Assembly (NCBI GenBank): GCA_026003335.1 | Contig: BPHB01000001.1 | Coordinates: forward strand, 2,009,001 to 2,073,000 | Source of the DNA: Chitinophagales bacterium | GTDB lineage: Bacteria; Bacteroidota; Bacteroidia; Chitinophagales; CAIOSU01 | Reading direction: 5' to 3' | DNA: 64,000 bases | Shown here: positions 1 through 64,000 of the stretch, piece by piece | Layout of the letters: the number at the start of each line of letters is the position of its first letter | How positions within the stretch are numbered: the stretch's first letter is position 1 | The notes under the pieces: generated by a model | What the model saw: only the letters and a program-made list of their open reading frames with translations | Told to the model about the DNA's origin: nothing | Database searches by the model: none | Translations under genes and position numbers: made by a program

Positions 1-107
1 TCACTCTGAAAAACATTTGGATAACCGCATTATTTAACATTTTTCTTACTATGCCATTAGAAGCCCAGCTTTTTCAGCAGCCCGCAGCCCGCTCTGCCGG
101 TGACAAA

Positions 108-761
108 ATGAGAGTAGAAATCTGGAGTGATGTGGTTTGCCCGTTTTGCTACATTGGCAAACGCAATTTTGAGAAGGCGTTAAGCAGTTTTCCGCACAGA
201 GATAAGATAGACATTGTGTGGAAAAGCTTTCAGCTGGACCCGCAGGCTGAAACGCGGCCTGATATCAGTGTGTATGCCTACCTGGCTCAGCGTAAAAACA
301 TCAGCCTGGCCCAATCAAAGCAGCTGCATGAGCATGTAACCGGAATGGCCCGGAAGGCAGGGCTGGACTATCACCTGGATAAAGTCATTCCGGCAAATAC
401 CCTTAAAGCACATCAGATGCTGCATTTTGCCCGCAAACAGGGCAAACAAAATGAAACGAAAGAAGCCCTGCTACGCGCCTATTTCACAGGAGGAAAAAAT
501 ATAGACGACCTTTCAACTCTTCTGCAAATAGGTTCGGATTTAGGTCTTGATACATCAGCATTGCAAGATGCTTTACTTGGTAACACGTTGACAGATGAAG
601 TAAATCAAGACATCTATGAGGCACGTCAGTTGGGCATTCAGGGTGTGCCTTACTTCCTGTTTAATGCACAATATGCTGTTTCGGGAGCTCAGCCCCCGGA
701 AGTATTCAGTGCCACCCTGCAAAAAGCATTCAATGCATGGAAACAGCAAGGCACTGAATAA
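108..761 (+). CDS. DsbA-family (FrnE-like) thiol oxidoreductase
   Basis: The 217-residue product has a thioredoxin fold of the DsbA/FrnE/2-hydroxychromene-2-carboxylate isomerase group. Such proteins form or isomerise disulfides; this one has no signal peptide and so is probably cytoplasmic. The first beta strand runs straight into the redox motif CPFC (residues 11-14), and a GVPYF segment near residue 178 is the expected cis-proline loop. An in-frame ATG at 51 would add 19 residues, but family members begin at the first strand, so the ATG at 108 is preferred. The gene converges with the polyprenyl synthase. The physiological substrate is unknown. Confidence 0.87.
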   Translation: MRVEIWSDVVCPFCYIGKRNFEKALSSFPHRDKIDIVWKSFQLDPQAETRPDISVYAYLAQRKNISLAQSKQLHEHVTGMARKAGLDYHLDKVIPANTLKAHQMLHFARKQGKQNETKEALLRAYFTGGKNIDDLSTLLQIGSDLGLDTSALQDALLGNTLTDEVNQDIYEARQLGIQGVPYFLFNAQYAVSGAQPPEVFSATLQKAFNAWKQQGTE

Positions 762-843
762 CCCTACTTCCTTCAGCTGGCAATACCCGGATAACAGTAT
801 TCCTCATTTCTGTAGGGAAGATTCCTAAATTTTGCTTCACGGG

Positions 844-1818
844 TCAGTTTTCTCGCTCAATTGTAAACTGAATAAGGCGGGCCAGGCTGTCACGTGCTTC
901 GTTGGGGGGATACGTGTTCAATATCGCCATAGCCTCATCGCGAAAGACCTGCATTTTGCTTACAGCATAATCCAGTCCGCCTCGTTCTTTCACCATCCTG
1001 AGCACTGTAGCTACTTGTCTGGGGTCTTTGTTGTGATTTTTAAAAACGTTGATTATATACCGTTTTTCTGAAGAGGGGCAGTGATTCAAAGTATAAATGA
1101 GCGGCAGGGTCATCTTGCGCTCTTTAATATCAATGCCGCGCGGTTTGCCGATGTCTTCATCTCCATAATCAAAAAGATCGTCTTTAATCTGAAAAGCCAT
1201 ACCCACCTTTTCCCCGAACAAACGCATCTTTTCCACTTCTGCCGGCTCGCTGGTTACTGAAGCTGCACCACTGGCACAGGCTGAGGCAATCAGCGAAGCT
1301 GTTTTCTGCCTTATAATCTCATAATACACATCTTCCTCAATATCCAGCCTGCGTGCTTTTTCAATCTGCAGCAATTCCCCCTCACTCATTTCCTTCACAG
1401 CAGCAGACAATATGTTCAGCAAATCATAATGCCCGTGCTCCAGTGCAAGCAACAAGCCTCTTGACAACAGATAGTCTCCTACCAGTACCGCTATTTTGTT
1501 TTTCCAAAGAGCGTTTATAGAAAAAAAACCTCTGCGCATATGCGCATCATCCACCACGTCATCATGTACCAGCGTGGCTGTATGCAACAGCTCCACAAGG
1601 GAGGCCGCCACATATGTTTTTTCTGAAATATTCCCAATCAACCTGGCACTCAGCAAGACAAACATTGGACGCATCTGCTTGCCCTTTCGCTGAACGATAT
1701 AGTAGGTGATCCTATCCAGCAGCGGCACGCGGCTTTTCATAGCCTCCCTGAACCTGCGCTCAAAAACCTCCAGCTCTTTCTCAACCGGGGCCTTTATTTT
1801 ACTCAGTGACTCGGGCAC
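844..1818 (-). CDS. Polyprenyl (octaprenyl-type) diphosphate synthase
   Basis: The 324-residue trans-isoprenyl diphosphate synthase condenses isopentenyl diphosphate onto an allylic primer to make the long side chain of respiratory quinones (IspB/HepT class). The first aspartate-rich motif HDDVVDDAH lies at about residues 85-93 and the second, KDDLFDYGDED, at about residues 211-221. The basic GKQMRP segment sits at residues 46-51. Length is normal. It is transcribed away from the alpha/beta hydrolase at 1867 across a 48-bp gap. Chain length cannot be read reliably from the sequence, so no symbol is given. Confidence 0.9.
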   Translation of the reverse strand: MPESLSKIKAPVEKELEVFERRFREAMKSRVPLLDRITYYIVQRKGKQMRPMFVLLSARLIGNISEKTYVAASLVELLHTATLVHDDVVDDAHMRRGFFSINALWKNKIAVLVGDYLLSRGLLLALEHGHYDLLNILSAAVKEMSEGELLQIEKARRLDIEEDVYYEIIRQKTASLIASACASGAASVTSEPAEVEKMRLFGEKVGMAFQIKDDLFDYGDEDIGKPRGIDIKERKMTLPLIYTLNHCPSSEKRYIINVFKNHNKDPRQVATVLRMVKERGGLDYAVSKMQVFRDEAMAILNTYPPNEARDSLARLIQFTIEREN

Positions 1819-1866
1819 TTATTTTTTTAAAAGTTTGCTGCAAGTTAAATATTTTTAATCCCTCTC

Positions 1867-2742
1867 ATGACAAAGGAAACCATTGGCATTGCTCTGCAGA
1901 AAAAAGAAAACATCTTTATTCCCGGCAAACACGGCAAACCCATTGTTGCCGACATCACCTGGCCGGTAAGCTCCGCTCCCCTGCCGGTTGTTATTTTCTG
2001 TCATGGATTCAAAGGATTTAAAGACTGGGGGTATTTTAATCTTGCTGCGGAAGCCTTTGCCCGCAGCGGAATTATGTTCGTGAAATTCAATTTCTCTCAT
2101 AACGGCACCTCTCCGGAAAACCCGCTGGAATTTGTTGACCTGGATGCTTTCGCCAACAACAATCTGAGCATTGAACTGGATGATCTGGGCCGTGTGATTG
2201 ACTATGTGGAGCAGGCGCACAATCTGAAACCAGCACCGGCCGACACCAGTCGCATCTTTCTTGCAGGTCATAGCCGCGGAGGCAGCGTTGCCATTCTGAA
2301 AGCTGCCGAGGATGGTCGCATCAAAAAACTGGTTACCTGGTCGGCCGTTAGTGATTTTGAAAAAAACTGGAGCCCTGATTTGGTAGAGCACTGGAAAACA
2401 ACAGGAGTCCTCTACGTGCCCAATGTCCGCACCGGTCAACAGATGCCTTTACATTATCAACTCTATACGGATTATATTACTCACCGCTCACGGCTGCGTG
2501 TGCTTTCGGCCGCTGCAAAAATTCATATTCCCTTCCTGATCATCCATGGCACGCAGGATGAAACCGTTCCATTTCAGGATGCTGAGGAATTACATAAGGC
2601 ATGCCCTACGGCAAAGCTGCTGCCCATAGAGGGCGCTGACCATGTTTTCGGAGGCAAGCACCCCTGGAAGTCTGACACACTCCCTGCACCGGCCAGACAG
2701 GTTATACTGGCATCTGCAGATTTCCTGAATGCACCCTGTTAA
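1867..2742 (+). CDS. Alpha/beta hydrolase (dienelactone hydrolase/acyl-peptidase-like)
   Basis: The 291-residue serine hydrolase has the oxyanion-loop strand VVIFCHGFKGF at residues 41-51, the nucleophile elbow GHSRG with Ser136, an acid-containing loop GTQDETVPF and a C-terminal GADHVF supplying the catalytic histidine. No signal peptide is visible, so it should act in the cytoplasm on an ester or amide that cannot be named. It is probably monocistronic: the polyprenyl synthase diverges on the left and the PAP2 gene converges on the right, 20 bp after its stop. Confidence 0.85.
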   Translation: MTKETIGIALQKKENIFIPGKHGKPIVADITWPVSSAPLPVVIFCHGFKGFKDWGYFNLAAEAFARSGIMFVKFNFSHNGTSPENPLEFVDLDAFANNNLSIELDDLGRVIDYVEQAHNLKPAPADTSRIFLAGHSRGGSVAILKAAEDGRIKKLVTWSAVSDFEKNWSPDLVEHWKTTGVLYVPNVRTGQQMPLHYQLYTDYITHRSRLRVLSAAAKIHIPFLIIHGTQDETVPFQDAEELHKACPTAKLLPIEGADHVFGGKHPWKSDTLPAPARQVILASADFLNAPC

Positions 2743-2762
2743 AATAAAAACGCTAGTTGCCC

Positions 2763-3524
2763 TTAGGGTCGCAATTCCTTTTTCTTGTGCAGATAGGGCA
2801 CGAGAAATCCGATGCCCGCTCCCGTCACGTAACCGGCCAGAATATCGGTAGGATAATGTTTTCCGGCTAAGTAGCGCAGCATGCCCACAATCGCTGGCAA
2901 CAGTGCGGCCGAGGTCCATACCAAAGGCTTCAGGCGGGAATCAGGGTTCAAGTCGCAATACACTCTGGCCATAAAAAAAGATGCGCTGGCCGTAAGGGAA
3001 GTATGACCGGAAAAGAAAGACTTGCGCGCATCCTTCTCAGTTCTTTTATCCATGGCCACAGCCGGATTATATGCAAAAGGCCGGTAACGCTTTGTAAGCA
3101 CCTTCACTATGTTGGTGACTCCCATGGTCATCAACAGGGTTTCGGCATACATCAGGCTCACATATTTTTCTCTACGCACGTTCTTATTTATAAACAGCAA
3201 TGCTGGCATGGCAATTCCTGTATAAAGAAACACATCGCTGGCTATGGCCGCAGGGGGCGACCAGCGTTGTGTGGCATGCCGGTCAATCACCCAGATATCC
3301 TGCTTGTCCAACGCCTGCACCTGTTCAGGTGTGGGCTTGCTGGCCTTCATGCCGATAACAAACGATGCCGTAGCAGTGCCCAGGCCTACTGCGCCCAGAG
3401 GAATGTCAGTCTGATACTGCAGGCGATAAACATCCTGCGGGAAAGCACATAAAGGAAACATGCCCGCACAGACCCACAGTGCAGGTGCCAGCATTCTCAG
3501 CAAAAAAATGGATCGCTTATTCAA
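2763..3524 (-). CDS. PAP2-superfamily membrane phosphatase
   Basis: The 253-residue protein begins with a hydrophobic signal or anchor (residues 5-27) and carries all three PAP2 signatures: KVLTKRYRP (K-x6-RP), SFFSGHTS (the PSGH-like motif) and R-x5-H-x3-D in RYLAGKHYPTD, which ends in membrane segments. The family removes phosphate from lipid phosphates such as undecaprenyl pyrophosphate or phosphatidic acid on the outer face of the inner membrane. Its start overlaps the clpS stop by 8 bp, so the two genes are translationally linked at the end of a minus-strand operon. The substrate is unassigned. Confidence 0.88.
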   Translation of the reverse strand: MNKRSIFLLRMLAPALWVCAGMFPLCAFPQDVYRLQYQTDIPLGAVGLGTATASFVIGMKASKPTPEQVQALDKQDIWVIDRHATQRWSPPAAIASDVFLYTGIAMPALLFINKNVRREKYVSLMYAETLLMTMGVTNIVKVLTKRYRPFAYNPAVAMDKRTEKDARKSFFSGHTSLTASASFFMARVYCDLNPDSRLKPLVWTSAALLPAIVGMLRYLAGKHYPTDILAGYVTGAGIGFLVPYLHKKKELRP

Positions 3525-3804
3525 TGGTCGCTTGAATGCCGCGGTCAGTCAAACCTTCTTTCATTGGACGCAACATTTCATATGGCCCTTCCTTTGCCAC
3601 AGCCTTTCCCTTATAGTGTACCAGAAGCGTAACCTGCTCAGCCTGTATTTCCGTATGACCGCAAATCTCTATCAGAGCCTGAATGACCCAGTCAAAAGTA
3701 TTCACATCATCATTGTACACTACCAGATACCGGACATCTACCAACTCATCAACTGTGCCGGTGTGCACATCAGTATATTTCTGAACGGATTCTTGTGTCA
3801 TCAT
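3517..3804 (-). CDS. clpS: ClpS, ATP-dependent Clp protease adaptor
   Basis: The 95-residue adaptor delivers N-degron substrates to ClpAP or ClpCP. The diagnostic stretch YLVVYNDDVNTFDWVI (about residues 27-42) is the N-end-rule binding strand with its NDD/NTF residues. It is followed by the helix ending in the HYKGKAVAKEG segment that contacts the Clp N-domain. Length matches the family. It lies 52 bp downstream of ligA and overlaps the PAP2 gene, so it probably rides on the ligA transcript. Confidence 0.93.
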   Translation of the reverse strand: MMTQESVQKYTDVHTGTVDELVDVRYLVVYNDDVNTFDWVIQALIEICGHTEIQAEQVTLLVHYKGKAVAKEGPYEMLRPMKEGLTDRGIQATIE

Positions 3805-3856
3805 GATAATCAGGATTGCTGCTAAGATACAAAATTAGGTAACAGCAGGGAACTGC

Positions 3857-5965
3857 TCACTTCAGCAAATCCAGAAATTGTTGCTCGGAAATAATGTGCA
3901 CCGTACCCAGCTTTTTGGCTTTTTCCAGCTTACTGCCCGGCTCAGCGCCCACAACCAGATAATTTAATTTGGCATTCACGGAGCCGGCCACTTTTCCACC
4001 GTTGGCTTCCACAAGAGATTCGGCCTCCGAACGGGAAAAATGTTCCAGTGTGCCGGTAAACAAAAAGGTTTTGCCGGCCAGTTTGCCTGACAGGTGTGCC
4101 GTACTCTTCTCAGACTTGAGATTTACTCCCAGCCGTTCCAGTTCATGCAGCATCCGGATGTTGTCTGGGTTGTGAAAAAAATCGGCAAGCGAAGCAGCCA
4201 CCTTCGGTCCTATGTCTTCCAGTTGTTCAAACTGTTCAACAGTCCAATCCTTAAATTCCAGCAAATGTTCAACGGCCTGCATCAGGGTTTTTGCTGTTGC
4301 CTCCCCGACATATCGGATGCCCAGTCCGTAAATAAGGCGGTTAAGTGGCCGATTTTTCGATTCTTCAATGGCTCTTTTAAGGTTATTGACTGATTTTTCC
4401 CGGAAGCCGGGCATTTGCAAAATCTTCTCATAATCCAGCCGGTAAATGTCCGGAATGCTTTTCAGCAGGCCGGCATCATAGAATTTCAGCACCAGCGAGG
4501 GCCCCAGACCGCGAATATCCATAGCACTTGCAGACACAAAATGGATAATTCTTCCGGTTACCTGAGCCGGACAAGAAGCATTGACGCAGCGCACTACGGT
4601 TTCATCAGGAAGTTTTACCACAGGGGAACCACACGAAGGACAATGCTTCGGGAAATGCACTATTTTTTCGCTCCCGGTGCGTTTCTCGGGCAGGGCATGC
4701 ACAATATAAGGGATAACATCTCCTGCCCGTTCAATAAGCACATGATCTCCTATACGGATATCTTTTTCTCTCAATATTTCTTCATTGAACAGCGACACAT
4801 TGGAGATGGTAACTCCGGCCAGAAACACAGGCTCCACCTGAGCTACCGGAGTAATGGCTCCTGTACGTCCTACGCTGAAAAAGATATTGTTTACCCGGGT
4901 GACAGCCTGCCGTGCCTTGAATTTATAGGCCATCGCCCAGCGCGGATGATGCGAAGTGGCTCCAGCCTTTTCCTGCAGCCTGAAAGCATTCACCTTCACT
5001 ACCATGCCGTCAATTTCGTAAGGGAAGTCATCTCGTTTAGTCTGCCATTCCTCACAATATCTGGCTACTTCTTGTATGTTGGCACAAATCTTTTTCACAG
5101 GATAGGGGGACTTAAAACCCAGCTTATATAGCAGCTCCAGAGCATTGCTGTGGGTTTTTATTTTATGGATGAGTACGCTTTTGCCTTCCTTATCAGTAGC
5201 ATAGGCCAGGTGATACATAAATGCTTCCAGCCCCCGTCCTGCAACTTCCCGGGCGTCCTGCATGCGTAACGCTCCGGAAGCGGTATTGCGCGGGTTAATA
5301 AACACAGGGAGACCTTCTTCCAGACGTTTTTGATTGATTTGGTTGAAATGCTCTTTGCTGATGATGACTTCCCCGCGCAACTCTGCAGTGTAAATGCCGT
5401 AACTGGAAAATTTTGCTGAAAGGGGAAGCGAACGTAACACCTTGATGTTATTGGTAATTTCTTCTCCCACTGCACCATCGCCCCGTGTTGCAGCACGCTT
5501 GAGCAAATCATTTTCATAAATGACGGCAATACTGGCCCCGTCAAACTTGGGCTCCACACAATATTCCACCTGCTGCACACCTGTCAGTTCTTTTACTCTC
5601 CGGTCGAATTCAATCAGATCTGCTTCATCATAAGAGTTATCCAAAGAAAGCATGGGCACCAGATGGCTTACCTGAGGAAATTCTTTGGTAAGACCATAAG
5701 CCACGCGCTGCGTAGGTGAGTCCGGAGTGACTAAATCAGGATGCTGCTGTTCGGTTTGTTTCAGCAGCTTAAACAACTGGTCATACTCAAAATCGCTGAT
5801 TGCCGGATCCGAAAGAACATAATATCTCCAATCATGAAAATGAATGATCTCCCGCAGGTCAGCAGCCAGCCTTGCTGCTTCTTGCCTGCCTTCGGGCACT
5901 GCCATCCGCTGCAGAAGCTGACGGGTGCGTTGTATCAGGTGACGTTGCTGCGATTCTGTGTACAT
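3857..5965 (-). CDS. ligA: NAD-dependent DNA ligase LigA
   Basis: The 702-residue ligase seals nicks in replication and repair using NAD+. The adenylation motif KFDG has its active-site lysine at residue 140, and RGDG follows about 30 residues later. A four-cysteine zinc finger (CPSCG...CVNASCPAQ) lies near residues 430-455, then helix-hairpin-helix repeats, and the last ~80 residues form a BRCT domain (GKTFLFTGTLEHFSR). All LigA domains are present in order. The start lies 3 bp after the pterin dehydratase stop, so the two are co-transcribed. Confidence 0.97.
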   Translation of the reverse strand: MYTESQQRHLIQRTRQLLQRMAVPEGRQEAARLAADLREIIHFHDWRYYVLSDPAISDFEYDQLFKLLKQTEQQHPDLVTPDSPTQRVAYGLTKEFPQVSHLVPMLSLDNSYDEADLIEFDRRVKELTGVQQVEYCVEPKFDGASIAVIYENDLLKRAATRGDGAVGEEITNNIKVLRSLPLSAKFSSYGIYTAELRGEVIISKEHFNQINQKRLEEGLPVFINPRNTASGALRMQDAREVAGRGLEAFMYHLAYATDKEGKSVLIHKIKTHSNALELLYKLGFKSPYPVKKICANIQEVARYCEEWQTKRDDFPYEIDGMVVKVNAFRLQEKAGATSHHPRWAMAYKFKARQAVTRVNNIFFSVGRTGAITPVAQVEPVFLAGVTISNVSLFNEEILREKDIRIGDHVLIERAGDVIPYIVHALPEKRTGSEKIVHFPKHCPSCGSPVVKLPDETVVRCVNASCPAQVTGRIIHFVSASAMDIRGLGPSLVLKFYDAGLLKSIPDIYRLDYEKILQMPGFREKSVNNLKRAIEESKNRPLNRLIYGLGIRYVGEATAKTLMQAVEHLLEFKDWTVEQFEQLEDIGPKVAASLADFFHNPDNIRMLHELERLGVNLKSEKSTAHLSGKLAGKTFLFTGTLEHFSRSEAESLVEANGGKVAGSVNAKLNYLVVGAEPGSKLEKAKKLGTVHIISEQQFLDLLK

Positions 5966-5968
5966 GCC

Positions 5969-6202
5969 TTACTGTAACAGCCTGTCAATAGCATCAGCCA
6001 GCAGGCGATCTTTTTCGGTTATGCGACCTCCGGCATCATGTGTGCTCAGGCGTATTTCCACTTTATTCCATTCATTGCTCCAATAAGGATGATGATTGTG
6101 TTTTTCTGCCAGAAGGGCTACCCGTGTCATAAACGCAAAGGCTTCGCTGAAGTCGGCAAACTCAAAAGTTCTGACCATCTGATTGTTTTGCTCTTTCCAC
6201 AT
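5969..6202 (-). CDS. Pterin-4a-carbinolamine dehydratase (PhhB/PCD family)
   Basis: The 77-residue protein belongs to the 4a-hydroxytetrahydrobiopterin dehydratase family. The active-site block [18 protein letters not shown], with its paired histidines, is intact, followed by the conserved LSTHDAGG turn and a helix. It is slightly shorter at the N-terminus than classical PCDs (~95-100 aa), a common form in Bacteroidota. In a phenylalanine hydroxylase system it recycles the pterin, but no hydroxylase is visible here. It is sandwiched between the M42 peptidase and ligA. Confidence 0.85.
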
Positions 6203-6253
6203 GGTTTTTATTTTAATGATGCATTTAACTACACGGAGTTGGCAGGGCTGCAG

Positions 6254-7300
6254 CTATTTGAAATTCCAGTCAAAAGTATCCAGCTCCTGCAGAGAGAACT
6301 TCAGCAGGTCAATGCCGCCCCGTATGTCATTTTTATGAGCCATTTCAATTACCTGATGTATATGTCGGGTAGGGATGGAAATACAACCGGCAATAGCTCC
6401 TCTGGGGCTCATGCGTTGGATACCGGCAGTGTCGGTTCCGCCACCGATGAGAATTTCAGGTTGCCAGGGTATTTTATGCCTGCGTGCGGTTGCTTTCATA
6501 AATTCCACCATGCGGGCATCTGCAATAGCCGAACTATCCATTACCTTTATGGCCACTCCTTTTCCTAATCGGGTTACCATTTCCTCGGGCTTAGCTCCCG
6601 GCACATCATAGGCAATCGTGGTATCAAGCCCGAATCCGAAATCTGGTTCTATATGGTGCGCAGCAACCTGTGCGCCCCGGATACCTACTTCCTCCTGTAC
6701 GGTGAACACCGCATAAATATCACAGGCAGGCTTTTTTATCTCCCGCAGCGCTTCAATTAAAATAAACACCGAAACACGGTTATCCAGTGATTTGCAGTTG
6801 ACACAATCACCCATTTCAATAAGCGTGCGTTCACGGGTGACCGGATTACCCACTTCCACATATTTCTCCACTTCTTTCTTGGGCAGCCCCAGATCTATGA
6901 AGTAGTCGGTCAGCTCCGGGCTTTTTTTCCGCTCCTCTGGCGTCATCACATGAATGGGCTTGGAGCCCATTACTCCGATAAGGTCTTTTTTGCCATGCAC
7001 GATTACCCGCTGAGCCGTGAGGGTTTTAGGATCAAATCCTCCCAGCGTGGTAAAGCGCAGAAATCCGTTGTCATCAATATGATTGACTATGAACCCGATT
7101 TCATCCATGTGGGCAGCCACCATGGCTTTTTTATGGCTCTTACCTTTCTTCAGTGCAATCACGTTGCCCATATTGTCCACGGAGACATCATCCACAAGTT
7201 TTTTCACTTCGCGCAACACAATTTTCCGGATGCGCTCTTCGTAGCCGGGAGCACCGGCTGTTTCACAGATTTCAGCAAGCAGTTTCACATTGATAGCCAT
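6254..7300 (-). CDS. M42-family metallopeptidase (tetrahedral aminopeptidase-like)
   Basis: The 348-residue di-metal aminopeptidase belongs to the M42 family (FrvX/YsdC/'endoglucanase M' annotation). Expected ligands are visible: AAHMDEIGF (His, Asp), a bridging Asp in GLDTTIAYD, the catalytic pair in VQEEVGIRGA, and a C-terminal RHIHQVIE histidine. The TDTAGI segment completes the site. M42 enzymes trim peptides left by the proteasome or Lon-type proteases, usually as cytoplasmic dodecamers. It is the first gene of the minus-strand run through ligA to the PAP2 gene. Confidence 0.92.
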   Translation of the reverse strand: MAINVKLLAEICETAGAPGYEERIRKIVLREVKKLVDDVSVDNMGNVIALKKGKSHKKAMVAAHMDEIGFIVNHIDDNGFLRFTTLGGFDPKTLTAQRVIVHGKKDLIGVMGSKPIHVMTPEERKKSPELTDYFIDLGLPKKEVEKYVEVGNPVTRERTLIEMGDCVNCKSLDNRVSVFILIEALREIKKPACDIYAVFTVQEEVGIRGAQVAAHHIEPDFGFGLDTTIAYDVPGAKPEEMVTRLGKGVAIKVMDSSAIADARMVEFMKATARRHKIPWQPEILIGGGTDTAGIQRMSPRGAIAGCISIPTRHIHQVIEMAHKNDIRGGIDLLKFSLQELDTFDWNFK

Positions 7301-7428
7301 AAGCAGATGCGGTGTTTGTGCGAAAGATACATATTCCGCTCCAATAGGTTTCCTGCAACCTTCGGGAAAGAGAAGGAATAAGTTAGCGACAAGCCGGAAT
7401 TTAAAATAATTTTACGGATGAATAACCG

Positions 7429-8319
7429 ATGCCCGTAATTCTTGTTACTACCTCGTCTTTTTCGCTGAAAAACGAGGGGCTTATTTTAAATCCCTACAAG
7501 CGAAAGCTAACAGAGCGTGAACTTATCACGCTGGTGGAGCAACATCAGCCTGAAGCACTGATTGCCGGGGTTGAGCCTATCACCGAAAGTGTTTTTGAGT
7601 GTGCTAAGAAGCTAAAGATCATTGCCAGGGTGGGTGCTGGACTAGATAACGTAGACCTGCATGCAGCCCAACGATGGGGCATCAAAGTAATCAGCACTCC
7701 GGATGCGGTGACCGCTCCGGTAGCCGAGCTCACGGTGGGATTGATGTTAGCTGCGCTGCGGGGCATTGCTTTGTCTGACCGCAAAATGCGGCAGGGTGTT
7801 TGGGAGAGACCTCAGGGAAGGTTGTTGCAGGGTAAACAAGTCGGCATTGCCGGAGCCGGCCGCATTGGCAGTGCCACAGCGCGCCTGTGTCAGGGTTTCG
7901 GGGCTCGCATAGTTTTTTTTGACCCATTCCGCAGCTCGGAAGCATATTCCTTTTCTCCCAGTCTGGCCGAGCTGGCTGCCTCCAGCGACATTCTCTCCCT
8001 GCACATGCCCTATTCGGCCGATACCCATCACATCATTGACAGGCACCTGCTTGAAGTAATGAAACCGGAAGCAATTCTTATAAATGCCTCACGGGGCGGG
8101 CTGGTGGATGAAGACGCTCTTGTTGACGCCCTTTCCACCGGCAGGCTGGCCGCGGCAGCGCTGGATTGTTTTGAGCAGGAACCTTACAACGGCAAACTTT
8201 TACAACTGGATAACGTTATCCTTACGGCTCATATCGGTAGTTATGCCCGCGAGGCTCGCATAAAAATGGAACAGGAAGCGCTCCACGCTGTATTGTCTTA
8301 CTTTAACCTTGACACATGA
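7429..8319 (+). CDS. D-isomer-specific 2-hydroxyacid dehydrogenase
   Basis: The 296-residue NAD(P)-dependent dehydrogenase has the Rossmann motif GIAGAGRIGS at about residues 139-148 and the active-site residues of the D-2-hydroxyacid family: Arg in NASRGGLVDE, Glu in FEQEPY and His in TAHIGSYAR. It resembles the catalytic half of phosphoglycerate dehydrogenase, but the C-terminal ACT domain is missing. It begins a plus-strand cluster with an epimerase, a cyclase-family hydrolase and a HAD phosphatase, so a role in making an unusual sugar or hydroxy-acid is more likely than serine synthesis. Confidence 0.87.
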   Translation: MPVILVTTSSFSLKNEGLILNPYKRKLTERELITLVEQHQPEALIAGVEPITESVFECAKKLKIIARVGAGLDNVDLHAAQRWGIKVISTPDAVTAPVAELTVGLMLAALRGIALSDRKMRQGVWERPQGRLLQGKQVGIAGAGRIGSATARLCQGFGARIVFFDPFRSSEAYSFSPSLAELAASSDILSLHMPYSADTHHIIDRHLLEVMKPEAILINASRGGLVDEDALVDALSTGRLAAAALDCFEQEPYNGKLLQLDNVILTAHIGSYAREARIKMEQEALHAVLSYFNLDT

Positions 8320-8333
8320 ATTAACTATACACC

Positions 8334-9224
8334 ATGAAGCAAAAAGCGGTCGTCTTTGGAGGTAGCGGATTTATAGGCTCCCACGTCAGCGATGCACTGG
8401 CCGAAAGGGGGTTTGAAGTAACCATATTTGACAAACGCCCCTCCCCCTATCTGCGGGAAGGTCAACACATGATGGTTGGAGATATCCTTAATGAGGCTCA
8501 GGTAGAGGAAGCTATAACTGGGCAGGATTATGTGTTTCACTTTGCCGGCATCTCCGACATTGATGAGGCTTCCCAACGCCCTGTGGATACCGTTAAGCTA
8601 AACGTGCTGGCCACGGTATACATGCTGGAGGCTGCCCGCAAACATCATATCAAACGCTTCTTTTTTGCCAGCTCCTCCTATGTATACAGCAACGCAGGTG
8701 GTTTTTACAAAAATTCCAAACAGGCCTGTGAGCTATTTATTGAAACTTATCAAAAGCAATACGGGCTCAACTTCACCATTCTGCGCTACGGTTCACTGTA
8801 TGGGACCCGCTCCGACCATCATAACAGCATCTACCGGATTATTTACCACGCTTTGAAAGACAAAAAGATCGTTTACCACGGAACCGGGGAAGAGTACCGT
8901 GCCTACATTCACGTGAAAGATGCCGCTAAGCTGACAGTGGATACGCTGGATGAACAATATGCCAATGAATATCTTGAACTCACCGGCAACTATCCGATGA
9001 AATACAGCAATCTGCTGGAGATGATCCGGGAAATGCTCAACAACGAAGTGGAGATAGAATACCGCGAAAACCGCTCCGATACGCATTACCGGATGACCCC
9101 CTATAATTTTCAGCCGCGTGTAGCAAAAAAACTTACCAATAATCCGCAGATCGATATGGGGCAGGGTATTCTGGAGTTGATGGGCGACATTTATCATTAC
9201 CTCTACGAAAGCAAAGAACTGTGA
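8334..9224 (+). CDS. NAD-dependent epimerase/dehydratase (extended SDR)
   Basis: The 296-residue extended short-chain dehydrogenase has the nucleotide-binding motif GGSGFIGSH at residues 9-17 and a catalytic serine region FFFASSSYVYS. A YKNSK sequence (Y-x3-K) lies near residue 124, slightly displaced relative to classical sugar epimerases. The substrate is presumably a nucleotide-sugar. It starts 14 bp after the dehydrogenase stop, and its TGA overlaps the GTG start of the next gene (GTGA), so the genes form a coupled operon. Confidence 0.87.
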   Translation: MKQKAVVFGGSGFIGSHVSDALAERGFEVTIFDKRPSPYLREGQHMMVGDILNEAQVEEAITGQDYVFHFAGISDIDEASQRPVDTVKLNVLATVYMLEAARKHHIKRFFFASSSYVYSNAGGFYKNSKQACELFIETYQKQYGLNFTILRYGSLYGTRSDHHNSIYRIIYHALKDKKIVYHGTGEEYRAYIHVKDAAKLTVDTLDEQYANEYLELTGNYPMKYSNLLEMIREMLNNEVEIEYRENRSDTHYRMTPYNFQPRVAKKLTNNPQIDMGQGILELMGDIYHYLYESKEL

Positions 9225-9883
9225 CCGCATATCAGCGCCTGTCCTACATCCTTGATGCAGATATACCGGTTTACGGCAATGGCACACGGCCCGGCTTCAG
9301 CCGCATCAACGACATGCGTAAAGGCGCTACGGCCAACAAAACCGCACTTACACTGGACAGCCACATGGGGACACACATTGACTTTCCTCTGCATTTCCTG
9401 GCTGACGGCCGGGGAGGCGAGGACTATCAGGCCCATGAACTTGTCTTTCAGCATGCTTTGCTAGTTGAAGTGCCAACGGAAGGCGGGCTTATCCAAAACA
9501 ATGCCCTGCAAAACATTCCGCAGGATGTTCATCTTGACCTGCTTCTCATCAAAACCGGCTTCTGCTACAAAAGACACACAGACGATTACTGGCAAAACAA
9601 TCCCGGGTTTGCTTCCGAAACAGCTGCATATCTGCAGGAAAAATTCCCCTCTTTGCGTGCCATAGGTTTTGACAGCATCTCGCTGTCATCGTTTCTCCAT
9701 CGCGAGGAAGGCCGCATAGCCCACCGCGCATTTCTATCACGCAACATACTGATCATTGAAGACATGGACCTGCGCAACGTGACTCCTCACACCCGTTTTG
9801 AAAAAATAATGGTTGCCCCGCTGCTTTTTTCTGCATGTGATGGTGCACCGTGCTATGTTCTTGCAGAAATACGTACATCATGA
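9221..9883 (+). CDS. Cyclase-family (kynurenine formamidase-like) metal hydrolase
   Basis: The 220-residue protein belongs to the Cyclase family (Pfam PF04199 in established classification). The metal-binding signature HxGTHxDxPxHF is present as DSHMGTHIDFPLHF at about residues 46-59. Members hydrolyse amides or lactones. It starts with GTG inside the stop of the epimerase gene and ends inside the ATG of the HAD gene, so all three are translationally coupled. Tryptophan-pathway neighbours are absent, which argues against true kynurenine formamidase. Confidence 0.87.
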   Translation: MTAYQRLSYILDADIPVYGNGTRPGFSRINDMRKGATANKTALTLDSHMGTHIDFPLHFLADGRGGEDYQAHELVFQHALLVEVPTEGGLIQNNALQNIPQDVHLDLLLIKTGFCYKRHTDDYWQNNPGFASETAAYLQEKFPSLRAIGFDSISLSSFLHREEGRIAHRAFLSRNILIIEDMDLRNVTPHTRFEKIMVAPLLFSACDGAPCYVLAEIRTS

Positions 9884-10530
9884 AGCAGGCATTGTTTTTT
9901 GACTTTGATGGAGTGGTGCTGGACAGTGTCAATGTGAAAACGGAAGCCTTTTATGAAATGTATCTGCCCTATGGAGAGGATATCGCTCTGCAGGCTAAGG
10001 CCTATCACCTGCATCATGGCGGCATATCGCGGTTTGAAAAATTCAGGTATTTTGAAGAATCGCTGCTTCATCGTAAAGTCAGCGAACAGGATTTGCAGAA
10101 GCTGGGAACCCGTTTCTCGGAGCTGGTTTTTGAAAAAGTCCTGCATGCGCCTTTCATCGAGGGGTTTCCTCAATTTATTGAAGCCTGCCATCAGCATTAC
10201 GACTGCTATGTGGTTTCGGGCACTCCCGAAAGTGAGTTAAGACTGATTACCGACAAACGCCAGCTGCATCGCTACTTTAAAGGCATTTACGGTAGCCCGG
10301 CAAAAAAGACAGACATTCTTGCTTCCCTCATCGCCCAGCATGGCTATGACGTGCAACAGTGCTACTACTTCGGAGATGCCATGACCGATCTGGAGGCGGC
10401 CAAAGCGCACCATATCCGTTTTATTCTGGTCCGATCATCTGACAATCGCTATCTGGAGGCGTTAAGTGATAAAGCGATAGATAGCTTTTCAGACCTGAAA
10501 CTTCATCCTTCCGGTTTTCTGAATGTATAA
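9880..10530 (+). CDS. HAD-superfamily hydrolase (phosphatase/phosphoglucomutase-like)
   Basis: The 216-residue haloacid dehalogenase-type phosphatase shows motif I FDFDGVVLDS at residues 6-15, motif II VVSGTPESEL, a lysine helix, and motif IV YYFGDAMTDLEAA. A C1 cap is inserted after motif I. The ATG at 9880 overlaps the cyclase stop (ATGA) and gives the normal N-terminus; an in-frame GTG at 9850 would add ten residues of poor fit. Its 3' end overlaps the convergent YfhO gene by 28 bp. It probably dephosphorylates the product of the preceding enzymes. Confidence 0.88.
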   Translation: MKQALFFDFDGVVLDSVNVKTEAFYEMYLPYGEDIALQAKAYHLHHGGISRFEKFRYFEESLLHRKVSEQDLQKLGTRFSELVFEKVLHAPFIEGFPQFIEACHQHYDCYVVSGTPESELRLITDKRQLHRYFKGIYGSPAKKTDILASLIAQHGYDVQQCYYFGDAMTDLEAAKAHHIRFILVRSSDNRYLEALSDKAIDSFSDLKLHPSGFLNV

Positions 10531-12923
10531 AACCAACCGGCCCCTACAAGCACCAGCAGCAGAATGCCGGATGCTAGTGAAACTTTCTCCCCTAACTCAT
10601 AGCTTTTAGGCTTAAAGACAAACTCAATAGTATGCCGACCCGGAGGAATGTACATGCCGCGCAACACATAATTCACGCGCACATAAGGCACCTCTTTGCC
10701 ATCTATGTAGGCATACCAGCCTTTATGGTCATTATAGTATATTTCCGAAAAAACCGCGAACTGCCCGGATGACGCTTCGGAAACATACGTGAGCCGGTCC
10801 GGATCATAGGAGGTCAGCCGGATAACGGCTGCTGAGTCATAGGTTATCCGAAGGTTTCCGGCCCTTTCCTGAAAGCGTGCATTTACTACGGCAGTTGCCG
10901 CGGGATCAAAAGAAGACAATGCCCGCATTTCCTCATCCGCATCAGGCACAATTTTTATTTCTTTTACAAACCACGCATTCCCCAAGGCATGGGGGTTGAC
11001 CCGCACCGACTGATCCTGCGTAATAATGTATTTAGTATTCAACATATTCAGCACCGGGATATATTCATTTGTGAATCCTTTGCTGAGGTTATAAATGTTG
11101 GGAAGTATCTGCTCTTCAATCAGTTCCTGATATCTTCTGAGTTTGGCTGCGTGATAGCCTCCGATGGATTTATGAAATCTGGATGCCTCCGCACTCCGAA
11201 AAGGATCACCGCTGCTGAGGTCAAGCACACGATAGTAGGTTGTGTCCTGCAGAATCATCCGGTCAGCCTGGGAAGGGCTGAAATAACGGTTATACTCCTG
11301 CCGGCTGATATAGTCATCTGCATTCAGGTAGCGGTGTGACACCCACCACTGATCGGCCAGAATCAAAGAACCTAAAAGGACCATGGTTTGCCAGGTTTTG
11401 AATTTTTCGGTAGCCCACAGAAAAATGGCTCCCGCTGCCAATGTCAGAAACACCAGCGAGCGAAAAGCATCATTGCGCATCAGCGCAATGCGATCTTTAA
11501 TCAGTGCATCAACGGGCCAGCCGTTTTCACGCAGACGGGCATCAATAGGGCCGCTGAAATCAAAGAAAACCGGAGCAAAAACGATAAGCAGCAACAACAG
11601 ACCCCCCAGGCTGCCGGCGCCAAACTTCAGCGCACGCAGCACCTCACTGCGCTCAAAGCTGCCGGATACCAGACGTGCCAGCGCTATCCCTCCGGTAAGT
11701 ACCACGATACTGTTTGTTACTGACAGGATCATGGATGGGGTTCTGAATTTGTTATACAAGGGCACATAGTCAAAAAAAAGCTGGCTTAAAAACATGAAGT
11801 TTTTCCCCCAGCTAAGCATCAATGTAAGCAGGGCTGCGGCAAGAAACATCCATCGCAACAGAGGCTCCTTTATGAGAAACATGCCAAACAGAAAAAGAAA
11901 AACCATGATAATACCAAAATAGGTTGGCCCTGCAGTGAAAGGCTGGTCTCCCCAGTAAGTCGGAATGGCTGCCAGATTCCTTTTCGGCACACCTCTTCTG
12001 GCCAGGTTGGAGTCATCGCCCAAAGGCTCACTGGAAGCACCTCCCATGAAATACGGGACAATCAGCGTGAAACTCTCGGCAACACCATAACTCCAGGAAA
12101 AAGCATAGTCTTTATCCAGACCCCCGCGGGGAGTTTCTTGACGTTTGGAAGTCAGCTCCGACTCATCACCCCGGATGGTTTCCCGGGCATATTCCCGAGT
12201 GGTGAGTATCTGGGTAAGATTGCTGGATATAGCCAGTAAGATAGCTCCAACAAGGAGCCCGGAAGACTTTAGCGTAACCGCCCAGCTTCCCTGCGTGATG
12301 TTTCTGATAAACAAAAACACCACAAACACGCCCGCTACAAGCAAGGTGTAGTAGGTAATCTGAGGATGATTAAAGCGAATTTGCAGGCCAAGACAGAAAG
12401 CAAGCAGGGAAGCTCCGGCTATCATGCGTCCGTTGAATGCAGTGATCACCGCAGCCAGGCATGGCGCAATCAGGGCAATAGCCCGCACTTTGGTAATATG
12501 TCCGGCATCTATGCTGATAATGTTAAAGGAAGCAAGGGCAAAGCCAAAGGCCGCAATGACAGAAACCCAGATATTAGCTGTGAGCACGTACAAGGCTATA
12601 TACGTGCCGGCAAGCAACAGAAACATCAGGTGCACCTCCTCAATAAACAGCCAGCGGATTGCCTGCAGAATTACAGTGAACACATTTTTAGGATAGCCCA
12701 CGCGAATCTGATAGGCCGGCATTCCGCTGAACATAGCGTTTGTCCATAGCCGCTCTCTGCCATCCATTTCCAGATATTTATTCAGCTCGCCCTGCATGCA
12801 GTAGGCCTGAATCATATCATGTTGAGCCATCTTTTTGCCTTCCACCAGCGGCCAGAAATACAGATAGGAAAAAGCCGCAAATCCCAGAATTACCAACAGG
12901 TGGTGAAGGAGCGTGCGTTTCAT
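10503..12923 (-). CDS. YfhO-family polytopic membrane protein
   Basis: The 806-residue inner-membrane protein starts with a transmembrane helix (residues 7-26), continues through about a dozen membrane segments to roughly residue 520, has a soluble periplasmic domain, and ends with a final helix (GILLLVLVGAGWFY). The layout and the long N-terminal loop resemble the YfhO/GT-C family, thought to transfer sugars from lipid carriers to cell-envelope polymers. The late segment around GKEVPYVRVNYVLRGMYIPPG is typical of this group in Bacteroidota. No donor or acceptor can be inferred. Confidence 0.85.
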   Translation of the reverse strand: MKRTLLHHLLVILGFAAFSYLYFWPLVEGKKMAQHDMIQAYCMQGELNKYLEMDGRERLWTNAMFSGMPAYQIRVGYPKNVFTVILQAIRWLFIEEVHLMFLLLAGTYIALYVLTANIWVSVIAAFGFALASFNIISIDAGHITKVRAIALIAPCLAAVITAFNGRMIAGASLLAFCLGLQIRFNHPQITYYTLLVAGVFVVFLFIRNITQGSWAVTLKSSGLLVGAILLAISSNLTQILTTREYARETIRGDESELTSKRQETPRGGLDKDYAFSWSYGVAESFTLIVPYFMGGASSEPLGDDSNLARRGVPKRNLAAIPTYWGDQPFTAGPTYFGIIMVFLFLFGMFLIKEPLLRWMFLAAALLTLMLSWGKNFMFLSQLFFDYVPLYNKFRTPSMILSVTNSIVVLTGGIALARLVSGSFERSEVLRALKFGAGSLGGLLLLLIVFAPVFFDFSGPIDARLRENGWPVDALIKDRIALMRNDAFRSLVFLTLAAGAIFLWATEKFKTWQTMVLLGSLILADQWWVSHRYLNADDYISRQEYNRYFSPSQADRMILQDTTYYRVLDLSSGDPFRSAEASRFHKSIGGYHAAKLRRYQELIEEQILPNIYNLSKGFTNEYIPVLNMLNTKYIITQDQSVRVNPHALGNAWFVKEIKIVPDADEEMRALSSFDPAATAVVNARFQERAGNLRITYDSAAVIRLTSYDPDRLTYVSEASSGQFAVFSEIYYNDHKGWYAYIDGKEVPYVRVNYVLRGMYIPPGRHTIEFVFKPKSYELGEKVSLASGILLLVLVGAGWFYTFRKPEG

Positions 12924-13082
12924 ACTCGGTTTTTTAACGGATTAAGAAAGATTACGAAGATACCAATTGTATTCAGCAGCATACATAAGTACTTTCCTGT
13001 CTAATGCAACTTACACGTTCCAACAAACTATCAATAAATCATACGGTCATAAAAACCCGGCTAAGTGTATATTTAAGCATCT

Positions 13083-15329
13083 GTGCATATGCATCTGCTT
13101 AAAGGAATTCTGCGCTTTTTCCCCATTCAATTGCTTATCCTGCACCTGAAAACCCATCAGATTTTTATTTTGCTGTGGGCATTATTATTCCTGATTATCA
13201 CCAACAATCTGGGCATCTCCTACGGTATACCCTATCTGCTGCTTGACCCAGAATATTTGGGGGAAGTGGGGTTTATCAGCTTTGCCATTTTAGGCGCTGC
13301 TTTCGGAGGTTTTGTGATGACATGGAATATTGCTATCTATATTCTGGATGCTTATCGTTTTCCGTTTCTGGCCACATTCAACCATCCTTTTGCTCTTTTT
13401 TGTCTGAATAATTCTTTGCTGCCCGGGGTTTTTCTTATCGCTTATTTCTGGATAATGATCCGCTTTCAACTACGGCAGGAATTTATGTTGGGTGAAAGTA
13501 TTGTATATGACGTTTCCGGCTTTATCAGCGGTCTGCTCATTATCATTTTCCTGGCTGCATTTTATTTCACCAACACAAATAAAAATCTCTACCGGATGTT
13601 CGGTGTGCGCATCAGACCTCCGGCCAGAATAACCCGTAGAATGCGGATGCGACAGAACTTCATGTGGGAACAATTTCGCACCAAAGAACATGAGTTCCCG
13701 GTAGAATATTATCTGACCGCTCGGCTGCGCATCAGACGTATCCGCGGGGTAGACCATTATGATGAAAAAATGATTCATTCTGTCCTCCGGCAAAACCACT
13801 TTAATGCCCTGATGATTGAACTGGCCACCCTGGCCACCCTCATCGGCCTGGGCTTCCTGATTGATTACGAAATATTCAACATTCCGGCCGGAGCCAGTGC
13901 GCTGCTCTTTTTGGCTATACTCGTTTCATTTTCCGGCATCATCAGCTTTTGGGGTAAAGGCTGGAAAAACACGCTGATGATTGGCTTGTTTATCGCACTG
14001 GATATGTTTTATCGTTTAGGCGGTTTCAGCTACGACAACCGAGCCTACGGACTAAACTATGATACTGCCAGAAGCGAATACAGCTTAAGCAAATTGAAAG
14101 AAATCGGCTCTCCCGAAAATATGGAGGAAGATAAGCAGCTGACCCTGTCTATTCTGGAAAACTGGAAAAAGAAAACCGGACAGGAACGCCCCAAAATGGT
14201 GCTGATAGCCGTCAGCGGTGGTGGCCTCAGCGCTGCCTATTTCTCCACCCATGTGTTGCAAACGGCCGACAGCATGCTGCAAGGTAAACTGCTCAAACAT
14301 ACAGCCATGATTACTGGCTCTTCAGGCGGCATGTTCGGGGCATCCTATCTGCGCGAACTGTATCTGCGTCAGCAATTGGGCGAAATACCTTCCATCTATA
14401 ACCCCGAGTATGCGGAAAATATGGGTAAGGATATACTTAATTCAGTGTGTTTCACAATTGTGGTGAATGACATCTTTTTCCCCTGGCAGGAATTCTCTCT
14501 TGGCAAGTATACCTATCGCAAAGACCGCGGCTATGCCATGGAAAAGCAACTGAACCAGAATACCGGCTTCGTATTAAATAAACCGCTACGCGATTATCGC
14601 CAGTATGAGCAGGACGCCACCATACCGTTACTTATTTTTTCGCCTACCATTATCAATGATGAAAGAAAACTTTACATATCTGCCCAACCCGTATCTTATC
14701 TGATGCGTCCCGCTATCCGCAGCGCACAACCCGGATTCATGGATATTGACGGAGTGGATTTCATGCGCTTGTTTGAACATCAGGATGCCGACAATCTGTT
14801 GCTCACAACAGCCATCCGCATGAATGGTACCTACCCCTACATTCTACCCAATGTCACGATGCCTACCAGCCCGGTTATCAAGGTGATGGATGCCGGGTTT
14901 CGGGATAACTACGGGTTGGAAACTGCTCTCCGTTTTATTTATGTATTCCGGGATTGGATTTATGCAAACACCAGCGGAGTTGTACTGGTTGCTGTACGCA
15001 ACTTCCGTCTGGAAACAGAAATAGAAGCCTACCACCGTGAATCCTTTGTGGACAGAGTAGTCAATCCAATTGCTAATCTGTATGAAAATCTCGGAGAGAT
15101 GCACGACTATAACCACGCTTACCTGATTAATTACGCTAATGAATGGCTTCAGGGCAAACTGGATGTCGTGTATTTTGAATACATCCCTGCCGGAAAAGAC
15201 CGGGAAACATCCATGAGCCTGCATCTTACTTCACGAGAAAAAGTGGAAATAAGACAAAACATCAGTCTGCCCCATATCCGGCAGAGTATTGATCGCCTGC
15301 AACAGCTACTGCAAAAAGATTCTCCCTGA
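13083..15329 (+). CDS. Patatin-like phospholipase with N-terminal multi-pass membrane domain
   Basis: The 748-residue protein has about seven membrane segments in its first ~320 residues, followed by a patatin domain: an oxyanion glycine loop SGGGLSAA near residue 377, the nucleophile elbow GSSGG (GxSxG) near 412, and the catalytic dyad aspartate in DAGF near 602. Patatins are lipid acyl hydrolases, and membrane fusion suggests action on membrane lipids at the cytoplasmic face. It diverges from yfhO across 159 bp and ends 7 bp before the convergent rlmD stop. The function of the membrane half is unknown. Confidence 0.83.
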   Translation: MHMHLLKGILRFFPIQLLILHLKTHQIFILLWALLFLIITNNLGISYGIPYLLLDPEYLGEVGFISFAILGAAFGGFVMTWNIAIYILDAYRFPFLATFNHPFALFCLNNSLLPGVFLIAYFWIMIRFQLRQEFMLGESIVYDVSGFISGLLIIIFLAAFYFTNTNKNLYRMFGVRIRPPARITRRMRMRQNFMWEQFRTKEHEFPVEYYLTARLRIRRIRGVDHYDEKMIHSVLRQNHFNALMIELATLATLIGLGFLIDYEIFNIPAGASALLFLAILVSFSGIISFWGKGWKNTLMIGLFIALDMFYRLGGFSYDNRAYGLNYDTARSEYSLSKLKEIGSPENMEEDKQLTLSILENWKKKTGQERPKMVLIAVSGGGLSAAYFSTHVLQTADSMLQGKLLKHTAMITGSSGGMFGASYLRELYLRQQLGEIPSIYNPEYAENMGKDILNSVCFTIVVNDIFFPWQEFSLGKYTYRKDRGYAMEKQLNQNTGFVLNKPLRDYRQYEQDATIPLLIFSPTIINDERKLYISAQPVSYLMRPAIRSAQPGFMDIDGVDFMRLFEHQDADNLLLTTAIRMNGTYPYILPNVTMPTSPVIKVMDAGFRDNYGLETALRFIYVFRDWIYANTSGVVLVAVRNFRLETEIEAYHRESFVDRVVNPIANLYENLGEMHDYNHAYLINYANEWLQGKLDVVYFEYIPAGKDRETSMSLHLTSREKVEIRQNISLPHIRQSIDRLQQLLQKDSP

Positions 15330-15336
15330 TGTATCC

Positions 15337-16722
15337 TCACTTATGGATATGCTTCAGCGACACCACATTTTCAATATGGCTGGTTTGGGGAAACATGTCC
15401 ACAGGCTGTATGTCAGTAATGGCGTACAGGTCTGACAACGCTGCCACATCCCGCGCCTGTGTAGCCGGATTACAGCTCACATACACCAGCTTTTCTACCT
15501 GCAGTTCCCGAAGGGTCTTTATGATACGGGGATGCAGACCCGCCCGGGGAGGGTCAATAAACAGCACATCAGGATGCCCGTGTGTCTGTACAAACTCTGC
15601 GGACAACAGTCCGGCTACGTCTGCAGCATAAAAGGCACAGTTGCTGATCGCATTCACTGCAGCATTATGGCGCGCTTCGCCCACGGCCTCCGGCAATTGT
15701 TCTATACCAATCACCCTGTTGCAGTATGGAGCAACGAAAAGGGAGATAGCTCCGATGCCGCTATACAGATCATATACCAGCTCTCTGCCTGTAAGACCGG
15801 CAAACCGCAAAGCATGCTCAAAGAGTTTTAATGCCTGCTCTACGTTGACCTGAAAGAACGACTTGGGCCCTATGTGAAAAGTGAGCTGCCCCAACTTTTC
15901 GCATATATAGGGATTACCATGATACAGGACGAGCTCACAATCAGAAAGGTCATCATTGGCTTTTGTATTTACTGTATAATACAAAGAGGTAATTTGAGGA
16001 AACGTGTTCCCGAGAAAATCCATAACTTTTTCAATTGCCGGCCTATCATTACGAAAAAAACTAACGATAACCATCAGCTCATCGGTAGCAGAGGTACGTA
16101 TAATCAGGTTGCGTAGAAATCCCTCCTGTTTGCGAATGTTAAAAAACGGCATATGCTGCTGCAAGGCGAAGTTGCGAAGTGCAAGCCGGATAGCATTGGA
16201 GGGCTCTTTTTGCAGATAACATTGCCTGATATCTATCACCTTATCAAAGTGACCGGCCTTATGAAAACCCAGAGCCGAAGAAAACGGGATACCCAGACGT
16301 AATTCTTCTTCGGTAAGCCAACCCTTGTCGGAAAAGGTAAACTCCAGTTTGTTGCGGTAGTGCGTTGTGCGGCTACATGCAAGCACAGGAGGCACAGATG
16401 GTAATGTGAGCTTGCCAATATGTTGGAAGGCGTCTATTACCAACTGCTTCTTAAACTCCAGCTGGCTGTCATAGGCGACATGCTGCCAGACACATCCCCC
16501 GCACACTCCGAAGTGCGTGCAGAAGGGTTTCTGTCTTTTTGGGGAGGTGAGCAGCCACGCCTCCGGACGGGCAAAGCCATAATGTTTCTTCTTCCGGTAT
16601 ATACGGGCATCCACAACCTCTCCCGGCAAGGCATCGTCTACAAACACCACTTTCCCGTTGTGGCGGGCAACGCCTCTTCCATGCACTTCAACCCCCTTGA
16701 TTTCAAGATTCTTAAGCAGCAT
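15337..16722 (-). CDS. rlmD: 23S rRNA (uracil(1939)-C5)-methyltransferase RlmD (RumA family)
   Basis: The 461-residue SAM-dependent RNA methyltransferase has an N-terminal TRAM domain, an iron-sulfur cluster motif with cysteines at 68, 74 and 77 (FGVCGGCVWQH), the SAM loop LYSGIGAISLF, the FIDPPRAGLH motif and the catalytic cysteine in YVSCNP. This is the RlmD/RlmC/TrmA family architecture. The Fe-S motif favours RlmD/RlmC over TrmA, and paralogue choice is uncertain. It is transcribed divergently from the STAS gene. Confidence 0.88.
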   Translation of the reverse strand: MLLKNLEIKGVEVHGRGVARHNGKVVFVDDALPGEVVDARIYRKKKHYGFARPEAWLLTSPKRQKPFCTHFGVCGGCVWQHVAYDSQLEFKKQLVIDAFQHIGKLTLPSVPPVLACSRTTHYRNKLEFTFSDKGWLTEEELRLGIPFSSALGFHKAGHFDKVIDIRQCYLQKEPSNAIRLALRNFALQQHMPFFNIRKQEGFLRNLIIRTSATDELMVIVSFFRNDRPAIEKVMDFLGNTFPQITSLYYTVNTKANDDLSDCELVLYHGNPYICEKLGQLTFHIGPKSFFQVNVEQALKLFEHALRFAGLTGRELVYDLYSGIGAISLFVAPYCNRVIGIEQLPEAVGEARHNAAVNAISNCAFYAADVAGLLSAEFVQTHGHPDVLFIDPPRAGLHPRIIKTLRELQVEKLVYVSCNPATQARDVAALSDLYAITDIQPVDMFPQTSHIENVVSLKHIHK

Positions 16723-16753
16723 CCTAATAGCTATTCGTTAGGTTCAAATATCA

Positions 16754-16761
16754 TAGATTTG
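16754..16761 (+). promoter_or_regulatory. Possible -7 promoter element upstream of the STAS gene
   Basis: TAGATTTG matches the Bacteroidota -7 consensus TAnnTTTG in the rlmD/STAS divergent gap. No good -33 TTTG is seen at the expected distance (TTCG is the nearest), so support is partial. It would place a transcript start about 85 nt before the GTG of the STAS gene. Confidence 0.35.
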
Positions 16762-16854
16762 TTTTAATGAAAAACAGCACCCCGTGTGCTATGGTTGTAA
16801 AAATACCGGTTCAAACAATCTTGCCTTGTTTTTCGTAAAAAAACGCAGTTAATA

Positions 16855-17196
16855 GTGGAGATTCACATTGAATCCATTAACGACATTCTGCACCTCCATA
16901 TACGCGGAGAGCTTGATGCCAACTCATCCATAGAACTGGATGAGGTGCTCAAGAATGCAATTGCACAGCGCACCATCAAAATCATGGTGAACTGTCGTGA
17001 ATTGCGTTACATCTCTTCAGCGGGCATGGGCGTTTTTCTGTCTCATCTGGATGACATCAGAAATCTGGGAGGCAGATTTGTTTTTTACAACATGTCAGTG
17101 GGGGTCTTCAGCACTTTTGAACTCCTGGGGCTCCACAACATGATTGATATCGTGAATGAAGAGATAGAGGCTCAGAAGAAATTTGATGAAAGTTAA
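16855..17196 (+). CDS. STAS-domain anti-sigma factor antagonist
   Basis: The 113-residue single STAS domain is of the SpoIIAA/RsbV type. The conserved phosphorylation loop reads YISSAGMG (Ser54/Ser55), where a partner kinase phosphorylates serine to release or bind the anti-sigma factor. The start is GTG at 16855. The next gene, a HATPase kinase, begins 11 bp inside its end, so the two form an antagonist/kinase pair, as in partner-switching control of stress or envelope responses. The target sigma factor is not in the window. Confidence 0.88.
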   Translation: MEIHIESINDILHLHIRGELDANSSIELDEVLKNAIAQRTIKIMVNCRELRYISSAGMGVFLSHLDDIRNLGGRFVFYNMSVGVFSTFELLGLHNMIDIVNEEIEAQKKFDES

Positions 17197-17599
17197 CCTG
17201 ACAACCGTTTGCTCTCCGCGTGCACAGGAAGAAATACGTGCCTTTCTAAACCGTTATTTTAAAAACACCAGCCTGGGTGAATCCGAAATAAATCAGATCA
17301 TTCTCGCCATAGACGAAGCTATTGCCAACGCCATTATTCACGGCAACAACTCGGATTCTTCCAAAACCATTACTATGGATATTGATTTCACCGAAAAACG
17401 TATTGTCATTGAAATCGGAGACATAGGCTTGTTTGATGATGCGCTCCGCAAGGAAAAAGTAGAAAAAGACATCAAAGACATCATAAAGGAAAAACAAAAG
17501 GGGGGATTAGGCCTCAAACTCATCTATTCCATTATGGATATTGTGACCTTCTACACCAAAGACAACAAGAGCTATTGTATGATGGTCAAGCTGTTTTGA
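17186..17599 (+). CDS. Anti-sigma regulatory factor / serine kinase (RsbW-like HATPase)
   Basis: The 137-residue GHKL ATPase is of the RsbW/SpoIIAB class. The N box AIDEAIANAIIHGN is at about residues 45-58, the G1 box at EIGDIGLFDD and the G2 box at GGLGLKL. Such kinases phosphorylate the STAS partner encoded immediately upstream and sequester a sigma factor. The ATG at 17186 follows an in-frame TTG at 17183; the ATG is chosen. The 11-bp overlap with the STAS gene implies coupled translation. Confidence 0.88.
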   Translation: MKVNLTTVCSPRAQEEIRAFLNRYFKNTSLGESEINQIILAIDEAIANAIIHGNNSDSSKTITMDIDFTEKRIVIEIGDIGLFDDALRKEKVEKDIKDIIKEKQKGGLGLKLIYSIMDIVTFYTKDNKSYCMMVKLF

Positions 17600-17615
17600 T
17601 TACTCCTTGTCATCT

Positions 17616-19286
17616 TCATTGCTCCCATACCACTTCAGCATCGTTGTTGTACCATTCAGGTATTTTATCCCGATAGCGCTCTTCCACAACTGCTCGTCTT
17701 ATCTTCATGCTTGGAGTCAGCGCATTATTTTCTACTGTCCATGCTTCTTTTACTACAACAATTTTTTTTAATCTTTCATGCGACTCCAGAGATGCATTAA
17801 CCTCTTTCAGAGTGGAGCAAAGACTTGCCTCCACCATCTGGCCAGCTTGTTTGCGTCCGCCTTCGGACAACACCGCCAGAGCAATCGGCTGGGGCAACCC
17901 TGAACCTATTACACATACCTGCTCAATGAGCTGATTCTTTAGCACATGCATTTCAATAGGCGCAGGGGCTACGTACTTGCCCTTTTCGGTTTTAAAAATT
18001 TCTTTAATTCTTCCGGTTATTTTTACAAAACCTTCCGGATCTACAACAGCCGTATCTCCGGTATGCAACCATCCGTCTTTCAGCACCTGAGCCGTTAGTT
18101 CGGGTTCCTTATAGTAGCCTGCCATGGTAGCTTCGGATTTCACAAGCAGTTCACCATGTTCGGTGACTTTTACTTCCACCCCCGGCAAGGGTTGACCGGC
18201 ATAGCCGAACTTTACCTTGTCGCTCCGTGTAAGATGCGAGTACGCACAATTTTCCGTCATTGCATATACCTCCAGAATGCGGATACCCAGCCGGTCATAC
18301 CAGTTTAATATCGAAACAGGAATGGGCGCAGCTCCGCTATAGAAATACAAGGTCTTATCCAGTCCCAGTTGCTTTTTTATTTTTTTCCTGACAAGTGCAC
18401 CAATCAAAGGTATAGCCAGAAGACGGTCCAACTTGCGCTGGGGCAACTTTTCCAGAATGCCCATTTGGAATTTCACCCAGATGCGGGGAACTCCAAGAAA
18501 TACTGTTGGTCTGGCATAACGAAGATTATCCAAAAATAAATCCAGCGATTCAGCAAAGTAAACTTCAGTGCCCAACCACAGGCTGTTGGCTTCAACAATC
18601 ATGCGCTCGGCAATATGCGATAAAGGCAGGTAAGAAAACAAGCGGTGCCGCTGATTTCCCGGATTGATTACCGACAGGGCATTCTCTATGGCATAAGATA
18701 GGTTTTTGCAATACAGCATTACACCTTTCGGGTTTCCGGTAGTTCCAGAAGTGTACACTATGGTAAGCAGCTCATCCGCAGTTATCGGGTGATACTCCGG
18801 CAGCGGCTCTGTGTGTGCTAAAATATACTCCCATGTTACCCCCTCCTTCGGCCCGTAAAAGGGAAAAGAAATACAATGTACGTTTCCAGGAATACCTGGC
18901 TTCAAGGCGTTCCAGTCATCCAGCTTTCCGATAAAAAGCACTTTTGCCTCACTGTGCTCCAGAATGTAGCGCAGGGTTTTTGCCTGAATGTTGGGATACA
19001 TCGGCACCGAAACATGTCCGCTGAACATTATAGCTAAATCAGCAAGTATCCAGTGCGCACAGTTTTTTGAAACAATTCCTATACGCGAACCTCTTGGCAG
19101 ATTGAGCGAATGCAGATAAGCAGCCATTCGTTTCACTTCATCAGCTGCTTGCTGAAAAGTATACACATGCCAGCGGCCGGCAACAGGCTGGTGCAAATAA
19201 CTGGCTTCCGGCATGCGGTTCACCTTATCCAGAAAGGCTTCCACCGGAGTTTTCATGAGCAAGGGATTTAAATTCTGAAGATACAT
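17616..19286 (-). CDS. Long-chain acyl-CoA synthetase (AMP-forming)
   Basis: The 556-residue ANL-superfamily ligase is of the FadD15-like long-chain type. The phosphate-binding motif VYTSGTTGNPKG is near residue 178, followed by YAMTENCAY (A5), the HTGD motif, GRIKEIFKTEKGKYVAP (A8) and a C-terminal swivel domain whose last segment contains the catalytic-lysine region. It activates fatty acids as acyl-AMP then acyl-CoA. An alternative in-frame ATG ten codons downstream (19256) is possible. It converges on the anti-sigma gene with a 16-bp gap. Confidence 0.92.
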   Translation of the reverse strand: MYLQNLNPLLMKTPVEAFLDKVNRMPEASYLHQPVAGRWHVYTFQQAADEVKRMAAYLHSLNLPRGSRIGIVSKNCAHWILADLAIMFSGHVSVPMYPNIQAKTLRYILEHSEAKVLFIGKLDDWNALKPGIPGNVHCISFPFYGPKEGVTWEYILAHTEPLPEYHPITADELLTIVYTSGTTGNPKGVMLYCKNLSYAIENALSVINPGNQRHRLFSYLPLSHIAERMIVEANSLWLGTEVYFAESLDLFLDNLRYARPTVFLGVPRIWVKFQMGILEKLPQRKLDRLLAIPLIGALVRKKIKKQLGLDKTLYFYSGAAPIPVSILNWYDRLGIRILEVYAMTENCAYSHLTRSDKVKFGYAGQPLPGVEVKVTEHGELLVKSEATMAGYYKEPELTAQVLKDGWLHTGDTAVVDPEGFVKITGRIKEIFKTEKGKYVAPAPIEMHVLKNQLIEQVCVIGSGLPQPIALAVLSEGGRKQAGQMVEASLCSTLKEVNASLESHERLKKIVVVKEAWTVENNALTPSMKIRRAVVEERYRDKIPEWYNNDAEVVWEQ

Positions 19287-19382
19287 ATTTAATTTTATGG
19301 TTCAGCCATTTTTGGTAGGCTTCGCCTGAATACGACACAAAGAGGTTTTACCCCAGGCAGCATCTTTCAAAAACAGATGCGC

Positions 19383-19390
19383 TAACTTTG
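19383..19390 (+). promoter_or_regulatory. Possible -7 promoter element for the IscA-type gene
   Basis: TAACTTTG fits TAnnTTTG and lies 46 bp before the ATG of the Fe-S scaffold gene, the right place for its own promoter. A recognisable -33 box at 19-21 bp upstream is not seen, so the call rests on the -7 element alone. Confidence 0.35.
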
Positions 19391-19436
19391 AACTGATGCC
19401 GGTAAATCTCGGTTTAACCCATTAAAATCATGCCCC

Positions 19437-19763
19437 ATGCTTTACGTTTCAGAGCGTGCAAAAACGCAGATTGAAAAAATCCGAAACAAAGGAGAAGTTT
19501 CACCCGATCATTTTATACGTGTTTCGGTGGTAGCAGGCGGCTGTTCAGGTTTTACCTACAAGATGGATTTTGATACCCAGCTGAGGCCTGATGACCAGGT
19601 GTTTGAAGACAAAGGCATCAAGCTGGTTACTGACCCGAAAAGCTTTTTGTACCTGTACAATACTACCCTTGATTTTTCTGATGGCCTGGAAGGCAAGGGA
19701 TTTCACTTCAACAACCCGAATGCCTCCCGTACCTGTGCCTGTGGCGAAAGCTTTGCCGTTTAG
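19437..19763 (+). CDS. Iron-sulfur cluster assembly protein, IscA/ErpA/SufA family
   Basis: The 108-residue A-type Fe-S carrier has the three ligand cysteines of the family: Cys36 in GGCSGF, and Cys100 and Cys102 in the C-terminal TCACGESF. It delivers clusters to apo-proteins. The ATG at 19437 gives the standard N-terminus (ISERA-like YVSERAKTQ). Its stop overlaps the convergent antiporter gene by 4 bp. No suf or isc operon is adjacent, so it is probably a stand-alone ErpA-like carrier. Confidence 0.9.
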   Translation: MLYVSERAKTQIEKIRNKGEVSPDHFIRVSVVAGGCSGFTYKMDFDTQLRPDDQVFEDKGIKLVTDPKSFLYLYNTTLDFSDGLEGKGFHFNNPNASRTCACGESFAV

Positions 19764-21136
19764 CCTGATTGTATATCCTTATTAACATCTGAAGAAGCGC
19801 TGGCAGCCGATGTATTACCGGCAGCAGGAGCTTCTGTATTTATATTTACGGAAGTCTGCTCTGCAGGGATACCCGGATGCTCCTTATTCTTGTCTGAAGC
19901 AGGAGCTTCTTCTACAATGCCTGTAAAAAACCAGCGTAGCAAGCCTGGGAAATAGAGGTTGTTGTATATGAGGATAACCAACCCCGAACAAAGTACAAGG
20001 CTTACCAGAACAACCGAATAGGCAAAATCACGAATGTATTCTCCGTCAGAAAGCCCCATCTGCAAAGGCAAAGACGCCAGAATAGCCGGAACAAGTCCTT
20101 TAGGCATCATGACTGACATTACCGAAAGATCAGTAAGCGGCATTTTGCTCCACACTGCGGCTCTCACCGACAGGGGGCGCAACAGCAGAATGAGCGCAAC
20201 AGCCAGCGTGGCCAACGCATACAACTGAGGGATACCAAACCGGATGGATACTCCCAGATATACGAAGAAATAGGTTTGCAGAACGAAAGCGATTTCATCC
20301 AGAAATCCTTTTTCAATCGGAGCCGATTTTCGGTTATAAAACCATTTCTGCGGCAACACTCTCTTCAGTAGCTCTATATTACCCAGGGCAATACCGAAAG
20401 ACAGGGCCGCAATGCCCCCATTCCATCCCAGGATGTCAGCAGTGCCCGATACCACAAAAAGTACAGCAAGATTTAAAATCGTGGAATTAGATGGTTGCGT
20501 GAGCCTTATCAATAGCACCCCCCATAGGACTGCTGCCAGCATACCCAGTAACAGAGCAAATAAAAATGACTGCCACAGGGCCGCAGCCATTGCTCCTGCA
20601 GAAAACACGCCTTCTTTCATGGCGCTAAGCAGAGTTATACCCAACACCAGACAGAGCACATCCGTCAATGCAGATTCCAAAAGCAGGATAGCCGACCCCT
20701 TCTGGTTCATTTTTATCTGGTTAATCATCGGGATAACCACAGCCGATGAAGTGCCCCCCAGAATAGCCCCGATGAAGGAGGCTTCCAGCCATCCGGAGGC
20801 GCCCCCCATATAGGCTAATCCCGAAATAATACCTGCGGTGAACAGAAAATTCATAAGGCCAAAGATCAGGGAAGGCCCTACGGCCTGCCCAAGCTCTTTC
20901 AGCTTCAGATTGATTCCGCTGACGAAGATGATGATGATAAGGGTAAGATTAGTAAATACCGGACCTATTTTACCGAAATGCTCCAGTTTCACCAGGTGCA
21001 GCACAGGGCCAATGAGAATACCTACCAGCGTCAGGAGGAGTGCGTTGGGAATACGGATTCTGTCAAATAGCTCATGCAGCACATGTGCCCCGATAATCAG
21101 TACACCCAGAAAGATTATAACAAGCGGGAGTTCCAT
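19760..21136 (-). CDS. Cation:proton antiporter (CPA family, NhaP-like)
   Basis: The 458-residue sodium/proton exchanger-type transporter has about 12-13 membrane segments up to residue ~400. The GGTSSAVVIP region (about residue 129) and the ESALTDVLCLV segment (about residue 154) carry the acidic residues of the CPA1 ion site. The last ~45 residues are a soluble Ala/Ser/Glu-rich tail (EEAPASDKNKEHPG...), a likely low-complexity regulatory end. It exports Na+ or K+ in exchange for protons; the ion cannot be fixed. It follows glyA by 21 bp and may share its transcript. Confidence 0.88.
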   Translation of the reverse strand: MELPLVIIFLGVLIIGAHVLHELFDRIRIPNALLLTLVGILIGPVLHLVKLEHFGKIGPVFTNLTLIIIIFVSGINLKLKELGQAVGPSLIFGLMNFLFTAGIISGLAYMGGASGWLEASFIGAILGGTSSAVVIPMINQIKMNQKGSAILLLESALTDVLCLVLGITLLSAMKEGVFSAGAMAAALWQSFLFALLLGMLAAVLWGVLLIRLTQPSNSTILNLAVLFVVSGTADILGWNGGIAALSFGIALGNIELLKRVLPQKWFYNRKSAPIEKGFLDEIAFVLQTYFFVYLGVSIRFGIPQLYALATLAVALILLLRPLSVRAAVWSKMPLTDLSVMSVMMPKGLVPAILASLPLQMGLSDGEYIRDFAYSVVLVSLVLCSGLVILIYNNLYFPGLLRWFFTGIVEEAPASDKNKEHPGIPAEQTSVNINTEAPAAGNTSAASASSDVNKDIQSG

Positions 21137-21157
21137 ATTATCATCCCGTTATTTATA

Positions 21158-22450
21158 TTAAGCACGCTTAGTATGCTGCTCATAAAAGAGCGGAAAGTTG
21201 GCGGTTAATTTTTTCACTTCAGCGTGGATGCGGCTCTGGCGTTTGGTATCATCGGGATGCGAAATAATCTCGTCAATCCAGTCAGCAATGATGTACATTT
21301 CAGCCTCTTTCATGCCGCGTGTGGTGACGGCAGCCGTGCCCAGCCTGATACCGGAAGTAACCATGGGAGACCTATCATCAAAAGGCACCATGTTTTTATT
21401 TACCGTAATGCCCGCAGCTCCCAGAGCTGCCTCCGCCACCTTACCGGTTGTACCCTTTGAACGCAGGTCAATCAACATGAGATGATTGTCCGTGCCTCCG
21501 GAAATCACCTCATAGCCTTTTTCTACAAAAGCCCTTGCCAGAGTGTGTGCATTTTGCTTTACCTGTCGGATGTATGCCTTATAGCTATCGCTTAACGCTT
21601 CATAAAATGCTACAGCTTTAGCGGCAATGACATGTTCCAACGGTCCGCCCTGTGTGCCCGGAAAAACAGCTGAATCAATCACCGATGACATCATGCGTAT
21701 TTCTCCTTTGGGACTTTTAATTCCCAGCGGATTTTCATAGTCTTTGCCAAGTAAAATGATGCCCCCGCGCGGGCCTCTCAGAGTTTTGTGCGTGGTGGAT
21801 GTTACTACATGACAGTATTCCAGCGGATTGTTTAACATACCACAGGCAATAAGACCTGCGGGATGTGCAATGTCGGCCATCAACAGGGCGCCTACGCTAT
21901 CGGCAATTTCCCTGAACCTGGCATAATCCCAATCGCGCGAATAGGCTGATGCTCCGCAGATAATCAGTTTGGGCTTTTCCCGTTCTGCGATTGCAGCTAC
22001 CTCATCCATGCTGACACGTCCTGTTTGCCTGTCCACACCATAGAAAACCGCCTCATATAACTTACCGGAAAAGTTAACCGGTGAGCCATGGGTAAGGTGG
22101 CCTCCATGGGACAGATTAAATCCCATAATCTTATCACCCGGCTTCAACAGAGCTAGCATAACCGCTGCATTGGCCTGAGCTCCAGAATGCGGCTGCACAT
22201 TGGCATATGCGGCTCCAAAAAGCTGCTTGACCCGATCAATGGCAAGTTGTTCAGCCTCATCAATAAATTCACAGCCTCCGTAATATCTTTTTCCGGGATA
22301 GCCTTCGGCATATTTGTTGGTTAATACAGACCCCATAGCTTCCATTACCTGCGCACTGACAAAATTCTCAGAAGCAATCAGCTCAATGCCGGTAAGCTGC
22401 CTGTTTTTTTCCTTCTCAATAATCTCAAATATGCGGGTATCCCTATTCAT
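21158..22450 (-). CDS. glyA: Serine hydroxymethyltransferase
   Basis: The 430-residue PLP enzyme interconverts serine and glycine with tetrahydrofolate. N-terminal [10 protein letters not shown] (residues 23-32) and the PLP-lysine motif [14 protein letters not shown] with Lys222 are intact, as is the YYGGCEF substrate loop. Length and order are typical. Upstream is the SprB-repeat gene; a candidate -7 box lies just before its start. Confidence 0.96.
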
Positions 22451-22473
22451 AACAAGGTTGCTCTTGGAAGCAG

Positions 22474-22481
22474 CAAAGGTA
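22474..22481 (-). promoter_or_regulatory. Possible -7 promoter element for glyA
   Basis: On the minus strand TACCTTTG matches TAnnTTTG and lies 24 bp before the glyA ATG. A -33 TTG at the right spacing is not evident. A short leader would result. Confidence 0.35.
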
Positions 22482-22597
22482 ATTTACTCCTATCAATAAA
22501 TACGTGAATTCTCCGGCAGCAGTGCTGTATTCTTTTGACAATTCTCCCTGAAAAATGGCTGAGAACCTCCCAACTAATCTTTTATTTTATGTTCTGA

Positions 22598-25500
22598 TTA
22601 GCGTATCAGTGTTATCGCCCCGGATAGCACCCTCCCGGCCGGATCATGCAGTTTTAATATGAAATAATATGTGGCTGCCGGCAACGGCTTGCCGTTTTTC
22701 GATTCCCCTTTCCAATCATTTTTATAAGGACGTGCCTCATACACTACATTGCCCCACCGATTATAGATCTGCAGTTCATTTTCAGGATAGGAAGCCAATC
22801 CGTTGATTATCCAAATATCATTTACCCCGTCTCCGTTGGGAGAGAACACATCGTAGATAATGAGGCTATCGCAGTTTATTGTGCCTGTGGAATCCAGGGG
22901 AACTTCAATAGAGTCAATTATTGTAGTGCAGTTATACTGGTCTGTTACTGTTAAGGTGTATATACCTGCTAGCACGTTAGTTTGTGAAGGCCCAGAGGCT
23001 CCGTTGCTCCAGCTATAACGATAGGGCGGATGTCCGTTCAGCACCGTCACTTCTATGCGACCATCAGGTATATCCTGACAGGAAGCTGCAGTAGTGATCA
23101 CTGAAGTGCGCAAACCCTCTTCATCCACCGTGCCCTGAGCCGTGCGCATGCAGCGTAACGTGTCGGTAACAGTGACCGCATAGATACCCGGAGCCAGGTT
23201 TGACACCGATGATGAGGTAGCCCCACTGCTCCAAAGATATGTATAAGGCGCAGTAGTGGCGTTTTGCAAAACTACCTCCAGCCGGCCATCTGCAGCCTGG
23301 GCACAGGAAGCACTGGTTGCCGCAATTTCCACCGAAAATTCTGAAACTGAGGTAAGCTGAATCGTAGTATCTCTGCTGCAACCTTGCGCATCGGTAACTG
23401 TAACTGTGTAACTACCCGGAAAAAGATCCTGAATACTTAAAACCGTATCCCCATTGCTCCATAAGGCAGAATAAGGAGGAGTGCCTCCGAATGGATTTAG
23501 TTTAATGCCACCATCATTACCGGAAGCACATAAAGCCTTTGTAATGCTGGCACTGAAATAGAGCGCAGAGGGAGCTTCCACTGTGGTCAGGGCAGTAGCT
23601 GAACAGCCACTAAAGTCGGTTACCGTTACTGAATAGGTGCCGGCAGGAATAGAGTCCAAACTCGCATTTGTACTTCCGTTGCTCCACGCATATTGATAGG
23701 GAGCTGATCCTCCGAAGACCATCGTGCTGATGGCTCCGTCATTTGCTCCGGCACAGGTGTTATCTGTCTTATTCAGGATAACGAAAATGCCAGGTGATAC
23801 AACAGTGAAAGATGCCACTCTTTGGCATCCGTTGGCATCTGTTACTGTAAGCTCATACGTGCCTCCCTGTACACTGTTCAAATCCTCAGTAGAAGCTCCG
23901 TTATTCCAGGCATAGGAATAGGGTGGAACACCTCCTGATACCGTAACATCTACTGCGCCTCCGCTTGTACAGCCTGCAGCGGTGATTGTTGCGCTGATAG
24001 AGATAGCAGTGGGTTCGCTGACAACAAACTGACTTATCCCCCTGCAGTTTGCGCTGTCAGTCACCGAAACAGTGTAGCTCCCACTGGTGATGCCCGTCAG
24101 ATCTTCTGTAGAATCTCCTGTTGACCAATTATAGCGGTAAGGGGGGGTGCCTCCGGTTACCGAGATGAGAACAGCGCCATCGGCAGAATCTTTGCAGGCC
24201 GGGCGAATGACAGTGTCAATGGTTACCGATGGTGCGTTTGCGGAGTTAACAATAACACTGGTAATTGCCGTACAAGGAGGCTCCGGGGCAACCAGTTCAA
24301 TGTCATCCACCATGAAAGGAGGGTCGTCACCCCCGGAGTTATTATCATTCACCCAACGAAATCCAATTCTGAAGTTGGGAATACCCTCATAAGCCGGAGG
24401 GATGCTGATAACCGCCTGCCGGCAGGTATCTGTTCCTGCATATTGGGTAGGCAGGTCGGTCCACGTGACCCCTCCATCATTGCTGAGTCTAACCAAACCG
24501 TAATCGCGCCCCGGCTCCCCGGAAGAAATGTACCAAAAGCGCAATACCATATTTGTTTTTCCTACGGTGGAGATGTTGGATGAAGAAACAAATTTATCTG
24601 TGCTGTTATCATACAGAAAGGGGAAACCCAGGGAATATGTGCAACTGGGTCCCGAAATTGTACAAAAGAAAGCTGCACTATCACAGGCAATATGGAGATA
24701 ATTTCCTCCCGAACCTGATGCGGGGCATATCGGACAGCCATTATCGCGATTATTATTGATGACCCAGCGATTGGGAGAATTTCCGTTGGGTCCCGGACCG
24801 GAAAGATTCAGCGTCCATCCGGCTCCACCGCCGGTAAAATCTTCACGCCAGAAAACAGCGTTTCCTCCACCGCCCGTTTCAGTAACCGTAACGAAATAAA
24901 TATCCGGACACAATCCGGATGCGGTGGGTGTAGTATCCCCGGTGGACCATTGATACCCGAAAGGCGGTGTTCCCAGAGAAGGGATAGCTGTGGCGGTGCC
25001 ATCACAACTGCCGCATGCAGACCCGCTTACAGATGTACTGACAGTAAAGCCTGGGCTCTGCACTACACTGATGGAGCCATTGGCTGTGCAGTTGTTAGCG
25101 TCCGTAATGGTGAGCGAGTAGGTGCCGGTAGCCAGTCCCGTAATTTCTGCGGTTGTGGCTCCATTAGACCACTGGTAGCTGAAAGGGGCCACTCCCGATT
25201 CAGGTGTAGCCAGAACAGTGGTGCCACAGGTGGTATTCCGTGATGTAAGGGTCACTGTTAAAGCCGGGGGTTCTTCCACGATTACTGAACCGATAGCAAG
25301 GACGCCACGTGCATCGGTAACCGATACGATATAAACTCCGGCACACAGATTGCTCGCCATTGGCCCGGTTTGTCCGTTGTTCCATAAATAGCCATAAGGG
25401 GGTGTTCCCGCAGGCGTGACCGTGGCCGTGCCATCGCATTGCCCTTTGCATGAGACATTAGTGTGTGACATGCTCAACGCAAACGGGGGCTCGCAAATCG

Positions 25501-27373
25501 CCTTCTGGGGTTTGCAGGAGGACATGTTCAGCGAAGCGACAAAACCATTGCCGCAGGCTACCACCTCACTGTTATTACTTACCGCCACATCATAGACCTG
25601 CCCGGATACAGGAACGGAGAGCAGCAAATTCAGATTGGCATCGTATTTATGTACCATCCCTATTGCTCCTACATACACGTTGCCGCAGCTATCCACCGCT
25701 ACACCACTGTTGACTTCCACGGACCCATTCGGGATAAATGTTGTGGAGAGAATATTGCCGTTGTTAATGTCTCTTTTATGCAGAACCTGTCCGTTGGTTG
25801 TATAAAGAAAATAGGGTGTTGCAGCGATGCCGTTAATACCCTGGCCGGTGCCCCCTTGACCGTAAGGAAGGTAATAAGACAGACGGTAGCCGCTGCTAGT
25901 CTTATACAGGATATTGAGAGAAGCATCTAAGGAACCTATGGTATCCAGGGTAAGAAAGTAATAGTTTCCATTCGGAGAGGCAGTCATTGAACGGATTTCA
26001 TTGAACACCGGCAGCGGAACCACGGGGTCATTGGTTTGATAGGCAACCACTCTGGAAGTCAGGACGGCACCACTGTTGAGGTCTATTTCGTAAGCTGCTC
26101 CGAAACCGGCAGGGAAAGTGACCCGCGTGCCTCCTACAAACAGTCGCGTGTAATCGCAATTAAAAGAGAGTGCCCAATATTCGGCCAGGGAGCCATTAGA
26201 GGCATTTTGCCACACCAGCGTACCGGCAGGATTTATCCGGGCAATTTCAGCACTGGAGCCCGAAGTGATATATGCATTACCGGCCGGGTCAACAGCCAGG
26301 GCGCCAAACCAGTTACCGGCTGCGGTCCACCCGCTGTTGTACGTCCACAGGAGATTACCGGCAGCATTGTATTTCACCAGCCTGTAAGGCGATTCGCCTC
26401 CGTAGGCGTACACGTTGCCGTTGGCATCTGTTTTTACATAGTAGGCTTTATTGGATGCCGGCATGGGAGGAGTAACTGTCCAGGGGTCAAGAATGACGGT
26501 CTTCTTTACTTTATAATCGTCCAACTCAAAGGCAATCATATTATCTGCAGCCAGAAAAAAACGGGAAGCAATCAGGCGCCCTGGTTTTTTTGCATAAAAG
26601 CTCACCGGAGCATGGTCAACGATAACTCCTGCCTGCGTCTGAATCAACACCTTACCTTCCTCATCAATACGCACATCCCCTCCGGAGTATTGCATCCTGA
26701 CCCGACTGATATCGGCACCGGGATGCAGTATCAACTTATACTTAATGCCTCCTTGCGGATGAAATGTGTACTCTGCATCAATACCCGGATAAAGATTTTT
26801 ATAAAGCAGCCTGCTGAACCCACGGATAAAGTTGATGTTTGTGGCTCCCTTCTCGCTGCTCACCGTGTAGCTGAAGTAATCCTCAGCCGGGTCAAGAGCG
26901 TTTACAGAAACATCAGGATTGCAGCCGAGCCATTGCAGATGCACCAGCACTGTTTCGGTATGGTGCTTTTCTTCCTCTTTTCGGGTAAAATCGTTGCCCT
27001 TCAGCGCTTCATGTGCTTTTGCCAGCTCGCGCTGCCGCTCTGTGTAGGGGTCTTCTTTCTCTGTTTTATCAAACCGAAAAGTAAGCCCACCGGAATGAAA
27101 ATAGATTTGCGTGGCACCCCAGTCCACACCATAGAGGATAGGACTCTGCTGCACGCCATTTCTTCCGTCAAATTGTGATTTGTTTTCAATAAACCTTTCA
27201 GGGAGCTTCATGGTATGACTCCAGGTAACCTGACCTTCGGCTTTCAGCATAATCAGATACAGGCAAAAAGCCAGGTGCCCTCTACAGACATTCATGGGGA
27301 AAAAGCATTTCATTGTATTGTATAAAATAAAGGCCGATAATATACATAAAATACCAGAAAGCGCTCTTGACAT
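22598..27373 (-). CDS. Giant SprB-repeat surface protein with type IX secretion (type B) C-terminus
   Basis: The 1591-residue secreted protein has, in order: an N-terminal hydrophobic signal; a domain opening with RFIENKSQFDGRNG, as in large T9SS cargo (DUF7948-like); a beta-propeller-like region (residues ~300-630); three SprB-type repeats (~60 residues each, TPPYGYLWNNG...GVYIVSVTD); a MAM/choice-of-anchor-like domain (~830-1030); six more SprB repeats; and a C-terminal gliding-type domain beginning VFSPNGDGVNDIW and ending with QIYNRWGNVVYE...W.G. Such proteins are exported by the type IX system and act in adhesion or gliding. The start is uncertain: Met21 or Met27 would give a cleaner signal peptide. 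Confidence 0.92.
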   Translation of the reverse strand: MSRALSGILCILSAFILYNTMKCFFPMNVCRGHLAFCLYLIMLKAEGQVTWSHTMKLPERFIENKSQFDGRNGVQQSPILYGVDWGATQIYFHSGGLTFRFDKTEKEDPYTERQRELAKAHEALKGNDFTRKEEEKHHTETVLVHLQWLGCNPDVSVNALDPAEDYFSYTVSSEKGATNINFIRGFSRLLYKNLYPGIDAEYTFHPQGGIKYKLILHPGADISRVRMQYSGGDVRIDEEGKVLIQTQAGVIVDHAPVSFYAKKPGRLIASRFFLAADNMIAFELDDYKVKKTVILDPWTVTPPMPASNKAYYVKTDANGNVYAYGGESPYRLVKYNAAGNLLWTYNSGWTAAGNWFGALAVDPAGNAYITSGSSAEIARINPAGTLVWQNASNGSLAEYWALSFNCDYTRLFVGGTRVTFPAGFGAAYEIDLNSGAVLTSRVVAYQTNDPVVPLPVFNEIRSMTASPNGNYYFLTLDTIGSLDASLNILYKTSSGYRLSYYLPYGQGGTGQGINGIAATPYFLYTTNGQVLHKRDINNGNILSTTFIPNGSVEVNSGVAVDSCGNVYVGAIGMVHKYDANLNLLLSVPVSGQVYDVAVSNNSEVVACGNGFVASLNMSSCKPQKAICEPPFALSMSHTNVSCKGQCDGTATVTPAGTPPYGYLWNNGQTGPMASNLCAGVYIVSVTDARGVLAIGSVIVEEPPALTVTLTSRNTTCGTTVLATPESGVAPFSYQWSNGATTAEITGLATGTYSLTITDANNCTANGSISVVQSPGFTVSTSVSGSACGSCDGTATAIPSLGTPPFGYQWSTGDTTPTASGLCPDIYFVTVTETGGGGNAVFWREDFTGGGAGWTLNLSGPGPNGNSPNRWVINNNRDNGCPICPASGSGGNYLHIACDSAAFFCTISGPSCTYSLGFPFLYDNSTDKFVSSSNISTVGKTNMVLRFWYISSGEPGRDYGLVRLSNDGGVTWTDLPTQYAGTDTCRQAVISIPPAYEGIPNFRIGFRWVNDNNSGGDDPPFMVDDIELVAPEPPCTAITSVIVNSANAPSVTIDTVIRPACKDSADGAVLISVTGGTPPYRYNWSTGDSTEDLTGITSGSYTVSVTDSANCRGISQFVVSEPTAISISATITAAGCTSGGAVDVTVSGGVPPYSYAWNNGASTEDLNSVQGGTYELTVTDANGCQRVASFTVVSPGIFVILNKTDNTCAGANDGAISTMVFGGSAPYQYAWSNGSTNASLDSIPAGTYSVTVTDFSGCSATALTTVEAPSALYFSASITKALCASGNDGGIKLNPFGGTPPYSALWSNGDTVLSIQDLFPGSYTVTVTDAQGCSRDTTIQLTSVSEFSVEIAATSASCAQAADGRLEVVLQNATTAPYTYLWSSGATSSSVSNLAPGIYAVTVTDTLRCMRTAQGTVDEEGLRTSVITTAASCQDIPDGRIEVTVLNGHPPYRYSWSNGASGPSQTNVLAGIYTLTVTDQYNCTTIIDSIEVPLDSTGTINCDSLIIYDVFSPNGDGVNDIWIINGLASYPENELQIYNRWGNVVYEARPYKNDWKGESKNGKPLPAATYYFILKLHDPAGRVLSGAITLIR

Positions 27374-27809
27374 GAAATTATCGGATGCAGCGTAAACCGG
27401 AGTATCTATATGCCGGCACTACTCTTCTCACATAGCACCGCTACAAGCATCCTAATAGGAAAAACACCCGCCATTAAATGATTGCCGCATCATTTGAAAA
27501 TAAAAATTTTGGAAAATCAACAGATGCATTTGGGGCTCAACCTGACGTGATTGTGCCAGTCCCTTCTTGCCTGAGAGATTGCCCATGCTCCAAATTATGA
27601 AAGAGCATGAATAGGGTATACGTACTTTGTTTGCTGGGCAGGCAAATGCAGACAGGCCACCTGAGTTAGCCGAAGTGTAGAACTCATTAAAAAATTTTAT
27701 CTAATTTAGATTTTGTTTTCACAATAGTTTGGTTACTCCAGTTTAGTGGCTTACGACAGTCCGCGGGATGGCAATTTGGCAATTCATATTTAAAACAGGT
27801 AACCTATAG
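27374..27809. other. 436-bp intergenic region between adhesin and SpoIIAA-like gene
   Basis: No credible gene is present. The only structure noticed is the minus-strand hairpin and CTCTCAGGCA block at 27545-27660, described separately. The stretch 27690-27720 is very AT-rich and could hold promoters for either divergent gene, but no TAnnTTTG element was found. Confidence 0.6.
27545..27660 (-). ncRNA. Candidate structured leader, partial resemblance to a glycine riboswitch
   Basis: Read on the minus strand, a stem TTTGC/GCAAA is followed by a 7-bp hairpin CATGCTC/GAGCATG and then AATCTCTCAGGCA and GGGACTGG. The hairpin + CTCTCAGGCA + GGACxG order is that of the 3' half of glycine aptamers. 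The 5' GGAGAG and GCCGAAGG blocks that should pair with it were not found, so it may be a divergent element, a decayed aptamer or chance. The gene downstream on this strand is the SprB-repeat adhesin (ATG at 27373). Confidence 0.25.
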
Positions 27810-28187
27810 ATGGCTGAGGAGCGATACTTTATATCCCTGGACAATACATACTCGGTTGTACGCGTAGTGGCACATGGCAATGTGTCGGTGGAAATGGGCA
27901 AAAAAATCATCTCTGAGGCAAGAGTATTTGCTTCCCGTCATAGATTGCCGATTCTTTATGATGTCACACAAGCCGAGGTAGCTGCGTCACCCGCTGATTG
28001 GTATGCCATAACAAAAGAGTTGCCGGTTCTCACTGACCTTGAGACGCGAAATATCAGAGTAGCTATTCTTGTTTCCGAAGCAAACAGGGCGCAATATGAG
28101 TTTTATGAAACTGTAGCTTATAATTCGGGATTACTGGTAAAACTGTTCACCAGTGAACAGCAAGCGCTGGCATGGCTTAAAAAATAA
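27810..28187 (+). CDS. SpoIIAA/STAS-like small protein of unknown function
   Basis: The 125-residue soluble protein starts MAEERYFISLDNTYSVVRVV, with alternating strands and helices and a closing ...QQALAWLKK helix. The pattern (strand, helix with GKKIISEAR, LPILYDVT strand, RVAILVSEAN, FTSEQQALAWL) is that of SpoIIAA-like/STAS-fold proteins common in environmental bacteria. No phosphorylatable loop serine is obvious. It stands alone between two long intergenic stretches. The family call is by pattern only. Confidence 0.7.
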   Translation: MAEERYFISLDNTYSVVRVVAHGNVSVEMGKKIISEARVFASRHRLPILYDVTQAEVAASPADWYAITKELPVLTDLETRNIRVAILVSEANRAQYEFYETVAYNSGLLVKLFTSEQQALAWLKK

Positions 28188-28493
28188 GAATAGAGCCCCC
28201 ATCCATTGCCGGGCTGATGGCAGGAACGTGGGAAGCCTGACGTATCCTCTCAGACTGCAACCCCATGTCACCCCGTGAAAGGCAGTTTTGAAACCCAAAA
28301 CAGAAAGTACCGCAGTATTTCAGTAAAACAGGGCCTCCGCACCCATTGAACCTCCCCTATCTTTTAGCCTGCTTTCGCGCCCTCCGGATAATTAAAAAAG
28401 AAGTGCATTTTTCTGCTCACTTTAAACAAGATGCTTAAAAAATATTGCGTTAAGCAAGGGTAGCATTTTTTCAGACTTGTTTTATAACAGGAT
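28188..28493. other. 306-bp intergenic region, nothing recognised
   Basis: No open frame with coding character and no clear promoter was found. A GC-rich stretch (28195-28290) could fold, but no known RNA family could be matched. Confidence 0.5.
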
Positions 28494-29543
28494 ATGTACC
28501 AGAATGCCTTGAAGAATGCCTTGAAAAGAACTCTATTTAAGAAAGCCCTCCTCTGTGCCATCCTTTTTATGCTTTGTGGAAGCGGGTATCAAGCAGATGC
28601 CCAGAACAGAAAATCGCTCATTGAACACTGTTTAAATATTCTTCAGCAATATGATTCTGCAGGCCATAGCATTTTTCAACGTGTCCTGCAGGCACCTGAA
28701 GATTACATCATATGCGAGTCAAAAGTCTCCATTATGACATCAGCTAATCTGGATGAATATCTGGAGGGGAATACCCTTGAAGATTTGATTTATGATTTAC
28801 CCACGCTGGTGCACGAGTTTAGCCATGCCTACACTGGCAATCCTTATCCATACATGCTGAAACACGAAATCTGTGATGTGCACAAAGAGTATTATCTGTA
28901 TTTTCTGACGCCCCAACAGGAATTTTTTGTGGAGATAACCCAAACTTTTCCCAGCAAAAGTCTTTATAAATATATCCGTCAGAATGGCGGGATAACTTTT
29001 AGAACATCTTCTTACATTGATGGGAATACAAGTACACAGACGCACGGTATTTACGGTTTGCTGGACGAAATGAATGCATACCGTTTGGGGGCGCAAACCG
29101 TCTTACAATTACCTGCCTACTTTGTTGATTCCGGAGAAAAGTATGAGAAGTGGTTAATCAATTACCTTGCACATTCGCAATCAGGTATGATTGCTTACTA
29201 TGAGTTCAGGTTTTTTATCCTTTCTTATCTTATATACGCAAAGACGCATCAGGCAAGCATATTTGAAGATATTGTTGCCAACAAACCTTTTGTCAAAGCT
29301 TTTTTAGAGATTGAAGAGTCTTTTAGAAAGACCGTAAAAGATTATCGGACACTTTGCCGAACAATCATCGCTAAGGCTCAGAAACAGAATTCCCTCTTCG
29401 TTATAACTGCGTCAGGTATCTTTTATGATAAAGTAGGCACGCCTCTGCTGGAAAACAATGAAGATTATGTGAAACTCCAACAAGAAATGAAAAAGCCCGA
29501 ATATGCCCGCATGATGCATTCTTTGAAAAAAGCCATCCAATAA
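28494..29543 (+). CDS. Secreted protein with HExxH zinc-peptidase motif
   Basis: The 349-residue protein has a long N-region and hydrophobic signal (LLCAILFMLCGSGYQADAQ, about residues 19-37), predicted to be exported. The sequence THLVHEFSH-like stretch (LPTLVHEFSHAYTG, about residues 103-116) holds HEFSH, the HExxH zinc signature, and a glutamate-rich segment follows (QQEFFVEITQ, residues ~142-151) that could provide a third ligand. The remainder is helical with no recognised domain. It may be a zinc metallopeptidase of an uncatalogued family; activity is inferred from the motif only. Confidence 0.65.
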   Translation: MYQNALKNALKRTLFKKALLCAILFMLCGSGYQADAQNRKSLIEHCLNILQQYDSAGHSIFQRVLQAPEDYIICESKVSIMTSANLDEYLEGNTLEDLIYDLPTLVHEFSHAYTGNPYPYMLKHEICDVHKEYYLYFLTPQQEFFVEITQTFPSKSLYKYIRQNGGITFRTSSYIDGNTSTQTHGIYGLLDEMNAYRLGAQTVLQLPAYFVDSGEKYEKWLINYLAHSQSGMIAYYEFRFFILSYLIYAKTHQASIFEDIVANKPFVKAFLEIEESFRKTVKDYRTLCRTIIAKAQKQNSLFVITASGIFYDKVGTPLLENNEDYVKLQQEMKKPEYARMMHSLKKAIQ

Positions 29544-29592
29544 TGGGCAAAATCATAAGGGTTAACTACTACTCAACGTATTTTTCTCGTTT

Positions 29593-29808
29593 ATGCAGCG
29601 ACTTCTGCAATGGTATGCAAAACATGAAGCCTCTACCGAAGAGTACCTCTCTTTGTCCATCTATAAATCAAAAACGAGTAAATCTGGAATGGCTTGCCTC
29701 TGCATGAGAACAGTATTCGCAATGCAGGTTACCTTAACATTCTGGCAATCATCCGCGAACAGGGCTTTACCGCCCTGCAGCTAAAAAAAGAATACCTGAA
29801 TGCACATT
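29593..29808 (+). pseudogene. Possible frameshifted gene fragment
   Basis: From 29593 one frame reads MQRLLQWYAKHEASTEEYLS, then loses protein character. A second frame from about 29690 reads NSIRNAGYLNILAIIREQGF and runs on with LQLKKEYLNAH until the tRNA. The switch between two protein-like frames suggests a decayed gene, but both pieces are short and no family is recognised. Confidence 0.25.
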
Positions 29809-29809
29809 A

Positions 29810-29886
29810 TGGTGGAGTTGAGGAGACTCGAACTCCCGACCTCTTCGTTGCGAACGAAGCGCTCTAACCAGCTGAGCTACAACCCC
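29810..29886 (-). tRNA. tRNA-Ala (anticodon CGC)
   Basis: The minus strand folds into a complete 77-nt cloverleaf with encoded CCA. The acceptor stem GGGGTTG/CAACTCC contains the G3-U70 wobble that specifies alanine; the D arm is AGCTCAGCTGGTTAGAGC; the anticodon stem-loop CTTCG-TTCGCAA-CGAAG gives anticodon CGC (codon GCG); and the T arm contains GTTCGAGTC. Confidence 0.96.
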
Positions 29887-29915
29887 ATGAGCTAACGACA
29901 CCAGCAGACTATGCG

Positions 29916-30131
29916 TTATTGCTTTTTCTTTGGGAACTTCCCCTTTTTTATCTCCTCCACATCGTCTCTGTCTCTGAATTTTTTATCGTCCACATGCCTG
30001 TTCAGAAACTCATTGATTTTATCAATATCCATCGTGGTGTTGATTTCTCCAAATTCGTTGATAGACAGTTCAAATCCTTCCAGTTCTTTATGAAGCTGTG
30101 GCTTTCCAGTTTTGGGTTTGCGCTTGGGCAT
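29916..30131 (-). CDS. Small basic/acidic protein, conserved-looking, unknown function
   Basis: The 71-residue soluble protein has a lysine-rich N-terminus (MPKRKPKTGK), a central ELSINEFGEI segment, and a charged lysine-rich tail (EEIKKGKFPKKKQ). No domain is recognised. It looks coding because it has a strong charged composition, an ATG start, and sits in the same orientation as gltX, 42 bp downstream of it on the minus strand. A small DNA- or RNA-associated protein is possible but unproven. Confidence 0.6.
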   Translation of the reverse strand: MPKRKPKTGKPQLHKELEGFELSINEFGEINTTMDIDKINEFLNRHVDDKKFRDRDDVEEIKKGKFPKKKQ

Positions 30132-30173
30132 AAGCAGGGTTGTGCAGGTTAAAATAAAAACTATGTGATTAAT

Positions 30174-31715
30174 TTAGGCGTTTGACAACACACGGGCAAA
30201 TTTTGTCAAGGCATTTTTCATTCTTTCCAAAGTTTCTTGTTTACCAAGGAGAGCTGCTATTGCAAACACAGCAGGACCGTGGGTAACTCCGGTCAGCATG
30301 ATCCGCAGCAAGGGGAGCACCTCGCCAGGCCGCAATTTATTGGCTTCCATAAATTGATGTACGGCCGATTCCACTGTCGCAGCAGAAAAATCCTCCAGAC
30401 CGTTAAGCGTATGGATCAATCTTTCAAAGATGGTTGCACTTTCTGGTTTCCAGCGCTTGCGAATGGTTTTTTCGTCATAGGTCTCCGGAGCAAAAAAGAA
30501 ATACCTTCCCTCAATCAGGAAATCCTGAGGAAAGGTTATCCGATCTACCAGCAAAGCACACAGCTGTTCAACATAGGATTGCTCCCTGAAAATTCCGTTT
30601 GATTCCAATACCGGACTGACAAGGGCTGCCAGTTCAGCTGGCGATTTTTTTCTCAAATACTGCTGATTGAACCATCGTGCTTTCTCAAAATCAAACCGGG
30701 CACCTGACTTGCCAACTCTTTCCAGACTAAAGGCACGGATCAACTCGTCCATAGTAAAGATTTCCTGATCGGTGCCGGGATTCCAGCCTAACAATGCCAG
30801 CATATTCACAAAAGCTTCTGGCAGGAAACCGAGTTCGCGAAATCCCGCAGCTTTTTCTCCGCTAACCGGATCAGTCCATTCAAGAGGATAAACAGGAAAC
30901 CCCAGCCTGTCACCATCTCTTTTGCTGAGCTTACCATGCCCGTCGGGACGTAGGATGAGAGGCAGGTGAGCAAACTGCGGCATAGCCTGTTGCCACCCGA
31001 GAAACTGATACAGCAGCACGTGCAGGGGAGTAGAAGGCAACCATTCTTCTCCCCGGATGACATGCGTAACTTGCATCAGATAATCATCAACCACATTAGC
31101 CAGATGGTAGGTGGGCATGCCATCAGATTTAAACAACACCTTGTCATCCAGCACGGAGCTGTCAAAAGTCACATCTCCACGGATAAGGTCACCGAAGGTC
31201 AGAGTAAAATGCTCCGGAATTTTGATGCGTATCACATAAGGCTCTCCCGCCCGGATTCGGGCGTCTACTTCTGTAGCGCGCAGGGTGAGGGAGTTGGTCA
31301 TTCCCATTCGGGATTTCATATCATATTGGGGAGAGGGATTTTCTGGCGTTTTTAACCGCTGCCGCATGGCCTCCAGTTCTTCCGGTGTATCAAAAGCATA
31401 GTAGGCATGGCCGGATTGCACAAGCTGCTCGGCATATTGACGATACAGAGCCTTCCGCTCTGACTGACGATATGGCCCTAAATGCCCCTCCCTGCCGGGA
31501 CCTTCGTCAAAATCCAGCCCACACCATTGCAAGGAACGGATGATGTAGTCTTCAGCGCCTTGTACATAACGGTTCTGGTCTGTATCTTCAATGCGAAGAA
31601 TGAAAACCCCTTTATTTTTCCTGGCATACAGGTAGTTATACAAGGCAGTGCGCACACCTCCTATATGCAGGGGGCCGGTAGGGCTGGGGGCAAAACGCAC
31701 TCTTATCGTTTTCAT
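30174..31715 (-). CDS. gltX: Glutamyl-tRNA synthetase
   Basis: The 513-residue class I synthetase charges tRNA-Glu. The start MKTIRVRFAPSPTGPLHIGG places the HIGH-type motif at residues 17-20, and the KMSKS-type motif KLSKRDG lies near residue 260. The frame stays open 306 bp upstream, but the family starts exactly at the ATG at 31715. The divergent deacetylase starts 43 bp away. GlnS is also present in the window, so this enzyme is expected to be discriminating for tRNA-Glu. Confidence 0.95.
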   Translation of the reverse strand: MKTIRVRFAPSPTGPLHIGGVRTALYNYLYARKNKGVFILRIEDTDQNRYVQGAEDYIIRSLQWCGLDFDEGPGREGHLGPYRQSERKALYRQYAEQLVQSGHAYYAFDTPEELEAMRQRLKTPENPSPQYDMKSRMGMTNSLTLRATEVDARIRAGEPYVIRIKIPEHFTLTFGDLIRGDVTFDSSVLDDKVLFKSDGMPTYHLANVVDDYLMQVTHVIRGEEWLPSTPLHVLLYQFLGWQQAMPQFAHLPLILRPDGHGKLSKRDGDRLGFPVYPLEWTDPVSGEKAAGFRELGFLPEAFVNMLALLGWNPGTDQEIFTMDELIRAFSLERVGKSGARFDFEKARWFNQQYLRKKSPAELAALVSPVLESNGIFREQSYVEQLCALLVDRITFPQDFLIEGRYFFFAPETYDEKTIRKRWKPESATIFERLIHTLNGLEDFSAATVESAVHQFMEANKLRPGEVLPLLRIMLTGVTHGPAVFAIAALLGKQETLERMKNALTKFARVLSNA

Positions 31716-31757
31716 TTTGTGGATAAAGTTCACCTTTTTCTTATTTTTAACGAAGGA

Positions 31758-32372
31758 ATGTATATGGTAAAAGTGCCCGGCTTCTTCTGGCGCCTTTTCC
31801 CGGGGCTGGTCTGGCGCATTCCCAATCACCAGGGGAAAATTTACCTTACCTTTGATGACGGGCCTAACCCCTCCACTACAGAGTTTATTCTGGATACTCT
31901 GGATCAGTACAATGCCAAAGCTACTTTTTTCTGTACCGGAGCCAATGCAGAAACCTATCCAAAGCTGTATAAAGCCATTTTGGAAAAAGGTCATGCCGTA
32001 GGCAATCATACCTATCACCATCTCAGCGGATGGCAGGCCGATGACGAGTCCTATTATGACGATGTCAGCCGGTGTGCTGAGGTGGTGAAAAGCAACCTGT
32101 TCAGGCCTCCTTACGGGCAGATAACTCTTTCACAAATTGCCATGCTAAAGCCCCTTTATCGTATTGTGATGTGGGATGTTATGGCCGGAGACTTTGATGA
32201 GAAGCTGCGGGGGGAACATTGTTTTCTCAACGTAATTCGTTCCGCTCACGAAGGCTCCATTATTGTTTTTCATGATAGTGCACAGGCAGAGCCCCGCCTG
32301 AAGCATGCTTTACCGCGTGTGATTGAATATTTTTCCGTAGGCGGTTATCAGTTTGAGCCTATTCCAGCTTAA
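31758..32372 (+). CDS. Polysaccharide deacetylase (NodB homology domain)
   Basis: The 204-residue carbohydrate esterase family 4 protein shows motif 1 TFDDGPNP, motif 2 HTYHH with the metal-binding histidines, motif 3 FRPPYGQ, and a C-terminal VFHDS. It removes N-acetyl groups from chitooligosaccharides or peptidoglycan. The ATG at 31758 (MYMVKVPGFFWRLFPG) gives a short hydrophobic N-terminus; another ATG two codons on is equally plausible. The frame extends upstream through the gltX region, which is not coding. Confidence 0.9.
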   Translation: MYMVKVPGFFWRLFPGLVWRIPNHQGKIYLTFDDGPNPSTTEFILDTLDQYNAKATFFCTGANAETYPKLYKAILEKGHAVGNHTYHHLSGWQADDESYYDDVSRCAEVVKSNLFRPPYGQITLSQIAMLKPLYRIVMWDVMAGDFDEKLRGEHCFLNVIRSAHEGSIIVFHDSAQAEPRLKHALPRVIEYFSVGGYQFEPIPA

Positions 32373-32376
32373 TGTT

Positions 32377-34080
32377 TTATCCGCTGCTTTCGGACAGTTT
32401 AGCCCAGGCATCCCGTAAAGTCACCGTACGGTTAAATACCGGTTTGCCCGGCACGGAGTGTTTCCTGTCAGCACAGAAATACCCTAACCGTTCAAACTGA
32501 AACTTATCGTCAGGAAGCGCTTTCAGTAGAGCCGGTTCGGCTTTGCCTAGGACAATTTTCAGGGAATCCGGATTCAGGTAATCCGTAAACCGTGTGCCGT
32601 CTTTTTTGCCGGCAGGATCCGGGTCGTTGAAGAGGCGATCATACAGGCGTATTTCCACATCACAGGCATGGCGGGCGCTCACCCAGTGCAAGGTGCTTTT
32701 TACTTTTCTTCCATCTGGCGAAGCCCCACCCCGGGAAGCCGGATCATAAGTACACCGTAATTCTACAATATTTCCCTGCTGATCTTTAACCACGCTTTCG
32801 CACTTCAGGTAGTAAGCATACCGCAGCCGTACTTCAGCTCCGGGTGAAAGACGGTAGAATTTTTTGGGGGGATTTTCCATAAAATCATCCCGTTCAATAA
32901 ACAATATACGGGAAAAGGGCACCTTACGTGTGCCTGCCTGTGTATCCTCAGGGTTATTCACCGCCTCCAGCCATTCTTCCTGTTCTTCGGGATAGTTTTC
33001 AATGACCACCCGGAGCGGATTAAGTACAACCATTCTTCGGGGTGCTATTTTGTTCAGATGTTCCCGTGCGCTGAATTCAAGTAGTGACAGGTCAATGATG
33101 TTATCCCTTTTTGCAACGCCTACCCGGTCAGAAAAGGCAATGATAGATTCAGGCGTGTATCCGCGTCTGCGCAGGCCGGAAATAGTGGGCATTCGGGGGT
33201 CATCCCATCCATCCACAATGCCGCTTTCCACAAGCTCAAGCAGCATTCTTTTGCTCATCACCGTATAGCTGAGGTTCAGACGGGCAAATTCCCGCTGCTT
33301 GGGGGCGTAGATACCCAGGTTGCGGATAAACCATTCGTAAAGCGGACGATGGTCTTCAAACTCCAGAGTGCACAGCGAATGGGTAATACGCTCAATGGAA
33401 TCGGACTGTCCGTGAGCCCAGTCATACATCGGATAGATGCACCATTTAGTGCCGGTACGGTGATGTGGTGCGTGCAAAATGCGATACATCACCGGGTCGC
33501 GCATGTTGAGGTTGGGATGAGCCATATCAATTTTGGCCCGCAGCACTTTGGATCCGTTAGGAAACTCCCCCTTTCTCATGCGCTCAAAGAGGTCCAGGTT
33601 TTCCTCTACCGAGCGGTTGCGATAAGGGCTTTCTATACCCGGCTCCGTAAGTGTTCCGCGATAGGCACGTATCTGCTCTGCACTCAGGTCATCTACATAG
33701 GCTTTACCATCTTTAATCAGCTTAATAGCCCATTCATACAGCTGATCAAAATAGTCAGAAGCATAAAAGAGCCCATCCCATTGGAAGCCCAGCCAGCGGA
33801 TATCTTCCATAATGGCATCCACATATTGCTGCTCCTCTTTCACAGGGTTGGTATCGTCAAAGCGCAGATTGCATTTACCGTTGTACTTGATAGCAAGTCC
33901 GAAATTCAGACATATAGATTTGGCATGCCCGATATGCAAATAGCCATTGGGCTCGGGCGGGAAACGGGTGTGTACCCGACCACCAAAGACATTGTTGCGG
34001 ATGTCTTCTTCAATGATTTGCTCAATAAAGTTCAATGGCTTCTTTTCGGGTTGAGTAGCTGATGTCTTTTCGGATTCCAT
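32377..34080 (-). CDS. glnS: Glutaminyl-tRNA synthetase
   Basis: The 567-residue class I synthetase attaches glutamine directly to tRNA-Gln. [15 protein letters not shown] places HIGH at residues 49-52; the KMSKS-type motif VMSKR is near residue 275; the C-terminal anticodon-binding beta barrels are full length. The frame is open 123 bp further upstream, but the ATG at 34080 matches GlnS N-termini and follows a plausible promoter. Its presence suggests the indirect GatCAB route is not needed for Gln here. Confidence 0.95.
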
Positions 34081-34096
34081 AATTAACGCAAGGCAG

Positions 34097-34125
34097 CAAA
34101 AATAACAAAAGGCCAGCCTCTTCAA
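34097..34125 (-). promoter_or_regulatory. Promoter of glnS (TTG-N18-TAnnTTTG)
   Basis: Reading the minus strand, TTG (34125-34123) is followed after about 18 nt by TATTTTTG (34104-34097), matching the Bacteroidota -33/-7 arrangement. It lies 16 bp before the glnS ATG, implying a very short leader. Confidence 0.45.
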
Positions 34126-34176
34126 GTAAACAGGCAATTTTTCAGTAACATTGACTCGTGAATATTCCCTCGATAA

Positions 34177-34947
34177 ATGGAAATGATAGATACGCATGCC
34201 CACCTATACGCAGATGCATTTGAGCATGATTGCCCACAAGTGATTGAAAGGGCCCGGCAGAACCACGTTGTTAAAATTCTGCTGCCCAACATTGACAGCT
34301 CTTCGGTAGAGCCCATGCTGCAATTAACGGAGAGGAATCCGGAGCTTTTTGTGCCGATGATGGGACTGCATCCCTGTTCGGTCAAAGAAGAGTACGCTGC
34401 GCAACTGGAAACGGTCGAAAAATTATTGCAGGAGCGCACCTATTGCGCAGTGGGGGAAATAGGGTTGGATTTTTACTGGGATTTGACATACAAAGACCAA
34501 CAGATAAAAGCCTTTCACAGGCAGCTTGAAGTTGCCGTACAAATGGGGTTGCCCGTTTCAATCCATACACGCAATGCCTTTGCAGAAGCCATTGACATAG
34601 TCAGTCAATATGCATCTGAAGGACTAAGAGGCGTTTTTCATTGTTTTACCGGCACCCCTGAAGAGGCACAAAAGGCAATGGATTTGGGCTTTTACCTTGG
34701 CATAGGGGGAGTGGTAACTTTTAAAAATTCCGGTTTGATTAAAACCCTGGAAGCTGTTGATCTGCGTCTGACAGTTCTGGAAACTGACGCCCCTTACCTG
34801 GCACCTGTACCTTACCGGGGTAAGCGTAATGAAAGCAGTTATATCCGCCTGGTAGCAGAAAGGGTGGCAGAGGTAAAACGCTTACCATTGGAAGAAGTGG
34901 CTGCCATTACCACTGCCAATGCACGGGAGCTCTTTAATCTGAAATAA
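34177..34947 (+). CDS. TatD-family metal-dependent deoxyribonuclease/hydrolase
   Basis: The 256-residue TIM-barrel amidohydrolase-fold protein has the metal ligands of the family: THAHL near the N-terminus (residues 5-9), [17 protein letters not shown] and ETDAPYLAP. TatD/YcfH-type proteins act as 3'-5' exonucleases on damaged or apoptotic DNA in some species; the cellular role here is not determinable. It is divergent from glnS. Confidence 0.93.
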
Positions 34948-35056
34948 ACAATACTACTTTACAAGCTGGCAGGTAGCCCTTTCGGAAAGGATATGAATAA
35001 TACACCCCTACCTCCAACTTCTGGCGGTGTATAAAAAGGATAATTGCCCCGAACGC

Positions 35057-36115
35057 TTATTTCACATCCACCAGCTCGACATCAAAAATAAGCGTGGCTT
35101 TTGGCGGAATTACTCCAGGATAGCCCTGCTCACCATATCCCAGATAGTACGGTATAATCAGCTTTGCCTTTCCCCCCTCCTTGAGCAAGGCAATACCTTC
35201 ATCCCAGCCCTTGATAACCATACCGCGACCCAGCACAAACTCAATGGGCTGATTGCGGTCATAAGAGGAGTCAAATTTTGTTCCGTCTTCCAGGGTGCCC
35301 AGGTAATGTACTGCTACGGTTTTTCCGGCAGCAGCTTGCTCACCGCTACCCTCTTTTTCCATGACATACATCAGCCCGGATTCTGTAACCTGAGCTTCCG
35401 GATAGCGGGTTTTCATCGTATTAAAGAAAGCTTCCTTTTCGGCTTTTTCTTTTTCAGCTTTTGCTTTTTCCAGCTTTTGCTTTGCTTCCTCAAAAACTTT
35501 TGGAGCATCAAAGGCCTTGGCTTCTTTCCCCACCCGGATGATTTTTACGCTTTCCATCACCGTGCCCTGCTTGATTTTGTTGACTACATCCTGCCCTTGC
35601 ACGACAAATCCGAACACGGTGTGTTTGCCGTCCAGCCATGGGGTGGGCACGATAGTAATGAAGAATTGACTTCCGTTAGTACCTGGTCCGGCATTTGCCA
35701 TGGACAACACCCCCGGTCTGTCATGCTTCAGATCCGTTATTTCATCGGGGAACTTATATCCGGGCCCACCTGAACCATTGCCCTGCGGATCGCCTCCCTG
35801 AATCATAAAATCCTGCTGGTCGCCATTGGCCTTACTGATCACCCTGTGAAAAGTCAGTCCGTCATAAAAAGGTTGTCCCAGCGGTTTAGCATCGTTTTTA
35901 ATAGTTCCTTCAGCAAGCCCTACGAAGTTGGCTACCGTCATTGGCACCTTTTTATATTCCAGGCGCAGGAGAATGCTCCCTTCCGAGGTATTGATTTCGG
36001 CATAGATGCCGTCTTCCAGATTTTTGTATTTTGATGAGCCTCCGCTTTGCGAGTTGCAGGCATGAAAGCTCAGTAAACTTGCAGCAAAGACTACCGTAAA
36101 GAGAACATTTTTCAT
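35057..36115 (-). CDS. Lipoprotein peptidyl-prolyl isomerase, cyclophilin-FKBP fusion
   Basis: The 352-residue protein joins two unrelated isomerase folds. A lipoprotein signal ends in LSFHAC (Cys at about residue 20). Residues ~35-200 are cyclophilin ([35 protein letters not shown]). A highly charged [13 protein letters not shown] linker follows, and residues ~265-352 are FKBP ([32 protein letters not shown]). It should fold exported proteins at the outer membrane or periplasm. It is last in a tight minus-strand operon: 13 bp separate it from the preceding gene. Confidence 0.93.
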
Positions 36116-36128
36116 GGAGGGTTTCTTT

Positions 36129-36476
36129 TTAGAGCGCGTCAAAGTAACGAATAATAAGTTTCTTCAGCAAATATTCCTGTTCATCTGCATGCATGGGAGG
36201 TAGTTGGCGGATGGGGGCATAATGCGGCCATCCGTCCTCATCAAGCCCCTGAAAAACATAGTATCCTTCCTGACTCAGCAACCGGCAAACGGCCACATGC
36301 ATCAGGTACTGTTTTTCTTCTTTAGTAAATCGGGATTTCAGTTGCCCCAGCTCCCGTATACCAATAAGAAAAAGCAGAGCGTGCAGGTCAGGGTTTTTTT
36401 TAAACTGGCGATATATACGAGCCTGGACCTTGCGAAAGCCTTCATTAATGGTTTGCCTCTCTTGCGGAGTGAGCAT
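36129..36476 (-). CDS. Conserved-looking small protein, unknown function
   Basis: The 115-residue soluble helical protein ([20 protein letters not shown] at the start, ending [13 protein letters not shown]) has no signal and no recognised domain. It lies 10 bp after the omega-amidase and 13 bp before the isomerase gene, so it is clearly part of the operon. A role in that pathway or in protein folding is only positional inference. Confidence 0.75.
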
Positions 36477-36486
36477 CCGTGGGATA

Positions 36487-37263
36487 TCAGGTTTTTATTT
36501 CAAAATCATCTGCATCCTGCAGAAAGGGCATTTTTGTGCGCACATAATGCAGGCGTTCGGCAGACAAGAGCAGTGTTTTCACGAAGGGTGTGTCCGCTTC
36601 CGTGTATACCACTTCGCCCAGGGGATCTATCAGGGCGCTGTCTCCTGAATGGTAGACGCCATTGCCATCGGTGCCGATACGATTTACCCCGATAACATAG
36701 GCCTGATTTTCTATAGCTCGGGCCTGCAGCAGGTGCTTCCAGGCAAAGTTCCTCCTTTCAGGCCAATTAGCTACAATAATGAAGGCATCATAGTCATTAC
36801 GGTTTCTGTTCCACACAGGAAAACGCAGATCATAACATACCTGCGGACAAAAACGCCACCCGTGCAGGGTAACGATCAGCCTGCTTTTGCCGGGAGTGAA
36901 ATGCTGGTCTTCATTTGCCATACGAAACATGTGTCGTTTGTCATAGCAGGCAAACGATCCGTCCGGACGCATCCATACGAGCCGATTGTAATAGTGGTTG
37001 TTTTCCCGGATGATGAGGCTTCCGGTAATGACCGCCCGGGCGGCAGCTGCCTGTTGGCGCATCCACTGCATGGTTTTGCCGTCCATAGGTTCAGCAAGGC
37101 CCGCGGCCCGCATGGAAAATCCCGTGGAAAACATTTCCGGAAGCACAATCAAATGCGTCTCTTCCTGCAGTTGGCTTATAAGATGCGCATACTGCTGCAG
37201 GTTAGCCTCGGCATTTTCCCAATACAGGGACGTCTGGATAAGGGTTACTTTCAAATCCTGCAT
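36487..37263 (-). CDS. Nitrilase-family amidohydrolase, probable omega-amidase
   Basis: The 258-residue carbon-nitrogen hydrolase has the Glu-Lys-Cys triad blocks: VLPEMFSTGF, a YDKRHMFRM segment with the catalytic lysine, and QVCYDLRFPVW with the nucleophilic cysteine. It is of YafV/Nit2 type, hydrolysing 2-oxoglutaramate or 2-oxosuccinamate. The ATG at 37263 is chosen over an upstream in-frame start because MQDLKVTLIQTSL matches the family and overlaps the transaminase stop by 13 bp. Pairing with a glutamine-type transaminase supports the call. Confidence 0.9.
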   Translation of the reverse strand: MQDLKVTLIQTSLYWENAEANLQQYAHLISQLQEETHLIVLPEMFSTGFSMRAAGLAEPMDGKTMQWMRQQAAAARAVITGSLIIRENNHYYNRLVWMRPDGSFACYDKRHMFRMANEDQHFTPGKSRLIVTLHGWRFCPQVCYDLRFPVWNRNRNDYDAFIIVANWPERRNFAWKHLLQARAIENQAYVIGVNRIGTDGNGVYHSGDSALIDPLGEVVYTEADTPFVKTLLLSAERLHYVRTKMPFLQDADDFEIKT

Positions 37264-38402
37264 AGCAAAGCTCCGGCTTGGATGAGTGTTTCTTCCGCTT
37301 TGGCAAAGCAAAATCTGAGCAGCTTGTAGTCGGACTTATCGGGATAAAAGACCGATACAGGAATGGACGCTATGCCGATTTCTTTGGTCCAGCGCACTGC
37401 CAGTTCGGTGTCCGGCTCATCTGTGATAGCGCTATAATCCAGCAGCTGAAAATAGGTTCCGTCAGCGGGTCTTATCCTGAAGCGTGAGCCCTGCAGGCTT
37501 TGCAGAAAGAAATCTCTTTTCTTTTTGTAAAAATCTGCAAGCTGCAGATATGCCTCTTTCTCCTTCATGAAATCAGCTAATGCCCACTGCAAGGGGCGAT
37601 TTGCGGAAAAAATCTCATACTGGTGCACTTTTCTGAATTCTTTTGTCAGATAAGCCGGAGCCAGACAATAGCCGAGTTTCCAGCCGGTAACATGATAGGT
37701 TTTACCAAAAGAAAAAACAACAAAACTTCTCTCGGCTAGCTCCCGATAACGCATGACACTCTCATGCCGGTGATCAAAGATGATATGTTCATACACTTCA
37801 TCGCTGATAATGACCGCAGATGTATTTTGAAGGAGATCTTGCAGTGTCCGCATATCATAACCCGTCAACACAGTGCCGGTCGGATTATGAGGTGAGTTGA
37901 TAATCAAAAGGCGTGTTTTTTCATTGAGGAGCTTACGGACCTCCAGCCAGTCAATTTTGAAGTCGGGGGGCTTCATTTTAACATACACCGGTGTCGCTCC
38001 GCACAATTCTACAGCAGGGGCATAGGAGTCATAGGCGGGGGCGAAGAGGATAACCTCATCTCCGGGGCGGGTTATAGCGGTGATAGCCGCATAAATTGCC
38101 TGTGTGCCTCCGGCAGTGATGGTTATTTCGGTGTCGGGATGATATGTTCTGCCGTAGAGCTCTTCGGCTTTCAGGGCTATCTGTTCGCGAAGGGGCAAAA
38201 TGCCTTGCATGGGAGCATACTGATTTTCCCCTTTTTTCATGTAGTATAATTCCCGCTCAATGAGTTTTGGAGAGCAATGGAAATCCGGGAAACCCTGCGA
38301 CAGATTGATTGCCCCGTATTTTTCGGCCAGGGCAGTCATCGTGGTAAATATCGTGGTAGGCGTTTGAGGCAGTTTGGACGTCAGCTGAATGGGCTCCGGC
38401 AT
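37251..38402 (-). CDS. Class I/II aminotransferase (methionine/glutamine transaminase-like)
   Basis: The 383-residue PLP fold-type I aminotransferase is most like YbdL/KAT III enzymes, which transfer amino groups from Met, Gln or aromatic acids. The NSPHNPTGT motif binds PLP, and the PLP-lysine lies in FSFGKTYHVTGWKLGY near residue 231. N-terminal INLSQGFPDF is diagnostic of this subgroup. Coupled to an omega-amidase, it probably closes methionine salvage by transaminating 2-keto-4-methylthiobutyrate with glutamine. Confidence 0.92.
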   Translation of the reverse strand: MPEPIQLTSKLPQTPTTIFTTMTALAEKYGAINLSQGFPDFHCSPKLIERELYYMKKGENQYAPMQGILPLREQIALKAEELYGRTYHPDTEITITAGGTQAIYAAITAITRPGDEVILFAPAYDSYAPAVELCGATPVYVKMKPPDFKIDWLEVRKLLNEKTRLLIINSPHNPTGTVLTGYDMRTLQDLLQNTSAVIISDEVYEHIIFDHRHESVMRYRELAERSFVVFSFGKTYHVTGWKLGYCLAPAYLTKEFRKVHQYEIFSANRPLQWALADFMKEKEAYLQLADFYKKKRDFFLQSLQGSRFRIRPADGTYFQLLDYSAITDEPDTELAVRWTKEIGIASIPVSVFYPDKSDYKLLRFCFAKAEETLIQAGALLCRI

Positions 38403-38433
38403 GGCAAACTGGATGTTGACCTGATTTGAATAA

Positions 38434-38441
38434 CAAAACTA
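38434..38441 (-). promoter_or_regulatory. Possible -7 promoter element for the transaminase operon
   Basis: Minus-strand TAGTTTTG fits TAnnTTTG, 31 bp before the aminotransferase ATG. A TTG occurs 9 bp upstream of it, too close for a -33 box, so support is partial. Confidence 0.35.
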
Positions 38442-38467
38442 TCTATCTGTCAACAGTTAAGTCAGAT

Positions 38468-39184
38468 TTAATATCTGCGCTGATTTTTGTATTTATCAAA
38501 ACAATCCCGTAAGGCGGACGTGATATCGTAAAGAGAGCCGTTCTTCACAAATTCAGGGGCCAGCGGGCAGGTAGCTAAAAACAGGTCCACTTCTTCTTCT
38601 TCCAGGTCAATAAGCCCGCTGTCCATCATATAGCGTGAAATGTTGCGCATAGCGTTATCATACTCTTGCTGATTCAGGAGTGCAACATATTGCTGCATTT
38701 CATTTTCTTTTTTACTGAAGAGCTGATAGAGTGCGGTCACCGGGCTGGAAAGAGCCGCCAGATAATTTTTCACCAGAGGTTCATATCGGTGGGTACCGAT
38801 TTTAGATCGGCTTTCCTCAATATCTTTATATGTAGGCTGCGGACGGATAACCACCGGTTGGTCAAACTGTATCAGGAGTTGATTCAGCTCCACCACAATG
38901 CGGTATACCGGCCGATAAACAGAGTCTCTGAAGCTTACGGTAGCGGTTTTAAAACCCCTGCTGGATACTTTTATCTCGTCACCCGGGCGGATATAGATTT
39001 CAAAAGTGCCATCAATACTTCCAAATACTCCGCGCCCGGTGGTTGCATTAACCACCAGCAGATCGCTGAATCCAAGAGGTGGATGCTGTACCACTTTGCC
39101 CTGCACCAGCATGATGGAATCTTGTGCTAAGGCAAGCCCCGCTGCTTGCCACATCAACAACATCAATAAACCCGGTTTAAACAC
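38468..39184 (-). CDS. Secreted protein with CarboxypepD_reg-like domain
   Basis: The 238-residue protein has a signal peptide ending around ALAQ (residues 1-20). Residues ~26-105 match the carboxypeptidase-regulatory-like fold found at the front of TonB receptors (VVNATTGRGVFGSIDGTFEIYIRPGDEIKVSSRGFKT). The remainder is helical and charged. Proteins of this layout are abundant and uncharacterised in Bacteroidota. It lies just upstream of the transaminase operon but has its own gap of 65 bp. Confidence 0.75.
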   Translation of the reverse strand: MFKPGLLMLLMWQAAGLALAQDSIMLVQGKVVQHPPLGFSDLLVVNATTGRGVFGSIDGTFEIYIRPGDEIKVSSRGFKTATVSFRDSVYRPVYRIVVELNQLLIQFDQPVVIRPQPTYKDIEESRSKIGTHRYEPLVKNYLAALSSPVTALYQLFSKKENEMQQYVALLNQQEYDNAMRNISRYMMDSGLIDLEEEEVDLFLATCPLAPEFVKNGSLYDITSALRDCFDKYKNQRRY

Positions 39185-39328
39185 CTTTTACGAATGTCAA
39201 TGTTAAGAACTCCGCAAACAAAGATATATTGTCTTGCTCAGGAAAAAGCACCATCCACCCCCTGCCCGCGGGCTCATAGCAATCATGGATGCTAGTGCTT
39301 TTGGCTACAGATGCTGCAAGATGAAGGG

Positions 39329-39811
39329 TTATGCTTTTTTCTTTTCAGCCTTCTTCTCCAGCACATCCAGTACCTGCCGGGCCGCATTGCTGGTGTCTAC
39401 ATTAGTAATAATCTTCTCAATCTTTCCGCCTTCATCAATGATAAAGGTGACGCGGTTGGTACCCATATACTTTTTGCCCATGAATGTTTTTTCACCCCAG
39501 ACTCCGTATGCATTGACTATAGCTTTATCTACATCCGCAACAAGGGTAAAGGGCAGGTCGTATTTCTCTGCAAATTTCTTATGTGACTTTTCGTCATCTA
39601 CGCTTACTCCAACCACTTCAAATCCCTTCTTCTTCAGCGAAGCGTAGTCATCGCGAAAGCTGCATGCTTCTTTGGTGCATCCGGGTGTATCATCTTTCGG
39701 GTAGAAATAGAGGATTACTTTTTTCCCTTTGAAATCAGATAGAGATACGGTTTTACCGGATTGATCCTTGGCTTTGAATGCGGGAGCTTTATCCCCCTCT
39801 TTGAGTTTCAT
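39329..39811 (-). CDS. bcp: Thioredoxin-dependent thiol peroxidase (Bcp/PrxQ)
   Basis: The 160-residue peroxiredoxin reduces hydroperoxides with thioredoxin. The PrxQ signature DDTPGCTKEACSFRDD contains the peroxidatic Cys45 and resolving Cys50, five residues apart as expected. The C-terminus is lysine-rich (EKKAEKKKA). It is cytoplasmic, with no signal. Confidence 0.95.
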   Translation of the reverse strand: MKLKEGDKAPAFKAKDQSGKTVSLSDFKGKKVILYFYPKDDTPGCTKEACSFRDDYASLKKKGFEVVGVSVDDEKSHKKFAEKYDLPFTLVADVDKAIVNAYGVWGEKTFMGKKYMGTNRVTFIIDEGGKIEKIITNVDTSNAARQVLDVLEKKAEKKKA

Positions 39812-39873
39812 AAGAAAGCGATTTTGTAGCTTTAAAAATAAGCTGCTTTAGCCAAATACCCAAGCAAGGGATC

Positions 39874-41586
39874 TCATCTGATAAAGGAGGTTTGAAAAGT
39901 AGCCGTATTACCCACTCTGTCAGTTACTTTTAAGAAGAGCTGATGTGGGCCCGGTGATATACGCTCATCATAGAAGTAGGTAAGCATATCGTTTTTTTCA
40001 TCATATTCCATCAGTATCCATTTTCCGTCAGCAACAGGGTGATAGCTTTTGATGCCAGAGTGTTCATCCTTTATTCTGATTTGAACAAAGCCCGGTGCAG
40101 CAGGGCTATCCTGCATCACGCGTATTAGCTGTATGAGGGGCGGTATTGTGTCCGCAATGACGTAGTACTTTCCGAAATCGCGTGTTCTGGCTTTCAGAAA
40201 AGAGCCGTCCCATGTTGTTTCCAGGGGTTCCGGCAGAGAGTCCTTTGTTTCGCGCACGATAAGCGCTTTTTCGCGCAGGCGATCAGGAATGCCGAGCGGC
40301 TTGATGTAAAGGGTAAAATATTGATGAGCCGGTTCCAGCTCTGTATGTATCCTATGCACGGATGAGTAAATGTTATGGCCTGAAGCAGGTTCAGCCTTGG
40401 CATAGTTGAAGTAAATCCAGTCATAGCAGGTGTTTTTGGGAAGCTCAACTCTTACTTCATCGTTTTGAAATATGTTATCCCTGCGAAAGTCAAAGATGGT
40501 GTCATATTCCAAAGCCGAAAAATCAGCAGATAGCCCGTTTATATCCAGCTGCAGAAAAAAACTGAGGCGTGATTCATTACCGGTAAAATCACTGACGGCT
40601 ATAGTAACCAGGGTGGGTTCAGCGGTCAAGGTGAGTATTCCATTCTGGAGGATACGATCATAAAAGCTGAAATAATCCCCCGGCAAGCGGTGAAGGCGGT
40701 GTACTGTTATGTTTTCTTTTTGGGCAAGGGCGTAATCACTGTGTGCAAGTGCATAGCGGTTTTCGGAAAAGGAAAGCCGATCCATGGCAAGGCGGTAAAA
40801 AACCTGGCGGTTTGTGGAGGCCGTTAATGTATACACTCCGTTGCGAGCCGTGCCGTTTCCATCAAAGGCATAGAGGCCGAGGGCAGCTTTTTGAAAAGCC
40901 ACCTTAAGGGTATCTTGCGCCAAGGCATATTTCCCGTCCGCATGTTTGATAATTTTTTGCCTAATGGGAAAGAAACGTCCTTTGCTCTCCGTCATGTCGT
41001 AAATAAACAGAGTTTGCATGACAGGAGGCTGTTTGTCATTTTCTGTTTGAAGAAAGGCAAGTGGATTTAGCGGGTGCTCGGTTCGCGAATCACGTATTTC
41101 AAAATGCAGATGTGGAGCTGTTGACCTGCCTGAATTACCGGAAAAGGCAATCAGCTCACCCCTTTCCACGGGCATTTGCTTTTCGGTAAAATATTCATCT
41201 ATTTCAAAAGTTTCCCGGGCATATTGAATAGCCTTTATCTGTTTTTCAATCTGGTCGTTGAATTTCTGAAGATGCGCATATACTGTTGTGTATCCATCCG
41301 GATGCGTAATGTAAAGGGCTTTGCCGTAGCCTGATCTGGAAATTTTTATTCTGGACACATAGCCGCGGTTTGCAGCATACACAGGGAGCCCTTCATTTCC
41401 CTGTGTCCGGATATCAATGCCCGAGTGGAAATGCGAACCGCGAATTTCACCGAAAGTGCCCGCCAGCCCCACCTGTATTTCCAGGGGTAGGCGAAAAGTT
41501 TCAGTCTGAGCCATGGCGAAGCCGAGAACCGCAATGACAGCTACAGAAAAAGCAATGCGCGAATTTTTTTTGTCCGGGCAAGACAT
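39874..41586 (-). CDS. M23-family metallopeptidase (LytM-like), periplasmic
   Basis: The 570-residue exported protein has a hydrophobic segment at residues 11-27. The LytM zinc site is GSHFHSGIDI (His54 region, Asp58) and APHLHFEIRD (His159 and His161), with the GxVx6G...YxHL core between. The long C-terminal part (residues ~190-570) consists of beta-rich domains of unknown role. M23 enzymes cut peptidoglycan peptide bridges or, if a ligand is lost, regulate amidases; here the ligands look complete. Confidence 0.9.
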   Translation of the reverse strand: MSCPDKKNSRIAFSVAVIAVLGFAMAQTETFRLPLEIQVGLAGTFGEIRGSHFHSGIDIRTQGNEGLPVYAANRGYVSRIKISRSGYGKALYITHPDGYTTVYAHLQKFNDQIEKQIKAIQYARETFEIDEYFTEKQMPVERGELIAFSGNSGRSTAPHLHFEIRDSRTEHPLNPLAFLQTENDKQPPVMQTLFIYDMTESKGRFFPIRQKIIKHADGKYALAQDTLKVAFQKAALGLYAFDGNGTARNGVYTLTASTNRQVFYRLAMDRLSFSENRYALAHSDYALAQKENITVHRLHRLPGDYFSFYDRILQNGILTLTAEPTLVTIAVSDFTGNESRLSFFLQLDINGLSADFSALEYDTIFDFRRDNIFQNDEVRVELPKNTCYDWIYFNYAKAEPASGHNIYSSVHRIHTELEPAHQYFTLYIKPLGIPDRLREKALIVRETKDSLPEPLETTWDGSFLKARTRDFGKYYVIADTIPPLIQLIRVMQDSPAAPGFVQIRIKDEHSGIKSYHPVADGKWILMEYDEKNDMLTYFYDERISPGPHQLFLKVTDRVGNTATFQTSFIR

Positions 41587-41650
41587 ATCAGTTCAAAAGC
41601 AGCTTTGTATGTACCTCCGTGCGCAAATTACCTGCCAGTAGCGATAGCAT

Positions 41651-42364
41651 TCAGAAATTGGGTTTTAGCGGATGTTCTGCGCGATAATAATCGCGGATAA
41701 ATTCAACCGCCTCATCTACGGTATCTACCAGCGTAATCAGTTTGAGATCTTCCTGATCTATATTATGAAATTTTTCCAGCATGGTTTGTTGCATCCACTC
41801 CAGTAATCCTTCCCAGTAGTCTCTTCCCACACAGATGACCGGGAAGCGGTCAATTTTACGGGTTTGAATCAGAGTCAGGCATTCAAAAAACTCATCCATG
41901 GTGCCCAAGCCTCCCGGGAAAAGCACAAATGCCTGCGCGTATTTTACAAACATCACCTTGCGGGAAAAGAAATATTTGAAGGTAATGAGCTTGTCAAAAT
42001 CAATGTAGATATTGGGTTCCTGCTCATGCGGCAGATCAATATTCAGTCCTACTGACTTGCCTCCCGCCTCAAAGGCTCCCCGATTGGCCGCTTCCATAAT
42101 GCCGGGTCCGCCACCGGTAATGATGCCGTAGCCTTCTTCTACAAGTTTTTTGGCAAGCTCTACGGCCATGTCGTAATATTTGTTGCCCTCCGTGGTACGT
42201 GCGGAACCAAAGATGGAGATGCACGGTCCGATTTTATTTAGTTTTTCAAAGCCTTCCACAAATTCAGACATTACCTTAAAGATTTGCCAGGACGACTGCG
42301 CCTTCAATTCGGTGGTCCAGCTTTTTTCTCTTAGCTGCATTTTTTTGTTGAATCGTTTTTGCAT
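41651..42364 (-). CDS. LOG/TIGR00730-family Rossmann-fold protein
   Basis: The 237-residue lysine-decarboxylase-like protein of the LOG family has the GGGPGIMEAANRGA (about residue 82) and FPGGLGTMDEFFE (about residue 148) motifs. LOG proteins convert cytokinin ribotides to free bases or act as nucleotide 5'-monophosphate phosphoribohydrolases (PpnN-like). Its ATG is 7 bp from the stop of the symporter gene, so the two are likely co-transcribed. The exact substrate cannot be read off. Confidence 0.9.
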   Translation of the reverse strand: MQKRFNKKMQLREKSWTTELKAQSSWQIFKVMSEFVEGFEKLNKIGPCISIFGSARTTEGNKYYDMAVELAKKLVEEGYGIITGGGPGIMEAANRGAFEAGGKSVGLNIDLPHEQEPNIYIDFDKLITFKYFFSRKVMFVKYAQAFVLFPGGLGTMDEFFECLTLIQTRKIDRFPVICVGRDYWEGLLEWMQQTMLEKFHNIDQEDLKLITLVDTVDEAVEFIRDYYRAEHPLKPNF

Positions 42365-42371
42365 AGGGTGT

Positions 42372-43862
42372 TTATTGCTTTTTTGAAATTATCCAAAGGC
42401 CGGTAAAGGTCAGCAGACCATTGACAATGAGCAACTCAAATCCGAATTCATAACCTTCCAGCAGATCGGCTGAATGCATATTAAGCAGATAGCACAATAC
42501 CGGTGAGATCAGGCACACAAGAGGAACCCAATGGTCACGCACGATGCGTTTGGTGAACAATCCAAACGCATACAACCCTAATAGCGGACCATAGGTGTAG
42601 CCTGCCGCACGAAAAACATTACTTACTACGTCTTCGTCCAGCACATAGTTAAACAACAATACCACAAGCAGGGATAATACCGTGAACCCTACATGCACAA
42701 GGTAGCGGGTTTTCATCAACCTGTCTGATAAAGTTGCTTTCTTTTCAAAGCCCAGAAAGTCAACGCAAAAAGAGGTGGTCAATGCCGTAAGAGCAGAATC
42801 AGCACTGGAATATGCTGCGGCAATAAGCCCAATTATAAAGACAATACCCGCCACAGCCGGAAAATGCTGCAATGCCAGAGTGGGGAAGAGATAATCAGTT
42901 TTTTGAGGAATAGGTATCTGGCGCTCTTCTGCATAGATATATAATAAAGCTCCCAGACTGACAAAGATGAGGTTTACCACCAACAACACAAGGCTAAACA
43001 CAAACATGTTTTTCTGGGCTTCACCAATGTTACGGCAGCTATTGTTTTTTTGCATCATATCCTGATCAAGGCCTGTCATCACAATAGCAATGAAAGCCCC
43101 GCTGAAAAATTGTTTGAAGAAATAGTTGTCCTCACGGGGATTCCAGAAAAACATCTGAGCATAAGGGCTTTCTCTTATAGCCGCTATGAGTCCGCGAAAG
43201 TTCAGATGCAGCTCTGCACCTATAATATAAATCGTAATGCCTACTGAGAGGAGCATAAACAAGGTTTGCAGCGTATCGGTATACACAATGGTTTTGATGC
43301 CTCCTTTAAACGTATAAATCCAGATGAGCAGCAAGGTAATCATCACGGTAACCGGAAAGGGGATGTGCCAGTAATCAAAGACAAACCGTTGCAAAACGAT
43401 GGCAACCAGAAAAAGCCGAAAGCAGGAGCCAATGGTGCGTGAAAGCAGAAAGTAAAAAGCCCCTGTTTTGTATGACCAAAATCCGAACCGTTGTTCCAGA
43501 TAGGTATAGATAGATGTCAGCCGCAGACGATAATAAAGCGGCATCAGCGTGGTGGCTATAACAAAATAGCCCAACAGATAGCCCAGAGCGAGCTGCATAT
43601 AGGAAAAGGCACCATTAGGGCTGTTCAGATTACCAACTACTCCGGGTATGGAAATAAAGGTGACCCCGGAAAGGGAAGCTCCGATCATGCCGAAAGCGAC
43701 CAGATACCATTTTGATTTTCGCTCACCAATGAAAAAACTCTCGTTCCCTGCTCCTCTGCCGGTAGCCCATGAAATGGCTATCAGTAGAGCAAAATAGCCC
43801 AGCAGGACTGTAAGAATCAATGGGGGCGACAGGTTAGGCTGCAGGCTGATGGTTTTTTGCAA
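42372..43862 (-). CDS. Sodium:solute symporter (SSS family)
   Basis: The 496-residue membrane carrier has about 13 segments. The first helix region, with GRGAGNESFFIGERKSKWYLVAFGMIGASLSGVTFI, is typical of SSS proteins, as are GLIAAAYSSADSALTALTTSF and the RIVRDHW region near the end. It imports a small solute with Na+; the substrate is unknown. In many Bacteroidota this subgroup is annotated as proline- or pantothenate-like without proof. Confidence 0.88.
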   Translation of the reverse strand: MQKTISLQPNLSPPLILTVLLGYFALLIAISWATGRGAGNESFFIGERKSKWYLVAFGMIGASLSGVTFISIPGVVGNLNSPNGAFSYMQLALGYLLGYFVIATTLMPLYYRLRLTSIYTYLEQRFGFWSYKTGAFYFLLSRTIGSCFRLFLVAIVLQRFVFDYWHIPFPVTVMITLLLIWIYTFKGGIKTIVYTDTLQTLFMLLSVGITIYIIGAELHLNFRGLIAAIRESPYAQMFFWNPREDNYFFKQFFSGAFIAIVMTGLDQDMMQKNNSCRNIGEAQKNMFVFSLVLLVVNLIFVSLGALLYIYAEERQIPIPQKTDYLFPTLALQHFPAVAGIVFIIGLIAAAYSSADSALTALTTSFCVDFLGFEKKATLSDRLMKTRYLVHVGFTVLSLLVVLLFNYVLDEDVVSNVFRAAGYTYGPLLGLYAFGLFTKRIVRDHWVPLVCLISPVLCYLLNMHSADLLEGYEFGFELLIVNGLLTFTGLWIISKKQ

Positions 43863-43944
43863 AATAAAGCCAGTTTTTAACGCAGATTACAGACAGTTAG
43901 ACACAAACCGGCGGGCATAGTGTAGCACACAATGCACCGGGCGA

Positions 43945-45141
43945 TTAGTAGAATCCAGCGCGGTAAGGATAACGCTTATGATACAAATCCGTAACGTCCA
44001 GTAAAATTCTGCTGCGTAATTCATCTATTCCTTGTTTTTGCAGGGCAGAAACGAATACGCAGCGATTGTGTGTTTTTGCCTGCCACGTCCGCTGAAATTC
44101 AGTCATCAGTTCCTGCTTTGTTTCAGAAGGAAGGAATGCGTCAAAATGCTGCTTTTCAAACAGATCATATTTGTTGAATACAATGAGAGTGGGTTTGTCA
44201 TGTGCACCAATTTCCACCAAAGTTTGATTCACCACATGTATCTGGTCTTCAAAAGACGGATGGGCAAGGTCAACCACATGTAGCAAAATATCCGATTCGC
44301 GTACTTCGTCCAGTGTAGATTTAAAGCTCTCCACCAGATGATGCGGCAGCTTCCGGATAAAGCCTACTGTATCTGACAGCAAAAACGGCACATTGTCAAT
44401 GACCACTTTGCGTACGGTAGTGTCCAGCGTTGCAAAGAGTTTGTTTTCGGCAAATACGTCTGACTTACTGAGTAGGTTCATCAAGGTAGATTTTCCCACG
44501 TTGGTGTATCCGACCAGTGCAACTCGTATAAGTTCTCCCCGCGCTTTGCGCTGAGTGGTGTTCTGGCGGTCAATTTTCTTGAGTTTATCTTTCAGCGTAG
44601 CAATTTTATCTTTCACCAGCCGTCTGTCTGTTTCTATTTCCTTTTCACCGGCTCCGCGCATACCGATGCCTCCTTTAACGCGGTCAAGATGCTGCCACAT
44701 ACCTCTGAGGCGGGGGAGCAAATACAGCATTTGAGCCAGCTCTACCTGTACAGTGGCCTGCTGCGTGCGGGCACGCTGGGCGAAAATGTCCAGTATCAGC
44801 ATGCTGCGATCCAGAATCTTGCAGCGCAATTCTTTTTCTATATTGCGTTGCTGGGCAGGAGTTATTTCATCATCAAAGATGACCAGATCAATATCTTTCT
44901 CCTGGACGTATTTTTTTATTTCCATAAGCTTGCCCTTGCCCACATAAGTACGCGGATCGGGATGATCGGTTTTCTGGAAAAACCGTTTCTCCGCCTTTGC
45001 CCCGGCAGTAAGGGCCAGGAAAGCCAGCTCATCCAGATATTCCTGCAGCAAGGGTTCGGGCTGTTGCGGAGTAACCAACCCCACCAGCACTGCCCGCTCC
45101 TGAACGCCATTACCTGATATATGGGGAAGAGATGTTGTCAA
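43945..45141 (-). CDS. hflX: GTPase HflX
   Basis: The 398-residue ribosome-associated GTPase splits stalled ribosomes after stress. The N-terminal HflX domain with YVGKGK is followed by a coiled linker (IETDRRLVKDKIATLKDKLKKI) and the G domain: P-loop GYTNVGKS near residue 210, switch II DTVGFIRKLP, and NKYD. The C-terminal extension is short. A small conserved-looking gene lies just upstream. Confidence 0.94.
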   Translation of the reverse strand: MTTSLPHISGNGVQERAVLVGLVTPQQPEPLLQEYLDELAFLALTAGAKAEKRFFQKTDHPDPRTYVGKGKLMEIKKYVQEKDIDLVIFDDEITPAQQRNIEKELRCKILDRSMLILDIFAQRARTQQATVQVELAQMLYLLPRLRGMWQHLDRVKGGIGMRGAGEKEIETDRRLVKDKIATLKDKLKKIDRQNTTQRKARGELIRVALVGYTNVGKSTLMNLLSKSDVFAENKLFATLDTTVRKVVIDNVPFLLSDTVGFIRKLPHHLVESFKSTLDEVRESDILLHVVDLAHPSFEDQIHVVNQTLVEIGAHDKPTLIVFNKYDLFEKQHFDAFLPSETKQELMTEFQRTWQAKTHNRCVFVSALQKQGIDELRSRILLDVTDLYHKRYPYRAGFY

Positions 45142-45229
45142 TGGAATTATCTGCTAAGGTTCAGGGATTGAAATTAAGACCCGGCCAGCACACCGAGCTT
45201 CTACTTCAAAAGCCTTCGGAAAGGCAAAA

Positions 45230-45403
45230 TCAGACAGCCAGCATTTCCATACCAAACTGCATGCGGCACCATACCATCAGCTCACGCACTTCATCTTCTG
45301 ACAAGAGGCGCATTGCCTTTTCAAGCTCTTTCTTAAAAAGCTCACGGTCAAAGCTCACCTTTTGTAGAATTTCTTTTGAATACTCAAGCATATTTTGAGC
45401 CAT
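45230..45403 (-). CDS. Small helical protein upstream of hflX
   Basis: The 57-residue protein starts MAQNMLEYSKEILQKVSFDR and is almost wholly helical and charged (ELFKKELEKAMRLLSEDEVRELMVWC). An in-frame ATG at 45424 would add seven residues. It looks like a short conserved protein of Bacteroidota; the function is unknown. The 88-bp gap to hflX and shared strand suggest co-transcription. Confidence 0.6.
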   Translation of the reverse strand: MAQNMLEYSKEILQKVSFDRELFKKELEKAMRLLSEDEVRELMVWCRMQFGMEMLAV

Positions 45404-45634
45404 CATCCCTGTTTTATGTTGCAAAGTTGTTCATAAAATTTAAAAAATAATCTTTTATAGCTTCAATTTCCAAGAAGAAAATTTCCACAACTCATGCGTT
45501 TTGCGTAATCTCTCAGGATGCAAAACACATGAACGCCTTTTTTCGGCTTGTATTGCAAGATAGCAAACCCGTCTTCCCTGAAATTCGGTAAGCTGTCATT
45601 ACGCTTGCTGAAACATTTTGCCGGAATAAGAAAC

Positions 45635-45665
45635 TTTGCAATTCAAGTCGTTTGCCTTAGATTTG
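45635..45665 (+). promoter_or_regulatory. Promoter TTTG-N19-TAGATTTG before the TPP riboswitch
   Basis: TTTG at 45635-45638 and TAGATTTG at 45658-45665 are separated by 19 nt, which fits the Bacteroidota -33/-7 consensus (TTTG...TAnnTTTG). Transcription would begin near 45672, about 10 nt before the riboswitch starts. Promoter and aptamer positions support each other. Confidence 0.7.
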
Positions 45666-45680
45666 CTGCACATTTCCGTC

Positions 45681-45757
45681 AATAAGGGGTGTCCGCTGAA
45701 AAGGCGGGCTGAGATTATACCCGTTGAACCTGATCCAGGTAATGCTGGCGTAGGGAA
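45681..45757 (+). promoter_or_regulatory. TPP (THI-box) riboswitch
   Basis: The aptamer core is plain to see: GGGGTG, then CGGGCTGAGA, then ACCC, GAACCTGATC, CAGGTAATGCTGGCG and TAGGGA, in order on the plus strand. This is the conserved thiamine pyrophosphate sensor. It lies between a good promoter and the TonB-dependent receptor at 45894, which it should repress when thiamine pyrophosphate is plentiful. The expression platform (45758-45893) was not resolved. Confidence 0.96.
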
Positions 45758-45893
45758 ATTTGACGAACCATTTCGGCACGTCTTTTTTAGCCCTCCTTAT
45801 TTCGGTAATTTGCTACATCTGCGTGTTCTGTCAACAATGCTGTTGCAACCGGAGACGGAAATGGGGTGATTTTTTAATGCAAAATCAATTGCC

Positions 45894-48308
45894 ATGAAAA
45901 ACCTGTTTCTTACGGTTGTTTTCAGTTTGCCTTTTTATGCTTCTTTTTGCCAATATTCCTTTACTGGGGTTGTTCGCAGCAAGACAAACGAACCCGTCCC
46001 TGGTGCCAGCGTGCAGATAAAAGGAACTCTCATAGGAGTATCCACTGATACGGAAGGGCGGTTTTCCCTGAGCGCAAAAAGCGAAACCCTTACCTTGATT
46101 ATTCGCCATATCGCTTTTGAGCCCGCAGAAGCAGTAGTTACTGCAGGACAGGAAGCACAAATAGTCCTTGAACCTAAAGCCTACTTGGGTGATGAGGTCA
46201 TCGTGAGCGCCACGAGAGCACGCCAGGGCAAAGCACCGGCATCCGCACAGATTTCTGCAGAGGAAATTGAGCAGCGTAATCTGGGAGTTGACCTGCCTTA
46301 TTTACTTGATCAAACCCCTTCGGTAGTCGTCACATCCGATGCAGGCACCGGCATCGGATACACCTATCTACGCATCCGGGGAAGCGACCAGTCCCGTATC
46401 AATGTCACTATCAACGGCATACCGTACAATGATCCAGAATCACAACAGGTTTACTGGGTTGACCTGCCTGACTTTGCTTCCTCTGTAGATAACATTGAAA
46501 TTCAGCGTGGGGTAGGTTCTTCAACTCATGGAGCAGGCGCCTTTGGCGGTACGGTGAACATTCAAACCACTACACTGAGCAGAGAGCCGTATGGCGAGTT
46601 GTCAGGCTCCTACGGGTCTTTTCGCTCGTGGAAGGCAACAGCGCGTTTCAGCACCGGCCTCATCAAAAATCACTTCACTTTTGACGGACGGCTTTCACAG
46701 ATACGTTCCGACGGCTATATCGACCGTGCATCGGCCGACCTGAAGTCGTTTTTTGCATCAGGCGGATACTATGATAACAAAACATTGTTGCGCGTAAATG
46801 TTTTTAGCGGAATGGAAAAAACCTATCAGTCCTGGTGGGGCGTACCTGAAGATTCGCTCCATACTCATCGTACATACAACTACTATAACTATCCGGATGA
46901 AACCGATAATTACTGGCAAACCCATTATCAACTGCTCTTTTCCCGACAGCTAACTGACAACTGGACACTTAACTCAGCCCTTTTTTATGTGCGCGGCAAA
47001 GGCTATTATGAACAATATAAAGGGCCCGAATATAACAATGACTTCGGATTCAATTCCAGTGTCCGTTTTTCCAGTATCGGGCTGGATGACGTAATCATCG
47101 GTGGGGATACCATTCGAAGAACTTCTTTAATCCGCAGACGCTGGTTAGATAATCATTTTTACGGGCTCACTTTCTCTGCGCTCTTTAATAAAAAACGCAC
47201 GGAGCTCATACTCGGAGGTGGCGCCAACCGCTATACAGGTGATCACTACGGAGAAATTATCTGGAGTCAATTCGCCAGCAACGGATATAAAGGATATCGC
47301 TACTATGACAACACAGGAGAGAAGTATGACCTTAATCTGTATGGCAAACTGAGCTATACGCTTTCTCCCGGCTTAATTGCTTTCATCGACCTGCAATATC
47401 GCTTCGTAAGCCACGACATGGCAGGCATCAATGATGACCGCAGGTTCATTGATATTATCAAACGACATCACTTTTTTAATCCCAAAGCCGGCATCACATT
47501 TAAAGCGGCTCCGGGACACGAGCTTTTTGCCTCCTATGCCCGGGGCAACCGGGAGCCTACCCGCTCCGACTACACCGATGCTCCTGCCGGAAAACAGCCA
47601 GTGCATGAATCTATGCATGACCTGGAAATAGGGTACCGTTTCTCAATGCCGAGAAATGTTTTAAGTCTTAACTATTATTTTATGTATTATAAAAATCAAT
47701 TGGTGCTGACCGGAGAAGTCAATGATGTGGGCTCTCCAATAAAAACCAATGTGCCGCGCAGTTATCGCACCGGAATAGAACTTATCAATAGGTTCAGCCC
47801 GGCTGACTTTCTGCGCTGGGACGCAAGCCTTACATACAGCATTAACAGAATAAAGGAATTTACCGAAGTCGTTTATGTGTATGACGAGGATTATACCCTG
47901 CTGGATGCCCAGGAAACCCTTTTTACCAATACGGAAATATCCTATTCGCCCTTCCTGATTGGTAACTCAGTGGTTACTGTTTATCCACTACGAGGTTTGG
48001 AAATAGGATGGATTTCCAAGTATGTCAGCCGGCAATACTTAGACAATACGGGGTCAGAAGACCGCATGATAAAAGGGTATTATGTAAGCAATCTGCTTTT
48101 TGCATACACCTTAAAACCTGCCTTTATAGAACACATCCGGTTTACGCTTCACCTGAACAATATTTTTAATACCGCCTATGAATCCAACGGTTATGTGTAC
48201 AGCGAAATCTATGAGGACGACTCCGGCAACCGTAGCCGTGCTGATTATAATTATTACTTTCCCCAGGCAAGATTCCACGTGATGGGAGGTATCACCGTAA
48301 GATTTTGA
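45894..48308 (+). CDS. TonB-dependent receptor, probable thiamine/precursor importer
   Basis: The 804-residue outer-membrane receptor has a signal peptide (residues ~1-19), a CarboxypepD_reg domain (~23-100; PVPGASVQIKGT), a plug domain (~110-230; LRIRGSDQSRINVTINGIPYND, GAGAFGGTVNIQT), and a 22-strand barrel ending in an aromatic residue (GGITVRF). The upstream TPP riboswitch implies that it transports thiamine, a phosphorylated form, or a thiamine precursor across the outer membrane. No SusD-like lipoprotein is adjacent, so it is a stand-alone receptor. Confidence 0.92.
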   Translation: MKNLFLTVVFSLPFYASFCQYSFTGVVRSKTNEPVPGASVQIKGTLIGVSTDTEGRFSLSAKSETLTLIIRHIAFEPAEAVVTAGQEAQIVLEPKAYLGDEVIVSATRARQGKAPASAQISAEEIEQRNLGVDLPYLLDQTPSVVVTSDAGTGIGYTYLRIRGSDQSRINVTINGIPYNDPESQQVYWVDLPDFASSVDNIEIQRGVGSSTHGAGAFGGTVNIQTTTLSREPYGELSGSYGSFRSWKATARFSTGLIKNHFTFDGRLSQIRSDGYIDRASADLKSFFASGGYYDNKTLLRVNVFSGMEKTYQSWWGVPEDSLHTHRTYNYYNYPDETDNYWQTHYQLLFSRQLTDNWTLNSALFYVRGKGYYEQYKGPEYNNDFGFNSSVRFSSIGLDDVIIGGDTIRRTSLIRRRWLDNHFYGLTFSALFNKKRTELILGGGANRYTGDHYGEIIWSQFASNGYKGYRYYDNTGEKYDLNLYGKLSYTLSPGLIAFIDLQYRFVSHDMAGINDDRRFIDIIKRHHFFNPKAGITFKAAPGHELFASYARGNREPTRSDYTDAPAGKQPVHESMHDLEIGYRFSMPRNVLSLNYYFMYYKNQLVLTGEVNDVGSPIKTNVPRSYRTGIELINRFSPADFLRWDASLTYSINRIKEFTEVVYVYDEDYTLLDAQETLFTNTEISYSPFLIGNSVVTVYPLRGLEIGWISKYVSRQYLDNTGSEDRMIKGYYVSNLLFAYTLKPAFIEHIRFTLHLNNIFNTAYESNGYVYSEIYEDDSGNRSRADYNYYFPQARFHVMGGITVRF

Positions 48309-48567
48309 AATGCCGAGAGGCTGTCGGATTAGCTACAGGCAAAATGCCCGCAGAGAGCAAAACTTTAAACCCCGGAGTACCAGGGTCATGAAAGAAGTAA
48401 ACTATTTGATTAACCATAAAATCAATTAAATGCGCAACAAGCCAGTACCACACTCCACTGAGCCTGGTTTTGCGAACTAAAGTTTGCAGAATTGCGATCG
48501 GGCAGGTTTTAAGGCTTGGTACTTGATAAGTGGAACCGTACCCAAAATATAAATAAAATTTTCCGAG

Positions 48568-49625
48568 AGTGTAAAATAAACTGTGTCAAAGGGAGCTAAT
48601 GTAACCACCCTAAAAAACAGTTTATTATGAAAAACATCCATCGCGAAGAGCTGAAAAAGAAAGCTCTCAAACAGTTCAGAACGGGCAAATCCTTGTTTGG
48701 GAAAGACGGAGCATTTGCCCCGTTGCTTAAAGAATTTTTGGAGGAAGCCCTGCAAGCCGGGATGCAAGCGCATCTGGACGAGCAATAGCGGCAAAACGGC
48801 AACCGCAGGAACGGGAAGCTGAGAAAGCCCGTAAAGACCTCGCAAGGCACCGTAGAAATAGAAACCCCGCGCGATGGCAGCAGCACCTTTGAGCCGCAGA
48901 TCATCCGCAAACGGGAAACCATTCTTGCCGACACCCTCGAAGATAAGATCATCGGCCTGTACGGGTTAGGGGTGAGCTTCCGCGACATTTCCAGCCACAT
49001 CAAACAGATGTATGGTACGGAATGTGCTCACGGATTTACAGAACCGGGGCGTACAGGATATGCTGGTGTGCATTGACAACCTGAAAGGCTTTGCCGAAGC
49101 CATTCAGACCATTTTCCCGAAAACCGAAATTCAAAGCTGCATCGTGCACCAGATCAGAAATTCACTGAAGTACATTTCCTACAAAGAGCGGAAGGCGTTT
49201 ATGGCAGATCTGAAAAATGTTTATCAGGCTCCAACCAAAGAATCTGCCGAACAAGCCCTGGACGTACTGGAACAAAAGTGGCAGCACCGCTATCCGCTGG
49301 TGATCAAATCCTGGCGCGCCAACTGGGAAAAACTATCGGCTTATTTCAAATATCCGGAAAACATCCGAAAGCTAATCTGCACGACAAACACCATTGAAGG
49401 CTATCATCGCCAGATCCGAAAGGTCACCAAAACAAAGGTGCCTTTACTTCCGATATGGCCCTGCTGAAACTGGTTTACCTGGCCACGCAGCATATCCAGA
49501 AAAAATGGACCTGCGCCTTATGGAACTGGAATCAAACTTTAGCCCAACTGACTTTTTATTTTGATGATCGTTTGAAACTATCTTTGCCATGAGAAATTCC
49601 TGCTTGACACAGTTTATTTTACACT
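48568..49625 (+). mobile_element. IS256-family element, internally deleted
   Basis: The element is framed by a perfect 22-bp inverted repeat: the left arm begins AGTGTAAAATAAACTGTGTC at 48568, and the right arm ends at 49625. The ~1.06-kb body is shorter than a normal IS256 element (~1.3 kb). The enclosed transposase is broken (see pseudogene). No 8-9-bp target duplication is visible in the flanks, so it may be an old insertion or may have rearranged. Confidence 0.88.
48627..49592 (+). pseudogene. IS256-family (mutator-type) transposase, broken
   Basis: Reading frames along this stretch give the family's N-terminus (MKNIHREELKKKALKQFRTG, IIGLYGLGVSFRDISSHIKQMYG), then a jump to VLTDLQNRGVQDMLVCIDNLKGF, KLICTTNTIEGYHRQIRK and finally LAQLTFYFDDRLKLSLP. 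Defects: an in-frame TAG at 48786, a missing block after IKQMYG (about 80 codons, including the first catalytic Asp region), and a frameshift near 49440. It cannot make active transposase. Confidence 0.85.
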
Positions 49626-49694
49626 ACCACCTGTCGCTATGCCTGCGCTATAAATCCGGGGATTTTAGTGTTGATCACCGTGAGGAAATCCGGA

Positions 49695-51294
49695 TCACTT
49701 GTTCCGTTCTTTTGCAGCCTTCATGGTAGTGAGATATTTCCCGGTGGCTTTCTTACTGCTCTGATATTCGGTTACCAATCCGCGTAATAACTCATCCCCA
49801 AGCTTCATTGCCCCGAGACTGTTTTCAACAGGTTCAAGCATTCCAATTATTTCTTCATTCTCACCGCCTTTATCAAATATATAATCGGCCCATGACTCGC
49901 TGGCTGAAAGGAACCTGCTTATCTCTTTCAGGTATGCGGTAATGGCAATATACAAGTCGAAATTCCCTGCAGCAGATTCAAAACTCTTCAGGTCTGTTTC
50001 ATAAGCCGTCAGTAGTTTCCGCGCTTCCTTGCAATAGTTATTTTTGATCTCCAGCGACCTGCCGGGCCATTGGCTTCTGTCGTAATCTTTACCATTATGG
50101 ATCATGGTGGTTTTCAAATATTCATTCAGCGCGTTCACCTTATTGAACAGCGGTTTATCGTTTTTGAAGTACACTTTCATCAGATCCCCCACCAAAGAAT
50201 CCTCTTTTGCCTCTGACAAGGCCGGCTTGGTGTCCTGCTTTTTACTTTTATTATCAGCAGTGGTATTCTGACTGTCGTAAAGACTCTTATCGCTTATATT
50301 TATCTTAATCTCTTTGCCGTTTAATTTCACATCGGCCTTGCTATCAATAAAAGAACCTGCATAGTCATATTTGGGAGCGATCACTACTGTGCCCGTAGTG
50401 TCAATAAAGCCCCACTTCCCTCCGATTTTCACACTTGCCAGGCCTTGACGGAACGAATGAGCGTTTTCAAATTTCAGCGGGATCATCACTTTGCCCGTTC
50501 TGTCAATATAGCCGTAGAGGTTGTTTTGCTTTACGTAGGCCAATCCATTGTTGAAGAAATAATCTGCATCATCATAAATAAATGGAATGACGGCCTAGCC
50601 TGATTTATTAATGAACCCGCACTGGCCGTTCAATTTCGCAAATGCCAAACCTTTGTCGAAATTTGACGTACGGTCATATTTAAAAGGGATGACTTCTTTG
50701 CCGGTCTTATCAATAAACCCGTCGTTGCCATTGAGGGTTACCGATGCCAACCCTTCCGAAAAACCAAACGCTTTGTCATAGATGGGGGGGAATGACCTCC
50801 TTGCCCGTATTGTCTATATAGCCGTATTTGCCGCCTACCATACCATAAGTACCTCTTGTGGCTCCGACATTTACGGCAGCAAGACCTTCGCTGAATCCCG
50901 ATGCCTTATCATATTTCAAGGGAATCACTTCTTTGCCCGATTTATCAATGAATCCATATTTACCGCCAAAAGCCCAACCAAGCTCGCCCTTTGTTGCACC
51001 TATATTCACCATTGCAAGCCCTTCAGTGAACCACCAGGCGTCATCGTACTTCAGGGGAATGACAATTTTCCCTCTCTGGTCAATAAAACCCCATTTATCA
51101 TTCAATTGCACGCAACCCAAGCCTTCTTTAAAATCAAAAGCATTCTGATAAGCAGGAGATATTACTACCGTTCCGGCAGCATCCATATAGCCATATTTTC
51201 CGTTTTTGTCTTCAAATCGTTTTAAGTCTTGTGCGCGTACACTCATCCTTATGAAGAGCGTCATGCTTAACATTATAATTAATTTTTTAACCAT
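49695..51294 (-). pseudogene. WG-repeat secreted protein, split by nonsense codon and frameshift
   Basis: Intact, this would be a ~530-residue exported protein: a signal peptide (residues 1-21, MVKKLIIMLSMTLFI... RAQ), about nine WG beta-hairpin repeats (G-x-Y-GFID..GK.VIP..YD.A..F.EGLA.V), then a ~180-residue C-terminal helical domain. Two lesions break it: a C7 run at 50784-50790 (+1 shift; the upstream part ends in EVIPPHL) and an in-frame TAG at 50597-50595, where Lys is expected in NKSG-K-AVIP. WG repeats are surface or stress-linked; the role is unknown. Confidence 0.8.
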
Positions 51295-51297
51295 GTT

Positions 51298-52079
51298 TTA
51301 TTGTTTGTTTATCCCATTTGATTTTAGGCGTAGCTCCCGTTTGAGAATGGGATCCATCCTTATTTTACCATAAAGTGTTCTTGAAAACTTCTGACTAACG
51401 CTCACTTTACATCTTGAATATCCGGTTGATACAAAGCCAAGGTCATCGGTAGTCAACGCGAATTTATCAATTTGTTTTTTGATTCTTTTCACTAATCCGA
51501 GTTTTCTTTTCTGGTCAAGGAACAGGTAACCTTCGGGGTTGATGTATGCCTCGCCTTTAACTGCCATGTTCCAGATGATGACGGCCAGCTTTCGTGCGGT
51601 GGCGGAGATGGCCGACATTCTGCCTTTGCGGAAGCTGATGCGCTGAAAGAAATCTCTGAGCGGAGTGGAATCTTTTAGGTTGCCGATGGCATTGGCAGCA
51701 TTGCGCAGAGCGATTTTCAGCAGGTTGCTGCCCTGGGGCACTTTGCTGGAAAGCAGCTTCCCGCCACTGACTTTGTTGTTGGGCGCAAGCCTGAGCCAAC
51801 CGGTAAAATGTTTGGCAGTGGGAAATTTCCTGATGCTTTGGAGATTAAAACCGCATAGAGATTTTGCCAATAGGTTTCGGTGCTTTCCATGGCGATGGTG
51901 CGCATATTTTTTTCCGTGAGCCAGTCATCCATGTCAAAGAGGTCTTGATTGAAAACCCCGAATTCGCGGACATCATTTTCCTGTTGTCCGACCGCCACCC
52001 AATGGGAACGGCTGCCCACGTCAATGCCTGCGGCATGAGGGTTGACGACTTGCATGGCAATTGCATCTTCTTCATTCAT
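51298..52079 (-). pseudogene. IS110-family transposase, internally deleted
   Basis: The N-terminal half (MNEEDAIAMQVVNPHAAGID...GSRSHWVAVG, TIAMESTETYWQNLYAVL) is the DEDD RuvC-like domain of IS110 recombinases. The C-terminal half in another frame (FPTAKHFTGWLRLAPNNKVSGG, NLLKIALRNAANAI) is the IS116/IS110/IS902 domain. They meet at about 51855 with the middle part lost and a frame change, so no active recombinase remains. Confidence 0.85.
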
Positions 52080-52339
52080 GTTACAATGGTTTAAATGGTT
52101 AAACAAAAAAGCTCTAAAAGGATGTGCTTTTGGCAAAGCGAATATTCTGAACGTGGTATCCGTAAACTTTCGGATCCGCCACTGGAGTCATCGCAAACAT
52201 CCCAACCAGGATTGCGCGCCCGTGCTTGGAAGCGACAATTCTTAAAACGGCCTTGCAAAGAGCCGCTCTAATTTATTGAAAAAACTAATTGGTTTCTCCC
52301 GTTAGCTCAAGGAGTCAATGGTGTGGTATAGGGGGGGAT
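52080..52339 (-). other. Non-coding left flank of the IS110 remnant; possible bridge-RNA relic
   Basis: No gene is present. In intact IS110 elements the segment before the recombinase ORF encodes the bridge RNA. Here the minus strand carries a stem-loop GTGG-CGG-ATCCG / CGGAT-A-CCAC around an AAAGTTTA loop (52157-52188), compatible with such a structure, but the element's ends cannot be placed. A lone GTTAGCTC at 52301 resembles a cassette-end core without its partner site. Confidence 0.25.
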
Positions 52340-52473
52340 TGCCGCTAACGTTGACAATATGGTCAGTAAGGGATTACGGGCGATTTCATATCAAGGTACG
52401 CGAAAAGTTGAAGCGGACTGCAAACCCTCGCATACCTCTGAAACCCTTATTGGCTATATTGTGTGTTACCTGC
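52340..52473 (-). repeat. Cassette recombination site S1 (attC-like)
   Basis: Outer cores are GCAGGTAAC (minus strand, from 52473) and GTTAGCGGCA (ending 52340). Inner arms CAATATGGTCAGTAAGGG and CCCTTATTGGCTATATTG pair with 15 of 18 matches, with a ~70-nt loop between. The spacer before the GTT core is TCAAC. It marks the left end of the array and is the last site visible before the IS110 remnant. Confidence 0.65.
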
Positions 52474-52489
52474 TGTAATTTATTTATTT

Positions 52490-53221
52490 TCATCGTTTGT
52501 ATATAAGACCAAAACTAAATCCATTACTGTCGTGTCCAGGATTTCTTTCTGCACTTGGATTATTTCCATTAGAAAAATGAATGTGCCAAACGCCTGCAGT
52601 GATATTCCAATTTGAATTCAGTTTGATTTCTGTTCCAATCCCATATTTAGGGCTTCCGTTTAGCTTTGTTCCCTCACGATAATCACCAAAAAAGCCAGAA
52701 GGTTGAGGAAACTCATTAAAAAAATATTGAAGTCCTGCACCACTTTGAAAGTAAAGTTTGAAACTTTCGTTATTGACAGGATAAAATCTGAAAAACGGAC
52801 GAAGCCCTATTCCATAAGTTCGGTTCTCATTGTCGCTTACATATACCTGTGATAATTCCACACCAACAGACAGGTATTCTCTAAGGATATAATTTATGCC
52901 AATATTTAGATGTGTAATGTTTGAAAAACTGCCGTAATAACCCTTCGTGTAACCAATGTCGTTGTGAAAGCTTAGTCGGTTATCGAGAGAATCATTGCAT
53001 TTCGTGAAAACGAGAATACCGGTTGCGGCAATCATTGGAATAAATAAGCCATTACCTGTATGCAAAGCAATAGGACTTATACCCAACGGATTCTGATACC
53101 ATTTTGTGAATGGTGGAAATGTTCCAAATGAATTGTCAACCTGAGCATTCGTTGACTGTGAAAAACTTAGTGATATTGTAACGATAACAATTACCAATCT
53201 TCTCAATTCTAAATAATTCAT
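52490..53221 (-). CDS. PagL-like lipid A 3-O-deacylase (acyloxyacyl hydrolase)
   Basis: The 243-residue protein has a signal peptide (MNYLELRRLVIVIVTISLSFSQS, cleaved after ~NAQ) and beta-strand-rich repeats typical of an eight-strand outer-membrane barrel. Near the C-terminus it carries HIHFSNGNNPS...NPGHDSNGFSFGL, matching the PagL catalytic HxSN...NPG pattern. PagL removes an acyl chain from lipid A, changing immune and antimicrobial-peptide recognition. The ATG at 53221 lies 33 nt after the cassette boundary. An upstream in-frame start overlapping S2 is rejected. Confidence 0.75.
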   Translation of the reverse strand: MNYLELRRLVIVIVTISLSFSQSTNAQVDNSFGTFPPFTKWYQNPLGISPIALHTGNGLFIPMIAATGILVFTKCNDSLDNRLSFHNDIGYTKGYYGSFSNITHLNIGINYILREYLSVGVELSQVYVSDNENRTYGIGLRPFFRFYPVNNESFKLYFQSGAGLQYFFNEFPQPSGFFGDYREGTKLNGSPKYGIGTEIKLNSNWNITAGVWHIHFSNGNNPSAERNPGHDSNGFSFGLIYKR

Positions 53222-53245
53222 AGTTCGTTGTCGTTTTTTATTATA

Positions 53246-53381
53246 GCAGGTAACGGTTGGCGGCTTGCCGCAGTGGGCGATTTCGGAGCACTTCACTGTC
53301 AACCAAGCACAAATGTTGATAGAAGCACTGCACTTGATTTAACCACATCAGCCCCCATTGTGGCAAACGGCTGTTGGCTGC
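53246..53381 (-). repeat. Cassette recombination site S2 (attC-like)
   Basis: On the minus strand the cores are GCAGCCAAC (from 53381) and GTTACCTGC (ending 53246). Arms GCCGTTTGCCACAATGGG and CCCACTGCGGCAAGCCGC pair in 14 of 18 positions. The spacer next to the GTT core is CAACC; on the other side it is a single A. Confidence 0.7.
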
Positions 53382-53388
53382 TGGTGGT

Positions 53389-53811
53389 TTATATTCTGTC
53401 TTCGTCAATGTCTTTTTTCAAACTTGCAATTTTCAGTTTTTTATGTCGTATTAAGTATTTAAGGTCTGCTAAATTATCAATCATTAACTGCCGGTGGTAA
53501 TAGTTTATATGTTCAAGCATACCAACAAGATTTGCCAAAATTCCCCAAAGTAGAGGTTCATTCTCAGCATTTTTTTCTTTATTGATTGTCCACTGCAAAG
53601 CAAAAACTATCGGTATCAGAATTATCAACAGCACATTTAATTTTTTGGTTATTCTAAAAAGTTTTAGGTTTCGTTCTTCGTTAAAAGATTTGTTTGTCAA
53701 ACGGTATAATTTCAATTTCCAGTAGTGTTGTCCTTGAAAAAGGATAAAAGTCATCAGTACCACACCATAAATCAAAAAGATTGAATGGGATAATGGATAA
53801 TTGTAAGCCAC
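53389..53811 (-). CDS. Small multi-pass membrane protein (cassette C2, second gene)
   Basis: The 140-residue protein has about three hydrophobic segments (residues ~8-26, ~58-76, ~85-100) and a basic C-terminal tail (RHKKLKIASLKKDIDEDRI). No family is recognised. It shares one cassette with the preceding gene, 70 bp away on the same strand, and its stop is 16 nt before the cassette boundary. The start at 53811 is the first ATG and is plausible. Confidence 0.6.
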   Translation of the reverse strand: MAYNYPLSHSIFLIYGVVLMTFILFQGQHYWKLKLYRLTNKSFNEERNLKLFRITKKLNVLLIILIPIVFALQWTINKEKNAENEPLLWGILANLVGMLEHINYYHRQLMIDNLADLKYLIRHKKLKIASLKKDIDEDRI

Positions 53812-53881
53812 ATATACAATGACCGAAGTAAATAAGTAAGCATTAAACCGCTCGGTAGGTTATACCATTGAAGGCGTTTTA

Positions 53882-54439
53882 TCAACTTTGCTTTTGACAT
53901 TTTTTAAATCTTCTAAATTCGCTTTTCAAAAATGGGTTCGTAAGCAAAACACCTAAAATTCCGGGTAAAAGGTATCCGATTAGCCAAATTTTGTATTCAC
54001 TTCGCAAGTATTTATAGGTTGGTTGGTCAATAAACACCAAATAGTTATGCAGGATTACCCAAAAACCCCAAATAATAAAAACACGTGGCACGATATATCC
54101 TAATGTCTGGATAATAATTTTGCCTGTTGCATTCTTCAAATTAGGGTTGTCAGTACTAAAATAGAATTTTTTGAAGTCAGCAAAAGAAGCGTCATTGTCA
54201 GGAAAATTGTCAAACGGTTTGTAAAGGCTTAGATAGTTCAGGACAACCGTAGGAATAAGAATGAGAAGTGCAATTGTTATAAGCCCTGCCCACCCCATAC
54301 CAAACAAAGACACCAATGGATTAAGTTCTCTGGAAAGGTCGGGGGTAATTTTGTATGTCAAAATACCGTCTAACACTCTTGTTAGAATTAGCAGTGTTAA
54401 AAGGATGAAAAATTCAAAATGTCTGTCGAACTGTTTCAT
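53882..54439 (-). CDS. Membrane protein with N-terminal DUF5658-like region (cassette C2, first gene)
   Basis: The 185-residue protein has four to five membrane segments. The first part, LTLLILTRVLDGILTYKITPDLSRELNPLVSLFGMGW, resembles small membrane proteins that pair D..LT with ELNPL. Function is unknown. ATG lies 35 nt after the cassette boundary at 54474, in line with the other cassettes. Together with the next gene it forms a two-gene membrane cassette. Confidence 0.65.
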   Translation of the reverse strand: MKQFDRHFEFFILLTLLILTRVLDGILTYKITPDLSRELNPLVSLFGMGWAGLITIALLILIPTVVLNYLSLYKPFDNFPDNDASFADFKKFYFSTDNPNLKNATGKIIIQTLGYIVPRVFIIWGFWVILHNYLVFIDQPTYKYLRSEYKIWLIGYLLPGILGVLLTNPFLKSEFRRFKKCQKQS

Positions 54440-54465
54440 TTCGCTTTACGGTTTATTTTACACTT

Positions 54466-54524
54466 GCAGCCAACGTTTTGCGGCTATGCGCTGTTTTAAT
54501 GGCGTATAGCCGCTGTTAGCGGTA
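54466..54524 (-). repeat. Cassette recombination site S3 (attC-like)
   Basis: The site is a compact 59-bp hairpin, minus-strand cores TACCGCTAAC and GTTGGCTGC. Arms GCGGCTATACGCC and GGCGCATAGCCGC close over an A-rich loop; the spacers are A and AAAAC. It is nearly identical to S6 (two differences over ~51 bp), which argues for a shared, selected fold. Confidence 0.8.
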
Positions 54525-54530
54525 GTATTT

Positions 54531-55367
54531 TTATCTAATAATAGTTGGGGCATATTCATAAAATAAATTAGCACATTCACACCTGCCTCTTTTCATAAAA
54601 ATATTGTTTTTTGATATTGAACGTGCAAAAATCAAATTTATCCATTCTTCAATTCTTTTAATTTCATCTTTATATGCAGGTTGAACCATATTTAATTGTA
54701 ATTCGATGTGTTTTCTAAGAAAAAAACATATAAAGTCGGCAAGTTGAATTAATCCGACATGTTTTGAATCAACAAAATGAGGTACATCAATAATTTGGCT
54801 CATTTTTTCTTGGTAAGGCTTTTTATCGTAATAAGCATCCATCCAGTCTGGGGGAGATAACAGAAAATTTGTAAACTGGTGTTGCTCCCTCTGTTCTTGG
54901 TCAAAAATTAAAACAATAGATCCTTTTGGATTAATAGTTCTATTTTTACCTCTTGCTGCACCTTGAAATTTTTTCTGCAGCGATAATGCAATATGCATTG
55001 CCATAAATCTCCAAAGAGTACCTATTTCTTTTAGTCGCTTATTAGTATTAAGATCATTATAGAATTGTTGTTTATGAACCGCTGTATATACTACTTGATG
55101 TTTTCTATCATGCAACCATTTAAATATGGCTGTGATAATGTCTGCCCTTTGTGGACCTGTTAAATTCCTCCATGGGCTATTCCCAGAGTAAAAATCACGG
55201 GTGTGAATTTCATCGATTTCTTTTCCAGCTATTTGGCTCAACTCTACTAATAAATTGTTCCAATCTGCTTTTGTTAGCCTCATCCTATATGAATCAGCAA
55301 TTACGCCAGCCATTACGGCAATTAGTTCTTCACCTGTTCCGCTTTCATCTATGTATACAAATTGCAT
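54531..55367 (-). CDS. DUF3800-domain protein (RNase H-like fold)
   Basis: The 278-residue protein matches DUF3800: YIDESGTGEE at residues 4-13 and QLADFICFFLRKHIE near residue 220, the acidic ends of an RNase H-like fold. DUF3800 proteins occur in many phage-defence and mobile contexts, but no activity is established here. It fills one cassette: ATG 29 nt after boundary 55396, stop 16 nt before 54515. Confidence 0.82.
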   Translation of the reverse strand: MQFVYIDESGTGEELIAVMAGVIADSYRMRLTKADWNNLLVELSQIAGKEIDEIHTRDFYSGNSPWRNLTGPQRADIITAIFKWLHDRKHQVVYTAVHKQQFYNDLNTNKRLKEIGTLWRFMAMHIALSLQKKFQGAARGKNRTINPKGSIVLIFDQEQREQHQFTNFLLSPPDWMDAYYDKKPYQEKMSQIIDVPHFVDSKHVGLIQLADFICFFLRKHIELQLNMVQPAYKDEIKRIEEWINLIFARSISKNNIFMKRGRCECANLFYEYAPTIIR

Positions 55368-55386
55368 AATCTACTCTTTTATATAT

Positions 55387-55630
55387 TACCGCTAACGGGA
55401 TTTTCGGCTAACGGCTGTCATCCGCAGCGGATAGATCCTGTTGAGGATTGAAGTTATGAAGAAGAAAATGAATTTAAAAACACTTAGCCTGCCAGCGGAT
55501 GACAATACGCTGGCTCAGCCCCTGCACTAAGCTGCGGATGATGGACGTTAGCCTTATGTTGAGCGCTGAACGTGAGCGAACGTACTGAGCTACATGGGGC
55601 TGATAGCCGAAAATCCCGTTGGGCGCAAAA
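55387..55630 (-). repeat. Oversized cassette site S4 with nested inverted repeats
   Basis: Cores: GTTAGCGGTA (ending 55387) and TTTTGCGCCCAAC (from 55630). Arms GGGATTTTCGGCTA and TAGCCGAAAATCCC are perfectly complementary (14 bp). Inside lies a second inverted pair, GGCTAAC / GTTAGCC (55406-55412 and 55547-55553), with GTCATCCGCAGC / GCTGCGGATGA. This looks like one site nested in another, or two fused sites. Confidence 0.65.
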
Positions 55631-55772
55631 CATACTACTACCCTTTGTAATTAAACCACTCAGCAAAACGCTCGCTCAAATAATGCTCTAACTATACCAA
55701 AATCTCTTTAACAGAAGGGGGGGGGCAACTAAATACGACTGCACACTGCTGAGCGAGCGTTTTGCGCCCAAC
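55618..55772 (-). repeat. Gene-less cassette C4 (155 bp)
   Basis: Both ends match: GTTGGGCGCAAAA at 55618-55630 and its exact complement TTTTGCGCCCAAC at 55760-55772. Between them there is no credible gene. An internal inverted repeat GCAAAACGCTCGCTC / GAGCGAGCGTTTTGC and a G9 run (55716-55724 region) dominate the unit. It may hold a promoter, a small RNA or simply be an empty cassette. Confidence 0.6.
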
Positions 55773-55900
55773 GGTTTGGCTAAGAAACGTGCGGGTTTTG
55801 GAACACGTATCTGTCATCCGAGTACCGAGTTTTATTATGTGTTAAAATGTTTATCTTACTACGTTTGCCCGCATGTTTTCTTAGCCTTTGTTGGCGGGTC
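55760..55900 (-). repeat. Cassette recombination site S5 (attC-like)
   Basis: Minus-strand cores are GACCCGCCAAC (from 55900) and GTTGGGCGCAAAA (ending 55760). Arms GGCTAAGAAAACATGCGGGC and GCCCGCACGTTTCTTAGCC pair with one gap and one mismatch over ~18 bp. Spacers are AAA and AAACC. It bounds the large nuclease-helicase cassette on its 3' side. Confidence 0.68.
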
Positions 55901-56043
55901 GTGCTTTTTATTTTTCCTTTTTTGTCGTCCACAGTGTCAACCGGCTCTAAGTCGTCTGTTCTGTCCATTTGTTAAAAGTCATCCGACATTTTAGTCAGTC
56001 GAGCGAGAGGCATTTTTAATGATTTCTTTTTGGCTTAGCCATG

Positions 56044-56101
56044 AAGCTCTTTTGCAAACTTTGGTCAGCGGTATGGTTTTGTGCGGTTTGCAAATGTGCT
56101 T
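56044..56101 (-). repeat. Hairpin direct-repeat copy L flanking the nuclease-helicase operon
   Basis: A ~54-bp element (core 56046-56099) with stem TTTGCAAAC / GTTTGCAAA and outer AAGC / GCTT. The copy at 60924-60995 is ~80% identical but has a compensating C-G to G-C swap (TTTGCAAAG / CTTTGCAAA), so the fold rather than the letters is conserved. It lies 12 bp after the stop of the coiled-coil gene. Confidence 0.7.
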
Positions 56102-56112
56102 GCATTGAGTTG

Positions 56113-56676
56113 CTATTTTAATATTCCAATCACGATTATTCCGATACACAATATAATGATGGCTATTCCAAATATTTTCAGGAGTTTTAGTTCCTTCTGA
56201 TTTATTGAAAACTGACTGTTTACCTCTGCTTTGAACGCAGTCATGTCGTCTTTAAGAGCAGTAAGCTTGTTATTACTCTCCTTCTGATTCATGTCAAGTT
56301 TATAAGATAGAACTTTATGAGCTTCCTTTATTTCATCTTTTAAATCCCGGCCAAGATTCTCAAGTTTTGTCTGTGTATTTTGAAGTCCCTGATTGATGGC
56401 TGTTACAGCAGCGTCAAGTTTGTCAAGGCGTGTCGGAAAATCAACCTTGTCAATTTTGTCAATGAGTTTCTCTGCTCTTCCAACCAGTTCTTGATATTTA
56501 GCGGTCAGGTCTTTGACCTCTTGCAACTGCTCTTTGTACTTATCTTGCAGTTCATGTCCATTTTTTGTAATGTCTTTTGCAAGCTGTTTTGCATCTTCAA
56601 TATGCTTTACAGCACTGTCAAGTCTTGAAAGTTCAGACTGTAATGATGCCAGTTCTTTATGTATTTGTTCTTTCAT
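56113..56676 (-). CDS. Coiled-coil protein with C-terminal membrane anchor
   Basis: The 187-residue protein is almost entirely heptad-patterned coiled coil (residues ~5-155; e.g. QLQEVKDLTAKYQELVGRAEKL, RDLKDEIKEAHKVLSYKL) and ends in one hydrophobic helix (FGIAIIILCIGIIVIGIL), so it is tail-anchored, probably in the inner membrane. Its start lies 20 bp inside the end of the helicase gene, giving translational coupling. No family is recognised. It may tether the helicase or act as its effector or sensor at the membrane. Confidence 0.75.
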   Translation of the reverse strand: MKEQIHKELASLQSELSRLDSAVKHIEDAKQLAKDITKNGHELQDKYKEQLQEVKDLTAKYQELVGRAEKLIDKIDKVDFPTRLDKLDAAVTAINQGLQNTQTKLENLGRDLKDEIKEAHKVLSYKLDMNQKESNNKLTALKDDMTAFKAEVNSQFSINQKELKLLKIFGIAIIILCIGIIVIGILK

Positions 56677-59600
56677 ATTGCGTTAGAAACTTGTCATTGA
56701 ACTGCTTTAACCAATCGTTATGGTGGTTCAGCAGAAGTAGTTCTGTTATTTCCGTAACTGTGCTGTCCAGTTTGGTATTATATTTCAGTAGGCTATTCTT
56801 GAATGTATAAACCGCATTATAGAAGCTGTCAAATTCCATTTCTTTGCTCTCTTTGAATATCCTAAAACCGTTCATTGCTTCTTCTGCGGCTTCTCGTATA
56901 AAGAATTCGTTTGTAGAGTTAATGAGGTAAAGCGAAAATGACTTGAGTAGAAGTAATGCTCCATTGTCAGGATTTTCGGTAAGCAACCGGACACATGCAC
57001 CTCTCAAGTGTTTCAAATTGTCAATGTTACCTTCGGTTTCGTCAATATACTTCCAAACCAAGTCAATACTGAACTCCTTTCCTTCTTCTGTTTCTTCCAC
57101 TAAAACGGGATAGTATTTGGAGTTGAAATAGACATCTAAATACTCCCGAAACGCCTTATCTCCTTTGTTTATGGATTCGTTGCAAGCGTCTTCCATTGCG
57201 TCAATGGCCGCCTTTCTCTTTTTAGCTATCTCGCTGTAAACAAAGTCGATGAGATACCCCAAGCATTTTTGTATGACACTGTTACCCTTATAGTCGTAAA
57301 CATCTTGTAATACTTTGGCGGCCCTTTCCTCTGACAAATACCGTCTTAAATATTTGTGTAGATGATTGATGTACTCTCGGTCTTCTTTTTTGGAAACAAA
57401 GAGTGTCAGTGTCTTGGAGTTGTAATCCACTTCATAATCGTCAACTACCCCAATTGTGGAAAGGCGGTAAACGGCCTTGAAAGTGTCGTGTTCGTTCCTG
57501 AGTTTTGGGAATAGCTTTTTGACCTCTATGCCAATTTCTTCTTGAAATCCAATGCTTCGGCCAGTAGCTTTGTAGAATTCTTTTGAAAGGTTGGCAAGAA
57601 AGTCTTCTCCATTAAAACAATAAGCGCTTGCTTTTTTAACGATACGCTCCGTAAATTCATCGGCAGCATTTCTTTTCAAGAACTCTGTGATGCGCTTGAT
57701 TTTGTCATTTCGAAAACCTACTACAATTGGAGATAAGCGTTCACCAACTTTGGCTTTCGCAAGGAGTTTTTCGATTCCCGGAGCGGGCTTGGGTTCTATC
57801 TCCTCAGTTAACCAGGTAACAAGGTTTCTGTTGGTAGGCCGGTTGTTCTCAATGAGTGATTTGAGTTGGGTTAACGTTCGATTGGATTCCATAAACTCAA
57901 AAGTTCTTGTGTCAGGATGAATTGACAGGTTATTCAAGTCAATATACCCGTATCCTCTTTGGAACGCTTCATTCAGATACAACCTTGTCGGATTGTCTTT
58001 TGGCCAGAAGTTCAAATATGCATTGATGCCAAGTTCATTTTGCAGTTGTTCAGTTAGCTCGTTGGAATAATTGTCTGCCGGAAAAGTGATTTCACTCAGA
58101 ATTTCATAGATAACTGATTTCTCTTTCAATTCTCCTTTAAAGGAATTTTGGTAAAAACTCTCCAGTATTTCCTTGTCAGAACTATGCTGGCTGTAAAGAA
58201 TATAACATAGAGCATTCTTTCTATCCCTGCCAGCACGTCCGGCCTCTTGGTAAAATCCTTCGATTGAACTTGGATAATTGAAATGAACTGTAAAGCGAAC
58301 ATTGGGTTTGTCTATACCCATTCCAAACGCTTTAGTAGCAACAAGAAGGTTTAGTTCATTGCGCAGAAACTTCTCTTGGGAGATTTCAGACATCTGTTCC
58401 TCTTTCTCTATTTCTTCATCATTCTCTACCGATGAACCCATGTAGGTTCCAACTTTGACAAAAGGTAACTCTCTTGATATTTTTGCGCTGACACTTTTGA
58501 CACCACTGTTAATTCTTTCGCTTTTGTGTGGGCAAAAGACAAGACCTGCATTTATATACTTTCCTTTCTCATCAGCTTTAAAGAAACTGTTTGCTCTGTA
58601 ATTTTTCAAAGCGTGAGGATTGTTATTAATACTTTCTAATTCAAATGGCACATTACGGATTAATTCAAGCAAATGAATTTGCTTTGCTTCTCCAACTGCC
58701 TGTTTAACCATGAAAGCATTGTTGGGATTTTCAACAGATTCCAAGTCAATCGGAGTTGAAATGACTTTATAGTGCAATTCCGGTCTCTCCATTCCTTGTG
58801 AACACAAGACGCCTTCATAACCAATATCCAGTTCTCGTTGAACATCAGAAAGCACATCAAAAGAAGCAGTTGCAGTCAATCCGACAATTGGAATGGACGG
58901 TGCAAACTCACTGTTTTTGCTGCTCTTTGTTGCATCTTTTCGTTTGCAATACACTCTTGCGTTTCGACCTAAACGCAAATATGAAGTTCTGAAATCGTGT
59001 CCCCATTCTGAAACGCAATGTGCTTCATCAACTACGCAATAGCTGAAATAGTTATGAAATCTGTCAGTCATTTCCGTGATTTTATCCCGGAATGACTTTA
59101 TTTGAAGTCGCTCAGGGGATATAAATGTGAAAAGCACTTCGGCATTCACCATTTTGTTGGTGGCCAGTTCTCTTTCTTTAGCCGTTTTCAGCGATGAGTT
59201 GATGAATACCGCAGCGTCAATATTATTTCGTTGTAGTCCTTCGAACTGGTCTTTCATCAGAGATTTTATTGGGTCAACGATTAAGGCAATGCCCGGTTGA
59301 AGCAAAACCGAAAACTGATAAGTCAGTGATTTTCCTCCTCCTGTTGGAAGCAGGCCAACAACATTTTCAAGCTGAAGTGTGCGATTCAAAATTGACCGTT
59401 GTCCAGGTCTAAAACTTTCTTTGCGAAAAATGTCAGCCAATAGAGATTCAAGGGCATTTTGCCGTTCCTTGATGCTGTGTTCGTCTTCGTATGATTCTGT
59501 AATTTCCTGAGTACGGTAGTTCGTGTTTTCATCTACCAAAATCGGGGCGTACTTGATTAACTCCGTAGTGTAAAATCGCCTTTTAGAAACAGGCGCATAA

Positions 59601-60889
59601 GATGATTTTATAATGGCATACCCTCTTATGGCATTGTGTGTATATTCATCAGATTTTATTATACTTCTTTGAAGTATAGAACAGTCAATAAGAAAATCGA
59701 ATTGCTTATTCCCAATTTTACCAATATCCTCAATCTTTGATTGGTGTTTTCTGTTGAGTTTACAAGAGCGGAATTCCTGAGTATTGAACACTTGTAATTT
59801 GACTTCCGGGAACTTTCTTCCCTTTCCTTCAAGCGTCAGCAGTCTATCGAGTAGCCGCTTTAAATCCTCAATCGCCAAATAGGCACCGGGAACATCACGT
59901 TCTATAATCGCAATATTCCATTCTTCGTCCTTCAAACTCAAATAGTCAGCCGCTAACCATTGCAGAATTACCTTTTGAATTCTGGCAATTGCAAAAGGAG
60001 TGAGGGCAAATTGTAATGCGTCTAATCCGGATTTATGCGAGTATATGGGGGTTTGATAGTTCTCTTGGATTAAAGCGAAATAGTCATTATCTGCAAACTG
60101 CTTTATCGGGGCAATTGCTTGAGAAATATTTCTGAAGTCGGCTGTTGTAATTCGAACCGTTTTTTCCCAATTTGCTTTGATAGCTGCATCGTCACGTAAA
60201 TCGTCCAATTGCTTTTGTGTTGTTTCTTGATGTTGTGGACCGTCAATTTCAATTATTTGTCCTTTTTTGCCATTGATAGGAAAAGGAAGTTCTAATGCGA
60301 AATCGGCATGCTGCATGCTAAAATTGTTTATTGCACCGGTCAGATAACGTTCAAACCCTTCTTGAACATCGGCGGCAAAGCGTAATATGGATTCGAAATT
60401 TCTTTGAGGTTCTATAAGTTGAACAAAATGTTGTCCCAGATATTTCGGAATAATTGAGAACAGAAATTCTTCCTCATACTGGCTACCCAACCGTTCCCAG
60501 GATTCAGCAAAACGTTCATACTGGTCGCTGCTTTTGATTCTAGGGTCAATGATGTGAAAAGCCCGTAATAAGAGTTTTTCAAAGTCAGGGTTGTCTGTTT
60601 TGCAAGGGAATGAAACGGTGCCTACTTCATCCGTAAATTTCTCAGTTAACCCAAAGACTTCAACAAAGGATTGCTCAATAAAGATTGACGGTTTTGTAGG
60701 CAACCCTCTTGAAAGGATGTTGTTCGCAACCGCAATTATTGGGTCAACATTGTCTCGTTTCTGTTCAAGATTTGTTTTGATTTCAAAATAGGAGAGGTAT
60801 TTAGTCAAACCTGCAAGATGTGTTTTGTATTCTGTGTCCCGAAAGAGGTCAGAAATGCCGTCAAGTATGTATCCTGCTTGTTGTTGCAT
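56657..60889 (-). CDS. 1410-residue nuclease-RecQ-like helicase fusion
   Basis: Domains in order: an N-terminal helical part; a DUF559/Vsr-like PD-(D/E)xK region near residues 195-250 (ADFALELPF, IIEIDGPQHQ, DDLRDDAAIKANW, KTVRIT); a linker; a RecQ-type SF2 helicase core: FRPGQ (~493), GLLPTGGGKSLTY (~512), VDEAHCVSEWGHDF (~620), GLTATAS (~660), ATKAFGMGIDKPNV and YQEAGRAGRDRK (~883); then ~500 unassigned residues. It resembles large helicase-nuclease proteins of anti-phage systems, but no named system fits. It occupies its own cassette with the coiled-coil gene. Confidence 0.85.
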   Translation of the reverse strand: MQQQAGYILDGISDLFRDTEYKTHLAGLTKYLSYFEIKTNLEQKRDNVDPIIAVANNILSRGLPTKPSIFIEQSFVEVFGLTEKFTDEVGTVSFPCKTDNPDFEKLLLRAFHIIDPRIKSSDQYERFAESWERLGSQYEEEFLFSIIPKYLGQHFVQLIEPQRNFESILRFAADVQEGFERYLTGAINNFSMQHADFALELPFPINGKKGQIIEIDGPQHQETTQKQLDDLRDDAAIKANWEKTVRITTADFRNISQAIAPIKQFADNDYFALIQENYQTPIYSHKSGLDALQFALTPFAIARIQKVILQWLAADYLSLKDEEWNIAIIERDVPGAYLAIEDLKRLLDRLLTLEGKGRKFPEVKLQVFNTQEFRSCKLNRKHQSKIEDIGKIGNKQFDFLIDCSILQRSIIKSDEYTHNAIRGYAIIKSSYAPVSKRRFYTTELIKYAPILVDENTNYRTQEITESYEDEHSIKERQNALESLLADIFRKESFRPGQRSILNRTLQLENVVGLLPTGGGKSLTYQFSVLLQPGIALIVDPIKSLMKDQFEGLQRNNIDAAVFINSSLKTAKERELATNKMVNAEVLFTFISPERLQIKSFRDKITEMTDRFHNYFSYCVVDEAHCVSEWGHDFRTSYLRLGRNARVYCKRKDATKSSKNSEFAPSIPIVGLTATASFDVLSDVQRELDIGYEGVLCSQGMERPELHYKVISTPIDLESVENPNNAFMVKQAVGEAKQIHLLELIRNVPFELESINNNPHALKNYRANSFFKADEKGKYINAGLVFCPHKSERINSGVKSVSAKISRELPFVKVGTYMGSSVENDEEIEKEEQMSEISQEKFLRNELNLLVATKAFGMGIDKPNVRFTVHFNYPSSIEGFYQEAGRAGRDRKNALCYILYSQHSSDKEILESFYQNSFKGELKEKSVIYEILSEITFPADNYSNELTEQLQNELGINAYLNFWPKDNPTRLYLNEAFQRGYGYIDLNNLSIHPDTRTFEFMESNRTLTQLKSLIENNRPTNRNLVTWLTEEIEPKPAPGIEKLLAKAKVGERLSPIVVGFRNDKIKRITEFLKRNAADEFTERIVKKASAYCFNGEDFLANLSKEFYKATGRSIGFQEEIGIEVKKLFPKLRNEHDTFKAVYRLSTIGVVDDYEVDYNSKTLTLFVSKKEDREYINHLHKYLRRYLSEERAAKVLQDVYDYKGNSVIQKCLGYLIDFVYSEIAKKRKAAIDAMEDACNESINKGDKAFREYLDVYFNSKYYPVLVEETEEGKEFSIDLVWKYIDETEGNIDNLKHLRGACVRLLTENPDNGALLLLKSFSLYLINSTNEFFIREAAEEAMNGFRIFKESKEMEFDSFYNAVYTFKNSLLKYNTKLDSTVTEITELLLLNHHNDWLKQFNDKFLTQYERTNT

Positions 60890-60923
60890 CGTGTCTTTCT
60901 ATTCAATATGTCAGTGCGCTGGC

Positions 60924-60995
60924 AAAATTTGGCTCTTTTGCAAAGTTTGGGTGGTGCGGTTGGTTTGTGCGGCTTTGCAAATGTGCCAAATGTGC
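60924..60995 (-). repeat. Hairpin direct-repeat copy R flanking the nuclease-helicase operon
   Basis: The core at 60932-60986 repeats the L element in the same orientation. The outer stem ATTTGGC...GCCAAAT is longer than in L, and inner TTTGCAAAG / CTTTGCAAA pairs perfectly. It sits 43 bp upstream of the helicase ATG, so L and R bracket exactly the two-gene operon. Confidence 0.7.
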
Positions 60996-61180
60996 GGTGG
61001 CAGAAATTATTAAAAATGCGAAGCGGGGGCTTTTTATTCTCTCTTCTTTGTCAGTCGTACATGTCCGTGTCCGGTTGTACTGTCGGTCAAGTCGAGTTAG
61101 TCCGGTCGTAAAGTCGGTCTGTGTCAATTTATATTTGTCGATACTCGTCATTGTCAAAGTGTCCGATGTCCTGTTTTGCA

Positions 61181-61242
61181 TGACCGCCAACGTTCTGCGG
61201 CTATGCGCCGTTTTAATGGCGTATAGCCGCTGTTAGGCGACG
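61181..61242 (-). repeat. Cassette recombination site S6 (attC-like)
   Basis: A 62-bp hairpin with minus-strand cores GTCGCCTAAC and GTTGGCGGTCA; arms GCGGCTATACGCC and GGCGCATAGCCGC; spacers A and AGAAC. It is nearly identical to S3. The GTT core side is complementary, with a one-base gap, to the end of the helicase cassette at 55890-55900. Confidence 0.8.
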
Positions 61243-61244
61243 TA

Positions 61245-62774
61245 TTAGTTCATTTTATTCTTGATAAATTCTCTCATTAATTTTATTGATTCTTGAAGTT
61301 GCCCAAATGTAAATCTATTGTTTAATTCATTTTCGGGATGATGAATTTGATGTCTGATAAACTCACTTAAAACTTTATCTTCTTCAATTACTTGTCCATT
61401 TCTTTCACGTTTATATTTTAACATTTGTTTGCCCTCCTTATACTCAACTAGTTTACCTTCACTTTCAATATATCCATATAGTTCATTATGGTATTCTTCG
61501 TCAGCTTCGCCAAAAGCCAAGAAATTAACTTCATTTAAACTTGGATATGGTAATTCATTTTTATCAATATTTATTACTTCAACTTTTCCATTTATATTTC
61601 TAAGGAGTTTTAATTGTTCAAATTCTAAGAGTTTAACAATTGCAGGGCTGTGGGTAGTCAATATGATTTGAGTATTATTAACATTTGACAATGATTTAAA
61701 GGCCTTGATTAACATTCTTTGATGTTCAGGATACTGAGAAGTTTCTGGCTCTTCAATTCCGTAAATTATATTTGGAACATTCTTTTCTTGTTGTCTACGT
61801 TCTGCTTCAGCCCTAAAAAAATTTAGCAGGACTAGACGTTTTATCCCACTACCTCGTTTGTTTATTGGGATATCTTCATCTCCAGAAATTGAAACATTTT
61901 TAAATACATCAGCCCATTTTAGAGTTTCTGCTTGTGGAATTACAGGATTTAAGCTATTGGCAACATCGGGGTTCATTTCCCTCAATTTAGATAGCGTTCT
62001 TTCAGAAACCTCTTTTAATTTTTTTTCTACTTCTGATGCAATTTCATTGAACTTTTGTTTTAAACCTTCATTACTCAAAATTTGCCTAACAGCTTCTTTT
62101 AATGGATCCTGCACCTCATTATCACTATCACTGTTCTTTCGATCGGACTGAAAAAGAGCGTAAAGAGGCATATAGTTCTTAAGCTGTTCCCAAATATTTT
62201 TAGCATCTTCTTTTGAAGCATCAATTTCAATTTCATTTAATTGCAAGTCATTAGCATAATAATTCCAAATTGCTTTTCTGACTACTGCGTTTCTAGTTTT
62301 GCCTTCACATTCTATTTTATTTGATTCAAGTACTTTTTTAAGATCACTATTTTTCTTTAATAATAAATCAGAACAATTTGGGTTAGTTGGATGGTTTGCC
62401 CTAATAAATACCTTTTCTTTTCCACCATTAGGATATTTTTTAATAATTTCTAATAATCCATCAGAATTAAGAAGGTACTCATCTCTTAATGTTGTTTGAT
62501 TTGTTGAATCTATTATAATAGTCTCAGGTAAATCATCGAAAATCACAGTTATTTTTATTTCTTCATTTTTTTCATCTCTGGCTAATTTATTCACATCATT
62601 AGAATCAATCTTAATTGAACCCTTTCCCTCATTAAAGAAAATATCTAAGGCTTCTAATATTGACGATTTACCAATATCATTCTTGCCAACAAAAGCTGTT
62701 AAATTGCCAAATTCAAAAACTGTCTCTTCTTTGTAAGCCCTGAAGTTCTCAAGTTTCAGTTTTTTAATTCTCAT
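61245..62774 (-). CDS. OLD-like / AAA15-family ATPase
   Basis: The 509-residue SMC/OLD-type ATPase has Walker A GKNDIGKSS at residues 30-38 after a typical MRIKKLKLENFRAYK start, a signature-like KRGSGIKRLVLL segment near residue 307, Walker B IIYGIEEPETSQYP near 341, and H-loop ILTTHSPAIV. A C-terminal IRHQIHHPEN motif occurs in ATPases linked to abortive infection. No Toprim domain is seen, so it differs from GajA/OLD nucleases. It makes a single-gene cassette (ATG 29 nt after boundary 62803; stop 13 nt before 61232). Confidence 0.82.
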   Translation of the reverse strand: MRIKKLKLENFRAYKEETVFEFGNLTAFVGKNDIGKSSILEALDIFFNEGKGSIKIDSNDVNKLARDEKNEEIKITVIFDDLPETIIIDSTNQTTLRDEYLLNSDGLLEIIKKYPNGGKEKVFIRANHPTNPNCSDLLLKKNSDLKKVLESNKIECEGKTRNAVVRKAIWNYYANDLQLNEIEIDASKEDAKNIWEQLKNYMPLYALFQSDRKNSDSDNEVQDPLKEAVRQILSNEGLKQKFNEIASEVEKKLKEVSERTLSKLREMNPDVANSLNPVIPQAETLKWADVFKNVSISGDEDIPINKRGSGIKRLVLLNFFRAEAERRQQEKNVPNIIYGIEEPETSQYPEHQRMLIKAFKSLSNVNNTQIILTTHSPAIVKLLEFEQLKLLRNINGKVEVINIDKNELPYPSLNEVNFLAFGEADEEYHNELYGYIESEGKLVEYKEGKQMLKYKRERNGQVIEEDKVLSEFIRHQIHHPENELNNRFTFGQLQESIKLMREFIKNKMN

Positions 62775-62793
62775 ATTTTAATCCTCTTAATAT

Positions 62794-62933
62794 GTCGCCT
62801 AACGTTTTGCAGCTACCCGAAGGGCGGGACTTTTACCACAAAACTTGATTTGAAAATCTAATGTTTGATTAACCACAAAACTGTCTTTGGAACGCGAAAC
62901 CCCGCCTTTTGGGTAGGTGCTGTTATGCGTATG
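62794..62933 (-). repeat. Cassette recombination site S7 (attC-like)
   Basis: Minus-strand cores CATACGCATAAC and GTTAGGCGAC, the second fitting GTTRRRY. Arms GCACCTACCCAAAAGGCGGG and CCCGCCCTTCGGGTAGCTGC pair in 17 of 20 positions. Spacers: A and AAAAC. The stretch TTAATATGTCGCCTAAC matches in 15 of 17 bases the complement of the sequence at 61232-61248, which ties both ends to one cassette. Confidence 0.75.
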
Positions 62934-62935
62934 TT

Positions 62936-63241
62936 TTAATCAAGTCCGTCAACATCTAATTCCCAATAAACTTTAGTATTATAGTCGTAAGCACTTATTG
63001 AACTTGGGTCATCAATTTCTTCATCATCTAATGTTAATGTAATATGACCACCATTGCTAAAAGTAATGATTGCTTCATCACCATCAAATTCTACTGTCAC
63101 ATTGTAATATTTTCTTGTGCTATATGAATATGCTGTGCAATCATACTCTGTTCCATCAATATTTTGTCCCTTATATTCTGCTCCATAAACAAACTGTAAT
63201 AGAAAACAAGTCGTTATAATAATTACAACAATTCTTTTCAT
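62936..63241 (-). CDS. Small secreted protein, unknown
   Basis: The 101-residue protein has a signal peptide (MKRIVVIIITTCFLLQFVYG) and a mature part rich in Tyr, Asp and Thr with alternating beta pattern (YDCTAYSYSTRKYYNVTVEF, AIITFSNGGHITLTLDDEE). It has only one clear cysteine. The stop is 14 nt before the cassette boundary 62922. No family is recognised. It is three bp from the next small gene on the same strand. Confidence 0.65.
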   Translation of the reverse strand: MKRIVVIIITTCFLLQFVYGAEYKGQNIDGTEYDCTAYSYSTRKYYNVTVEFDGDEAIITFSNGGHITLTLDDEEIDDPSSISAYDYNTKVYWELDVDGLD

Positions 63242-63244
63242 AAT

Positions 63245-63454
63245 TCACTTATTTTTTCTTCTATTGTATGGGCTTTTGTTAGTTGGATTCAGAGAAATGT
63301 CAAGGTTGCTCGCTTTTGAACGAATAGCATCTTCACTTCGTCCGAGTTCATAGGCAATTAAACCAGTAGGAGTATTTCCTTTAACTAATTTTTCTAATTT
63401 ACTAACATCACTGTCAGTCCATTGTTTACAGTTGTTTTTTGGTGTCTTTGCCAT
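63245..63454 (-). CDS. Small putative DNA-binding (Myb/SANT-like HTH) protein
   Basis: The 69-residue basic protein carries WTDSDVSKLEKLVKGNTPTG followed by LGRSEDAIRSKASNLDISL, the three-helix tryptophan-led pattern of SANT/Myb-like or HTH domains, and a Lys/Arg tail. It is a possible regulator of the neighbouring small genes. It is 3 bp upstream of the secreted-protein gene and is probably co-transcribed. Confidence 0.65.
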   Translation of the reverse strand: MAKTPKNNCKQWTDSDVSKLEKLVKGNTPTGLIAYELGRSEDAIRSKASNLDISLNPTNKSPYNRRKNK

Positions 63455-63472
63455 AATTTAGTTTTTAAAATG

Positions 63473-63501
63473 AACAGGGCAAGTTTGTCTCCTGCCCTGT
63501 T
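63473..63501 (-). terminator. Hairpin between 63513 and 63454 genes (possible terminator/attenuator)
   Basis: AACAGGGCA and TGCCCTGTT form a 9-bp perfect stem with an ~11-nt loop. On the minus strand it follows the stop of the upstream gene by about 12 nt. There is only a weak T-rich tail (TTCATTTT), so termination would be partial. Confidence 0.45.
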
Positions 63502-63512
63502 AGAATTATTTC

Positions 63513-63857
63513 TCATTTTGGGTCCCAAGAGCTTTTATTGTTCCATTTGTTGTTGTCGGGAGTTGTCTTAAAATGAGGTTCAACATATGTCCCGTTACTT
63601 TTCATATAACCGTTCTGCATCTTTAACTGTCCACCGTTGTTATAATTTCTTTCCTGTTTCGGTTGTGAATAAGAAGGAGTAAAATAACTTGGTGTCGAGT
63701 AACTCGGTGTTGAATAGCTTGGTCTCGAGTAACTATTGCCATACATTTCTTTGTTGGCTTTGTAACGCATATCAGGTGTGCCGTCCTTTTTTGTCTGGGC
63801 GTTTACACCTAATGCTGTTATAGTCAACATTACTGTCAAGAAAAATAATTTTTTCAT
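63513..63857 (-). CDS. Secreted low-complexity protein with PSY(S/F)T repeats
   Basis: The 114-residue protein has a signal peptide (MKKLFFLTVMLTITALGVNAQ) and a mature region built on Pro-Ser-Tyr repeats: SYSRPSYSTPSYSTPSYFTP, then an Asn/Lys/Gly-rich tail. Such Tyr-rich repeats can aggregate or adhere. No domain is known. The gene lies in cassette C7 or a neighbour beyond the window; its promoter region is AT-rich. Confidence 0.7.
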   Translation of the reverse strand: MKKLFFLTVMLTITALGVNAQTKKDGTPDMRYKANKEMYGNSYSRPSYSTPSYSTPSYFTPSYSQPKQERNYNNGGQLKMQNGYMKSNGTYVEPHFKTTPDNNKWNNKSSWDPK

Positions 63858-64000
63858 TTTTTCTGTATTTAAACTTTGCCTACTCTAATCAGTTTTCGGC
63901 TTCCCTGTGCTTACTCATTTATTTGGTGTCGGTTTTCAGCTATATCCGACTTTGGGTTGGTCAGCCCCGTTTGACCGCTTTGTCGTTTTGCAAAATTACG

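Follow-up and report, generated by a model that had tools for sequence, protein, structure and literature searches.

A TPP riboswitch-linked TonB-dependent receptor in a Chitinophagales bacterium, and a PnuC-linked NadR-like kinase as candidate for the thiamine monophosphate step

The window analyzed, a stretch of 64,000 nucleotides from a Chitinophagales genome (contig BPHB01000001.1, positions 2,009,001 to 2,073,000), carries on its plus strand a Bacteroidota-type promoter, a TPP riboswitch aptamer and a gene for a TonB-dependent receptor, arranged in this order between positions 45635 and 48308. A sequence-only reading had described a TTTG-N19-TAGATTTG promoter leading into a complete TPP aptamer and a stand-alone receptor lacking a SusD partner, and each of these three parts was borne out by the searches reported below.

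The upstream promoter box, TTTG (45635-45638, plus strand), was read directly from the sequence, and a spacer of exactly 19 bases separates it from the downstream box, TAGATTTG (45658-45665, plus strand). Only two instances of TTTG-N17-23-TANNTTTG exist on the two strands of the 64-kb window. TPP leaders of this genome and of related ones, 47 in all, were screened over the 60 bases 5' of the aptamer plus the first 8 bases of the aptamer itself; TANNTTTG was present in 32 of the 47, versus 3.0% of 9193 control windows taken from the same loci, and mostly lay 7-17 bases from the aptamer. Its conservation at a fixed place ahead of TPP aptamers indicates that the promoter is real in that sense, and we infer a transcription start at about 45670-45673, directly 5' of the aptamer and a few bases before P1.

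The aptamer (45675-45773, plus strand) was detected by cmscan as RF00059 with 66.7 bits (E = 6.6e-11), above the gathering score of 54.3, and the match spans the full model (1-105). Its P1 stem is formed by CGTCAA (45677-45682) pairing with TTGACG (45760-45765), and an alignment with 21 relatives showed that the conserved TPP positions are kept. In the Rfam scan this element was the sole riboswitch of the 64-kb window, and the 3.9-Mb genome contains no other TPP riboswitch.

A pattern scan of the leader found no canonical intrinsic terminator that might act as expression platform. A GACG...CGTC-T6 stem located 3' of the aptamer was rejected as a terminator: it has only four pairs and competes with P1, so that it would act in the direction opposite to that expected of an OFF switch. 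A complement search identified two candidate switching arms on the plus strand, CATTTCCGTC (45671-45680), which overlaps the 5' strand of P1, and GACGGAAATG (45854-45863), about 30 bases 5' of the start codon. The arms form a perfect 10-nt complement, a length reached in only 5 of 5000 shuffles and thus better than chance, and they are paired in the free minimum-energy fold, so that judging from sequence they could constitute a switching helix. The mean predicted accessibility of the start codon was 0.35 both with the aptamer forced and in the free fold, so these predictions do not distinguish the two folds with regard to a translational switch through these arms. In Bacteroides thetaiotaomicron, the transcripts of the receptor gene OMthi and of pnuT do not change significantly with thiamine (PMC5613172), so control of the receptor gene here could be weak or translational. 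Although its transcript is unresponsive to thiamine, OMthi is important when a mutant defective in thiamine biosynthesis grows on little of the vitamin (PMC5613172), a pattern that by analogy would fit translational control.

The receptor gene (45894-48308, plus strand), located by ORF and domain search, is intact, with no internal stop and a single terminal stop, and encodes 804 aa; the product is predicted to be an outer-membrane thiamine receptor and comprises a CarboxypepD_reg-like domain (PF13715, aa 24-104), a Plug (PF07715, aa 114-220) and a TonB barrel (PF00593, aa 314-757). HflX, SSF, LOG-like and M23 genes lie upstream and broken transposases downstream, and no SusD-like ORF was found among the neighbors. 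Two other assignments were rejected: the SusC of a SusCD pair (TIGR04056, 73 bits versus a cut-off of 368, and no neighboring SusD) and the cobalamin receptor BtuB (TIGR01779, 57.5 bits versus 599.7). Directly downstream of the receptor, at 48627-49467, there is a Mutator-family (IS256-like) transposase broken by frame-shifts, and an IS110-family transposase in two broken frames occupies the minus strand at 51298-52136, adjoining two WG-repeat ORFs (49695-51294).

Using the receptor protein alone as query, 84,980 genomes were searched, which yielded 80 homologous loci across Bacteroidota with 38-47% identity, and their upstream TPP elements were located with a covariance model built from relatives. 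Of the 80 homologues, 79 (all except L035) have a TPP element just upstream in the same orientation, the elements of L056, L059 and L064 being weak; the link to thiamine therefore belongs to the receptor family rather than to a single locus. A relic aptamer, leaving the receptor free of TPP control, could account for a leader in which neither a terminator nor a clear ribosome-site switch was found, but it is hard to reconcile with a full-length element above the gathering score whose conserved positions are intact, nor with its retention across the homologues, and we regard this explanation as extremely improbable. The kinase discussed below lies upstream of the receptor in 37 of the 80 loci, 34 of them also with PnuC, and permease and/or kinase were present in the fetched locus in 40, while the PnuC gene of the genome under study is not linked to its receptor. 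In the loci that were read, TPP riboswitches stand mostly ahead of the receptor in genomes without ThiC, or ahead of the thiC operon in genomes with it. Tandem TPP aptamers before one receptor gene were observed in L083 (G018:C68:13145-13361) and in L029 (3891-4097).

The genome that contains the window (G000, rated 100% complete) yielded no match to ThiC, to thiamine pyrophosphokinase (TPK, PF04263) or to the ThiE/TenI family (TMP-TENI), and carries an intact ThiL (G000:C1:727874-728866, 310 bits). With no match to ThiC or ThiE, the cell would be expected to require thiamine that is already assembled, either free or phosphorylated, while the presence of ThiL together with the lack of a TPK match means that some activity producing thiamine monophosphate (TMP) is needed. 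These data suggest that the organism is a thiamine auxotroph, dependent on outside vitamin B1, and along with the conserved TPP elements they uphold the earlier proposal, made from the letters alone, that this transporter is linked to thiamine. Auxotrophy is made less certain by the fact that YjbQ can substitute for ThiE in some Bacteroidetes, and thiamine kinases of another type, such as ThiK, might likewise supply TMP. In a relative that has the kinase (G006), the ThiL match (G006:C68:48386-49067) is split and contains stop codons, reflecting either an assembly error or a real loss.

TPP riboswitches control transporters of thiamine precursors too, in other phyla. Such precursor transporters are listed in PMC6593275, and the receptor might accordingly be thought to import a precursor or degradation product of thiamine (HMP, thiazole or aminopyrimidine) instead of the intact vitamin. 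A cell without a match to ThiC or to the ThiE family could not join precursors by the usual enzyme, however, and the permease linked to these receptors is of the PnuC/PnuT type, which makes a precursor substrate very unlikely.

The only PnuC-type gene of the genome, coding for a PnuC/PnuT-type permease, is located 300 kb from the window (G000:C1:1752063-1752587), and directly behind it lies the gene for a stand-alone NadR-type kinase of 172 aa (G000:C1:1752593-1753039). This pair (G000:C1:1752063-1753039; L112:1474-2534) follows an LD-carboxypeptidase gene; it is unlinked to the receptor and has no TPP riboswitch of its own. The sequence-only reading recognized the promoter-aptamer-receptor unit correctly but did not include the remainder of the pathway, the PnuC-kinase pair outside the window.

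The kinase matches PF13521 only, and its similarity to NadR is confined to the kinase domain; identification as a two-domain NadR (NMNAT plus RNK) was rejected, since TIGR01526 scored 88.8 versus 341 bits and the protein has a single domain. For a relative of this kinase from an uncultured Flavobacteriales bacterium (L025), an AlphaFold2 model (pLDDT 94) matched NadR best, with a TM of 0.89 to 8x7f in Foldseek and, in VIA-align, a Z of 22.6 at an rmsd of 1.9 over 169 residues; thymidylate kinases came next. The Walker A motif (GPESxGK in the family) is retained, as are a conserved Asp and a conserved Arg, whereas P12, A37, Q59, W86 and D116 are not shared with the three NadR sequences used for comparison. 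The NadR-type (RNK) fold, as modeled, does not prove the substrate of the kinase. Its likeness to NadR-RNK in sequence and fold, as well as a permease scoring above the PnuC equivalog cut-off (TIGR01528), would also be expected if the pair served ordinary nicotinamide riboside salvage unrelated to thiamine, with TMP supplied by another kinase or imported.

The distribution of the pair was compared in 59 genomes from 21 families, including the one under study, after exclusion of one genome that was 57% complete. The NadR-type PF13521 kinase was present in 39 of the 42 genomes without ThiC and without a strong ThiE match, and in none of the 15 with ThiC; a PF13521 match in one ThiC-positive genome (G039, 49.9 bits) was rejected as the same kinase, being a different sequence with no match to the L025 kinase. 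For kinase against ThiC, Fisher p was 1.2e-8 with the G039 match counted as kinase and shared ancestry left uncorrected. In 14 genomes from 10 families the kinase lies at most 4 kb upstream of a TPP element on the same strand, with gaps of 52-185 bases in 11 genomes and of 653-1939 bases in the other three. In 20 genomes a PnuC gene lies ahead of the kinase at a distance of up to 4 kb, and in 18 of these the distance is no more than 54 bases. ThiL was matched in 59 of 60 genomes when the 57%-complete one was counted. Three genomes lacking ThiC (G017, G042 and G055) carry PnuC and neither kinase nor TPK, and are not explained by the model.

Gene order in the uncultured Flavobacteriales locus mentioned above (L025:607-4645) is TPP riboswitch, PF01910-like gene, PnuC, kinase, TPP element and receptor, which places the PnuC-kinase pair itself under a TPP riboswitch there; the first riboswitch scored 65.7 bits with Rfam, and the small PF01910-like protein 21.1 bits, under the cut-off of 24.9. 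In the PnuC tree, the permease of our genome groups with the TPP-adjacent copies of G001 and G014 (support 100/99), TPK-linked PnuT is nested within kinase-linked PnuC, and NadR-linked PnuC sits on a long branch. In the kinase tree, TPP-adjacent and unlinked copies are mixed and the deep forks weakly supported, so this tree alone does not establish the kinase as a clade separate from NadR. A DUF4301 protein follows the kinase, or is fused to it, in several flavobacteria. It is a free neighbor in Flavobacteriaceae (L067 and L074), and fusions of kinase and DUF4301 occur in L223 (2886-5000), L224 (2036-4216), L225 (2163-4484) and L226 (3269-5389); all four fusions adjoin PnuC and three of them also a TPP-receptor locus.

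Several of these observations run counter to nicotinamide riboside salvage. The pair tracks the loss of ThiC and sits at TPP-receptor loci, and in G037 and G049, which have neither ThiC nor the kinase, TPK occupies the position of the kinase beside PnuC. In addition, G073 and G245 encode, alongside the stand-alone kinase, a NadR with both domains and a separate PnuC, which indicates that NadR and this kinase are different genes, presumably with different jobs, and residues P12, A37, Q59 and W86 are unlike those of solved NadR. We therefore consider salvage of nicotinamide riboside an unlikely function of the pair, while crediting it more than either a precursor substrate or a relic aptamer. 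The PnuC-linked stand-alone PF13521 kinase is instead probably a thiamine kinase, undescribed in the literature searched, that makes TMP for ThiL and replaces TPK across thiamine-auxotrophic Bacteroidota; genes annotated as nicotinamide riboside transporter plus ATPase would then encode a thiamine permease and its kinase. No paper on a NadR-like thiamine kinase, or on DUF4301 in thiamine metabolism, was found in the open-licence literature, and for this step only ThiL and ThiN are listed in PMC6593275.

The computed elements (aptamer, promoter box, receptor family with its TPP linkage, gene matches found or lacking, and linkage of the kinase in relatives) are best joined by a single explanation, to which we assign a probability of roughly 0.88: a thiamine receptor under a TPP-sensing leader, PnuC, probably the kinase, and ThiL together effect vitamin B1 salvage in an auxotroph. 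Ligand binding, the sign and mechanism of regulation, the transported substrate and the kinase reaction are the steps that we infer in this scheme. Transcription from the Bacteroidota-type promoter would yield a leader carrying the TPP aptamer as sensor of the end product, so that receptor expression would fall when TPP is plentiful. The receptor, driven by TonB, would import thiamine intact, as such or in phosphorylated form, and the PnuC/PnuT-type permease would carry thiamine over the inner membrane; the adjoining NadR-type kinase would probably phosphorylate it to TMP, which ThiL would turn into TPP.

As a riboswitch-receptor unit the locus is of an ordinary kind, yet it is useful, as it suggests a need for outside vitamin B1 and pinpoints the receptor. 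It also exposes a gap, namely that auxotrophic Bacteroidota keep a ThiL requiring TMP, mostly without ThiE and TPK, a gap for which the NadR-like kinase offers a specific candidate. If this assignment is true, permease-kinase pairs now annotated as NAD salvage need correcting, and predictions of vitamin dependency with them.

Among known systems, the closest fold to the linked kinase is the ribosylnicotinamide kinase domain of NadR (6gye/6gyf, 8x7f, 1lw7), from which it differs by lacking an NMN adenylyltransferase domain, by family-specific residues and by its linkage to TPP loci. The receptor recalls SusC/RagA proteins in having an N-terminal CarboxypepD_reg-like domain before plug and barrel, whereas its TIGR04056 score is below the cut-off and SusD is absent. 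In predicted role and in phylum it agrees with Omr1, a thiamin-related TonB receptor from environmental surveys (PMC12442306), where omr1 and pnuC dominate uptake expression in Bacteroidetes; the specificity of Omr1 is marked as unclear in that study, whereas the receptor described here is placed in a pathway reconstruction. The nearest system to have been characterized is OMthi (BT2390) of B. thetaiotaomicron, a TonB receptor linked to a TPP riboswitch; a strain unable to make thiamine requires more of it once OMthi is deleted (PMC5613172). The two systems resemble each other in architecture and TPP linkage: both have a TPP riboswitch directly before a TonB-dependent receptor and a PnuT-type inner-membrane permease as partner (a predicted one here), with pnuT in a separate operon. 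B. thetaiotaomicron, however, makes thiamine and has Tnr3 (TPK) beside pnuT, whereas here the neighbor of PnuC is a NadR-type kinase, and ThiC, ThiE and TPK had no match. TonB-dependent thiamine receptors controlled by TPP riboswitches are already known (OMthi, Omr1; PMC5613172, PMC6977713, PMC12442306), and the locus described here adds a well-supported new member to the group.
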